A stretch of DNA of 64,000 nucleotides, taken from Beta vulgaris subsp. vulgaris (Eukaryota; Streptophyta; Magnoliopsida; Caryophyllales; Amaranthaceae). Location of the stretch: contig NC_079202.1 in NCBI RefSeq assembly GCF_026745355.1, positions 33,603,508-33,667,507 of the forward strand, written 5' to 3'. This document shows, piece after piece, positions 1-64,000 of the stretch. The notes under the pieces are model-generated. The model did no database searches. It was not told where the DNA came from and saw only the letters and a program-made list of their open reading frames with translations. Position 1 is the first letter of the stretch. Each line of letters starts with the position of its first letter. The position numbers were made by a program, and so were the translations under genes.

Positions 1-196
1 CTTTGCGGTGTATAATTATTGAAATTATGAAAATAATAAATCAGGTCAACTAGGTTGGTTTAGATCAAGACGGTTTCAGGTTATGGTTTTTGACCTAAAA
101 TTACAATCAAGTTGGGTTTAGGTTAGAGGTGATTGACCTGAAATAGAAGTCAGGTTGACCAGAACCTAACCCAACCCAACCTAATTGCCACCCCAA
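1..196. other. Low-complexity repeat at window edge
   Basis: Imperfect repeats of aaccc/ggttt type (for example aacccaacccaacct near 170-183) separate the window edge from recognisable reverse transcriptase at about 197. No ORF is supported. It may be a short repeat inserted into the gypsy pol that follows, because the upstream part of the reverse transcriptase is missing. Confidence 0.4.
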
Positions 197-3100
197 GCTA
201 GTAGGCAAGAAAGATGGTACTTGGAGGCTCTATTTTGATTACAGAAAGCAGAATAACAGAACAATCACAGATAAGTACCCTATTCCAATGGTGGATAAGC
301 TCATTGGCAAGTTGGCTGGTTCCCACGTCTTCAAAAAGCTGGACTTAAGAGGTGGTTATCACCAACTTAGCATAGCTCATGATGATGTGTTTAAAACTCT
401 TTCTAAAACACCTTGAGGCCATTATGAGTTCTTAATTATGCCATTTGGCTTAACTAATGGCCCTCATTTCAATGTTGGATGAATGCAATTTTTAGACCTT
501 TCTTTAGGAAATTTAGATTGGTCTTTTTTGATGATTTATTGTTCTACAATCCATCTTTAACGGCTCGTTGGACACATTTAGTTGTGAGGTGATGCACCAC
601 AATCAACTTTATGCTAAGCTTAGCAAGGTTTGCCATTTCTAGGGTGGAATACTTAGGTCACTTCATATCTTAACAGGGAGTGGCAATTGACTCTGCGAAG
701 GTCATTGAATTCCATATTTGCCTATTCCTAAAACTATCAAAGGTCTTAGAAGCTTTTTGGGTTTGATTGGTTATTATACTTACTATAGGAAGTCTGTCAG
801 GAACTATGTCCTCATTAGGATGCCTCTCACTCCCTCATATAAAAAGGGAGAATTTTCATGGAATCCCCAACTTTCATTTGAAAACCTCAAAAGAGCCTTG
901 GCTACTGCTATTGTGCTTGGTGTCCTTGATTCTAATTCTCAATTTGTAGTAGAAACTGATGCATAGTTGCACTATTCATGCAAAGAGATCACCCACTAGC
1001 CTTCATCAGCTAGGCACTTTGTCCTAAATGGCAAAAGCTCTCAGTGTATGGAAAGGAGATTTTAGCAATTGTCTTTGCTGTTCTAACTTGGCTGCATTTC
1101 TTAATCTTGACTGGTCAGGAAATTCTTAAATGGCTCCTCAACATAAGATATCCACCCTTTTCAACGATTTTGGTTGTCTAAGCTCATGGACTTCTCATAT
1201 GACATCCAATACAAATGTGGCAAGGAAAACCTAGTTGTTAATACTCTATCAAGGGTGAGTGGCAGTGAAATGATGTGCATGGCCCTATCTATTCAGAATT
1301 TCCAACTTGGAGCAGTTGACCATAGCTAATTACTAACTAGTTCATTCATTGGTAGCTTTTCTTCATCAACTAAAACAAGAACAGGTCCTCCACTTTTCTT
1401 TAGATGGTAACCTTATCAAAAAGAAAGAAAAGGTTCTGGTCGAACCAAACTCCCAAGTGAGAAACCTCATATTGCATGGGATGCACTCTTCTTCCCAAAG
1501 TGGACACAGTCACTTATAAGAGGGTCAAGGCCATGTTCACTTAGAAGGGCTTGACTAACAATATCACCCAATTTTTCGTAACTTTGTCATTTGCCAAGCA
1601 AGTAAAGCTAACAACTTGCTTCCTCGAAGCTTCCACAACCCTTCCCCGTGTTTATGGACTTTATCACTGGCTTGCCTAAATATTAGGGTAAAGATGTCAT
1701 CTTTGTTGTGGTGGGTATATTGGTCAAGTATGTGCATCTTTCTCACTCATCTTATATCGTTGATGTAGCTCAACCTACCTAGATGGGGCTATTAAAATAC
1801 ATGGCTGACGAAGGAGTATAGTGAGGGTTCTGTGTGATAGAGTTCCTATCTTTCTCAACAACTTTTGGCAAGCTTTGTTCACTTTACAAGGCAATGAGTT
1901 GCTTTTTTCCTCAGCTTATCTCCCTTAGATTGATGGTCTTGGTGGTTGATAGGTGTGTTGGAAGTTACCTAAGACGTATGTGTGAAGATCACCCCAAAGA
2001 TTGGTTCTTTTGGCTCTCACTTGCAAAATGTTGGTACAATACATCCTTTCATACAGCAATTAAACTCACCCCTTATGAAATAATATAAAACCAACCCCCT
2101 GCTTCTCATTTACCATACCTCCCAGGGGAATCATAGTTGTGGACATGTCTTTGCAAAGGAGGGAAGGCATGATTGCTACTCTCAGTTGAAAAGTATGGCT
2201 GACAAGAAGAGGTCTTAAACGAGTTTTCTAGAAATGGAACGGGTATGGCTGAAACTCCAACCTCAGTTCAATAGAGAACTAAAAGCTTGCCTATAAGTAC
2301 TTTGGGCCATTTCAGGTGCTTCACGAAATTGGTGCATTTGGCTACCAGTTCAACCTTCATTCCACTTCCTTCCATTGCTAAAGTTCACAATGTAGTAAAT
2401 ATAGTTATGCAGATACAATAGATGGATAACAATGTGGGCCAAAAAATTAATGTGATAATGAAGCTGTGACGTGTTAGAAACACTGTCTTAGAAGCAAAAT
2501 TCACCCCGACTATGGTGTAATCGGAAATGGCGTTACCTCCCAAGATCTCACATAGCTATCCCCCCTAATGTGCACTAAAATATGGGAAATTAGAAACTCA
2601 TATTAATGCTCAGAACTAGACAGAAAAAATCAGAAAAGAAGAGAGGAAGAAGTTCATGTTTTCTGTGAATTTATGAGGACAGCGAGACACTTGTTTAAAG
2701 CCAAAAACAAAATGCAACTGAAGAGAGATTTTAGGAGAGAAATCTGTCAAAGTAAACCAAAAAATCAATCCATAAAAGCTCTCTGTATTTAAGGAAAGAA
2801 ATCAGATATGAGGGAGAAAAATAAGCAACTGTTACAACACATTTAAAACATAGTGGAATAGACTTTGTAATTGAATAGTCTCATTAATCTGAACTCTGAG
2901 ATACAACATGGTCCTTTTAGTTTATACCACAATTTCCATTTGTATTATATCCAATACACAATGTGTTCCATGTCTCCACCTGAAAGCTTTTTGGGGCATG
3001 CTCCCCTCATAATCTCCTTGGTGCTCACGGACAGAATGTGACTCTGCCAACTAGTCAGCCTGATGAGAAGAGTGGCGAAACACCAAATTGCTACACTGGT

Positions 3101-3243
3101 CTAATACCTGATTCATTGGGAAGGCTACCCTCCTCTGATGGTATTTGGCAGTTTGCTACATCTATTGAGCAACAATTTCCTGAATTTGCTCCTATCTTTA
3201 ACTCAGACTGAGGTCAAGTATGCTCTTTTAGGGGGGGAAAGTA
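197..3243 (+). pseudogene. Decayed Ty3/gypsy pol (RT, RNase H, integrase remnants)
   Basis: Translated pieces show a gypsy polyprotein in order. Reverse transcriptase motifs such as GKKDGTWRLYFDYRKQNN and KLDLRGGYHQL lie at about 200-375. The PFGLTN motif (about 440) and the connection region FLGLIGYYTYYRKSV (about 750) follow. Integrase fragments ending in a TPYEII motif lie near 2040-2088, and the pol tail is near 3000-3215. Many stops and frameshifts make it non-functional. About 2440-2990 does not look like pol and may be a nested insertion whose ends I could not define. A purine-rich tract just before the LTR (3230-3241, with a run of seven G) fits a polypurine tract, so this is the 3' part of a plus-strand element. 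Gag and the 5' LTR are outside the window or lost. Confidence 0.85.
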
Positions 3244-3609
3244 TGTTACAGTCAAAAGTTCATTTTATAGGTTATTGTCAAATTATAGTTAAATAAGCAT
3301 TTTTGGCGCAAAATTCAATTTAAGCTGTTAAGAGTATTTGTTATGCTGTTAGCACAAATCTTAGGGATCCTGTCAGAATGGCCAATAGTGCTAGTGCCAG
3401 GGGTCGTTAGTACAACTCTATAAATCTAGTGATCATTGTACTTGCGATTATGAATCTGAATATAAAAAATTTTTCCCTTCTCTATTTCTCTCCCTAACTC
3501 TTCTCTCTTCTCTCTCTTACTCACATTCTCATATTGACTGCCTGTGTATGGAACTTCAAATTTCTCATTTCACTTCTATCATTGGGTGAATTCCTAACTT
3601 CCTACATCA
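3244..3609 (+). repeat. 3' LTR of the decayed gypsy element
   Basis: The segment starts with tgttaca directly after the polypurine tract and ends in a ca dinucleotide, about 366 bp in all. It contains a pyrimidine-rich stretch (3475-3530). The left partner LTR is not in the window, so the right boundary is inferred from the TG...CA rule and is approximate. Confidence 0.55.
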
Positions 3610-3851
3610 ACTAGTGGTAAATTCTAAATGCTACGGGAAAAGAATGAAAAGTTCATACTAGAAAGCTAATTAAAGGTTAAAAGCAAGCAACTTTCTCAAC
3701 ACATCTTGCTCACTTTACGCCAATGCTGTAAATTGTTCCAGGCTCAAACATGTAGTTTTTCGAACACATCATGCCTCTTAAGTTAATTGGATCTCAATGC
3801 TGCTTAGTCTTTGTGCTGCATTGCTGACAAACCTATTGAGTTACTTATAAC

Positions 3852-4839
3852 CAAGGAAAAAAACGCGGTCGCGGGAACGGTCGCGTTATCGCGGGAACGG
3901 CTTGTAACGGGGAAATAGAACGTTTCGCGGCCGTCGCGGCGTGAATTTTTTTAAAAAAATCACACAAGTGACATTTAAACTTTGTTTTTCTTCTATTTTA
4001 CTTTCTATATCATATTATGTCCAGAACTCTTATAAATACAATATTTGAGGTACTATGATGATATTTGAACATACTTCTGTGTAAGAGTGTAACTAAAAAA
4101 ATAATAAAGGATGAAAATTAGGTGATTCCACGTGAGGGAATAAAAACTAAAAGGGAAAGAAAAAATAAAAAGGGATGAAAAGAAGAGAGAGAAAGAGATA
4201 CTTTATGAGTTGCAATTATCACGTGACTGGCAGTCACACAATAAAAAAGAAAAAGAGAAGAGAGAAAAGAAGAGAGAGAAAAGAAGAAGATGATCGGTAT
4301 GAGAGAAAGAAAACCAGCAAGCACTAACCTGCAAACAAGCCAACCACCGGCAGCTACAGTGCTAAAAGCAGCCGAAGATGACTCGTCGACCTTCTCTGCC
4401 ATGACCGGAGAAGCAGCGTTGCATCCCAATGCATATTAGGGTTTTTTCGAAATTAGGGTTTGCAATTTAGGGTTCGATTTGCAGTAACCTAATGAAATTG
4501 AAGGAGGGGTTTACTCGAATTTGAGTTCTACATCCTCTGTAAGCTTTAATTTAAATAAAAAAACATGTTTTATTTTCAAATTTTAACTCAGATCTATAGA
4601 TCTTGCGTTGGCTCTTCTTCTTCCTCCACCAAAAGAACTGGTCTTCTTCAAATAACGGACGCTATGTGATTGTAACGGTTCTGGAACGCCGTTACACCGT
4701 TACGTACGTAACGCTATCGCGCCGAGTTTGGTGTGAATTCCAAATCACCGTTCTAGAACGGTATTTAACGGAACGACCTCTCTGAAATCCGTTACAAAGC
4801 GGCCGTTCCAGAACGGAACGGCCGAGTTTTTGTTCCCTG
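3852..4839. mobile_element. Non-autonomous hAT element, copy 1
   Basis: The ends are inverted: the left end reads CAAGGAAAAAAACGCGG and the right end, reversed, reads CAGGGAACAAAAACTCGG. An exact 8-bp duplication, cttataac, flanks it (3844-3851 and 4840-4847). CAGGG-type termini with 8-bp duplications define the hAT superfamily. Both subterminal regions are rich in CG and in repeated forms of gaacgg/ccgttc. No transposase is visible. The interior (about 4118-4500, minus strand) holds aaaccctaa-type leader motifs, a short open frame and a possible splice donor (see findings). A related, shorter copy lies at 9939-10372. The element sits upstream of gene A exon 5670-5743, probably within an intron. 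Confidence 0.88.
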
Positions 4840-5669
4840 CTTATAACAAGGTTTGTTTAGTTGCAAGGATCATGCTAGGGAAGGATCTATGGATTTAAAT
4901 TTCGTTTTATTGGTGTTTGGTTATCTTTTGTCATTCCCTGTCCCCCAATTTTCTGATAGAACTACCTCAACTTCTTAGTTTTGATTGCTTACCTACCTCA
5001 CGATTTCTATTTCTTCACTTCAAGTTTTAAACACACTTGTGCTTCAGCTGCAGTATCACCATGTCACCAGCCTTCAACTGGTCATTGCCACTAACTCTCC
5101 CCCACATACGCCACTAACCCTCCACCATAACCGCGACACCTCCACTGCTGTATCCACCGCCACTATCATTTCTCCTTTCCACTAGAACCACCTATCTCAT
5201 CTTCTTTTCTTGAACCAGAACCACCACTAGTGCTCCACCACCACCTCTACCTTCATATCCTCTGTTCTCAACCAATATTCCATCCTTATGAACTTATCAA
5301 TCAAATTAATCCACAACCCTAATCTAGTTTCACAACTTTAACCATTTGTCGTACTTAAAAGTTGCCAATGTGTAATTTATTTATATCTAAAAGGAGCCTA
5401 ACATGTTTTGCTGAGAGTTGGGGGGTAGATTCGTACATTTCACCTTCAAATTTCTTGTTAACAAGCCTCTACTTTATTTACATAAACTAAAGCATTTAGG
5501 GACATTCAACGTATATAGACCGACATTATACAAGTTTTAGATGAGTTTAAAATCTCCACTGCGTAACCCAACTTCCCTTGTTTATTCACTTCGTTGTCCT
5601 GCATGATCTAAGGCTTACTTTTCTCTCAGAATCATAGTTGCTTTACCTCCATTTTATATGCTGAATCAG
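4840..5669. other. Non-coding stretch upstream of gene A exon
   Basis: I see no supported gene here. Part of it (5040-5260) is C-rich with cca/cac runs. It is probably intron of gene A, because the next exon starts after a clear cag acceptor at 5667-5669. I looked for earlier DUF1475-type exons here and found none. Confidence 0.4.
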
Positions 5670-8645
5670 GTATGGGTTATCTACAAGGAATCAAGTTGGC
5701 TTGCAGCAGTCCTTTGGGTAATTCTTCTGGTATGTTTTGGGAGGTAAGTCATTTATGGATTATGTTTTTCCTTTATTGCAATTAAGCTATCAGAAGAAAT
5801 ATAAGAATAACTCTCGTACATCACATTCTGCCAATTCATTACCCCCTTTATCCAACTTTAACTCTTTTGCCTTTTATTTGATGTTTGCAACTTCAATTGT
5901 TCGCCTGACTATATTTAAGACTTTTCTTTTTTCTCCAGGTAATGTGAGGATTTCAATTTTTTAATAGCAAGAGATGGTATATAATAAGATAATCACATAA
6001 AGAACACACAAGAATATTACAAGCTTCTTAGTCGAAATGTCACAAGAGATAAGATCCTAGCTCTCGCAAGATTTGAGGGCTCTATATCAGTCGTCGTCAA
6101 TACAATAGAAAACAAATCACAATAAGTGTAAATTTGGCTTTCACAAACCCGAAATCAAGCAATGCTCAACTATCTTCATAAACTCCAATCTCTAAATGAA
6201 AGGTTACAATTTAAAGCCTTTAACTAATGTGTCGGACATATATGTATCATATTTTTCTTACAAAATAATATCATATTTACAATAACGTTATAAGTTATAA
6301 CCTTCTAGTTTTTAATTTTCTAGTTCGTACTTTAACCAATTTGTTAATGTAGGCATATTTTTATTGCCTATGTAGGATGAGCGTGAATTTGACTACATCA
6401 CTGTAAATAATTTAGTTTTGAAGTTCGCTTTGGAAAAGAAGTCGCCAACAAGCCTTTAATGGAAGACCCATGAAACTAATCAGATATTAGGAAACCATAG
6501 AAACATCTTAGGGACTTATACAATTTCGATTTCCCCCATCATGACTTCATAATTGGTCAATGAACCAATGATAGTTTTTGGGAGTGAGGGTATGAATATG
6601 ATCAGGAATCAAATTCACCCATTGTTGGCTTCTACTTAATACGATTCATGTTTGCTTGTATGCAAATAAACAACCACGTGTAAGAATATATGGCTATAAT
6701 TAACAAACTAATTAATACTCTAATTTAAGCATTATGGATTAATGTGAAAAGAGAAGAGAAGTTGTAGGAAAGTATAATGGCAGAATGGTGGGAAAGAAAA
6801 ACAAGTTTCGTTGTTTTCTTTAGTAAAAGAATTAAGCCCTTCTTTGTGGAGAGCATGTAAGTTATTATAAATAGCTTAACTTGTAATGTAGAAATTTATT
6901 CAATTTATTTTAATTCACATGAGCGAATATAATATTAGGAAGGTTTTTCATTATTATATGATATTTGCTTCCTTCATAGTGGTTGTTTGTTAAATCCAGA
7001 ATATAGTGGTTTATTATTTGTGAGGTATTGATTTCATATTAACTAGTGGAAGTCAACTTTCCGATGCAAGCTCTAATAGTAGAAATTAATCTATGTTCTT
7101 TTACTAAACAAGCAAAAAAAAACTAATTTTTGTGATTTGTTATTTAAGCAATCAAATTATTGGGATCTTAAATCAATTGTCCAAATTATCTTATTAGGAA
7201 TAAGAACTTTTATTTAGGTGTTTGATTGAAAAAAAGAAACATTGAGGTGATGTAAGCAATAAGCACATATGCATGCATATATGAATAATATATTTAAAAA
7301 AAAAGGGAAAAAGATTAGGAGAAGAATATACTAAGAAGACATTAATTTCTTTAAGATCTACATCATTAGAAACTTGTTAGTAACTTCAAATAAATTAAAA
7401 AGAATTGAAATATTAAGGACCCTCAGGAATTAAATGTTTGTCGCCTACATCTGGTTGTACGGACATAGGAGGAATCAATCTTTAGTTCTTAAAAGAAGAT
7501 TCAATGGAGGAAGAAGAATTAATATTTTTGGTTGAATGTGTTGAATAGTTTAAATGCATTTCAGAGAGTTTTTGAGAGGTTTTAAAGTTTAAATACGAGT
7601 GTTTAGATATGTTGAAGTATGTGTCAAGTCCGTTTGGAAATACGAGTGAGAACGGGGTATTTATAGTGCAAAATACGATTAGATTCGGAAAACAGAATAT
7701 ACGGATAAAAAAGAAGCTTGCCAACCATGCAGTGTGCTTAGCGCATTAGTGTTGCGCACCATGCAACAAGCTCAGCGTATTAGTGTCGCGCGCTGCGCGA
7801 CAGCATAGCGCCGAGCGCATCATACTTGCGTGCAACGCATCAAGTTTTATCTTAAAGAATCGTTTTGACTTATCTTTTATCAAAAGTTGTCAAGAGTAAC
7901 GAATTTAAATCATAAAATCCGAATTTATGAAAATATTTTAATAAAAGATTTATTTTGAAATTAGTTAATTATCAAGAATAATTAATTGGACTTGAAGTTG
8001 GACTTTCAATGGGCTTTAGAATATATTTGGACTCAAAGAGGGTTTCAAACAAGGATTTTGATTGCTCCTGTTTAGTCCTAACCAATTAGGTCGACGACAT
8101 GTTTCATCTTTGGATACTAAAATGGGGTGATAAATTTATGTGTCTACATCTGGAAATATATGTACCTGTATTTTTCTACCATGACTTGTACAGCTCACTA
8201 TAATGTGATGCATGTGACATCATGTAAGAAATTTCTCCATGGGTGGTGGTTTGGGTGTAGAGTAATTTCTTTTTGCGATATATATTATGTAGAAGTTAGA
8301 ACATCCAAAGGAACTGAAAGGTTTTATATTTTTTTCCTTTGTCCAAAATTCATAATCCACTATCTCACAATATTTGACAACTTCTTTTGATGTTAATTTT
8401 GGCTGTTTAATTCTTTTGTTGTACTTTCAAGTCTTTCCTAGAGGATGTCTTAAGTCTTATACTCCTATAATTTTCCTGTAAAGCAACTGACTTGTCTTTG
8501 AGAAAAACTATTAATATGCTCTTGTTCTTTCACTTTCAGTATTACAACTTGTGCATACGTTACCATTCAACTATTCAAGCTTACAACTGAAGAATCCGCT
8601 AACGATCCTATGTATCATCTTCTTTTGCGGCACCAGGACACGTAA
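5670..8645 (+). CDS. DUF1475-like membrane protein gene A, last two exons
   Basis: Two exons are supported. The exon at 5670-5743 (74 nt) follows acceptor cag and ends in FG plus a split serine codon before donor gtaag. The last exon at 8540-8645 follows ttcag and ends in taa. Together they encode a hydrophobic segment (VWVIYKESSWLAAVLW and so on) and a tail containing ITTCAYVTIQLFKL and DPMYHLLL. Gene B has exons of the same phase, and its matching internal exon is also 74 nt, so this is a tandem paralogue. From memory the pattern fits the plant DUF1475 family of small multi-pass membrane proteins of unknown function. The exons encoding the first membrane segment are not in the window: they lie to the left, beyond the gypsy and hAT insertions, or are lost. 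The gene may therefore be a fragment. The 2.8-kb intron holds a solo LTR. Confidence 0.72.
5744..7433. other. Gene A intron, left part
   Basis: AT-rich intron sequence with no supported exon. A stretch at about 5990-6230 (agaacacacaagaatatta onward) resembles repetitive DNA, but I could not define ends or a family. Confidence 0.4.
7439..8099 (-). repeat. Probable solo LTR in gene A intron
   Basis: The segment starts tgtcg and ends cgaca, a perfect 5-bp inverted end, and the 5-mer tgttt lies at both borders (7435-7439 and 8100-8104, one base shared with the end). Read on the minus strand it has a TATA-like ctataaatac near 7660. That makes it a minus-strand LTR of about 660 bp with no internal region, consistent with LTR-LTR recombination. 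It contains two tandem GC-rich hairpin units (7736-7802). No second copy is in the window to confirm the limits. Confidence 0.55.
7736..7802. repeat. Tandem GC-rich hairpin units in solo LTR
   Basis: Two related units of about 33-36 bp each follow a form of agcgcattagtgt. The first contains gttgc...gcaac. The second contains tgtcgcgc (7784-7791), a 3-bp loop, then gcgcgaca (7795-7802), a perfect 8-bp stem. Confidence 0.6.
8105..8539. other. Gene A intron, right part
   Basis: AT-rich intron sequence between the solo LTR and the last exon of gene A. It ends in a pyrimidine-rich acceptor, cactttcag. No other feature seen. Confidence 0.4.
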
Positions 8646-9102
8646 GCTGACTCTTTACTACTTTCGCCCATTTGTCAGTTGATTTTTTTTCCATTCTTTG
8701 GCCATAGGTTTGTCCGGTGTTTTGTTCCTACAGCTATTTAACCTTGTATGCTGGAAAGTTCCTGAAGTTTTTGTTGGATAATGACTTTCAGTTTGTGCTT
8801 GGGCTGCGAAAGTTAGCTCTTTTCTAAATTTTCAACTCATATAAGATGCATTCTATTCAACTTCAAAATATGAGTTTCAGGTCAATAAGTTAAGATAATT
8901 TCAGATAACTTCGGATCAGTTCCAATAAGTTCCAACACCTTATAAATTAGCTTCAGTAAGTTTAGAAAGTTCAGGAAAAATTAGATGAAAAGAACACACA
9001 CGTAAAGAGCTATTTTCAGGCAGCTAATACTAAATTGAATATGGTTACCATTACTAGTTAGGTTCAAGCAGTTAACTCTCTATATGGTGTTTTTTTCACC
9101 AG
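8646..9102. other. Spacer between genes A and B
   Basis: This about 460-bp stretch must hold the 3' end of gene A and, if gene B is intact, the promoter and first short exon of B. I could not identify that exon. The last bases form a strong acceptor, tttttttcaccag (9090-9102). Confidence 0.35.
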
Positions 9103-12100
9103 CAAGAAGGCTGCAAGTGGGAGTTCCTTTCAACAGATCTCTGCAACAATTGTTTTCAGTGTTCTGGGCTGTCTCATGCTTGGTACCTTGCTTTACACTC
9201 TCTTGACTTATGGCTCACCATTCAATAAGGAGATTTTCATACCGTAAGCCTTTTGTCATTCTGCCATTCTTTTCTTTAAATTGGATGTTCTTAGTGTACG
9301 CAAATGTATAGTCAATCTGAAAACAGGGTGATATATGTGTAAATGGTTATGTCTTCATGTCTGACATCATACCAGAAAGACTTTCTTGGTGGCGGTCTAT
9401 CGGGGGGGGGGGTATTGGGGTGAAAAACAAGACATGTAATGTTCCTTTTTTTTATAGTTTTTAATATAAGGAATCATCTCGAGAAGGTTAAACATCTGAA
9501 AGCAGGATAACAACAATACAACATCATCATATCGTTTCTTAATGTACTTCATAAATCACTACATATGTCTTAGGCACACATATTAAGGCAATGACCAAAA
9601 TAGAGATATGTGAGAGAACAATGGTCCCTAACACCATACTTTAAAGTAGATGTGACAGGGAATAATTACTAGAAATGAGTATGTAGTAATTGATAGTAAA
9701 CTTCCATAAAGGGGAAATGTAGTGATTTAAAGAACGAAGGGAGTATCTAGTTAGAATTTTGACTTCTAGTGTTCTACATTGGTACGCATTTAATGATTTA
9801 CCTTACCTTGAGTCCTTTGCCATTGTCTGTTGACATGGTGACATGTTGTTGTTCGATTCTAAAGTATTATTGGTCGATAGGTTCTCTTGATCATCTTGTC
9901 AAATTAGAGGCAATGTTATATTCTTGAAGTCTTGTATCAATGGAATTAAAACTCTCCCATTCCGTTCTGCCATTCTGTAACGGATTTTGGATTTGTGTTC
10001 CGTGAAATCCCGTCACGAAACGCCATATTAAAAATAACATACTTCTCGCCGCGTCGTCCGTTCCATAACGCGAACTCGTCGCGTTAGACACTTTTCTCCA
10101 TGTTACATCCGTTCTTTTCAAATACTAGCCAAAAATATTTTATGATTTAATTATATAGCTAATGAAACATGAAATTCAGATAGATTTGATTATATTATGT
10201 TGTAATAATGCTTTATAAACTAAAACAAAGCAATCAGTTTAGAACATATTTATGTGATTTTTTTTTTAAAAAACACGTCCCGTCGGCCGCGAAATGTTTT
10301 ATTTCCCCGTTACAAGCTGTTCTCGCGACAACGCAACCGTTTCCGCTAACGCAGCCGCGTTTTTTTTCCCTGCCTGTATCTATCCCTCATGAACTTTCTT
10401 TTTGAAACTTCACTTTATTTGTTCTATTATACTTTATGTCACCTAATAGTCACTTATTTTAGTAGGGAGCCATATCAGGTTAATGAATCATTGATGTGAA
10501 TCAAATTGACATACTTCCTCCGTTTATAGTAGTTGCACCATTTTGCATAGAATTTACTATTCACATCTTACACTTTAATTGTCTTTGGCGATATATATTT
10601 AAGAAAAAAAAATATAGTCATATGGAATTTTGTTAGATGCGTCTCAATGTATATTTTTTCAATATCAACTTTTTCTAATTTTTACTTATCGATAATTAAA
10701 GATGTTAATGTTTGAGATGCATTGGAAGACAGCTTGAAAACATGAAATGGTGCAACTATTTCTCAACGGAGAAAGTATTATTTAACTATGAGAGACATGA
10801 ATTTTAATGTATCTATGATGGAATTCATGCATAGGAAAAGGTGAAAGTCAGATACCTCAGGGGAATTCTCAAAAGCTTAGTGTTTTTACTTCAGTCAAAT
10901 CATTTTTGGCAATTGTGGTGAAATGATACTGCTTCAAAACCTTAATGGTGGGGGTGATAGAAGTTTGTTGTTCCTTGTCCGTGAGAGGAACATTATGGTA
11001 GAAAAGTAAGATAGAATCAAGTAAACTCATAGGTCCATTAATTGGAAAGAAATAATAATATTGAGCTGAATGTAAATTTGATACTTGTGTTTGACTTTTT
11101 GATCAAGTTAATTGATATATTTGTAATTTCTTCGTAGCAACTTCTTGTAACATTCTCAATGTAGAAATATATTATGTCTGCAGGTGGATGGTAGCAACGC
11201 TAATTGATTTCTACATCAATGTTACAGTTTTATCAGTATGTTAAATTGTTTCTTCATCTCCTCTTTTAAATTAAGTTTTTTGGTATTTTGATAAAATGAA
11301 AATCAGGTGTGGACGACCTGAAACATTCTTTTCGGATTAAGTATAATGAATTCGAGACGGAGAGAATAAGATCAGAGATAACAAAGAAACCAAAACTCTA
11401 GTCTCAAACTTACCCAAGCCCCCACTTCCAAGTAAACTTGGTGAATACTGAATACACTAGAATGAAGACGATCAACCTAGATGCAAATGCAAATAATCTC
11501 TCCAATCTCTCAACAAGATAATCCAGAAGCCAAGGCCTCTACAACTAATCTAAACTAAAACAGATTGCACAACTACCTAAAAGTCAATACAAAAGCTAAA
11601 ATCCCAGCTAAATACAATAAAATTAACTAACTACAGATCGGATATGAGTTTCTAATGAAAGGGATATGCGTTGCGCAAAGAACTTTATTTGTCCATGGGC
11701 ATTTGAAGACTGCAGTTGAAAAAATAGAGGCCCTTTAGGAGGCAACTCGTTGTTGTGGAGAAACCCTGAACCGACAATGACACGAGAGATTTCAAAGAGG
11801 TCCACAATTTCATCTTCGAAATGGAGCAGTATTTTACGATTTTTTGTGTAAACTATAGCCTAAAGGTAGCACAACTACTATATACCTGTTGAGAATGTGA
11901 AGCTTTGGTGGCTTTCTAAGAGACCAAGGTATTGATCGACATGTGTAATGAGTCCAAGAAGAAGCTCAAAGCTCAATTCAACAATTCAACCCCGAAAACA
12001 CCGAATTCGTAGCTTGAAGGAAGTTGCATGATGTTGAATAAAAGAGCTCCATTTGAAAACATGTACAGAAATACTTCCTCAGTCTTTTGTAAAGTGACTC

Positions 12101-15100
12101 ATTTCCCTTATATGGCACTGCTATAATACGTGACACATGACCATGTATAACAAAAAAGTGAACTCAACTTCCATTTTTTAATTGTTTCACCTATTTATTT
12201 CATTCAATACTCAAATTTGATTGGTTAAGCAACTGATCTCAACTTTCTCTCTCTAGCCTCCTTGAGTCCTTGCTATTCCCCCATTTTCTCCATGTTCCAC
12301 TTAATAGAAAATGGAGGAAGTATTCTGTTTGAATGCTAGACAGAGAAGGATCAATAAAGAGACTGTGAAATATTCTAGTGGGAGTGAAGCAAGGAGAGAT
12401 CGCCAACTTAGAAAGTGACGACGACCATAGTAAAAGAGATTGTGTAGACGATGAGGAGCCTGCAAGGATGGGTTGTGTTGTTAAATTGCTCCTACCCCCT
12501 ACGAATAATGTTTTAGTTCGTCCTCTCCGAAAGTAATTTTGTTGCCTACCAAATCGCTGGGGTGTGCAAGCTACATGCTCGAATTTGGCTTCTTAAATAC
12601 CTGATCATCACTTTCGTTTGTCGGCGATAAGATAAATGCCAAGTATGAGACTTTAGTTTAAGGAAATTCTAGATTGAGGTTATGAGAAATAAACCCTAAT
12701 TCTGCTCATTGAAGGAAAATATGACGGATTTAGTGCTACCAGGGCATGTGTGGAAGAAAATGCAAACAGGAAGGAGAAATCAAAAAGGAGGTAAATGTAG
12801 AGCACTTTGTGGCAAATGTAGTATTGCTACCAGAAGTATCAAGAAAAGAAGAAGATAGGGATATTTAAATTCTAAAACACTTGTTCTTTTGAAACTTGAT
12901 TTTTTTTTCGTAGTGCTATTTGCTGCCGTGATGTCATTGGCTCGATGTGCTTCCCGCTTCCCGCTTCCCGCTTCCCGCTTCCCGCTTCCCGCTTCCCGCT
13001 TCCCGCTTCCCGCTTCCCGCTTCCCGCTTCCCGCTTCCCGCTTCCTTTGTCTTTTCTATTTTATAGCTGGTGTTGGCTTTATTTGGTATGTTTGTCGGTA
13101 AGTTGCATATTCTATCATTATCTGTTTATTAGAATCTATTTTTTATTTTGTTGCTAATTCCCTTAATTAGTTTATGAAACATAAAACCTTACAAAAGTTA
13201 AAAACCCAGAAAAAAGCTTATAATTCCTCAAATAGATAATATGATTTTTATTACTGATCCAAGGCTTATATTAGCACGTATTATGTTCCCAAAATCCGTA
13301 CCAAAAAATAAACTCCGTTCCACTTCGAATTCTCCTAACTAGGTAACACTAAGGATGGGCATCATCTACTTGTTCTCCATGGGAAAGGGCTCGAATACAC
13401 ACCTCTCCTGCTCTCCATAGGAAATGAGGCTCGAATGCACAAATATGGCACCCATGATGCAAGTAGACATCACAATTAATGAACGAAAAGCCCGCCGCTT
13501 AGTGGATACATATGCTATTCACTACTTTGTCTCTAAAACAAAACCGGATAAGAGTTGGGTTCGAGCTCAAGCAAGAAGGGGGTAGCATGGAATTTGTCAA
13601 ACCACTAGCAAATCTAATAAGAACGGTGGTAGGATATGTGAGCACGAAGTTGTGCACTAGAAGGACGAATTAAACTTCATTGTTGTCTATGAACGATTTT
13701 AACTTAGTATTGGGCATGAAGTTCCTTGAAAGTAGCACGATAATTGTGTTACCCACATAGTTTCTTTGCTATTAACAACAAAACAACTTTGCGTTGTTAC
13801 ACCAGGGAGAGAGTGTTATAGTAAAGGCCTTTTACTCTTCACCATGCAAAAAAAATGACATCCAAGACAAAATGAAGCAATAAAAGAGGTAAAGTAGTGC
13901 ATCAAGGGATTCAAGTAGATATGGTTCCTCAACCAAGATATTGAAGTAGTCTTACCTAATTCGTTGAATGCATCGGATCGTAGAATGGGTACGGGAACGC
14001 TATTCGCTAGTTGGGAGAACTCGAATCACGTAGGGGCTTTTTTGGTAAGGATTTCGGAACATAATATGTGCTGATATATACTTCTGGTAGCAATATTGCA
14101 TTAGCTGTAGTGCTCTACATTTACCTCCCTTTCCCTTTCTCCAACCTGTTTGCATTTTCTTCCACACATGCCTTTATAACATTAAACCTGTTATATTTCC
14201 CCTTCAATTAGCAGAATGTGGCTTTATTTCTCAAATCCTAAATCTCAAAATTCCCTAAATTAAAGTCCCATATTTAGCATTTATCTGACCATCCATAAAC
14301 AAAAAGTGTTGACTAAGTATTTAGCACGCAAATTTCGCCGATTTAGCTCACGTATCCCACCAATTTGGTACGCAACTGAATTGCGTTTCGGAATGGGCGA
14401 ACTAAAACATGATATGTGGGGGAGAGGTAGGCAACAACCTCTGCTTTCCTGAAGCACACTCTCAAAGAGATACCATACAAAGAAATTTAGGTTAGATTTT
14501 CTTTTGTTGCCCGTCGACGAGGATGTCAACAACTTAAGTGGGGAAGGACGTTAGGATCCACATTCCACCCTATCTCTCCTTGTCATATATTACTTCCTCC
14601 ATTTTGTATTAGTTGTTCCACTTTGACTTTCGCATTTGTCAACATATAACTTTGACCAGTAACCTTATAAACTACTTCCTCCGCTCTTTTTCTATTGCAA
14701 CAATTACCACAATGAGTAGCTTCACATATATTGCCACAGTTCCACCTTTGGTTAAAGAAACAACTTTAGTTTGATAATATTACCCTTACTTTATCTTACT
14801 AAACCATCATTAGTTACTCATTTTGCCTCATAAAGTTGATTTTACTCTATTAAGGATTTATTTCTTTCCAACTTTTACTCTATTTGATTAAAGGGGGTTC
14901 TCTATGCTAAACTACTACCCATATCTTTCACCTTCTGAAAAAAGAATGAAGGAAGTACTTGTTAGTAGAAAAGGGTATTTTGAATTTATACACTGAAAAT
15001 ATCCAATAACATTTTACATAATATTATTTGTTTTTCTATATTACTAAAAGAAATATGGTCAAGTAAGGTATTTGAATCTTTGACAAAGTGGAACAACTAT

Positions 15101-16355
15101 TCAGAAACAAAAGTAATAATTCTTATGGTTTTGCAGTTTCTCTTTATGGTTTCTAGGCGCTTTAAAGCATGCTTGTTGGGTACTTTGGATCTATGAGCTC
15201 TTGGCTTTACATCATTTTTATGTTTATGATGTGCTAGTGCTCACTCAGTTAACAATTATACTTCCTTTAAGCCTCTTTGTAGGGTAATGATTAATGACGT
15301 CAAAACTTTTAAACCTGTTCTAGCCTTTGCTTTAATGCTTGAGCTGTTGTTCCCCCAACATAAAATTGTGCCTCCTCTTGTGTTTAACCTTCCTGACTAC
15401 CAAAATCCTGCTTCGCCAACTCGGCCCCATTTGTTGCCTTAATTTTTCACTCACAGCATCCAAAACTTGACCCACGCCAGACTTACGCTCATGTCAGTAA
15501 TAGGAAGAGTGCCCCTTCGCACCTCTACAATCGTTGCTTCTGCCTGCTAGTAAACCCTAATCTTCTGAGATGAATATTTTCATCTCCTGTATAAATGTCA
15601 TATATCTACTAATTAATGTTTCTCTCGTGCTTATATTTACATGATCTATTTTGGAGTGGAAAGATTGTTATATAAGTTTTAACTAAATAAATTTTGCAAA
15701 TTAACTGGAAACAAAAAATAGAAAACCAGAGACTCGTCTGTTGCTGTTTTAGGAGATATCTCTGAAGATGATTCTATCAATAAGGTGGAGAATTGAATAA
15801 CACTCTGCTCCATGTGATTGCAGGTTTGGGTTGGCTACAAGGAACCAAATTGGTTTGTTACATTTACATGGATCGTTTTACTAATATGCTTTGGCAGGTA
15901 AACCTTCGTAAGTTATAGCTCTAGTCACTTGTGTTCTGTGTCGATCATAGTCTGTGTCATGGCTTAAGCAAATATTTTGAGCCGTTTCTGTGAGATATAT
16001 TGGTGGTTTACTTCCTTACTCACATGAGCTTTGGTGTTGAACAGTAGCATCATATATTGGCATAATGTCATTTCATCTGTCAGCTGACCGGAAAAATTGA
16101 CCTTTGTTGTCATTCAATTTTGTGTTGTTATTGATAATTCATCCATATAATTCTGTTGATCAACCCTTGTCATTTTTGCTGGTAAACCTTGTTTCACAAG
16201 TAGTGACAATTTGAAATACACCACCTTAGGTGAATTTTTTCTTCCTGCTTTACAGTATCGTGACCTGTGGATATGTCGTGCGGCAGTTGCTTCTGCTCTC
16301 TCCTCATGATCCCTTGTATCTTGTTCTGTTGAACAATCGTCAAAGGCAAGTCTGA
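9103..16355 (+). CDS. DUF1475-like membrane protein gene B
   Basis: Four exons join in frame: 9103-9243, 11184-11235, 15824-15897 and 16256-16355 (tga stop). All introns begin gt and end ag, and phases match across each join. The protein has a membrane segment (VLGCLMLGTLLYTLLTYG), the conserved stretch PW-M-ATLIDFYINV across the first join, a second hydrophobic segment (FVTFTWIVLLICFG) and a third starting VTCGYVV. This matches the plant DUF1475 type, whose function is unknown to me. No in-frame ATG lies between the upstream stop near 9055 and the first exon shown. A short 5' exon is therefore missing from this model, or translation starts at the internal ATG at 9176-9178. Intron 1 holds a hAT and a Stowaway element. 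Intron 2 (4.6 kb) holds a Stowaway, a Mutator-like element and a nested Stowaway pair. Nothing in the coding parts is broken. Confidence 0.78.
9244..9930. other. Gene B intron 1, left part
   Basis: Intron sequence with one run of about ten G near 9402-9412. Nothing else recognised before the hAT element. Confidence 0.4.
9939..10372. mobile_element. Non-autonomous hAT element, copy 2 (inverted)
   Basis: This is a shorter relative of the element at 3852-4839, in the opposite orientation. The right end, reversed, reads CAGGGAAAAAAAACGCGG and continues in parallel with the left end of copy 1 for about 100 bp, including a shared cttgtaacggggaaata. The left end (AATGGAATTAAAACTC, then TTCCGTTCTG and TGTAACGGATTT) parallels the other end of copy 1. 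Flanks are cttgtatc (9931-9938) and cctgtatc (10373-10380), an 8-bp duplication with one change. At 434 bp it lacks most of the interior of copy 1. It lies in intron 1 of gene B. Confidence 0.85.
10514..10775. mobile_element. Stowaway-type MITE
   Basis: The ends are inverted, cttcctccgttt on the left and aacggagaaag on the right, flanked by TA on both sides (10512-10513, 10776-10777). The length is 262 bp and the interior is AT-rich. TIR sequence, TA target and size fit Tc1/mariner-derived Stowaway elements. Confidence 0.88.
10778..12071. other. Gene B intron DNA around exon 11184-11235
   Basis: Apart from the 52-nt coding exon at 11184-11235, I recognise no gene or repeat family. The stretch at 11310-11900 looks like old repetitive DNA but gave no clear ends. 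Confidence 0.35.
12074..12320. mobile_element. Stowaway-type MITE
   Basis: The left end cttcctcagtcttttgtaaag pairs with the right end, reversed, cttcctccattttctatta. TA flanks both sides (12072-12073, 12321-12322). The length is 247 bp. Confidence 0.85.
12949..13045. repeat. CTTCCCG heptamer tandem repeat
   Basis: About 14 near-perfect copies of a 7-bp unit, cttcccg. Because 7 is not a multiple of 3 it reads through in several frames (repeated SRFPLPA), which explains the apparent ORFs. It sits in the insert that splits the left arm of the Mutator-like element. Confidence 0.95.
13346..13984. other. Interior of the Mutator-like element
   Basis: About 640 bp between the inverted arms. No transposase motif or other coding region recognised. 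Confidence 0.4.
14593..15113. mobile_element. Stowaway-type MITE (outer, split)
   Basis: The left end cttcctccattttgtatt, followed by gttgttccactttg, pairs with the right end caaagtggaacaac...aaag. TA flanks both sides (14591-14592, 15114-15115). A second Stowaway was inserted at 14675-14955. Without it the outer element would be about 240 bp, a normal Stowaway size. Confidence 0.85.
14675..14955. mobile_element. Stowaway-type MITE nested in another Stowaway
   Basis: Ends cttcctccgctctttttct and agaatgaaggaag are inverted, with flanking TA at 14673-14674 and 14956-14957. The length is 281 bp. It interrupts the outer MITE and so is younger than it. Confidence 0.85.
15116..15823. other. Gene B intron 2, right part
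   Basis: No coding sequence or repeat family recognised. It ends in the acceptor attgcag at 15817-15823. Confidence 0.4.
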
Positions 16356-18067
16356 TACCTATCTATCTTTCATATGATTTTCTTTTCCAATATAATTGAT
16401 TGATGTTCTAGTGAGAATCGTGTAAGATTATCTTCAGACTATTGTCTGTTGTCTATTATTGTTGTTGACATAATTTAAATGTGTTTGGATAATTGATGGT
16501 ATTTTGTGGATGGAGAAGCAGCCTGGAATGTCCTTTATAATTTTGTTTAATCTGTATCATGGAGCAGAAAATCCACTATGGAGAATTTGCACAAATATAA
16601 TGGATGGACTTCGATACGGAAAGGGAGAAAATTTTCTGTTATATTTGTTAATGGAGTCTCATCATGATTACCATATATTCATTGTTCTGCATCTTTGCTG
16701 TTTTGTTTGTCAATAGTTATAGATGTTGGCATAGTGGTTGATAAGAAGCTTCGGAAAATGAGTATAATTATCTGTTAAAATCTGGCTATACGAAATATTT
16801 GGGTCTATCCTTTCTGGGTTTTATTGGCATTTGAACCTTTTCCGTCTACAGAAAGATAAGGAATTGGGACGTACTGTTCAAGGGTGAGATATTTTCCATT
16901 GTAGGCTGCTTTGAACCCTCGGCATCAATCAGCGTGTGCTTCCAGAGCAGTAGTTGGTGTCTTGGTGATGCCCTTGATCATTGATTCAGCTAACCAGCTC
17001 TTACGGAGGTTTGTAGACACCTATATGATGTACTGCACGAAAGTAACCGACTGTGCATCATTATAGCGACTTACAACCTCCCAAAGACCAGGTGACAATT
17101 CCATTAGCAGCGGTCACATAACTGATATTTATGGCTCTAGAACCTTATGCCTGTATGTTACCATTGCCCATTCTCTCTGATCTATGATTACGTTCTCCAG
17201 AGGGTTGATGTTAGTATGCAATCCTGGTGAATAAAAAACCTCTCTACTTGCAGCTGAATGGTTATTGTCTGAAAGATCTTAATCGTCTACACCTCCATCA
17301 ACACCCTGAACTGATAAGTCAAACCTTAATATGAAGCTGGGAATCAAAGATGATCCCTGCATTGTTAAATCGCCCTCTCCTCTTGCAAAATTTTCCTTGA
17401 ACTGAAACTCTTCACTTCTGTTATTCCTTTATATTTTTGTGAATCCGGTAATGGGGTGCTGTATGCGAGTATGTGACTAACCATATTTTAAGAGAGGCGT
17501 AATGCTAGCCTTTTCAGTCGCTCCTCTTCGTCAACTTTCATGAGTAAGGTGATTTTTTTTTTTGTTCATATCAGATAAATTTGTTAACTTCGTAAAGGAA
17601 GCGGCCTAATTATTAGGAATTGGGAATAATTATGGGAAGTTATATGAATAAGAAGATTCTCCTCTCTTAGTGATTTTTTTTAGAAAGGATAATTAGTCGA
17701 CCTTTTAAATTGCACATTAAAGAAAATATAACATCTCATCAGAGCCTGTATGCTTATGATGGTGTCACTATGACCTTTTTTTATCAATTTTTTATATGTA
17801 GACAAGGGATGCAATATGGTCCGAGTTCGAGATATGTTATTATTATTCTTGTTGTTACTGTTATTGATTTATTGATATTATTATAAAATAAGAAAGTTAA
17901 AAAGCTAATGACATACATAATAAAAAAAATATGTTCGAGATGATTAAGGATAGTTTCCTAATTGCTAGAGATGTGTTTTTATGTTAGGATTCTTTCCTTT
18001 GTATGATATATACATTGTGATGGCAATCGAAAAAGGGCAACCTTTTGACCCTAATTATATTTGTATA
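16356..18067. other. Region downstream of gene B
   Basis: This contains the likely 3' untranslated region of gene B (perhaps with a further spliced part after ctacag at about 16851). It also contains DNA leading into the copia remnant at 18068. The last few hundred bases are probably the decayed 5' LTR of that copia, since a primer binding site follows immediately, but I could not find its left border. Confidence 0.35.
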
Positions 18068-18454
18068 TGGCATCAGAGCCTTAAGGCAAAAAAAAAATCC
18101 TAATATCGTGACATATGGCTGGTGAGGACCACCCACCACCACCCTCTCCACCACCTTCTACACCTTCTATAAACATCAACTCGTCGTTTTATCTCGGCAT
18201 TGGTCACCATCTAGTGAATTCATAACGCCGCCACGCCTCAGTCATGATAACTACGATGATTGGGCTTCCGACATCCAGATGGCACTCAAGGCACGCCGCA
18301 AATTTGAATTTCCTGACGACAATATTACCAAGGCTACTCTTCCGCACACTTTGGTACATTGGACGACAGTAAATGCTATTAGAGTTTGGTAAGTATATTA
18401 TATTATAATCCTAGGCTAATAACGAAACGAGTATAGTTTCCTTATGATATTAGG

Positions 18455-18634
18455 CTATGTTACTCAGATACGGATTGAGTGTCTACTCGAAGACGGGTGT
18501 CCAAGTGTCGGACTTGGCTCTTTTATAGAATAAGTCAAGTTTTTAGTTTAAAATGAAGTATCCAAGTAAAGTGTCGTGTCGGACACGACACGACACCCCG
18601 TTTTTGAGATTAATGAAGGTGTCGGAGTAACACT
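18455..18634. mobile_element. 180-bp MITE with 9-bp target duplication
   Basis: Present in LTR 1 but absent from LTR 2 of the same TRIM-like element, so its exact limits are visible. It is flanked by an exact 9-bp duplication, gatattagg (18446-18454, 18635-18643). The short inverted ends share gttactc. A 9-bp duplication points to the Mutator superfamily. Confidence 0.85.
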
Positions 18635-19184
18635 GATATTAGGTAAGTATATATATATTTAGTTTAGGATACGTTTTTCTAATTCTACCTAAGTTAGGTT
18701 TAATATGATGTATCATAAATATCCCTTGTGGGTTAATAATAATGAAAAGGCTTTTTCCCTTTAATCGATTTTAACATGGTATTAGGAGCAAGTTCAGATC
18801 TTGGGTAAAAAAAAAACCTCAAAAATGTTGTTCTCTTGCCGATGGGTTTGAGTTTTAAACCCACTGGCTGGACTATTTCGGTCAAAGTGGATATTTCTTC
18901 TTTTTTTTTTGCCTGTTTTGTTCTCGGTTCTTCAACTGCTATCTGTTGGTACCGTCGTGGTGTCTTTGTTGCCTTATTGGTGCTTGTGTGATCGACTTTC
19001 TCTCATGTGTGAGTGTTTTCTCTTTCTCCGTTAAATTATGTTTTTTGTTTCGTCTTCGTGAAAGTGTGTCGCTGGGTTTTGTTTCTGTACGGGTGTGATC
19101 CCTTTTGTGCTGCTTTTCTAGTGGTGGTCTTCGTGTAAGTGCGTTGCTGGGTTTCTCGTTTGAAACTGTTTTCTGATCGCTGTT

Positions 19185-19395
19185 CCAAAATATTGGTTGT
19201 CCCTAATCCTAAAGGGTAGTTCGTTATAATCCAAAAAGGGTATATCTTGGTTGTCCCTAATCCAAAATAGTGTTTATTGGTTGTCCCTAATCCAAAATTG
19301 ATTGGTTATCCATAATTCAAAAAGGGTATTTCTTGGTTGTCCCCTAATCCAAAATAGTGTTTGTTGGTTGTCCCTAATCCTAAAGGGTGGTTATT
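19185..19395. repeat. Short interspersed repeats inside the TRIM-like element
   Basis: The motif ttggttgtccctaatcc recurs about five times with variable 10-25 bp spacers (aaaatagtgttt, aaagggta). It makes up much of the internal region and has no coding meaning that I can see. Confidence 0.75.
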
Positions 19396-19871
19396 GATGG
19401 CGTTGATTATTGATTCACGTCTTACTGGTCTCCTAGTAATTTTTTTATATTTTTTTCGATTGTAGTGTTCGTGTTACTGCCCTACGATTGAGGGGGAGTA
19501 TTAGAGTAATGGTAAGTGTATTATATTAGAGACCTAGACTAGTAAGGAAAGAGTATAGTTTCCTTATGATATTAGGTAAGTATATTATTAGTATTATATT
19601 TAGTTTAGGATATGTTTTCCTAGTTCTACCTAAGTTAGGTTTTATATAATGTATTATAAATATTCCCTCTGGGTTAATAATAATGAAAAGGCTTTTTTCC
19701 TTCAATTTATTTTAACAAATGCACTGCACGTCTCGTGGAATACTTATACCATTGACCCCAAGGTAAAATCTACCCTATCTAAGTTTCAAGAGGTTAAACG
19801 TATAAGGGATCATCTTCATACGAGATTTGCCTTATTTAATGGTCCAACAGCAATTACAATCTACCAGCTAA

Positions 19872-20178
19872 GAGCACGTTTGGTTCGTTGTTTTTTGGTT
19901 CCAAGAGACGGAACCAATTACTGATTCCTTTCTTCTTGTTTGATTCAATCCTCATCAATCCATTACCATTACCATTACTTGGTCGTAATCGATCCCCTAG
20001 TTTGTGACCTTTCCCTCCCTCTCAAGTGACAAAAACCATTACTTTGTGGTATCGGTTACCTTTCCCTTTCCATTCCATGGCTTGAACCAAAAACCCAATA
20101 AAAGTAGTCACTTTTGTTACCATTCCCCTCTATTTGTTTCTATTCCCTTCCGTTCCATATTTTGAACCAAACGACCCC
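19872..20178. mobile_element. PIF/Harbinger-like MITE
   Basis: The left end gagcacgtttggttcg pairs with the right end, reversed, ggggtcgtttggttca. TAA lies on both sides (19869-19871, 20179-20181). The length is 307 bp. The 3-bp TAA target and the TIR form fit Tourist/PIF-type MITEs. It interrupts the copia gag remnant. Confidence 0.78.
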
Positions 20179-20368
20179 TAAATGTGAACAACCTAAATCC
20201 ATGTCCATTTCCACGTTTTCTAGAATCTGTTTTCGTCCACCTACCAGCATTATTTTTGCTGTTGTCGTCCAGTTGAGGCAAATTCAGGCCAAAAGAAACG
20301 GGCTTTTGTCACACTGCCTTTTCGAAGAAAATTGTGCACCTTTTCAAATACTTCATCACTATTGCTAA

Positions 20369-22385
20369 CTTTTTTGCGGATTCTGGTTAAGTTTTTTGTA
20401 GGGCCCAAACACACAAGACCTGAACCACCAGAATGGCTTCAGAAGTTCAATCTAGACATTATGCAATCATTTTTTGGGAAAAGTATCCACTGGAATTCAA
20501 TAAGAAGTAGCAAGTAACTAGTAAATGTAAAGTGTTCTACAATGTAGAAATATGTAACTTATAATTCTTGAAACGAATACAAGCTACTCTTGGAATATGT
20601 AGTAATTGACAAATTGTCTTAGTTATTCCAACATCCAAATGCTGAATGGGAAACACAGAAGAACATAGACAAATTCATCGTGCATACTGTATTGTGTATC
20701 TACTACCAACAAAGATTGGAAAAATTCAAGTCACTACATATGTAGAACAACTCAACACAAATGAGTAACAGGTGAAGTTTTGATCACATTATGATCAGGA
20801 TAGGGAGCATGGCGCCTGGCAGCAACTTCCATTGAAGTACCATAAACGTGGTATTCTGTTTATATTGGTAGTTGGCGCAACTTTCACTTGGAAGATTGCC
20901 GAAAATGGTGGGAGGTTTTGAAGAAGATTGATCCTACATATTGATCAATGATGCAAGAAAGTAATGGAACTACGGAATTACAGCTTCGTATGTGCTTACT
21001 TGATGCACACTGAACCCTTTTGCCTTCCTTTTTGCCATAAACCAGCAATGACTAACTAATAGTTGAACAATACACTCATATGAAGTAAATATTGATTTTC
21101 TCTTGGGTTGATCGCTCCCCACCCTCCCTTTTTCTTGCTTATTGGTGTCAAAATATTTCGATATTCATTGTCTTCACTTTGTTCTAACAAGGCCTAACCG
21201 AGTTTATCTCTGGCAGGGCAGAAAGCAAGTATGAGACGACATCAGGGTGAATCAAAGGTTATAAACAATCTTCTCATCCTGGGTTAGTTGCTTATGTACC
21301 ATTTTTTATTTTTTACTTTGAAGATATTGATTTTTATTATGCGATTATGAGTAGTTCTACAGATATATCTCTGATTAAGAATGTCCCTCAACTAAAATGT
21401 AGGACTCAAAAACCAAAAATGTTTCTCCAGATACTGGCTGGACTCTTGTCCCGGGGGGATGAGGTGGACCTATGCTTGTAGGTGTTCCCGCCTGTAGCTC
21501 ATTGAATATGTAATTTGTTACATTTGTTAGTTGTTTGTGCAATATGTAGTTGGAAGTTATGTAAATCAAATTGTATATCCCATAAAGTTGTATATGTCTC
21601 ACTATGTGTATATGATTCGTGTTGTTTTTCAATTTGACTATAAATTCTCATTTGTATAGCTATTAAAATAATATCATGTGAGATTTTGTTGGATCAAGGT
21701 CGTCGAATCTTTCTATTATTTTATCAAACATTTAATTTTTGTTTACTTCACAATTACACTAAAAAATGTTTTGTTTTAGTCTAACATACGACTTTCTATC
21801 GTAGAGCTATATGGATAAGGAAAAATAATGTACGAACCATAGTGAAGAACTGAACAAAGTAGAAAACAAATTTAATAATAATGGTCTACATTTTTTAGAA
21901 TCTTCAATTTAATCATGTTGTTGGAAATAAGAGCAAATTTTGTGTCAAACAGTCTAATAAATCTGTTTTGGTTAGATCATTTAACTTTTAACTTATAGTT
22001 CTTAGTATTTGAGTATTATTTTGTAACCGCTCAATTTTTAAGATTCTTGTTTAACTTATTACCTATAAGAAGATTTTAGTCAAAAACCTTTACCAAAATA
22101 TATACATCATGGTACTATCCTAATGAAAACATATTCAAGAGAAACTAAATTAAATAAGGGATAGACTGACAGTGAAATAAATCTCTTATTTTCACAATCT
22201 CCACCTTGTGTAGCATACTAACAATGAAAGACCATATAAGGATGATTAAATTGTGGGTTTTCTTTTGATAGACTTATATTATTTTCCATTTTGGTATAAA
22301 ATAAATTTGACCACAAATTAAGTTACTTATTATTTTGAGATGATTTTATTTTAGTTTGATAGTAAAAAAAAATGTAGGCAAAGAG
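20369..22385. other. Two kilobases with no recognised gene
   Basis: AT-rich sequence with several short frames. An exon-like piece at about 20400-20500 (PKHTRPEPPEWLQKF) follows a gtag junction, but I do not recognise it and found no continuation. Confidence 0.3.
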
Positions 22386-22387
22386 TA

Positions 22388-22627
22388 CTCCCTTTGTATC
22401 TTTTTTATTTTACCTACTTGGAATCGTGAGATTTATAATCAGAGATAATCTTCTAAATCTTTCTCAATATATAAGAAAATATGCAGTCATGTAAAGTCTT
22501 GTTTGATTCGTCTCAATAATATTCAATCATTAGAGTTTGTAATAATATGCAATAAAAGATATCTAAGGTCCAAGAAGTGTAAAACTCCCAAAAAAAGTGG
22601 GCAATGTATTTAGCTACGACCGAGTAG
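22388..22627. mobile_element. Stowaway-like MITE, decayed right end
   Basis: Begins ctccctttgtatctttt after TA (22386-22387) and ends cgagtag before TA (22628-22629). The right TIR is only a weak match (reversed: ctactcggtcg). The size, 240 bp, and the TA borders fit Stowaway. Confidence 0.5.
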
Positions 22628-22688
22628 TATTTCACTTATTTAAGGCTGTATTTTTTAGATAACACCAATTTTGATGTTTCAAGCATAT

Positions 22689-23444
22689 TGTTGGGGTAAA
22701 TGAAGGACTTGGATAGGGAAGCAAACAACAAAAGCTCAAATGCGAAGGATCCCAAGCCACGACCCAGCAGCTCGCGTGAGCCAAGCCAAGAAGGCCCAAC
22801 CCAAGCAGCTCGGACGGGCAAGGTTTGGCCCGGGGAGCCGGGGGGCTCGGGCGGGCATTATTTGGTGTTGGGTTCTGCCTCGAAGGCAAAATGTAGTCCT
22901 CGACCCTGCACCGGGCAGGCTGACGTGTGGTCCGAGCAAATAGGCGACCTGCACCGGGCGAGCTGTCTCAAGCTTGGACCTGCTGTTTTGGTGAGGCTCT
23001 ATAGTATAATGTGTTTTTTTGGCTTGGGCCCGGGGGACGACCACTGCTATCCCGGGCAGCCCAAATTCGTCGCGAATTTTCACGGGTTTGAGATTTAATC
23101 TCGACCCTTGGATTGTTTTAAACCCCCTAAAGTATATAAACCTCCTTCTTTCATGTTTTAGGTTATCATGCACCGAAAGAGAGATCAACCTAGGGTTTAG
23201 TAAAGAGGAGAGAGAAAATAGCATTGAATTCATCCTTTAATGCTTGTATTGTTCATCCATTGTTGCCATTAATTAAATGTGCTTGATTTGTGGGTTTTTT
23301 TTCTCCCATTGCCCAGGTTTTCCAACGTAAATCAGTGCATTTTCATTACTTTCTTATTTATGCTTAGTTTCATCACTTTTCATTTATTATTGATTAGTGT
23401 CAATTACAAGTAATTAGTGGGTTTGCTTCATCTAATTCTCAACA
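22689..23444 (+). repeat. 5' LTR of the deleted copia element
   Basis: 756 bp, TG...CA. The middle (22740-23080) is unusually GC-rich for the window, with runs such as gagccggggggctcgggc. It produces several overlapping open frames on both strands that are not conserved as proteins in LTR 2. Confidence 0.85.
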
Positions 23445-23570
23445 ATTAGTATCTAGAGCTAAGGTTTTAACTTGGGAAAAAGTTGAGCTAAACTTGTATG
23501 TAAAACTAGTTATTTGTTGATTAGAGTCTAAAGTTATTTGTGTTTTTTGAACTTGGGTTGTTGTTCAACA

Positions 23571-24910
23571 ATGGAGGATGGAAAGGTGATACTTGAGAGG
23601 TTTGATGGGAAAGATTTTGGCTTTTGGAAGATGCAAATAGAGGATTATTTGTACCAAAAGATCTCTTCCTACCACTTGAATGTAAAAGGCCAAGTGGTAT
23701 GAAGGAAGATGATTGGAAAGTTCTAGACCGTGAAGCCCTTGGTGTGGTGAGATTGACGTTAGCCCAAAGTATGTCTTTCAATGTCAAGGATGCGAAAACA
23801 ATGGCGGGGTTGATGGAAACCTTGTCAAGTATGTATGAGAAACCATCGGCTATGAACAAAGTATACTTGATGCGTCTTTTGTTTGACATGGAGATGGTTG
23901 ATGGTAGTTCGGCCGCCGAACACATCAATGAGATTAATTCAATTTTGGGCCAATTGTCTTTAGTTGATATTAAATTTGAGGATGAAGTGAAGGCATTGAT
24001 TTTGTTGTCTTCTTTGCCCTTTTCATGGGAAATTATGGTGACCGCCATTAGCAACTCATCCGGTAAAGAAAGTTGAAGTATGATGATGTGAGAGACTTGA
24101 TCTTGAGTGAGAGCATTCGAAAGAGAGAGTCCGATGAATCATTGGGTGGTGCTTATATAGTGAAAGTAGGGGGAGAAGAAATCAACAAAGAGGAATGCAA
24201 GTCATGGAAGATCGAACTCATGAGGACATGACAAATCGAATGGGGGAGCTCATGTGGTGTATTGGGGTGTGGTGATGAAGGGCACTTGAAAAGAGATTGT
24301 CCAAAGAGAGGGAATCGGAAAGGGAAGAAGAAAGTTCAAGATTGATGAAGAAGATGCATCAACTAACTTGATTTCGGAGTACGATTCCGATGTTTTGATG
24401 CCAAGCAGGGGGGATCCGAAAGAGTTGGATGGATGCTAGGAATCATTGGTCTTGGATTCAGGTCTTTCTCATCATTCCTCACCATGTAAGAAGTTGTTTC
24501 GGAATTTCAAATATGAAAAACTTGGAAAAGTCTATCTTGCTAATGGTAAGGTAGTGGAAGTCATGTGGAAGGGTGATGTGAGTGTGAAACTCACTCGTGG
24601 TGGTTTTTTGGAGTTAAAGGATATCAAGTTTATCCCAAGGTTGAAGAAAAGCTTGATATCAGTGACTCAACTTGCCAAGTCAGGTCACAATGTTGTGTTT
24701 GATGGTGGTTCTTGCAAGATTGTAAAGGGAGCTATGGTCATAGCTCGAGGGACAAGAAATGCAACACTTTACACCATGTGGGGCACAAGAAAGGGGTTCG
24801 AAATCGGGGTGAAAACTTCATGTAAGGTGTCGTTTGGTTGGAAATCTATCGATATTGGGACAAGAAATGAGAATCACGGTGAGGCGGTATCCGGGTGGCA
24901 AATTGACTAA
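23571..24910 (+). pseudogene. Copia gag and protease remnant
   Basis: The ATG at 23571 opens a copia gag (LERFDGKDFGFWKMQIEDYL). A frameshift near 23660 moves it to the frame continuing to 24076 (QSMSFNVKDAKTMAGLMETL and ILLSSLPFSWE, typical of the gag domain). A zinc-knuckle-like stretch (GCGDEGHLKRDC, about 24270-24302) has lost its first cysteine. The protease region begins at about 24446 with LDSG and continues with the usual copia downstream pattern (IKFIPRLKKSLISVTQLAKSG). The frame ends at 24910 and nothing further of pol is recognisable. Confidence 0.85.
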
Positions 24911-25559
24911 TAAACACAAAAGGTGAAGGGTCGCACACAAGTATGATGTGTCGGAAATCCTAAGTGAAGCAAAGGGTGTTTTGTTCAACTGGGGGCAATG
25001 TGAGTTTGAATCTAGAGCATGAGAAGCTTATTTCGCTAAGGTGATTATTGTTTGTTGGGGTTGGATTATATCTCAATGTGCTTCGTTGGTGGAGATCAAG
25101 GAATTGGTTGATCTTCCTTGATTGTAGAGGAAGGGATCTTCATTTTGTTGTAGTGTCTCTTAGATGAAATGACCTCCGAGGTTAGGAGGGTGTGTAGGTT
25201 TGTGTAGGGATGCTATAATGATTTGGAGATGGTGTTGTTGAGAATCAAAGTCGGTTTAGACTTTTGATGTCTTTGTATTGGGGTGGTGCTAACTTCAATG
25301 TCTTTTTCTTTGATGTGGTGGAGATGTGATGTCATGAGGATGCTTAATCTAGGTGGGAGGATGGTGGTAATGTTTGAGTTAGCATCTAGGTGGGATCATG
25401 ATCATGACGGGGGTTTGGATGATGATGTTTTTGGGGCTTGTATGTGGTGTTGCATATGGGTTTGTATAGGGTGTTGCATATGGGATTTCATATGTTGTTG
25501 TTTGTGGTGTTGATTTGTTGGTGTTTGTGCCTCGTTTTCCCTAACTTCAAGTGGGAGAT
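24911..25559. other. Remainder of the deleted copia interior
   Basis: G-rich degenerate sequence between the last protease-linked frame and LTR 2. It has imperfect repeats of tatgtggtgttgcatatgg type (25440-25510). No pol motif seen. Confidence 0.5.
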
Positions 25560-26327
25560 TATTGGGGTAAATGATGGACTTGGGAAAACAATGGAAGCAA
25601 ACAACGAAAGCTCAAATGTGAAGAAGGCCAAGGCACGACCCAGCAACTCGCGTGAGTAGGCAAGCCAAGGAGGCCCAACCCGAGTAGTTCGAGAGGGCAA
25701 TGAGCTGCTCGGGCGGGAACTGTTTGGTGCTGGGTTCTGCCTCGAAGGAATAATGTAGTCCTCAACCCTGCACCGGGCGGGCTTGTGTGTGGCGCGGGAG
25801 GGGGGGGGGGCTGCCCTGGGCGAGCTGGCGTGCGGCCTGCCCTGGGCGAGCTATCTCGAGCTCAGACGTGCTGTTTTGATGAGGCTCGAAAGCATAATGT
25901 GTTTTTTGGCTTCGGCCCGGGTGGGTGGCATGGCCGGGTGACCATCGCTCACCCGGGCAACCTTGATCTACCGCGGATTCTCACAGGTTTGAGATTTATT
26001 CTCAACTCTATGTTCATTTAAACCTCCTACAGTATATAATTAAACGCCTCTGTTTTCTGTTTTAGGTTATGATCCACAAAAAATATATCAACCTAGGGTT
26101 TAGTAAAGAGGAGAGAAAATAACATTAAACTCATCCTTAATGCTTGGATTGTTCATCCATTGTTGCCATTAATCAAAGATGCTTGCTTTGTGGGTTTTTT
26201 CTCCCACTGCTCGGAGTATAATTCCCATGTAAATCGGTGTGTTTTCATTGCTTTCGTATTTATGCTTTGTTTAATCACTTTTCATTTACCGTTGATTAGT
26301 GTTAATTATATGTAATTAGTGATTTTG
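25560..26327 (+). repeat. 3' LTR of the deleted copia element, cut at its end
   Basis: Parallels LTR 1 from tattggggtaaatg onward but diverges clearly. It contains a G run (25799-25811) and a duplicated ccctgggcgagct segment. Its last bases are replaced by the start of chromovirus LTR A at 26328, which gives the insertion order. Confidence 0.85.
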
Positions 26328-27401
26328 TGTAACACCCCCGCCGACCCGAACCCTTCTTCATTCAATAAAAACTCGATCCACGAGGGTTCGACTCGATTGG
26401 AGCGCTACCGTCGCACTTATCTCCGTGGACATAAATGAAAGGCTAGATTAAAACATACTAAACTCAAATTAATTAATCCTTATGACCAAGTAAATCGTTC
26501 ATGAAATATTATTACTACTTACTTAAGTGTTCCAGAGTTTCAGCGGAAGCTAAATCATAAGCTAACTGGATGGCAACTCTAAATGATCTCCTTTTTGTTC
26601 CCCCGTCGATCACCCACCTGCACAAATACATTGAAAAGAAACAAGAGAGACAAGCTTCCAAAAATCAGAAAAACTGATTAATTCCAACGCCATCCAGTAA
26701 AATACTTAAGTTGAAAATACTTTGTAGAATAGTAATTTAATAGGTTTAGAAATCATAATACATATACACATATATATACGCAGAATAATCACATAATTAA
26801 TTCCATTAATCCAGTTATTCAGATAGAGGAAAGAGAAAACCAGTCAGCCGGGGTCGATCCCATGTAAGCACTTACTTCAACATTGTAGGATAGGGTCAAT
26901 CCCATGTAACCACCTACGGATAACGTAGTGACCATAATAACAAAGTCCCTAGTGTGCACACCCCTTCTACTTGGATCACAACAAGATAGAAGGAATACAA
27001 GTAAGTGAAAATCAGCTTAATAACAAGATAAACCTGTAGGTGGCCGCTGAACCTCCCATACAGGCCAACCTGTTCATAATTTCCCTCTGATATTTCACTT
27101 TAAGTGATTAACATCTTTTAATTCAAGTCATCACATAAAACAGGTATACGTCATCTTGTTCAATCAAGTGTGAACGTATTTAATCCAATATGATCTCAAT
27201 CCAAACATAGCGGTTTCAATATTTCATTTCATAAACTCAACCGTCACTTGAGTTCATTTAGCACTCTAATTCATAATTATTTAATTATCACAAGTTCTTA
27301 CTAGTTCCAACTTTCATAAAACTCCAATAATAATAATAATAATCATAATAATCGTAATAATAATAGTAATAATAATAGTAATAATAGTAACAATAATAAT
27401 C

Positions 27402-27465
<64 letters not shown>

Positions 27466-28909
27466 ATAATAATACATAATAATAATAACAATAACAATAA
27501 CAATAACTATAACATTACTAAATTACATTAAACGATTTTAATAACAGGAGTAAAATATTAGTTATTAAGTTGATATTTATAACGATGTTAATAACGTTAT
27601 AATAATGATCACCTTTTTCCATCGTCCATAATAATGATTCAGAATCGAAATCCATAGTCGTTATCCATTTGTTATTTAAGAAAAATTTTAAAGTAATAAA
27701 AGACTAAGTTATTCTAAAACATACTAACTTAATAAATTAGGCTAATTTAGGAAAGTTATTAATTTTGTCGTAAAAATAAAGGTAAAATAATGAAACTTGT
27801 TTAAAACTCAAATAAACTAAAAGAAAAGGAAAAGGAGTTTTAAGAATCAGTTTCTCAAACTGAGAAGTGAAACAAACAAAAGAAGAGGAGGGCGACAGAG
27901 GAGGCACGAAGCAAGGGGAAGAAGGAGGTTTGTGGTGCTGGTGGTTCGGTGTGCGGCGGCGGGAGTTAGACAACAAGGGCGCCACGAAAAATAGTCGGGC
28001 TGGATTCGAGTGGTGGCTGGCGCAGGCTGTAAAGACGACAACAGGGGTGCTGCAGAGGCGCCCCGAAGGGGGAGGAAGGGTTGGTGATACTGCCTACCGC
28101 GGTGGTGACGGTGAAGGTTGAGGTGGTTGGTGCGGTGGTTTCAGAAGGTGAAGTGAAATAGAGGGAAGGTGTTTAATGGTGAGTTGAATTTAATTTTTAA
28201 TTTTTTAAAACAAAAATCAGAAAATAAGGGAGAAAAGAAAGGATTGAAGCAAACCTTTGACAATTGTTCACTTGAGCAATTTGGGTGAAAGCAATTCAGT
28301 ATTTATAGAGGGTTTGGTCTGAATTTTTGAGTTTTGGTCAAGCTCCATTATTGGTGGAGGTGTGAGAGCTATGGTGTTAGAGTTAGCTTTTTGACTGATT
28401 TCACCCCTAAAATTTGAAATTATGGACTAAAATCAACTTCTACTGACAAAGGCTGTATTTTAGTTGAAATTTTTGGCTCCTTTGCTGCTGTAAATTAGAC
28501 GTGAGAAGGGGAGGAAGATGGTGATGCTGAATCACATCTTCCTCCCTCCTTTTTTTTGTTTAATCTTTTCTCTTTGGCTAAAAAGACATATGGGCTATGG
28601 ACTTGACTTTGGGCTTTATATGTGGATTGCTAAAACGGATGGACAATTTATATAAGAATACCCACAACCAAATAAAGATTTCAATTATCACAATTAAATT
28701 ATTTAGAAATAATGAAATGAATAATAAAATAAATCTCAATCAAATCATTTTAGTAAAACTTGTTAAATAAATGAAAACTAAATGAAATCATTATTTTAAT
28801 AAACATAATTATCAAATAAAATTACATTATCATAAAAATAATTTTAATTGGAAATAATATTAAACCTTAGTAAATAATAAAATAAACATAGAAAATTCGG
28901 GGTATTACA
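26328..28909 (-). repeat. LTR A (3' LTR of chromovirus internal region 1)
   Basis: 2582 bp from tgtaacaccc to ggggtattaca, followed by the polypurine tract at 28910-28926. It contains a TAA microsatellite (about 27328-27490). It was inserted into LTR 2 of the copia element on the left. Confidence 0.9.
27328..27500. repeat. Imperfect TAA microsatellite in LTR A
   Basis: Interrupted ataata repeats of about 170 bp. The poly-tyrosine and poly-leucine frames here are artefacts of the repeat. Confidence 0.95.
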
Positions 28910-29049
28910 TCTACTCCTCCTTAAAAACAAAGTTCGTCCTCGAATTTTAAAGTTAGATATTTAAAATTACATTCGCTTTGCGCTTTGTTAGTATTACATT
29001 CGCTCCCACTTAAGGAGTTTCGTCCCCGAAACTCGATAATCATACCTCA

Positions 29050-29749
29050 AAAAAGAGTTCAGGATAACGCTTTCTCAGGTCGTCTTATGTTTCCCAAGTT
29101 GCTTCCTCGGTTTGATGATTAGACCATAAAACTTTGACTAACTTTATTGCCTTGTTTCGGGTGTTTCTCGTTTTGGAATCAAGGATTCTAACAGGACGTT
29201 CTTGAAAGGTGAGGGTCTCATATAATTCAATGGTTTCGGTTTGGATAACATGGGGGGCTCAGAAACGTATTTACGGAGTTGAGACACATGAAAAACATTG
29301 TGAATCTCAGCTAATTATGTAGCTAAGGCTAACCTATAAGACACTTGTCCAATTCTTCCCAATACCTCATAAGGTCCGATATAATGAGGACTCAACTTTC
29401 CTTTCCTATCAAACCCCATTACTCCCTTGGTTGGTAAAACTTTCATCAACACTTTCTCTCCAACTGCCAAGTCCGAATCCCGTCTCCTTTGATCAGCATA
29501 CGATTTTTGTCGATCGTGAGCTGCTTTCATACGCTCTTGAATCAACTTCACCTTGTGGGTAGTCTCTTCTATCATTTCTAGTCCCAAATTCAACGACTCG
29601 TTCACATCTCTCCAACATATAGGACTCCTACATTTACGTCCATTCAACGCCTCAGAAGATGTCATTCCTATGCCCGAGTGATAAATGTTGTTGTACGAGA
29701 ACTTAATGTACATCAAATGATCATCCCAATAACCTCCGAAATCCATCAT
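29050..29749 (-). pseudogene. Integrase C-terminal part and chromodomain-like tail, region 1
   Basis: The open frame 29315-29749 reads through a typical gypsy integrase C-terminus (HSGIGMTSSEALNGRKCRSP, RRRDSDLAVGEKVLMKV, SPHYIGPYEVLGRIGQVSYRL). Beyond it, in broken frames down to about 29050, are HNVFHVSQLRKYV and pieces resembling the chromodomain tail (KVLWSN/FYGLI and EEATW-like). Such tails bind methylated histone H3 in chromoviruses. Here the tail is degenerate, so the assignment rests on position and partial similarity. Confidence 0.72.
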
Positions 29750-30850
29750 ACATGCTCATAACATATCCTCCAAGGTCCGAATGGTTCACTCTGTTTGACC
29801 ATCCGTTGCTGGGTGGAAGGTTGTGCTGAATTTTCAATAGTATACCCACGGCTGTCTGAAGCTGCTTCCAGATCTTAGATAAGAATCTCGAGTCCCTATC
29901 CGAGACAATGTCCGGAACACCATGTAGCCTAACTACCTCATTAAAGTAAGCACCCGCCAACTGTTTCAACGACCAAGTATCCTTCATTGCCACGAACCTT
30001 GTCGTCTTAGTTAAACGTTCCACTATTACCCATATTTCATTATTTCCCAACCTCGTATTCGGTAACCCCATGATGAAATCCATAGAGATAGATTCCCATT
30101 TCCATTTTGGCACTTCCAACGGTTGCAATTTTCCTCCAGACTTCATATGATGTATTTTTACCTTCTGGCATGTTAAACATTTTGCCACAAAGTCGGCTAC
30201 TTTTTGCTTCATTCTGGCATGTCCTCCTGGATCTATGGAATACGACGAACTATGGGCTTCCCTTAGAATTCTCGTCTTGACTTCCTCGTCCCGTGGCACA
30301 CACAATCTCCGTTTATATTTCACAACACCATTGGTGTCGATTTTGAACTCCGGTGCTTGACCAATTCCTTCATATCTCTTAACTCGCTTAACCACTTTCT
30401 GCAACTTGCTTATTCTCTTCATCAGGTTGGTGAGAGGTTGAGCCGTTCTCGAAAAATCTTTCACAAATCTCCGGTAATATCCGAGTAAACCTTACAAACT
30501 CCTTACTTCAATGACGTTCTTAGGTTGAGGCCAATTGGTCACTGCTTGAATCTTCGATGGATCTACGTAAACACCTTCTTTTGATATCACATGACCCAAA
30601 AATGATACTTTTTCCAACCAAAATTCACACTTTGAGAACTTGGCGTACAATTGCTTTTCTCGAAGAATCTCCTATACTTTCCTCAACTAAGCCTCATGAT
30701 GTTCTTTATCCTTCAAGTCCACCAATATATCGTCAATGAACACAATCGCGAATTTGTCCAAGTATGGCTGGAAAGTTCTGTTCATGAGGTCTATGAAAGG
30801 TGTTGGCGCATTGAGTCCAAGAGGCATAACTGTGAACTCATTATGACCAT
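29721..30850 (-). pseudogene. RT C-terminal part and integrase core, region 1
   Basis: From about 30850 down: the RT active-site region (FIDDILV near 30735), [11 protein letters not shown], the RT thumb, then the deletion of RNase H. Integrase follows in the 29721-30464 frame. It has the zinc-binding pattern H...H...CLTC (RILREAHSSSYSIDPGGH, KCLTCQKVK), the catalytic core with SMDFIMGLP and VSDRDSRF, then a frameshift near the expected glutamate. Not functional as read. Confidence 0.88.
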
Positions 30851-30853
30851 ATA

Positions 30854-31770
30854 TCATACGAAAGATTTTTTTGGGATGTCCTCTTCAGCAATTCGTAATT
30901 GGTGATTGCCCGACCTCAAATCGATCCTGGAAAACACAGTTGCACCTTGAAGCTGATTGAACAAATCCTCGATTCTCAGGACCAGATATTTATTCTTTAC
31001 TGTGGCATTATTCAACTCCCTATAATCGATACACCATCTCAAAGATCCATCTTTCTTCCTAACAAACAATATTGGGGCTCCCCAAAGCAAAGCACTAGGT
31101 CCAATGTACCCTTTTTCCAACAATTCCTCCAATTACACCTTCAATTCTTGCATTTTTGGAGGTGCTAGTCGATATGGGGCCTTAGATACAGTACCTGTTC
31201 CCGGGGCTAAGTTGATATTAAAGCTCACTTCCCTGACTGATGGCATTTCAGGTACCTCTTCGGAAAATATATCAGGAAACTCCTTTACTATCGGAATTTG
31301 AGTCAACTCCTCATGTCCCTTACTTGGCATAGGTAGTCTGGGTAGCCTTTTCTAAGATAGGGTTGAAGGTTCAGGGCAGAGATTATTTTGGTGTCAGGCT
31401 GGGAGATTATAACTTTATAAGATATCCTATTTTCCTTTGGTTCTCTAAGAGATATTTTCTGGTTATGACACTCAATTTTGGCTTTACACTTAACTAGCAA
31501 TCCATTCCCAGTATAATTTCAAAGTCCTTTAGGTCAAAAAGGATAAGATTGGCCGATAATTCGGTACCAGTTATGACTACATGGATACTTTGGAAAAGAG
31601 ATTTACAGGAAATAGTTTCATATGTGGGCTATAATTGCTTGACAAGACTAGGTAGACTTGAGGGGATACTTATTAATTAACAAAAGTGCTATAAATAAAA
31701 GAATGAGACGCTCTGGAATCAAAGAGTACATAAGCAGGATGAGATCACGAGAAAAGTACATGTCACAACA
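30854..31770 (-). pseudogene. Protease and RT N-terminal part, region 1
   Basis: The aspartic protease region near 31720 reads DSRA where DSGA is expected, which would abolish activity. RT begins with [38 protein letters not shown] and [15 protein letters not shown]. It is split over several frames by stops. Confidence 0.88.
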
Positions 31771-31799
31771 TTGGCATCGGTGTCAGCTTTAATTCAGCT

Positions 31800-32733
31800 C
31801 ATGACATTGATTCTTCCACTGGTGTAGCCTCCATTGTCATTCTTTCTGAAGTTTCCGTTTACACCTCCAAAAGAGCGGCTTTGCTGGTTCCCAAAATGTG
31901 CAGCATTTCCTCCACTGGGGCGGTTGTTATTGAAGTTTTGAATTCTGTTTCCACCTCCATGGTTCCCATTGTTACCATTGTTCGCATTTGGTTCATTTTG
32001 AGCTTGCTTCTTGGGACAGTTGAACGATTTGTGACCTACTTCTCCACACTCGAAACATTTAATCCTGTCACCCTGACAATTGAATCCTAGATGACTCTTG
32101 GCACACTTCTTGCAAACATAGTTCTTTTAGTTCTTATTTCCTTGCTGGGCCTGTTGTCCAGAATTCGTTGTTATAGTGTCCACCATTAACGTTGTTGTTT
32201 ACACCATTGTTGTTGTTGGGCCTTTTATCGTACCCTTGACTGTTGCTGTTGCTGGCAGGTTCCTTTCTTTTATGTCTACTTAGCACCTTTCTCTCACGCT
32301 GTAGAATTCTATCTAAGTTTGAGGCCTGAGCATACGCTTCCGCGAAAGTAGTTGAGGTGTTACTTCCCATTCGAGTCTTAAGATCAAACTTAAGTCCATG
32401 TTCATACCTTTGGGCCTAAGTTCCCTCATATGGCACTACAGTTGTGCAGAAGCGGGCATACTCATTAAATTTATGAGTGTACTCTTGCACACTCATGTTA
32501 TATCTCTGGTTTAATATACTAATCTCATTGTATTTCTGCCTAAGAATGTGCTCGGGGAAAAAGCGAGCCTTAATCGCTACCTTAAAATCTTCGCAGTTAA
32601 AGTTTTCTTGAGCTTTGACAGTGGGTCCATGGTGGTTGTTGTTGATCTGGTTTTGAAGGACTAAGCCAAAGTTGTTAGCTAGTTGCTCTAGAGTTCTATG
32701 TCGTGCTGCAACTTGTTCAGGAGTTTCAACCAT
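31800..32733 (-). pseudogene. Gag, region 1
   Basis: The gag start is at 32733 (MVETPEQVAARHRTLEQLA). A retrotransposon-gag domain follows (FKVAIKARFFPEHILRQKYN, MSVQEYTHKFNEYARFC), then an Asn/Gly-rich linker and one intact CCHC zinc knuckle (CFECGEVGHKSFNC, about 32010-32062). It lacks about 120 codons present in the gag of region 2 (the LKPLTFVGREDP stretch, 37210-37247 and onward) and has frame breaks near 32400 and 32130. Confidence 0.88.
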
Positions 32734-33104
32734 TTGGTTTTCTTATCGCCTTACTCTAGATCGCGTATAAACGTATTGCATAAGCTACATACGTTATTCC
32801 CATTGGTGTTCCCACCATTCACATTGATGCTTAAATAAGGGCTAATTCACATAAATAAATAATCAAGGTTCATTCGATCTATTCATTTTTCGACGCAACA
32901 TACTTAGGTCATATACCAAAATTTCATTATTTCATTACTCAAAGAGTACCATGCACATTTCATTCATCACATAAGAGTTGATTTAGTTTCCATATTAAGG
33001 AATACTAGAATCACAAAACAACTTAAGTTATCACTAATGTTACTAAGTCTATTATAGGTTTTAATTAGATTCCTAGTGGTTAAGGCTAGCTAGGGTTGAA
33101 GGTT

Positions 33105-33607
33105 TCACTCTTCATACTCGGACAAGTCTTCTTCCTCATCTTCGTTTACATTTCCACCATGGTTTTCAACGGGAGGGGAAGAGCTTCTTTCTATTCCTTC
33201 ATTATTACTATAGTTGGGTTCCTCGTCATCGGTGGTTAAGTAGTCATTAAGCCACTTGGCTCTAGCATCGAGCATCAGTTTCTCCAAGTAACTCAACGTT
33301 AGATACCACTTCCCTTTCAATGTGTATCATTTATAGTTTGGCCTTCCATTATTCAGAATATCTATCCAATCTTGATTCCGGCATAAGGGCCATCGTTGGG
33401 GAGAGTGTAAATCAAAACATTGGCCTGTTTTGGTGGCGTGAGGTAATCCGAATACCCGTGACCTTCATTGGGGTGGTAACACTTCATGGTTAAGCGTAAC
33501 TTGTAGATATAAGCTTAAATAGACTCTCCTACCCTCATCCTTAGAACGTAAGGTCCTTGAAGAGGGGTTCCGGTGCATTTCCTGGCGGTCAAACGTGTCT
33601 TGGCCAT
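33105..33607 (-). pseudogene. Extra pre-gag ORF with histone H3-like N-terminus, copy 1
   Basis: The ATG at 33605-33607 starts M-A-K-T-R-L-T-A-R-K-C-T-G-T, then PLQGPYVLRMRVGES. The histone H3 start is M-A-R-T-K-Q-T-A-R-K-S-T-G-G, so nine of fourteen positions are identical and two more are K/R exchanges. The body has a gag-like look (YIYKLRLTMKCYHPNEGH, VLIYTLPNDGPYAG). The end is strongly acidic (DDEEPNYSNNEG, DEEEDLSEYEE). A stop after GES and a frame break near 33350-33410 interrupt it. It lies between the primer binding site and gag. Function unknown. Confidence 0.7.
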
Positions 33608-33851
33608 CTCATAAAATATCATAAACAATTAATAAGTACCTATAACGAGTACTTTCCTACATGCACACATAACCCATTCGTACCCATACTAAATCCTTAA
33701 GTCATATTTTAATCTTGCTTCATTTCTCCTAACTATTTTTATTCTCTTGACTTCCTAAACCATTTTTATGTTTGAACCTATTTGATTCATTTTCCATATA
33801 TATTTATTTTTTGTAACAATTTTTAATCTTTCCGTAGTTAATCTAAACTCT

Positions 33852-33863
33852 GCTATGATACCA
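33852..33863 (-). other. Primer binding site, chromovirus region 1
   Basis: Reversed, the site reads tggtatcatagc, one base from the initiator tRNA-Met complement tggtatcagagc. It is separated from LTR B by three bases. Confidence 0.85.
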
Positions 33864-34880
33864 TTCTGTAGCATCCCCGCCGACCCGAACCCTTGTTCAT
33901 TCAATAAAAACTCGAGATGGGGGAAATTCCACGAGGGTTTGACTCGACGGGAGCGCTAGCGCCGCACTTAACTCCGTGGAAATAAATGCAAGGCTAGATT
34001 AAGACATAGTAAACTCAAATTAATTAATCCTTACAATCATGTAAATCGTTCATGAAATATTACTAAATACATAAGTGTTTCAGAGTTCCAGCGGAAGCTA
34101 ACTCATAAGCTAAGTGGATGATAACTCTAAATGATTTCCCTTTTTTTACCCTGTCGATCATCCACGTGCACAAATACATTGAAAAGAAACAAGAGACACA
34201 AGCTCCCAAAAATCTGAAAAATTGAGTAATTCCAACTCCATCCCGTAATATACTTAAGTTAAAAATACTTTGTAGAATAGTAATTTAATAGGTTTAGAAA
34301 TCATAGTACATATGCACATATATATACACGGAATAATCACATAATTAATTCCATTAATCCATTTATTCAAGGAGATGAAAGAGAACGCCAGTAAGCCGGG
34401 GTCAATCCCCTATAACCATTTACTTCAACATTGTAGGCCGGGGTCAATCCCCTATAATCACCTACGGATAATGTAATGGCCATAATAACAGATTCCCTAG
34501 TATGCACACCTCTTCGGCTTCGATCACAACAAAATAGAAGGAAGACAAGTAACGAAAAATCAGCTTAGTAACAAGCTAAACCTGTAGGTGGCCGCTGAAC
34601 CTCCGATACAAGACAACATGTTCATCATTTCCCTCTGATATTTCACTATAAATGATTAACAACTTTTAATTCAAGTCATCACATAAAACATGTACGCATC
34701 TATGCCATCTTGTTCAATCAAGTGTAAACATATTTAATCCAACATGATCTCAATCCAAACATAGCGGTTTCAATATTTCATTTCATAAACTCAACCGTCA
34801 CTTGAGTTCATTTAGCACTCTAATTTATAATTATTTAATTATCACAAGTTCTTACTAGTTCCAACTTTCTAGAACTCCAC

Positions 34881-35210
<330 letters not shown>

Positions 35211-35634
35211 CCATAACATTACTAAATGACATTAAACGATTTTAATAACAAAAGTAAAAGATTAACAATTAAGTTGATATTAATAACGACGTTATAATAA
35301 TGATCTTCTTTGTCATATTGTAAATCTTCCATAATCATGATTCATAATCGAAATTCATAGTCGTTATCCATTTATTCTTCGTATTCATAAACCGCATTAA
35401 GACGATAATTCATAATTATAGTCCATACTTATATATTTTATAAGCACCTAATCACGTAATCAAATCGTTTTACACTAACGGGATCTATTTTTAGATGGAC
35501 ATCGAAGATTATCTCATTACGCATGCCCAAAAGTTAAGTTCGCAACCGGGTTAACACTCTTGATATACCTCTTCTACAAAATCGGAGTCTACAATAAACA
35601 TTAACGAGATCTAATTTAGTCACCTAAATAACTC

Positions 35635-35637
<3 letters not shown>

Positions 35638-35703
<66 letters not shown>
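35638..35703. repeat. TA dinucleotide repeat in LTR B
   Basis: More than 30 uninterrupted TA units. The same site in LTR D has only a short tatatata (61831-61839), so it expanded here. Confidence 0.97.
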
Positions 35704-35730
<27 letters not shown>

Positions 35731-36612
35731 TAATTCAAATAACTTAAAGAAATTCTTAATGATTTTAAGAGAGTTTACAAATCAAAGTTTATGGTTTCCA
35801 AAACATTTATGAAATCATTTGAAGTACTCAAAAATTAGTTCAACTTAAATTTTATTAACTTAAACAATTATTTTAAACATAGAAAATAAACTTTATTGTA
35901 CTCATTATTTTTAATAAATATTTTAAACTTATAAAAGACTAAGTTATTCTAAAACATATTAACTTAATAAAGTAGGCTAATTTAGGAAAGTTATTGATTT
36001 TGTCTAAAAAATGAAGGTAAAATAATAAAACTAATTTAAAACTCAAATAAACTAAAAGAAAAGGAAAAGGAGTTTTAGGAATAAGTTTCTCAAACTGAGA
36101 ATCAAAACAAACGAAAGAAGGGGAGGGCGACAGAGCAGGTACGAAGCAGGAGAGAAGAACAAGGCTTGTTGCGCTGGTGCTTCGGTGTGCGGCAGCGGGA
36201 GTTAGATAACAAGGGCGCCACGAAAAAGGGTCGGGATGGGTTAGAGTGGTGGCTGGCGCAGACTATAAAGGCGAGAGCAGGGGTGCTGCAGAGGCGTCGC
36301 GAAGGGGGAGGAAGGGTTGGTGGTTCTGCGTGCCGCGGTGGTGACGGCAAAGGTTGAGGTGGTTGGTGCGGTGGTTTCCGGTGGCGAAGTGAAACAGAGG
36401 AAAAGTGTTTAATGGTGAGTTGAATTTCATTTTTAATTATTCAAAACAAAGCAATTTAGTATTTATAGAGGGTTTGGTCAGAATTTTTGAGCTTTGGTCA
36501 AGCTCCATTACTGGTAGAATTGTGAGAGCCATGGTGTTAGAGTTAGCTTTTTGACTGATTTCACCCCTAGAATATGAAATTGTGGACTAAAATCAATTTC
36601 TATTGACAATGG

Positions 36613-37370
36613 CTGTAATTGATGTTGTTGTTTCCACCATTGTTGTTTTTGGGCCTTTTGTCGTATCCTTGACTGTTGTTGTTGCTGCTGGCATGTTCCT
36701 TTCTCTTATGTGTACTGAGCACCTCTATCTCACGCTGTAGAATTCTCTTTAGGTTTGAGGCCTTCACATAGGCTTCCGCGAAAGTAGTTGAGGTGATACC
36801 TCCCATTCGAGTTTGAAGATCAAACTTAAGTATGTCTTTAAACTTTTGGGCCTTAGTTCCCTCATCTGGCACTACAGTTCGGCAGAAGCGGGCATACTCA
36901 TTAAATTTCTAAGCATACTCTTGCACACTTATGTAATAGCTCTGGTTAAATCTACTAAACTCATTGTATTTCTGCCTACGAATGTGCTCGGGGAAGGATC
37001 GAGCCTTAATCTCTAACTTAAACGCTTCCCAGTTAAAGTTCTCTTGAGCTTTACCAGTGGGTCCTACACTTTCCCACCAACTGACATCTTTGTGTAAGTC
37101 AAAGGTTGATTTGTCTACTTTCTGGGCCTCAAGCGTACCCGTGGCCGTGAAAATCTTTTCAATGTCTCCTATCCAATTCTCGAGAAGTATTGGGTCTTCT
37201 CTTCCAACAAAGGTTAGTGGTTTCAAAGCATAAATTTTTTTCGGCATTGCAGCTTGCGGATCGTCTCCATGGTGATTGTTGTTGATCTGGTTTTGAAGGA
37301 CTAAGCCAAATCTCTAAGCTAGTTGCACCAGAGTTCTAAGTCGTGCTGCAACTTGTTCAGGAGTTTCGGC
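36613..37370 (-). pseudogene. Gag, region 2
   Basis: The start lies near 37370 (AETPEQVAARLRTLVQLA in broken frames). A frame at 36909-37247 covers LKPLTFVGREDPILLENWIGDIEKIF, LEAQKVDKSTFDLHKDVSWWES and ARSFPEHIRRQKYNEFSRF. A further frame (36600-36872) continues to the Asn-rich linker. The zinc knuckle is beyond the deletion. This is the most complete view of the gag middle domain in the window. Confidence 0.85.
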
Positions 37371-37742
37371 CATTTGATTTTCTTGTCGCCTTACTTAGCG
37401 CGTAGATCGCGTATAAACGTATTGCTTAAGCTACCTACGTTATTCACTTTGGTGTTCCCACCATTCACATTGATCCTTTGATAAGGGCTAATTCACATAA
37501 ATATATAATCAAGGTTCATTCGATCTTTTCATTTTTCCACACAACTAACTTAGGTCATATACCAAAAGTTCATCATTATTTCATTACCCAAAGAGTACCA
37601 TGCACATTTCACTCATGACATAAGAGTTGTGTTAGTTTCCAATATTAAAGAATACTAGTATCACAAAACAACTTAACGTTAATAAGTCTACTACGGGTTT
37701 ACTTAGATTCCTAGTGGTTAAGGCCAGCTAGGGTTAAAGGTT

Positions 37743-38257
37743 TTACTCTTCATACCCGGATGGGTCTTCTTCCTCATCTTCGTTTACATTTTCACCATGG
37801 TTTTCAATAGGTGGGGCATGGCTACTTTCTATTCCTTCATTGTTACTATAGTTGGGTTCCTCCTCATCGGTGGTTAAGTAGTCATTAAGCCACTTGGCTC
37901 TAGCATCGAGCATCCTTTTCTTTAAGTAACTCAACATAAGATACCACTTCCCTTTCAATGTGTATCATTCATAGTTTGGCCTTTCATTTTTCAAAATATC
38001 AAAGTATTCGTTCTTGATTCCGGCATAAGGGCCATCGTTGGGGAGAGTATGAATCAAAACATCGGCTTGTTTTAGTGGCGTGAGGTAATCCGAATATTCG
38101 TGAGACTGTGACCTTCATTGGGGTGGTAACACTTCATGGTTAAGTGTAACTTGTAGATATAATCTGAAATAGACTCTCCTGCCCTCATCCTTAAAAGGTA
38201 AGGTCCTTAACGAGGGGTTCCAGTGCATTTCCTTACGGTCAAACGTGTCTTGGGGAT
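37743..38257 (-). pseudogene. Extra pre-gag ORF with histone H3-like N-terminus, copy 2
   Basis: The start codon is changed to atc (38255-38257). The N-terminus then reads P-K-T-R-L-T-V-R-K-C-T-G-T-P-R before a stop. The acidic C-terminus survives as an open frame (37743-37958: SYLKKRMLDARAKWLNDYL, DDEEE-like tail). Position between primer binding site and gag is as in copies 1 and 3. Confidence 0.68.
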
Positions 38258-38940
38258 CTAATAAAATATCATAATAAACAATTAATAAGTACCTGCAACG
38301 AGTACTTTCATACATGCACACATAACCCATTCGTACCCATTCTAAATCCTTATATCATATTTTAATCCTGATTCATTTCTCCTAAATATTTTTATTATCT
38401 TGACTTCCTAAATAAATTTTAAGTTAAAACCTATTTGATTCATTTTCCTTATTTATTTATTTTTTTAACAATTTTAATCTTTTCCTAGTTAATTTAAACT
38501 CCGCTCTGATACCATTCTGTAACACCCCGCCGACCCGACCCCTTCTTCATTCAATAAAAACTCGAGATGGGGGAAACTCTATGAGGGTTATACTCGGCGA
38601 GAGCGCTAGCGCCGCACTTATCTCCGTGGAAATAAATACAAGGCTAGATTAAAACATAATAAACTCAAATTAATTAATCCTTACAATCAAGTAAATCGTT
38701 CATGAAACATTACTGATTTCTTAAGTGTTTCAGACTTCTAGCGGAAGCGAAATCATAAGCTAAGTGGATGACAACTCTAAATGATATCCCTTGTTTTATC
38801 TCGTCGATCACCCACCTGCATGAATACATCGAAAAGAAATAAGATAGACAAGCTCCCAAAAATCAGAAAAACTAAGTAATTCCAACTCCATCCCGTAAAA
38901 TACTTTTAGAATAGTAAATTAATAGCTTTAGAAATTATAG

Positions 38941-38944
38941 TACA

Positions 38945-38986
<42 letters not shown>

Positions 38987-39018
38987 CACACAACACACAC
39001 ACACACACACACACACAC

Positions 39019-39053
<35 letters not shown>

Positions 39054-39098
39054 CACACAACAAACACACACACAAACAACACACAACACCACAACACA

Positions 39099-39166
<68 letters not shown>
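38941..39166. repeat. AC dinucleotide repeat in LTR C
   Basis: About 225 bp of ac repeats with small interruptions. It occupies a site where LTRs A and B have acatatacacatatata, so it is a local expansion. The poly-Val/Cys frames are artefacts. Confidence 0.97.
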
Positions 39167-39168
<2 letters not shown>

Positions 39169-39719
39169 ATATAATTATAAAATTAATTCCATTAATCCAG
39201 TTATTCAAGGAGAGGAAAGAGAACGCCAGTAAGCCAGGGTCAATCCCCTATAACCACTTACTTCTACAATGTAGGTCGGGGTCAATCCCCTGTAACCACC
39301 TATGAATAACGTAATGACCATAAGAACAGAGTCCCTAATGTGTACACCCCGTCTACTTGGATCACAACAAGATAGAAGGAAGACAAGTAACAAAAAATCA
39401 GCTTAGTAACAAGATAAACCTATAAGTGGCCGCTGAACCTCCCATACAGGGGAACCTGGTCACAGTTTCTCTCCGATTTTTCAGTTTAAGTAATTAACAA
39501 CTTTTAATTCAAGTCACCACATAAAACATGTACACATTTACGTCATCTTGTTCAATCAAGTGGGAACATATTTAATCCAACATGATCTCAATCCAAACAT
39601 AGCGGTTTCAATATTTTATTTCATAAAATTAACCGTCACTTGAGTTGATTTAGCACTCTAATTTATAATCATTTAATCATCACAAGTTCTTACTATTTCC
39701 AACTTTCAAAAAACTCCAA

Positions 39720-40332
<613 letters not shown>

Positions 40333-40439
40333 TATCTAAGTTCTTTACCCGAAACAGGTTGGCGCCATCTGTGGGGATCGTCAGACAAAAGGTCACAACT
40401 ACCTGAGTGTGCTCACGTCATTCATACAAGACCAAAGTC

Positions 40440-40677
40440 GACCACTCTATCAACTCAGCCAACACGCAAAAATGTAGTTCGAAGATGCCCTCTCATGAAG
40501 GCCTTCGAACACTCATGGGGGTCTGTCATCTCCAACGTGCGTGGTTCGTAAAGGTCCTCTCATACGACCTTCGAACACCCATGGACTTCCACCCTCAATA
40601 TAGTCCTCAAAGGTCCTTTCATCATAGCCTTCAAACATTCATGTATGTCCATCCTCAACGTAGTTCGTAGAGGTCTT
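40440..40677. repeat. Imperfect repeats around ccttcgaacactcatg
   Basis: Three to four diverged units of about 60-65 bp (ggtcctctcatacgaccttcgaacacccatgg type). They continue at 43139-43175 on the other side of the nested LTR element, which shows that element split the array. Confidence 0.75.
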
Positions 40678-43138
40678 TGATATGAATGAGGATGTACTTT
40701 AGTCGAGTTTTATGGAAATCAAAGAATCTTGAAAGAAAGACTGGATCTTTAAGGGTTTCTTTAAGTATTAAGGATAGAACAATTCGATCAAACACAAAGT
40801 AAGTCACGAATTGGGTCTTGATTCACTCTCAAACACAAAGTTATTAAGCAATCAATCTTAAATCTCAAACACAAAGTAATTGATTTAAGGTTTGGAAATC
40901 ACATAGAAGTCCGAAAATTTTCACAAAGAAAATTAAAACTCTAATCTCATCAATCTCTATTAATCTCTTATTAATGGCCGAAAATCCCATATATATAGTA
41001 CAAAGATTTCCTAAACCTATTATGACTAGTAAATCATAAAGATAACAACTAATAAACTTATCTATCTTTATCTTAAGGATAAAGACAAATAACTACCTAT
41101 ACTTATCACACGCCTATTCCTAATATAATTAAAAATAAGACTCCTACTTAGACTCAATGATAAGGAATTAGACTCCTAAGTATAATAGGATTCCTTTATC
41201 ACTTAAATACTTAATTAAAATAAAACTCCTAATTTACATAGAATCCTAACAGAACTAGAACTCTATATAAAGACTTCTCTTTCATATCAAACTCCCCTTC
41301 TTGAAAAAAACTTGTCCTCAAGTTTTGTCATAGCCAAGCTATCATCCATGCGCGAAATCCATGATCCATTAAAACAAGATCACGACTGGCAAACAATAGG
41401 AGAGTACACGAGATTGTGTGACTTGGATTACCAATATTTACCGTAGGACAACAAAAATCCGTTTGAATAGCGGCATATGGTGGTACCCAACACGTCTTTG
41501 GCGCCTTGGGCGTACCTGGGGTATCAATAGGTGTACATGGGGCAGCAATGATCAGACCTTTAGTGGTGGTAAAAACCAAAGGTGCAATTGGTAAATCTTC
41601 TTGAATGTCAAAGGATGGATCTTGGGGAGTGGACAATTCAAAGATTCAAGCTGTAAGGTAAGTTGAGCCGAAGAAGGAACTATAGGAACCGAATCCTCCA
41701 AAGATACCTTCTCTTCTTCAAGCAATTGTGCAAAGAACAAGGCATATTCTTCCTTAGATACAAATTCTTCATTGGGGCATTGATGTATCTTTATTGTTTC
41801 TTCACATTGTTTCTCTTGAAGTTTAACCAAATCATTCAAATCTTGAAGTGTCTCCAAGAGTGTAGCCAAGTTTTCTTTTTCCTTTTGTTGCCTCTGAAGT
41901 TCCTTTTTTCTTGCTTCGATTCTTTGGACATGCCTTCGAATAGCCAATTCATTTTCATAAATGCCTCTTTCCGTCTTTGTTAGCTTAGAATAAGTCAAGA
42001 GATCTACTAAAATATCAATAGACTCTTTAATACTAAGCTTATTAATGGCTTTAATTGTTCTATACCAATCATCCATAATTTTATGTCAAAATAGTCCATT
42101 AAAAACTGTCCAGAATACCCATGCAACTTAAAGATCGAAAATTTAAGAAATATAACTCCAAATTCAATGAAATTTTGTCAGGATCTAGTCTTAAATGTTT
42201 TTAGGACTCGACCAAAATTTCACTCAAAACTTCCAAGTATATCAACCACAATGACCAATTTATCACAACCGTGCCTGATTCAATCGAAAACAGACCAATG
42301 AACAAAAACCGTCCCGAAACTATACGAAACAATCTTCAATTCCCACGAAATTTTAGGACAATAAACTAGACATGTAGTAGTCCAGTTTAGGCTTAAGAAT
42401 AACCCAAAAATTCGTTTCCAACTAGGAGAACGAAAAAAAACAAAACGCACCTGGAAACTGTTTGAATATGGACGAACAAACTGCAAGTTTTTTTGATTTT
42501 TTTTCGACCAGCTCTGATACCACTTTGATATGAATGAGGATGTACTTTAGTCGAGTTTTATGGAAATCAAAGAATCTTGAAAGAAAGACTGGATCTTTAA
42601 GGGTTTCTTTAAGTATTAAGGATAGAACAATTCGATCAAACACAAAGTAAGTCACGAATTGGGTCTTGATTCACTCTCAAACACAAAGTTATTAAGCAAT
42701 CAATCTTAAATCTCAAACACAAAGTAATTGATTTAAGGTTTGGAAAGCACATAGAAGTCCGAAAATTTTCACAAAGAAAATTAAAACTCTAATCTCATCA
42801 ATCTCTATTAATCTCTTATTAATGGCCGAAAATCCCATATATATAGTACAAGATTTCCTAAACCTATTATGACTAGTAAATCATAAAGATAACAACTAAT
42901 AAACTTATCTATCTTTATCTTAAGGATAAAGACAAATAACTACCTATACTTATCACACGCCTATTCCTAATATAATTAGTAAAATAAGACTCCTACTTAG
43001 ACTCAATGATAAGGAATTAGACTCCTAAGTATAATAGGATTCCTTTATCACTTAAATACTTAATTAAAATAAAACTCCTAATTTACATAGAATCCTAACA
43101 GAACTAGAACTCTATATAAAGACTTCTCTTTCATATCA
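40678..43138 (-). mobile_element. Young non-autonomous LTR element (TGATATGA ends)
   Basis: LTRs 40678-41289 and 42526-43138 (about 612 bp) differ at only about three places, so the insertion is recent. Ends are tgatatga...tcatatca. Read on the minus strand, the primer binding site tggtatcagagctgg abuts the 42526 LTR, and a purine tract (aagaaggggagtt) abuts the 40678-41289 LTR. The sequence before that tract (ctcaagttttgtcatag region) resembles the 3' end of chromovirus pol (LEDKFF-like), suggesting descent from a gypsy element. The interior is only about 1.24 kb and has one ORF. Flanks share tagaggtctt/tagaggtcct. Confidence 0.88.
41328..42076 (-). CDS. Coiled-coil ORF of unknown function in the young LTR element
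   Basis: The frame starting at 42076 runs 174 codons to 41552. An overlapping frame (41636-41328, about 100 codons) looks like its original continuation after a frameshift near 41630. There the first frame reads LESLNCPLPKIHPL and the second MSTPQDPSFDIQEDLPIAP, the latter more protein-like in composition. Residues about 45-105 are rich in Lys, Glu and Gln with heptad-like spacing (RIEARKKELQRQQKEKENL), suggesting a coiled coil. I see no zinc knuckle, protease or RT. It could be a diverged gag or a captured host gene piece. Not recognised. Confidence 0.55.
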
Positions 43139-43394
43139 TAGAGGTCCTCATACAACCTTCGAACATTCATGCAAGTTCGAGATGGCCTCGCTCGAGTCGA
43201 GTAAGGACCTCCAATATGACAGCTCCTCGACCCTTACGCCATCAGCTCCTCATTAAGGTCAAGAACCATGTATTCATCTTACTTGAAGAAATATATTCCA
43301 AGTACAAAAGCTCTTCCAACAAGGCAATTAGACTCTCCTCGAAGTCATAGGGCTTATTAGCTCCATGTCGAGGTTGAGGAAGTTCACCTAATCA

Positions 43395-43640
43395 TAGCAG
43401 CTTCTCCGAGATGTCCCTCGAGATACATGGGGTCCATTATCCCCTGAGACATCTCGAGCGAGGTCCAAAGTTCCCCTTGAGATACATGGGGATCATTGGC
43501 CCCTGAGACATCTCGAGCGAGGTCCAAGACGCCCCTCGAGGTACATGGGGCTCACCAGCCCCCAATTCATCTCGAGAAAGTACTATCCCTCAAGTTCCTT
43601 GGTCTCACCGGCCTCCTACTCACCTCAACCAGGTCCCACC
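43395..43640. repeat. 59-bp repeat array, block 1 (diverged)
   Basis: About four units of 59 bp of the form cccctgagacatctcgag...cctcgaggtacatgggg. They are related to the units at 44812-45469 and 50215-50590 by the same cccc/ctcgag/tgggg layout. Confidence 0.8.
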
Positions 43641-43952
43641 CCCCCTACCCCCTCAACGAAGTCATCTCGAGGAGGTTTCATGTATTTCCTTCGGACTCTT
43701 GGAGCTCACCAACTCTTGAAAGAGCAATTCCGCATAACACTCAATGTGAAAGAAATTCTCACATTAAGAGTTACGCGTGGGGCTAATTGGATGAAAGGGA
43801 AGTCACATAGGCGAATCGCTCAGTCTCTATAAATCGAAGATATCTTTGGTCAAATTGGTGATATTCTCGAGAGGCAAGACAAATAATTCTCATGCTTTTC
43901 ATTTGAACAAGAATATTCTTGGGCACTCCCTCATGCTAGTTGCTATTCTCGA

Positions 43953-44606
43953 GATACTCACTTGCTCCCTTGGTCGAGTTACTCACTCGCTCCCTTGGTC
44001 GAGCTACTACCTCGCTCCTTTAGTCGAGTTACCATCTCACTCCCTTGGTCGAGCTACTCAACTCGCTCCCTTGGTCGAGTTACTCACTCGCTCCCTTGGT
44101 CGAGCTACTCACTCGCTCCCTTGGTCGAGCTACTCACTCGCTCCCTTGGTCGAGCTACTCACTTGCTCCCTTGGTCGAGTTACTGCCTCGCTCCCTTGGT
44201 CGAGCTACCATCTCGCTACCTTGGTCGAGATACTCAACTCGCTCCCTTGGTCGAGCTACACACTCGCTCCCTTGGTTGAGCTAATCATTCGCTCCCTTGG
44301 TCGAGCTACTCATTCACTCCCTTGGTCGAGCTACTCACTCGCTCCCTTTGTCGAGCCACTCTTTTGCTCCCTTGGTCGAGCTACTCATATGACTCCCTTG
44401 GTCGAGCTACTCATTCGCTCCCTTGGTCGAGCTACTCACTCGCTCCCTTGGTCAAGCTACTCATTCGCTCCCTTGGTCGAGCTACTCATTCGCTCCGTTG
44501 GTCGAGCTACTCATTCGCTCCCTTGGTCGAGCTACTCATTTGCTCCCTTCGGGTCCAGCTACTCACTCGCTCCCTTGGTCGAACTACTCACTCACTCCCC
44601 CAGGGC
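43953..44606. repeat. 25-bp tandem repeat array, block 1
   Basis: About 26 units of a 25-bp sequence, ctcccttggtcgagctactc plus actcg. The unit has no stop in any plus frame, so long overlapping frames appear (repeated LVELLTRSLGRATHSLPWSSY). These look like by-products of the repeat and not a protein gene. Confidence 0.95.
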
Positions 44607-44811
44607 TTAGCTGAAGTCCAGGTAAACCTAGTGTTGCAGTACAGCTGCACCACCATGAGAGCCTCTCCTCGCCGGAGCTCTAACTTCTTGGGCAATTCAA
44701 GCTTAGATGGAGGCCACAGACCTACATTTAGGCACCTCACTCAGATCGAGTGAGGGATATCTCGGTCGCCGCCGTCGCTGAGATCGACACCCGTCAAGAG
44801 CTACAGTGTCC

Positions 44812-45469
44812 CTCGAGTGAACCAGGGGCCTGTGGGTAACCTCGAGCGGGGTCGCTTCCCCGAGTTACCTAGGGCTCATTGGCCCCTAGGTCACCTTGGG
44901 CGAGGTCTCAGAACTTCCTCGAGTTATCCAAGTCTCATCAGCCCCTGGGTAACCTCGAGCGAGGACTATGAACTTCCTCGAGTTATCCAGGGCTCATCAG
45001 CCCCTGGCTAACCTCGAGCGAGATATCATAACTTCCTCGAGTTATCTAGGACTCATCAGCCCCTGGGTAACCTCGAGCGAGGTCTCAAAACTTACTCGAG
45101 TTATCCAGGGATCATCAGCCCCTGGGTAACCTCGAGCGAGGTCTCTTGACCTCTTCAATTTACATGGGGCTCATTGGCCCCTAGGTAACCTCGAGCTAGG
45201 TCTCTTAACTTCCTCGAGTTACCTGGGGCTCATTGGCCCCTGGCTAACCTTGAGCGAGGTCTCTTAACTTCCTCGAGCTGCCTGGGGCTCATTGGCCCCT
45301 GGGTAACCTCGAGCGAGGCCTCTGAACGCCCTCTAGTTACCTGGGGCTCATTGGCCCCTAGGTAATCTCGAGCGAGGTCTCTTAACTTCCTCGAGTTACC
45401 TGGGGCTCATTGGCCCCTAGGAAACCTCGAGCGAGGTGTCTGAACGTCCTCAAGTTACCTGGGGCTCAT
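44812..45469. repeat. 59-bp hairpin repeat array, block 2
   Basis: About eleven units of 59 bp. Each has an arm cccctgggtaacctcgag, a 17-base loop, and a near-complementary arm ctcgagttacctgggg, then ctcattgg. Each unit could therefore form a stem of about 16 bp as RNA or single-stranded DNA. The array is cut at 45469 by the truncated copia. Confidence 0.92.
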
Positions 45470-45482
45470 AAGGTGTTTTCAT

Positions 45483-46613
45483 TTAGCACCCAAAAACACG
45501 TAAATGTACAATGTTTGGTTTTCTTCCCCTAAGGAGCTCATAAGGTGTTTTCTTCAGTAAAGGTCTCAACATTACCCTATTCAAAATATAACACGCAGTA
45601 CTCACAGCCTCAGCCCAGAAGTTTCGAGGAAGACCATTCTCTAGAAGCATTGTTCTTGCCATTTCTTCTAGAGTGCGATTTTTCCTTTCAACCACTCCAT
45701 TTTGTTGTGGAGTTCTAGGAGCTGAAAAATTGTGAGATACACCATGATCATTACAGTAGGTTACAAAGCTGACATTGTCAAATTCAGAACCATGATCAGA
45801 CCGGATAGAGACTAGTTGATGACTAATCTTGTTTTGGACCTGTTTTACCAGAATTTCAAATTCTTCAAAAGTTTCATTTTTAAACTTCAAAAAGATTGTC
45901 CAAGTGAAACGAGAATAATCATCAACTAACACAAACACATAACTATGACCATTTCGACCTTGCACACGCATGGGCCCACACAAGTCCATGTGTACAAGTT
46001 CGAAAGGTCTAGTTGTGCTTACAAACTTCTTTTGCTGAAAAGAGGACTTGACATGTTTACATTTAGCACATTCATGACAAATATGATATGCAGCAAACTT
46101 GATGTTAGGTAAACCTGTCACCAAGTCTTGAGATCTCAGTTTCTTGAGCAAAGAAAAACTTACATGTCGAAGTCTCTTATGCCACAGCCAATGATCATCC
46201 TTTATAACACTAAGACAAGTGGCACTGGTCTTTGGAATCTGACTTAAAAATGTTATGTAAACATTGTTATGTCGAAGTCCCTTGCAGACCAGTTCCCTTG
46301 TTTCAGTGTTGACTATATGACAAAGATTGGTTTCAAACTCAACATGGTTTCCTTTGTCACATAGTTGAGAAATGCTCAAGAGGTTATGTTTCAAACCTTC
46401 TACAAAGTAAACATCATCAATAGCTTGAGAAAGTGTCGTACCAACTTTACCTATACCTTTAATCAAACCTTTGCTATTGTCTCCAAAGGTGACACTTCCT
46501 CCTTCATAGGCTACGAGTGAGAGAAATTGACTTGTATCTCCTGACATGTGTCTCGAGCAGCCACTGTCCAAATACCAGTATGGCTTTGTTCTCACTCTAA
46601 CCTGCACGAACAA
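45483..46613 (-). pseudogene. Copia protease-integrase region, truncated
   Basis: A 376-codon open frame. It begins around the protease (YLDSGCSRHMSGD near 46570) with the usual downstream VEGLKHNLLSISQLCDKG. The GAG-pre-integrase region follows with the H...C..C zinc pattern (HKRLRHVSFSLLKKL, CHECAKCKH). The integrase core is next, with MDLCGPM, VDDYSRFTW and SDHGSEFDN, then FSAPRTPQQNGVVERKNRTLEEMARTM; the D, D and E positions are all present. It ends at LRVFGC, where the truncation occurs. The zinc and catalytic residues look intact, but no RT follows, so the element cannot move itself. Confidence 0.92.
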
Positions 46614-46639
46614 ATCAAGGTTTAGTTATTTTCTTGTTC

Positions 46640-48992
46640 CTTGTCCTTGGGAACTGGTTTGACTCTGTCCTTTCTAACCCAGATTTGTTTTACATTGGTC
46701 TTCTTTGTTTTATTATGTTTTCCATTGTTCGACCAATTGTGTGTGTGACCCTTCTAATAATGGGCATTGTGAACATGAGACTAGTTTCTTTTATCATGTT
46801 TTTTCTTAGTCCAACAAGTATTAATAACATGACCATTCTTACCACAGTTGGTACATACGTGCATGTCCTTTGCAAACACATACTTACCTCTCTTGAATTC
46901 AGAAATCCAAGTCTCATCTCTTCCCAACTTTGGTGGCTGTTGGGAACTGGTTCCAGAATACCCTAATCCAAACCTCTGAGGATTACCAGGTTGTGAGGTC
47001 AGAATGTTCAAAGTACTCTGAGCATCGAGCAACCTGTTCATCTGTCTCAAGCAGTCACTCAAATCCTTTTCCTTGGTTTCAAGTTTCTTAAGTTGAGCTT
47101 CATTAAATTCTGCAGCAATGGCAAGATCCAACTTTTCCCTATGAAGCTCATCCTTAAGTTTTGAAACCAGTTCTGGATCTGGTTCAGAAGTGGTTGCAAT
47201 GTTCTTGCCTTTTCTTAGTTCGTATATCTCGGATTGAAGATCACAGATTTTACCTTCATATTCCAAATTTCAAGATTCAATATCAACACTTTGATTATCA
47301 GGGATAACTTTAGTGTTGATATTTTTCTTTAATTCAAATATTTCAGATTGTAAATCACATATCTTACCCTCATATTCTAAACATAAGTCTTCAACATTAA
47401 CACTAGGACCACTTGTGCTAGCAAAAGAAGCTTTCAATTCTACATACTCTTTGAACAGTTCTTCCACATCGTCAATCATATAATTATGAGCCAAAATTAA
47501 GTCAGAATGTTCTAAAGTAAAGCTAATCTGTTTGAGTATCTCGAAATTTATACCATCAATTTCAGCCTCCTTGAGTTTACTAAACCCTCTATCATTGTTT
47601 TGATAAAAATTAGTATTGGAAAAATCTGATTGAGGTTTTAGCATCTCAAGCTCGATATTCTTCTGATCCAAACTTATTTCAAGCTCTGAAATTTTCTCTT
47701 TCAGTTAAGTACAAATAAGTTCAAGCTCAGCAGAACGACTTTCACTTAGGTCTAAATTTCGTGTTACTTCTCTTAAATTCCTTTTGTTAGCCTTATAAGC
47801 AGCATTTCCCTTAACATTATGTTCAATAGCAGAATCAATAAAGCCTAGTAACTCATCTCTATCACAATATCTCATTTGTTCTTGCATATCAGAAATAGTT
47901 ACTTGTTCTTCATCGAAAGAGCTGCTTCCTGCCATAAGACATATGTCTCCCTTTCTCCCTAAACTGGTCTGCCTCTGCTCTATGTCCCCAATCAGTGCAG
48001 TCACACAAACTAGGGCTTCATCCTCCTCGCTTTCACCACCTGAATCAGAATCACCCCAGGCAGCTAGCATAGCCCTCTTTGTCATCCTCTTCTCCTTCTG
48101 TCCTCCTTTGTCATTCTTCCATGCTGGACAGTCTTTGATCATGTGTCCAGCTTCCCCACATTTGAAGCAACCAGTGCTGATACTGGTCTTCTTTGTGTTG
48201 CCCTTATTCTTCCAAGACTTTCCCTTGAACTGCGTGCTAAGACTCCTCTCAAACCTCTTAGCCATGAGTCCAATCTCATCAAGATCTTCATCATTCTCTT
48301 CACCTTTCAGGGCTAACCCACGGCTTTTGGTTGTACTTTCCTCCTTTGAATCCACCAACATCTCATGAGTCATCAACGGCCCAATAAGTTGTTCCATGGA
48401 CAAGGTGGATAGATCTTTGGCCTCATGGATAGCAGTAACCTTGGGCAGCCATTTACCTGTCAAACTTCTCAAGACCTTTCTTACCAAATCCTCATCATTA
48501 GTAAAGTTTTTTCCAAGAGATTTAAGTTCATTGATAATTGCCATGAAACGAGTAAACATATCTCTTATATTTTCATCTCGTTTCATATCAAAAGTTTCAT
48601 ACTTAGACATTAGCATATCAATTTTAGATCTCCTGACTTCATTAGTGCCTTCATAGGCTAATTCTAAAGTATCCCATATCTCTTTTGCAGTAGAGCATGC
48701 TAAGATACGTCTTACCTCATTATCAGCAATATCTTGTTGAAGTAATGACATGGCTTTAGCATTTTTCTCGAGAGTTTTCAGATCTGCACTTGTGTACTCA
48801 CTCTCCTTCTTCTCTGTTCCATCAGCCTTATCAGCAACCTTGCGTGGACCATCTTTGATAATCATCTAGCACTCATAGTCAGTGCCAATGATCAAATTCT
48901 TCATGCAAATCTTCCACCAAGGATAATTTGTTCCATTGAACTTGGGCAACCTTGATCCTCCAGATCCGTTGGTCATCTCTTGGGTATTCATT
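46640..48992 (-). pseudogene. Copia gag with two zinc knuckles, broken
   Basis: The start is near 48991 (MNTQEMTNGSGGSRLPKF, NGTNYPWWKICMKNLI). A stop replaces the usual Trp codon just before the 386-codon frame 48865-47705. That frame holds the gag domain (EIWDTLELAYEGTNEVRRSK, MFTRFMAIINELKSLGKNF, LRSLTGKWLPKVTAI) and the knuckle CFKCGEAGHMIKDC (about 48135-48180). Frames at 47671-47270 and 47266-46781 continue as a Glu/Lys-rich probable coiled coil with an internal duplication, then a second knuckle (CTNCGKNGHVINTC). At least three stops or frameshifts. Confidence 0.87.
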
Positions 48993-49046
48993 ATGTCTTC
49001 CTTCTCTAGATGTTACCCTTTCAAGAAGTTAGGCTCTGATACCAAT

Positions 49047-50214
49047 TGTAAGTGCAAGTGACACTCAAGAGGGGGGTGAATTGTTTGTCCGAATTTTGTA
49101 AAATTTTTTATTATAGTAAGAACAGTAAAGGAACAGTTCTCTAGCAGCGGAAATAAAAGCAATGAATAAACAACACAAGGATTTAACGAGGTTCGACTTC
49201 TAATAAGTCTACGTCCTCCACTCACTTATTACTCTTTTATTAATCAACTCAGAATAACAAAAGAACTACACTCAATCACTTATGCACCTATGCACAAGAT
49301 GCTTCCCCAACTTCCACCTATGGAAGTTCAACCCAACCACCAACTATGATGGTTCAAATGAAGTTGATCCCCGATCAACTTCCCCAGCAAACTGAACTCA
49401 CAGAATGCTCAAATACAACCAGTTTTTCTCTCAAAACAAAACAGCCTAAATACGCTTAGAATGAGAGTAGTTTTAGTCCTTATTGTGGTATTAGGGTTTA
49501 TGCTAGGTTTGAGAGCTTGAGAGACAGAATGCTTTTTCTTAGAGTATACTGAAAATACGCGTGCAAAAAGCTCTGTTGTTTGTGTGCTAGCAGATTTCCT
49601 TAAATAAGCCTTTGGTAAGTAAATGTTACATGATATTATGAGAGTATATTTTCCTCGGAAGTATGGAAATCATTCCAAGAAAAATATACTCACCACTGAT
49701 TTTATTTGATAATAAATAAAATCAGTATAATATCATATAACACACTTACCATACTTAAGAAATCTTGCTCACACAACAAACCACGCATCCGTGTATTTTG
49801 AAAATCAATTTTGCGCGGAAAGAAAACTTTCCTAAAATACAAATGCGTGAAATAAACCCTAGAGGACTGGTTCAGATCTGTTCCCAAACTGTTCCAATCA
49901 ACCAAGTTTACTTGTAGTTTTGTATGACATGTGACCGAGGTTTCTTGTCATCCACAACTAACTCATCTCTCTAGTTTCAAACCTTTATAGTGCATCAACA
50001 CCTTTATACCAATTACATTGCATCTAAGACCTAAAAGTGCTACAACATGATCTTGGTCGTCATGCAATTCTTCAAGACTTAGCTTCACAAGCTTCTTCTT
50101 TCTATCCTTTGAACTTGTACTTTGGCACCTACACATGCAAACAGAAACATACATGTAATATAATAGTTCAATGTGGTTTGTCATCACTCAAAACTCAAAA
50201 CAGGGAACTCAACA
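49047..50214 (-). repeat. 5' LTR of the truncated copia element
   Basis: In plus reading it starts tgtaagtgcaagtg and ends gaactcaaca. Next to its left edge is the primer binding site (ggctctgatacca, 49032-49044, tRNA-Met type in reverse). About 1168 bp. The partner LTR is lost, so no age can be given. Confidence 0.85.
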
Positions 50215-50590
50215 GTAACCTCGAGCGAGGTCTCTTAACTTAATTCCTCGAGTTACCTGGGGCTCGTTGGCCCCTGGGTAACCTCGAGCGAGGTCTCTTA
50301 ACTTCCTCGAGTTACCTAGGGCTCATTGGCCCTTGGGTAACCTCGAGCGAGGTCTCTTAAACTTCCTCGAGTTACCTGGGGCTCATTGGCCCCTGGGTAA
50401 CCTCGAGCGAGGTCTCTTAAACTCTCTCGAGTTACCTAGGGCTCATTGGCTTCTGGGTAACCTCGAGAGAGGTCTCTTAACTTCCTCGAGTTACTTGGGG
50501 CTTATTGGCCCCAGGGTAACCTCGTACAAGGTCTCTTTAATCCCTTGAGTTTCCTGGGGCTCATTGGTCCCTCCCTAACCTCGAGTCAGG
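50215..50590. repeat. 59-bp hairpin repeat array, block 3
   Basis: About six units with the same hairpin layout as 44812-45469. It is the continuation of that array on the right side of the copia insertion. Confidence 0.92.
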
Positions 50591-50686
50591 TCTTTCCATC
50601 TCCTCAAGATAGAGAGAGGACCTAGCCATGGAGGGTGTTCCGATAATTTCCGCAAAACACGTGGCATCGGCAGTGGCCCTCGAGGT

Positions 50687-51040
50687 ACTCACTCGCTCCG
50701 TTGGTTGAGCTACTCACTCGCTCCCTTGGTCGAGCTACTCACTCGCTCCCTTGGTCGAGCTACTCACTCGCTCCCTTGGTCGAGCTACTCATTCGCTCCC
50801 TTGGTCGAGTTACTCACTCGCTCCCTTGGTTGAGCTACTCACTCGCTCCCTTGGTCGAGCTACTCACTCGCTCCCTTGGTCGAGCTACTCACTCGCTCCC
50901 TTGGTCGAGCTACTCAATCGCTCCCTTGGTCGAGCTACTCACTCGCTCCCTTGGTCGAGCTACTCACTCACTCCCTTGGTCGAGCTACTTACTTACACTC
51001 TTTCCTTTGGTCGAGCCACATACTCGCTCCCTTGGTCGAG
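50687..51040. repeat. 25-bp tandem repeat array, block 2
   Basis: About 14 units of the same 25-bp sequence as block 1, very homogeneous, followed by diverged units to 51060. Overlapping open frames arise from the repeat. Confidence 0.95.
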
Positions 51041-51060
51041 CCACTCCCTCGAAGCCGCTC

Positions 51061-52830
51061 ATCAAGCCACCCTCAACCTCGATGGACCTTCATCGATCCC
51101 AACTTGTAACTTTGAGGCATGTGCCATCGAGCTTGGTGGAGGTAGGTATGCAAACCATGGTCTTTACTCAAATACTTGTAGCTTTAGGGGATGGCCATCG
51201 AGCTTGGCGCCTAAAAGCAACGTGCTCGATAGATTTCACAGCTCGAGCAACATCCTCTGCAAACTCACGTAAACTAATGAGTGCATGAAAATAACAAGTC
51301 AATGCCAAATTTTATAGCTGGAGTTAGTAGATGCTTACATTTCAAGAGGCGCCAAGATTGAGTCACAAATGCAAATTGCAAACAGCCACTGGCGGTGGCC
51401 CACTTGGTATACATACATATATATTGTATATTGGGCCCATAAGTTTGAGAGCTACTTTCGAGTATCATTTTTATAAATTGTAATTTTAATTACCGCAGCT
51501 CGACATCACCATCCTTCGAGTACCCTATATTTCGAACATCACCGCGTCGCCGCATCACCGCATCACCGCACCACTCAAGCTTTTGAGCCTCCTCGAGATG
51601 TCTCTCTACCTCCCTCGGCATTTTCAAGTTCTTGTACTTAAAAGGGACCTCGAGCGTAATTATCTTTGTCGAAGAGGGTATGATTGTGCCTCGAAGGGCT
51701 AAAACAAGTGCATACACAAAAGCTTTTCGAATGGCCTGTAGCTCGATGAGGTAACAACATGGGAAAGTATTTTAAAACAAGTTCGAAGACTTCGACCTGT
51801 TTGTAAGATGGCGCCTAAACATAATATGTTCGAGAATTCATGCAGTTCAGGTGCTCGAATTGGCTATTATATAAAGCCATCTCGACTCGAAGCAACGTTG
51901 ACACTCGACGTAATATATTCGAGTGCTCGACTTGCTTTTCAAGAGCCACTACATTTAATGGTTTAAAAAGTGAACTGCCGAAGTTTAGCATGGATCCTCC
52001 TCGAGCACATGATTTCGGCACGACAGCGGCACACAAGCAACCGATTCTATTGCACTCTTCGAACACAGGTTGGTTCCTAGAGTCCTCTCCCTCTCTCGAA
52101 TAGTGAGAAAAGGAGGCCATCCGAGTACTCTTGGCTCATGTTCGCCGCAACGCTCGGTTCGTGCTCGAGCTCGAGCTCGCTTGGTTCATGCTCGAGGAAG
52201 CTGAGCATGCTTATGAAGTCATAGTTTGCTCGAAGAGGATATAAGTCCGCTGCTCGAGCTACTCATCCTCTGCTCGAGCACTCGACACTCTCTCCTGCTC
52301 GATATCATGCGTCAAGTCCCATTCATAGCTCGGCATCATATTATTCCTAGACCCCAAGCCTCGAGAGAGGCTTACCTATGATTGCGGGCCTCGGCCTTTT
52401 GATTGCATGAGGACGCTTGCCTTGCTCGAGGAAGATGAGTACAGTGATCGAAGGTCGCATGAAGCCGTTGAGCTTTGGTCTACTCGAAGAGTCTTAAATA
52501 TTCGAAGTTGGAAGTTGGCGCCTAAATGCCATTTCCTCGAGTTATAATGCCACTAACATTTGTTATAAAGGCCCACATGGAAAAATACAAGTCAACCTTA
52601 ATTTAATCCTTGGTTATCATTAAATGCATTACAAAAGGCACCAAGATGAATTGAGCATACAAATTGGTACATGGAAACGTGCTGCTGGTCTATTTGTGTA
52701 TATATACATATATATTGTATACTTGAGTCCACAAGGTCAAAGCTATTTTCGAAGTATAATAATCAGCGAAATTCCGCTCAACACACGATCTCCACATGGG
52801 TCTTCCATCGTATATTGAGCGTGGGGCTAA
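51061..52830. other. LARD 3' non-coding region
   Basis: CTCGA-rich sequence without a credible ORF. A block at 51380-51480 (atacatatatattgtata with flanks) recurs in diverged form at 52670-52760, suggesting an internal duplication. The segment ends in the polypurine tract before the 3' LTR. Confidence 0.6.
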
Positions 52831-53238
52831 TGTTTGGGTCCAAAAATATGGCGAGCCCAATAACATGTGACAAGGTAAAAATACCCTCACTGGGAATTCA
52901 GCCTGACATATATAATAGCCTATAGCCTTGTTAGGCTCAAAATCACTGAAGGGACAAAAATACCCCTGTTGACAATACAAATTGCAGTTTTCATCTGGAA
53001 CAACTCTCTATAAATAGGGAACGTATCCCCATAACTCAAGTATCTAATCTCTATGACTTGAGAACTTCTCTCACTACTTTCTCCCTCCACAAAGTTATTT
53101 TACTGACTAGAGCGTCGGAGGGGCGTTCACGGGGCACCCCCCGGGGTAGGTTTCCTTTTTTTGCAGGATTATAGCCGACCAAACGAGGCCTGGCCGAAAT
53201 GGACGTGGGCACAGCTCGAGACGACTCCCCAAATATCG
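52831..53238 (+). repeat. 3' LTR of the LARD-like element
   Basis: 408 bp, matching 39924-40332. It starts tgtttgggtcc after the purine tract and ends near aaatatcg. The sequence after it returns to LTR C. Confidence 0.88.
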
Positions 53239-53272
53239 TAATAATACAAACTTTGATTTTGTCTTAAAAATA

Positions 53273-53633
53273 AGGATTTTTAACAAGAATAGTACAAACT
53301 TTTACCCGTTTTCTCGTAATAATACAAACTTTTGTTTATTTTTTAATAATACAAACTTTTGATCAAAATTCCTCCGATAAGGTAATATCGGTTATTAACT
53401 TATTGTAGGAGGTAACATGTTGATGTGGTTCAGGTGGGTGGGGGTTGGGAGAAGAGGGAGAAAGAAGAAAGATCATTTTATATTTTTTTTGACTTGTTTT
53501 ACAGGTTACAAGTCAACTTGACCTACTGCAGGAATTTTCATGTAAAGTTTGTATTATTAAAAAATAATCAAAAGTTTGTATTATTGCGATAGAACGGGCA
53601 AAAGTTTTGTATTACTGTAGTTAAAAAATCCTT
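53273..53633. mobile_element. Foldback MITE in LTR C
   Basis: Inverted arms of about 90 bp start aaggatttttaac on the left and mirror to gttaaaaaatcctt on the right. They share inner blocks such as ataatacaaacttttg. Flanking taaaaata/taaaataa fits a duplication of about 9 bp when compared with the uninterrupted LTR D sequence (ttaaaaataaaggtaaaat near 63711). Length 361 bp. Probably Mutator-type, by duplication length. Confidence 0.75.
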
Positions 53634-54192
53634 AAAATAAAGGTAAAATACTAAAACTAATTTAAAATTCAAATAAACTAAAAGAAAAGGAAAAGGAGTT
53701 TTAAGAATCAGTTTCTCAAACTGAGAAACGAACAAACGAAAGAAGGGGGGCGACATAGGAGGCACGAAGCAGGGGAGAAGAAGGAGGTTTGTGGTGCTAG
53801 TGGTTCGGTATGCGGCGGCGGGAGTTAGACACCAGGGGAGCCTCGAAAAAGGGTCGGGCTGGGTTCGAGTGGTGTAAAGGCGACAGCAGGGGTGCTGTAG
53901 AGGCGCCACGAAAGGGGAGGAAGTTGGTGGTTCTGCGTGCCGCGGTGGTGACGGCGAAGGTTGAGCTGGTTGGTGCGGTGGTTTCCGGTGGTGAAGTGAA
54001 ACAGAGGGAATGTGTTTAATGGTGAGTTGAATTTCATTTTTAATTTTTCAAAAACAAAATCAGAAATAAAGGGAGAATAGAAAGGATTGAGGCAAGCCTT
54101 TGAGGATTGTTTGCTTGAGCAATTTGGAAGAAAGCAATTCAGTATTTATAAAGGGTTTGGTCAGAATTTTTGAATTTTGGTCAAGCTCCAGT

Positions 54193-55243
54193 CACTAGTG
54201 GAAAAAACTCCACCTGATGCGGTCAAAATCGCCTTTCTAATGCAGTTTTGGTCTGCATCAAACGGGCTCACAGGAGCTTACAACCATTTACTGATGCGGT
54301 CCAAAACCGCGTCAGAAAGGACTTACTAATGTGATTCTTAGCGAAAACCACATCAGTTAATGTGATTAGCTGATGCGGTTTTCTTTAAGAACCACATCAG
54401 ATTCTAGAGTTTATGTCCAAAAAAAAATTGCAGACTTGCAGGTGTGTAACCACTTTCATACCAAAAGTTACATGCTGCTTTCACCAATAACAATACATAT
54501 AACCACCTAAAAACAAATTTGAATACCAAAAAATCATATACATACATATATATACAATAAAAATACATACACAATTCCAATTCAACAATAAAAAAAACGA
54601 ACTAAAAACATAACGAAAAGCAACGAAAATTACAGAAATTATAGAAAATGACTGGAATTTTTTTAAAAAAAAATAGATCTAACTAAAAACGACGAAAACG
54701 ACGCTGCATTCCTCGTTGCATTCGGCGGCACGAAACGATGGCGAGTCAGATGTGCATATATGCAGCGGCACGAAAACGACGACGAGTGTATGTTACGTTG
54801 AAGGCGGCGCATAATTTCTCTGCATTCTTCTCTTTGGTTCGTTGTTGCGATTCGTCGTTGAGGAGGGAGGAGGAAGGAGAAAGAAGGGCGTCAGCTTGAG
54901 AGATGAGGGGGCGCCATGGGTGGAGTTGGGGAGGATTAGGGTTGAGTTGAGCAAGGAGAGAGGGAGAGGAATGAGTTGGGGGTCGCGCATAATGAAACGA
55001 ATTGGGATTTAGGGTTAGATGGGAGAAACGAATTCGCAAATGAGTTAGGCCACGTATTTGTTGGGTTGAGTTGGGGACCGCTCATTTTTATGGACTGAAA
55101 TCTGTTGCGATCCATAAAAGAACCTCATCAGTTTCTAAAATCTGATACGGTCTAGAAAAGGATCGCATCATATTGTCCTCTCATCTTTTCACTCTGAGCA
55201 TAATGAAATCTGGTTGCATCATATAAGGTTTTTTCCATTAGTG
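54193..55243. mobile_element. Non-autonomous CACTA element 1
   Basis: Ends are cactagtggaaaaaac and, reversed, cactaatggaaaaaac. Subterminal repeats of ctgatgcggt/accgcatcag occur at both ends (54208-54400, 55085-55230). Length 1051 bp, with no transposase. The flanks agt/att fit an imperfect 3-bp duplication. An open frame on the minus strand (55039-54746) reads proline-rich protein and resembles promoter/5' leader DNA more than a gene. Confidence 0.85.
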
Positions 55244-55919
55244 ATTACTGGTGGAGGTGTGAGAGCTATGGTGTTAGGGTTAGCTTTTTGACTGATTTCA
55301 CCCCTAAAATCTGAAATTGTGGACTAAAATCAATTTCTACTGAAAGAGACTGTAATTTTGTCGAAAATTGTGGTTCCTTTGTTGCTGTAAATCAGACGTG
55401 AGAAGAGGAGGAAGATGGTGATACTGAATCACGGCTAAAAAGACAAATGGACTATGGACTTGGCTTTGGGCTTTATATGTGGATTGCTAAAATGGATGGA
55501 CATTTTATAAGAATACCCACAACCAACTAAAGATTTCAATTACCACAATTAAATTGTTTAGAAATAATAAAATGAATAATAAAACAAGTTTCAATTAAAT
55601 CACTTAAATAAAACTTGTTAAATAAATCAAAACTAAATGAAATCATTATTTTAATAAAACTTGTTGAATAAATCAAAACATAATTATTAAATAAAATTGC
55701 ATTATCATAAAAATAATTTTACGTGGAAATAATGTTAAACCTTAGTAAATAATAAAATAAACTCTGAAAAGTCGGGGTATTACATCTACTCCTCCTTAAA
55801 AACAAAGTTAGTCCTCAAACTTTAAAGTTAGATGTGTGCTATTAACGAAACAGTACCTCTGCACTTTGTTAGTATTTTATATTCGGTCCTCCTTAAGGAG
55901 TTTCGTCCCCGAAACTCAA

Positions 55920-57290
55920 TAATCATACCTCTGAAAAGAGTTTAGGATAACGCTTTCTCATGTCGTCTTCTATTTCCCAAGTTGCTTCCTCGGTTTGATG
56001 ATTAGACCATAAAACTTTGACTAACTTTATTGCCTTATTTCAGGTGTTTCTCGTTTTGGAATCAAGGATTCTAACAAGACGTTCTTGAAATGTGAGGATC
56101 TCATCTAGTTCAATGGTTTCAGGTTGGATAACATGAGAGGGGTCAGGAACGTATTTACGGAGTTGATCCACATGAAAACATTATGAATCTTGGCTAATTA
56201 TGTAGGTAAGACTAACTTATAAGCCACTTGTCCAATTCTTTCCAATACCTCATAAGGTTTTATATAACGAGGACTCAGCTTTCCTTTCCTACCGAACCTC
56301 ATTAGTCCCTTGGTTGGTGAAACTTTTAGCATCACTTTCTCTCCAACTGCCAACTCCAAATCCCGTCTCCTTTGATTGGCATATGACTTTTGTCGATCCT
56401 GAGCTGCTTTCAAACGCTCTTGAATCAACTTCTTGGTAGTCTCTTCTATCATTTCTAGTCCCAAATTCAACGAATCGTTCACATCGCTCCAGCTTATAGG
56501 TTTCCTACATTTACGTTCATACAACGCCTCATAAGGTGTCATTCCTATGCTCAATTAATAAATGTTGTTGTACGAGAATTCAATGTACATCAAATGATCA
56601 TCACAATAACCTCCGAAATCCTTCACAAATGCTCTCAACATATCCTCCAAGGTCTGAATCGTTCATTCTGTTTGATCATCCGTTGCTGGGTGGAAGGTTG
56701 TGCTGAATTTCAATAGTGTACCCACGGCTGTCTGAAGTTGTTTCCAGAACTTAGATAAGAATCTTCAGTTCCTAACTGAAACGATGTCCTTCGGGATACC
56801 ATGTAGCCTAACTACCTCATTGAAGTAAGCATCTGCCAACTGTTTCAACAACCAAGTATCCTTCGTTGCTACTAATCTTGCCGTCTTAGTCAAACAATCC
56901 ACTATTACCCATATTGCATTCTTTCCCGACCTCGTATATGGTAACTCCATGATGAAATCCATAGAGATATATTCTCATTTCCATCCTGGCACTTCCAACG
57001 GTTGCAATTTTCCTCCAAGCTTCATATGACGTATTTTCACCCTCTGGCATGTTAAACATTTTGCCACGAAGTCGGTTACTTTCTGCTTCAACCTAGGCCA
57101 CCAAAAATGCTTCTACAAATATCTGTAAAGCTTATATCCTCTTGGATGTATGGAATACGGCGAACTATGGGATTCGCTTAGAATTCTCGTCTTGAGTTCC
57201 TCGTCCCGTGGCACACACAATCTCCGTTTATAGTTCGTAACACCATTGGCGTCGATCTTGAACTCTGGTGCTTGACCATTTACTTTCATC
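55920..57290 (-). pseudogene. Integrase and chromodomain-like tail, region 3
   Basis: Core fragments are MDFIMELPYTRSGKNAIWVI and HGIPKDIVSVRN (56765-56962). In the latter the second catalytic Asp region reads SVRN instead of SDRD. The C-terminal part is at 56198-56554 (MTPYEALYERKCRKPISW, VGEKVMLKVSPTKG, SPRYIKPYEVL). The tail (about 55930-56190) aligns with the chromodomain-like part of region 1. Not active as read. Confidence 0.88.
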
Positions 57291-57328
57291 TCTCTTAACT
57301 CGCTTAACCACTTATCTTCAGCTTGCTT

Positions 57329-57936
57329 CTACCGAATCTCCTCAAATATGTCTGGTCCAGCAGTAAGAGCATTCAATTGAGCTTTCACATAATCGGGTTC
57401 AACTATTTCTAGACTCAATCTCTTGATCTTTTCACACAGTTCATTTGCCAAAATCAACATGTTTAGTGAATGAGCACTCTTCCTACTCAATGTGACAACT
57501 AGTATGTTTGCTTTTCCTTCTTGATACACTATCTTCAAATCATTTTCGTTTATAAGCTCGAGCCAACATCTTTGTCTCATATTCAACTCCTTTTGTGTAT
57601 ACAGATACTTCAAACTCTTGTGATCTGTATAGACTTTATACTGCACTCCATACAAGTAATATTTTGAAATTTTCAGCGCAAACGTGATCGCTCCTAACTC
57701 CAAGTATGAGTAGGGTGATTTTCTCATGCGGTTTGAGTTGTCTCGACGCATAGGCCACTACTTTCATGTTGCATCAAAACACACCCAAAACCTTTCTTCG
57801 AGGCATCACTATAAACTTCGAATCCTTCTTCTCCAGAGGGCAATATCAATATCGGGGTTGTTGTAAGTCTTTTCTTCAACTCCTGAACTGCTTTTTCACA
57901 CTTATCATCCCAAGAAAATTTTGTTGTTTTCTTCAC
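57329..57936 (-). pseudogene. RNase H region, region 3
   Basis: Two overlapping frames: 57936-57724 (KFSWDDKCEKAVQELKKRL, FEVYSDASKKGFGCVLMQ) and 57751-57329 (SPYSYLELGAITFALKISKYY, VYTDHKSLKYLYTQKELNMRQ). The Asp and Glu of the RNase H core are visible (YSDAS, YLELGAI, YTDHKSL). One frameshift at about 57740 separates the halves. Region 1 lacks this domain altogether. Confidence 0.92.
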
Positions 57937-58065
57937 CAGGTTGGTGAGAGGTTAGGTCGTTCTCGAAAAATTTTACAAATCTCCGGTAATATCCGCCTAA
58001 CGCAAGAAACTCCTTACTTCGGTGACGTTCTTAGGTTGACGCCAATTGGTCACTGCTTGAATCTT

Positions 58066-59324
58066 CTATGGATCTACGTAAACGCCTTCTTTTGCTATCA
58101 CATGATCCAAAAATGATACTTTTTCCAACCGAAATTCCCACTTTGAGAACTTGGCGTATGATAACTTTTCTAAAAGAATCTCCAATACTTTCCTCAACTG
58201 AGCCTCATCATCTTCTTTACCCTTCAAGTACACCAATATATCGTCAATGAACAAAATCACGAACTTGTCAAGGTATGGCTGGAAAGATATGTTTATGAGG
58301 TCCATGAAAGCTCCTAGTGAGTCCAGAAGGCATAACTGTGAACTCATAATGGTCATATCTCGTACGAAAGGTTGTTTTCAGGATGTCCTCTTCAGCAATT
58401 CGTAATTGGTGATACCCGACTCAAATCGATCCTGGAAAACACTGTTGCACCTTGAAGCTGATCGAACAAATCCTCGGTTCTCGGGAGCGGATATTTATTC
58501 TTTACCGTGGCATTATTCAACTCCGAATAATCGATGCATAATCTCAAAGATCCGTCTTTCTTCCTAACAAACAATACCGGGGCTCCCCAAGGCGAAACAC
58601 TAGGCCGAATGTACCCTTTTTCCAACAATTCCTTCAATCGCACCTTTAATTCTTGCAATTCTGCAGGTGCCACTTGATACGGGGCCTTAAAGATTGGTCT
58701 TGCTCCCAGGGCTAAGTTGATCTTAAAGCTCACCTCCTTGACTGGCGGCATTCCAGGTAGTTCTTCGAAAAATACATTCGGAAACTCCTTTACTATCGAA
58801 ATTTGAGTCAACTCCTCGTTTTCCATGATTATGTATCTTACTTGGCACAGGTAGACTGGGTAGCATTTTCTAAGATAGGTTTGAAGGTTCAGGGTAGAGA
58901 TTATTTTGGTGTCATACTGGAAGGCTATGCCTTTATAAGATATCATATTTCCCTTTGGTCCTCTAAGAGATATTTTCCGGTTATGAAACTCGATTTTGGC
59001 TTTATACTTATCTAACCAATCCATTACCAAGATAACGTCAAATTCCTTTAGGTCAAAAACGATAAGATCGACGGGTAATTTGGTACCAGCTATGACTACA
59101 AGGATACTTTGGAAAAGAGATTTACAAGAAATAGCTTCACCTGTGGGCATGACTATATTGGCTCGACAAGACTGGGTAGACTTGAGGGGATACTTATTAA
59201 CAAAAGTGCTAGAAATAAAAGAATGAGACGCTCCGGAATCAAAGAGTACATAAGCAGGATTTGAGTTCACGAGAAAAGTACCCGTCACAACATTGGCATC
59301 GGTATCAGCTTCAATTTGGCTCAC
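58066..59324 (-). pseudogene. Protease and reverse transcriptase, region 3
   Basis: The 310-codon frame 59324-58392 has an intact protease site ([11 protein letters not shown]), then the linker and RT N-terminus ([59 protein letters not shown]). A frameshift follows. RT resumes at 58356-58066 with the active site FIDDILVYLKGKE and [15 protein letters not shown]. Typical Tekay/Del-type RT. Confidence 0.92.
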
Positions 59325-59339
59325 GACATTGATTCTTCC

Positions 59340-60443
59340 ACTGGTTTAGCCTCCATTGCCATTCTTTCCAAAGTTTCCATTTCCACCTCCAAAAGAGCGG
59401 TTGTCTAAGTTCCCATTCTGTGCAGCATTTCCTCCACTGCGCGGTTGATATTGAACTTTTGAATTATGTTTCCACCTCCATTGTTCCCATTATTACCATT
59501 GTTCACATTTAGTCCATTTTGAGCTTGCTTCTTAGGACAGTTGAATGATTTGTGACCTACTTCTCCATACTCAAAACATTCTTTTCACCCTGACAAGTGA
59601 ATCCTAGATGGCTCTTGGCACACTTCTTACAAACAAGTTTTTTTGGTTCTTATTTCCTTCCTGGCCCTGTTGTCCAGAAGTCTGATTGTTGCGGTTGTTG
59701 TATCGTCCACCATTGTTGTTGTTGTTTCCACCATTGTTGTTGTTGGACCTTTTGTCGTACCCTTGACTGTTGTTGTTCCTGGCAGGTTCTTTTCTTTTAT
59801 GTCTACTTAGCACATCTCTCTCACGTTGTAGAATTCTCTCTAGGTTTAAGGCCTTAGCATACGCTTCTGCAAAAGTAGTTGAGGTGTTACCTCCCATTCG
59901 AGTCTGAAGATCAAACTTAAGTCCGTCTTCAAACTTCTGGGCCTTAGTGCCATGATCTGGCACTACAGTTCGGCAAAAGCGGGCATACTCATTAAAAATC
60001 TGAGCGTACTCTTGCACACTCATGTTATAGCTTTGGTTGAATCTACAAAACTCATTATATTTCTGCCTTCGAATGTGCTCGAGGAAGGATCAAGTCTTAA
60101 TCGCTACCTTAATCACTTCACAGTTAAAGTTCTCTTGAGCTTTAACAGTGGGTCCTACACTTTCCCACCAAGTATCGGCATCTTCGTGTAAGTAAAAGGT
60201 TGTTTGGTCTACTTTCTAGGCCTCAGGCGTGCCGTGGCCGTGAAAATCTTTTCAAAGTCTCTTATCCAATTCTCAAGAAGTACTGGGTCTTCTCTCCGAA
60301 TAAAGGTCAGTGGTTTTAAAGTAGAAATATTTTTTGCCATTGCAGCTTGCGGATCGTCTCCATGATGGTTATTGTTGATCTAGTTTTGAAAGAGTAAGCC
60401 AAAGCTTTCAGTCGCGCTGCAACTTGTTCAGGAGTTTCGGCCA
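59340..60443 (-). pseudogene. Gag, region 3
   Basis: The start is near 60443 (AETPEQVAARLK). The gag domain runs through broken frames to the open frame 60023-59604 (MSVQEYAQIFNEYARFCRTV, KALNLERILQRERDVLSRH) and the Asn-rich linker. In the zinc knuckle (about 59545-59585) the second Cys is replaced by Tyr (CFEYGEVGHKSFNC). The intact version is in region 1. Confidence 0.85.
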
Positions 60444-60805
60444 TTTGGTTTTCTTGCCGCCTTACCCTAGATCGTGTATAAACGTATTGCATAAGCCACC
60501 TCCTTTATTCACATTGGTGTTCCCACCATTCACATTGATCCTTAAATAAGGGCTAATTTACATAAATATATAATCAAGGTTCATTCGATCTATTTATTTT
60601 TCCACACAGCATAATCAGGTCATATACCGAAAGTTTCATCATTTCATTACTCAAAGAGTACCATGCACATTTCATTCATCACATAGGAGTTGTTTTAGTT
60701 TCCATAATTAAGGAATACTAGCATCACAAAACAACTTAACGTTAATAAGTCTACTACGGGTTTACTTAGATTCCTAGTGGTTAAGGCTAGCTAGGGTTGA
60801 AGGTT

Positions 60806-61306
60806 TCACTCTTCATACTCAGACGTGTCTTCTTCCTCATCTCCGTTTACACTTTCACCATGGTTTTCAACAGGTGTGGCAGGACTACTTTCTATTCTTC
60901 CATTGTTACTATAGTTGGGTTCCTCGTCATCGGTGGTTAAGTAGTCATTAAGCCACTTGGCTCTAGCATCGAGCATCCTTTTCTCCAAGTAACTCAACCT
61001 GAGATACCACATCTCTTTCAATGTGTATCGTTCATAGTTTGGCCTTCCATTTTTCAGAATATCAGAGTATTCGTTCTTGATTACGGCATAAGGGTTATCA
61101 TTGGGGAGAGTGTGAATCAAAACATCGGCATGTTTTGGTGGTGTGATGTAATCCGAATACATGTGACCTTCATTGAGGTGGTAACACTTCATGGTTAAGT
61201 GTAACTTGTAGATATAAGCTGAAAGAGACTCTCCTACCCTCATCCTTAGAAGGTAAGGTCCTTGACGAGGGATGCATTTCCTGGCGGTCAAACGTGTCTT
61301 GACCAT
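60806..61306 (-). CDS. Extra pre-gag ORF with histone H3-like N-terminus, copy 3 (open)
   Basis: A single open frame of 166 codons between the primer binding site and gag. It starts M-V-K-T-R-L-T-A-R-K-C-I-P-R, where copy 1 has the closer H3 match M-A-K-T-R-L-T-A-R-K-C-T-G-T; a short deletion removed the TGT part. The middle (SLSAYIYKLHLTMKCYHLN, VLIHTLPNDNPYAVIKNEY) resembles the helical layout of retrotransposon gag domains, with a bend before LPND. The rest is SYLEKRMLDARAKWLNDYL, then an acidic tail (DDEEPNYSNN, DEEEDTSEYEE). No membrane segment or zinc motif. I do not know a function. An H3-tail mimic, a captured H3 fragment or an N-terminal gag module are possibilities. Confidence 0.72.
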   Translation of the reverse strand: MVKTRLTARKCIPRQGPYLLRMRVGESLSAYIYKLHLTMKCYHLNEGHMYSDYITPPKHADVLIHTLPNDNPYAVIKNEYSDILKNGRPNYERYTLKEMWYLRLSYLEKRMLDARAKWLNDYLTTDDEEPNYSNNGRIESSPATPVENHGESVNGDEEEDTSEYEE

Positions 61307-62045
61307 CTAATAAAATATCATAAACAATTAATAAGTACCTGTAACGAGTACTTTCATACGTGCACACATAAACCATTCATACCCACACTAAATTCTTAAG
61401 TCATATTTTAATCCTGATTCATTTCTCCTAAATATTTTTATTATCTTAACTTCCTAAACAAATTTTAAGTGTAAACCTAATTGATTCATTTTCCTTATTT
61501 ATTTTTTTCTTTAACAACTTTAATCTTTCCCTAGTTAATCTAAACTTTTCTCTGATACCATTCTGTAACACTCTCGCCGACCCGAACCTTTTTTCATTCA
61601 ACAAAAACTCGAGTCCACGAGGGTTCAACTCGACGGGAGCACTACTGCTGCACTTATCTTTGTGAAATGCAAGGCTAGATTAAAACATACTAAACTCAAA
61701 TTAGTTAATCCTTACAACCAAGTAAATCGTTCTTGAAATATTACTAATTAACACTCTTGATATTCCTCATCTACGCAACCGGAGTCTATAATAGACATTA
61801 ATGAGATCTTAGTTACCTAAATAACCCCTTTATATATATAAAACAATTTAAATAATTTAAATAACTTAAAGATATTCTTAATGATTTTAAGAGAGGTTAT
61901 AATTCAAATTTTATGATTTTCAAATCATTTATGAAATTAATTTAAGTACTCAAAAATTACTTCAACTTAAATTTTATTAGCATGAACAATTATTTTAAAC
62001 ATAGAAAACTAAATTTATTGTACTCCTTATTTCTAAGAAATATTT

Positions 62046-63626
62046 CACTAGTAGAATAAATGCTATTTGTTGCGGTCAAAAAGTGGCATATTGCTGCGGT
62101 TTTGGGCGCGCAGCAATTAAGGGGGCAGCAATAGGTAATAATAATATTGCTGCAGTTTCTAGGCCAAACCGCAGCAATATAAGTATTTTACATTTAAAAA
62201 GTACAATGTATTGCTGCGGTTTTGGTTAGAAACCGCAGCAATAATAGGTCTATTGTTGCGGTTGTTGTCCAACCCCGCAGCAATACGTCCTGTTACAAGT
62301 AAAAAAAAAAATTGCATTTTATAATTAAATTTGAAAATCTAAAATCATACTCAACCCCCAAATATATAGCAGATGAGCTTGATATTGATAATAACACCGT
62401 AAAGCAAAAATACTCAATCACAAATTTCCAAAAAGAAAATAATAAATATAACTAAATGATTAATTACCGAAAAAATATGATTACAGATTTAACAAAAAAA
62501 TGAAAAACAACGGTTATACAAATCTAAAAAAAGAATCCTAAAAATAACAAACTGAAAATAAAAAATAAAAATCTAAAACATAAGATTTACATATCTAAAA
62601 AAAGAACCCTAAAAATAACAAACTGAAAATAAAAAAATTATAAAACATAAAATTTACAGATCTAAAAAAACGATTCCTAAATAACAAACTGAAAATAAAA
62701 AAAATCCAAAAACATAAAATTTACATATCTAAAAAAACGAAAAAAAATGAAAAGAACGAAAAAAAGGAAAAATAAAAAAAGAGATGTGGCCGGAAATTTG
62801 TGAACGACTGGATCTGACAGAAATAACAAACCGCCCGACGAAGGAACAACCAACGAACAGCCGATGAAAGTTGAGGAACGAACGGCCGATGAAGAACAAA
62901 CCAACGAACAGACGACCAACCAACGAACCAACGACAACCAACAAACGGCGGAACAAAGATAGAGGAACGAACAGCCGATGAAGAACGAACCAACAAACAA
63001 ACGACCAACCAACGAACCAACAACAACGAGTGGCAGAACAAAGATAGAGGAACGAACGGCCAATGAAGAACGAACGAAGGACGAACAAAAAGGAAGACGA
63101 GAGGGTAGGAGTTGGCCGGAAATTTACACGAGAGAGAGAGGGAGATTTTCAGGAGAGAGAGGGAGGAATAAGAGAGAGGGAAGATAGAGAAGGAGATTTT
63201 CAGGAGAGAGATGGAGGAATAAGAGAAAGGGAATCGAGAGAGGGAGATTTTCAGGAGAGAGGAGCGAAATCTGAGAGGGAGGAATAGGAGTGAGGAGGCG
63301 CCCATTTAGGTTGTATTTAGGGTTTCAATTTTTTTTGGTAACATATATTGTTGCGGTTTATGACAAGAACCGCAGCAATATATTAAAATATTATTTTTTT
63401 AATATATTGTTGCGGTTTTTGTCAGAAACCGCAGTAATATATCTGGTCAAATGTCAACTTTTTTTCAAACTTCTTTCCGTTGAAACAATATTGCTGTGAT
63501 TTATGTCGAGAACCGCATCAATATGGTTATTTTATATTTTATCTTTTCTTTTAACGTGATATATTGCTGCGTATGGGTAAAACCGCAGCAATATCACCGC
63601 AGCAAATAGCATTTATTCTACTAGTG
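62046..63626. mobile_element. Non-autonomous CACTA element 2 (young)
   Basis: The first bases cactagtagaataaatgct are matched almost perfectly by the reversed last bases, through about 28 positions. The 3-bp duplication ttt flanks it (62043-62045, 63627-63629). Subterminal repeats of ttgctgcggtt/aaccgcagcaa occur many times at both ends (62060-62290, 63345-63605). Length 1581 bp, with no transposase. The near-identical TIRs suggest recent activity. Confidence 0.93.
62850..63290. repeat. Two tandem repeat blocks inside CACTA element 2
   Basis: The first block (about 62850-63080) has about 2.5 units of roughly 100 bp (gaacgaacggccgatgaag, then accaaccaacgaacc). The second (63139-63270) has three purine-only units of about 51 bp (ggagattttcaggagagaga type). 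They generate long but repetitive open frames on both strands, which I do not regard as genes. Confidence 0.85.
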
Positions 63627-64000
63627 TTTTAAAGTTATAAAAGACTATGTTATTCTAAAACATACTAACTTAACAAAGTAGGCTGATTTAATAAAGTTAT
63701 TGATTTTGTCTTAAAAATAAAGGTAAAATAATAAAACTCAAATAAACTAAAAGAAAAGGAAAAGAAGTTTTAAGAATCAGTTTCTCAAACTAAGAAAGGA
63801 AACAAACGAAAGAAGGGGAGGGCGACAGAGGAGGCACGAAGCAGGGGAGAAGAAGGAGGTTTGTGGTGCTGGTGGTTCAGTATGCGGTGGCGGGATTTAG
63901 ACAGCAGGGGCGTCGCGAAAAAGGGTCGGGTTGGGTTCGAGTGGTGGCTGGTGCAGGCTGTAAAGGCGACAGCGGGGGTGCTGCAGAGGAACCGCGAAGG

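Follow-up and report, generated by a model that had tools for sequence, protein, structure and literature searches.

5' accessory ORFs (aORFs) are a known feature of Tekay elements, their functions being open (PMC11728184), and aORFs in general have been discussed elsewhere (PMC7264820). In the Tekay/Del elements of sunflower (Tekay group 2), rice, maize and sorghum, as in the elements analyzed here, an extra sense ORF conserved among copies and with no known domain lies between the 5' LTR and gag (PMC11728184). The sunflower protein has 402 aa, whereas the proteins of the present families, likened to it by description, have ~165-192 aa and a TARK-type arm; the accessible text of that report does not mention an H3-like start and uses the word "histone" 0 times. 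The Bongo families of Beta vulgaris (Weber et al. 2013, PMC3605345) also belong to the Tekay clade and have long LTRs, a Met-tRNA primer site (such sites are reported in Beta chromoviruses in the same paper) and an integrase chromodomain. However, as far as a comparison by description goes, Bongo encodes gag-pol as one ORF and the available parts of the paper mention no ORF before gag, unlike the present elements. Extra coding capacity is likewise found in another plant Ty3/Gypsy element, that of orchids with an m6A demethylase domain (PMC9289625), which represents acquisition of a recognizable domain, while the present aORF shows no DNA sign of capture. Outside retrotransposons, the histone mimics WIZ, LIG1 and others (PMC10611923) likewise carry a short motif that resembles the neighborhood of H3 lysine 9; these are host proteins with reported methylation, whereas the motif considered here is the very N-terminus of a retrotransposon protein, is in the H3 register and is known from sequence alone. 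The literature searched, mostly at the level of titles and abstract openings, gave no account of a plant retrotransposon aORF that begins like H3. 5' aORFs as such are known, but the present aORF family was likewise not found described there.

The window (the whole 64,000-nucleotide stretch of Beta vulgaris subsp. vulgaris DNA analyzed here) contains on the minus strand, at 60806-61306, an open aORF of 166 aa, which starts with MVKTRLTARKCIPRQGPYLLRMR and has an acidic C-terminal tail. Its ATG is abutted by a U-rich tract (61307-61351, minus strand) with a TTAG end, which from its sequence would resemble a 3' splice site. The primer-binding site TGGTATCAGAG (61550-61560, minus strand), which we take to be of the initiator-Met tRNA type, is located three bases off the LTR end and 244 bases upstream of the aORF start. 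Downstream of the aORF, a Ty3/Gypsy element continues with pieces of gag, protease and RNase H, and its features listed next were also found on the minus strand: a gag fragment (59604-60023; Retrotrans_gag E 0.058, below the cut-off), the protease (RVP_2) with the start of the reverse transcriptase recognized by eye (58392-59324), and, in the stretch assigned to the same element, a chromodomain piece (55926-56039; PF00385 E 0.00064, below the cut-off). The earlier note had placed three aORF copies before gag in the window; its coordinates are right, but only the copy at 60806-61306 is open, and the other two, both on the minus strand, are decayed: the one at 33105-33607 carries stops and a frame change, and the one at 37743-38257 begins with ATC instead of ATG and carries stops. 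The repeat pattern assigns to the copy at 33105 a further chromodomain piece (29088-29258, minus strand; PF00385 E 0.00037, below the cut-off), and a third, detected in a relative from family 2 (see below), scores 25.2 bits (cut-off 25.1). As a sense ORF that lies between the 5' LTR and gag and is conserved among copies, the ORF qualifies as a 5' aORF of the kind known from Tekay elements; from the layout and the description of Beta chromoviruses in PMC3605345 we infer that the host element is a Tekay-type chromovirus.

A six-frame search of the same genome (assembly of 569 Mb in 20 contigs, nine of which sum to ~564 Mb) with the window protein returned at least 151 matched pieces (207 candidates, 150 of them scored; one copy can give several pieces). 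The 30 best loci, window copy included, constitute family 1; 23 of these 30 have an aORF open over at least 160 aa, 168 aa in 16 of the 23, and the commonest start is MARTRMTARKCT (11 of 30 loci). Family 2 (L031, L032, L035 and others) starts with MARLHQTARKRTARKLTG, and four copies 97-100% identical to the query (query counted) are open over 165 aa. Family 3 starts with MACVRRTAKKRV and is represented by an open copy once (L034). From its N- to its C-terminus, the protein comprises a basic arm (~12 residues), a conserved core (~105 residues) and an acidic tail; 46 of 105 core residues are identical between families 1 and 2, and 44 to 49 of 105 among families 1-3. A remote family 4 (L059-L062) matches members of families 1 and 2 with E-values of 3e-7 to 7e-4, starts with MAGPI(V/A)P.ALTM and is devoid of the H3-like motif. 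In family 4 the aORF of L060 has 139 aa and its primer-site region reads TGGTAACCAAGC, and the start context in L059-L061 is TTAG/TCAG-A-ATGGC.

The likeness to histone H3 is confined to the arm and hardly continues beyond residue 12. The copy at 33105-33607 begins with MAKTRLTARKCTGT, and its identity to H3 (MARTKQTARKSTGG) at 9 of 14 positions, claimed in the earlier note, was confirmed. The open window copy, with an arm (codons 1-12) at 61271-61306 on the minus strand, starts with MVKTRLTARKCI and has 5 of the 11 H3 residues after Met. Scored against H3 residues 2-12, the 30 family-1 loci reach 8 (15 loci), 7 (9), 6 (5) or 5 (1), so the window copy, as the sole one with 5/11, is the least H3-like among them. 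Family 2 (scored stretch MARLHQTARKRT) has 8/11 H3 residues in register from Met, while family 3 has 4/11 and keeps only MA....TA.K. Relatives in the same genome thus mostly match H3 better than the window copy does, which bears out the expectation that the H3-like start recurs in related elements, though not as far as the remote family 4. The score of 8/11 is made up of partly different residues in families 1 and 2, with T4 in one and Q6 in the other. All compared copies of families 1-3 have in common M-A-x-x-x-x-T-A-[RK]-K, i.e. the start and the T6-A7-R8-K9 core of H3. With the first Met removed, as is usual before Ala, the arm of family 1 in H3 numbering would read A1 R2 T3.. T6 A7 R8 K9. 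T11; K4, S10 and Q5 of H3 are not kept in the arms, except that Q5 is kept in family 2.

A short basic N-terminus could resemble H3 by chance, with no H3-related role, and M and A are favored anyway after ATGGC start contexts. When the first 20 residues of a family-1 copy were searched blindly against the PDB, histone H3, aligned from residue 1, was the sole match, albeit with a non-significant E-value of 0.92, and no match up to E = 10 was obtained for the starts of the window copy and of families 2 and 3; both results are consistent with chance. Against it, a set of 1814 distinct 14-mers that begin at an ATG and are followed by a stop no sooner than 30 residues on (elements and H3 included) contained, apart from H3 and these families, no score above 4/11, whereas two families reach 8/11 via partly different residue sets. 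The composition-based probability of an 8/11 start is ~2.6e-8 per start, a value that presupposes H3 as the target chosen beforehand. The 569 Mb genome was matched 49 times by a 30-base DNA pattern that encodes M-A-[R/S]-T-x-x-T-A-[R/S]-K, 9 times in host H3 readings (7 of these 9 places were fetched and read) and 40 times at aORF places, as matched by eye, and the reversed control of the pattern gave 0 matches; the pattern was drawn after the family had been seen, and these counts are therefore a gauge of specificity, not of significance.

Comparison of families 1-3 (one copy per family) yielded pS values of 1.08, 0.67 and 0.98 and pN values of 0.26, 0.45 and 0.36 for codons 1-12, and pS values of 0.89, 0.77 and 0.75 and pN values of 0.39, 0.40 and 0.35 for the core. 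The arm values are like those of the core, so the arm is about as tightly held as the core between families; TA[R/K]K is kept although its codons differ synonymously. The H3-like arm of this aORF family appears to be real and constrained between families, which argues against chance, and mimicry of H3 is plausible.

Within family 1 the evidence for constraint on the arm is mixed. Pairwise omega (L008, L011, L012, L020, L022, L027 and L029 left out) is 0.34 for codons 1-12 vs 0.18 for core codons 19-125, and T4, T7 and R9 are identical in all 23 open copies, while A2 and A8 vary freely. In a branch analysis of family 1 (tree of the 30 copies, mutation rates taken from the leader; as best protein matches, the copies are biased toward intact ones), the replacement ratio over all branches is 0.99 for codons 2-12, i.e. 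with no visible constraint, vs 0.26-0.41 for the core, and the H3-shared codons are under no stronger constraint than core codons drawn at random (74% of such draws have an equal or lower value); the ratio near 0.99 is what the chance explanation would lead one to expect. On internal branches the H3-shared codons show 2 replacements vs 6.3 expected (terminal branches: 18 vs 26.2; small counts), and codons 4, 7, 9 and 12 show 0 vs 3.4 expected, while the non-shared codons 5, 6 and 11 show 4 vs 2.3 (terminal: 12 vs 11.7) and the core 28 vs 75.4 (terminal: 177 vs 333.1); the decision to treat shared and non-shared codons separately was taken after the all-branch data had been seen. The earlier note had set purifying selection on the start against a neutrally evolving N-terminus: the former is seen between families, whereas over all branches of family 1 the arm shows no visible constraint next to a constrained core, and its H3-shared codons look constrained on internal branches, where counts are small. 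On balance we consider a chance resemblance improbable.

Outside the arm, searches for relatives of the protein were negative. No Pfam family, and hence no histone fold, was matched by any of 11 aORF members at E up to 10. The suggestion of a gag-like module or gag duplication was abandoned as well, with no Pfam match and an hhalign probability of 0.2% against three family-1 gag pieces (a shallow gag profile). A search of solved structures with the aORF family profile gave two matches with E-values of 0.43 and 0.68, which we took as noise, and the AlphaFold2 model of the single window protein has a mean pLDDT of 50.9, too low for a fold search. Viral contigs searched with the aORF alignment gave 55 pattern matches, of which 0 were confirmed.

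Another possible origin of the arm is capture: an exon of a host H3 or H3.3 gene could have contributed its 5' end, which was fused to the aORF and later diverged. Family 2 and the host H3 gene L065 share 15 consecutive bases (by eye), and one of the seven host H3 places read, L067, has an acceptor-like TTCCAG directly before the ATG, as in the elements. On the other hand, the families match their best host H3 start at no more nucleotides than random synonymous recoding would give, namely 24/36 in family 1 (P 0.87), 26/36 in family 2 (P 0.27) and 21/36 in family 3 (P 0.24). Moreover, a similar acceptor-like layout, extended by one A, occurs in family 4, where the H3-like arm is absent, and the likeness hardly reaches beyond residue 12. 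A captured host H3 exon, proposed in the earlier note, is unsupported, since there is no excess DNA identity to host H3 genes, although synonymous saturation could have erased the trace of an old capture. We regard capture as the least probable of the explanations weighed here, and convergence as the simpler reading of the origin of the arm. In the host H3 gene L067 (C9:16956583, minus strand) the ATG directly follows TTTGTTCCAG, a 3' splice site-like sequence.

In families 1-3 a U-rich stretch ending with AG directly precedes the ATG of the aORF (29 of 30 family-1 loci; L006 ends with TTG). The leader between the primer site and the aORF was delimited in 37 loci and contains 4 to 12 upstream ATGs in these (28 of family 1, 8 of family 2 and 1 of family 3; two family-1 loci were dropped from an initial 39). 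Given the acceptor-like site that abuts its ATG and the many upstream ATGs in the leader, the aORF is probably expressed via splicing, from a subgenomic RNA. A donor-like AATAG|GT or TTAG|GTTAGT (a loose motif) was found in 8 of 8 family-2 leaders, in the single family-3 leader and in 22 of the 28 family-1 leaders, in one of the 22 at a late position only. Every upstream ATG follows the donor-like site in families 2 and 3, while many family-1 leaders already contain one or two ATGs ahead of this site, and the splicing model is weaker for that family. In unspliced RNA the in-frame TAG directly before the ATG (29 of 30 family-1 copies and families 2-3) would make the H3-like stretch N-terminal, whereas a spliced first exon could in principle lengthen the N-terminus. 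About 25-45 bases before the aORF ATG, adjoining the acceptor-like site, AAGTACT and AGTACTT form a short stem in families 1-3, in family 3 as a variant with a G-U pair (single folds of L005, L010, L025, L032, L034 and L035); its window counterpart lies near 61330-61352, by position only.

As to what the arm may do, the best single reading, which we hold tentatively, is that of a 5' accessory protein with a convergent H3K9-like motif. The arm would then imitate the neighborhood of H3 lysine 9, so that it could be bound by methyl-lysine readers or by SUVH-type H3K9 methyltransferases of the host, and the aORF protein could tether element complexes to heterochromatin or distract the silencing machinery. 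Almost as likely, in our estimate, is that the arm serves nuclear import or RNA binding, like the basic motifs of retroviral regulatory proteins, and that the likeness to H3 is incidental. The arms of families 1-3 are all basic, that of family 3 (MACVRRTAKKRVIRRRN) most so, and other Tekay 5' aORF proteins, with no sequence likeness among those compared, are predicted to be nuclear (PMC11728184). However, T7 and A8 are constant in the compared copies of families 1-3, which charge alone would not demand, and T7-A8-[RK]-K is shared while position 5, basic in H3, is R, H and R in the three families, a pattern that fits a specific short motif better than a requirement for charge alone.

For an H3K9-like motif, H3K9 writers or readers are the natural candidate partners, and in mammals non-histone proteins are methylated at motifs of this kind (PMC10611923). 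The earlier note had suggested the element's own integrase, besides host methyl-histone readers and writers, as a partner of the arm, and the integrase proposal is weakened. In the window chromodomain pieces, ERPVRILD and NRPIKILD are free of aromatic residues, and the pieces have H or Q where the aligned chromodomains of Clr4 and 2m2l have Y; they lack methyl-lysine cage aromatics and fit the chromodomain group described as being without the first and usually the third aromatic cage residue (PMC3350952, PMC6317226), and the integrase is therefore a weaker candidate partner. The interaction partner of the plant-type integrase chromodomain is left open in the accessible part of PMC6317226. The fuller proposal, that the chromovirus encodes a selected mimic of the H3 tail around lysine 9 as an accessory protein made via splicing, which would engage the host H3K9 methylation that silences the element or marks its target chromatin, strikes us as rather unlikely when taken as a whole. 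If true, it would mean a retrotransposon imitating a histone in conflict with H3K9-directed silencing. The conserved H3-like arm gives the questions of aORF function and of the partner of the plant-type chromodomain one concrete and cheap test.

Several other features were encountered in the window. The 5' LTR contains an insertion (~62048-63630) with inverted ends CACTAGTAGAATAAATGCTATTTG and repeats of TTGCTGCGGTTT, which by eye resembles a small CACTA-type DNA transposon. ORFs at 45483-48865 on the minus strand resemble, also by eye, gag and integrase of a copia-type element. Self-comparison revealed two arrays of a similar repeat (43846-44753 and 50680-51288) with offsets that are multiples of ~25 bases, and both arrays yield long, spurious-looking ORFs of the type SLGRATHSLPWSSYSLAPLVEL.
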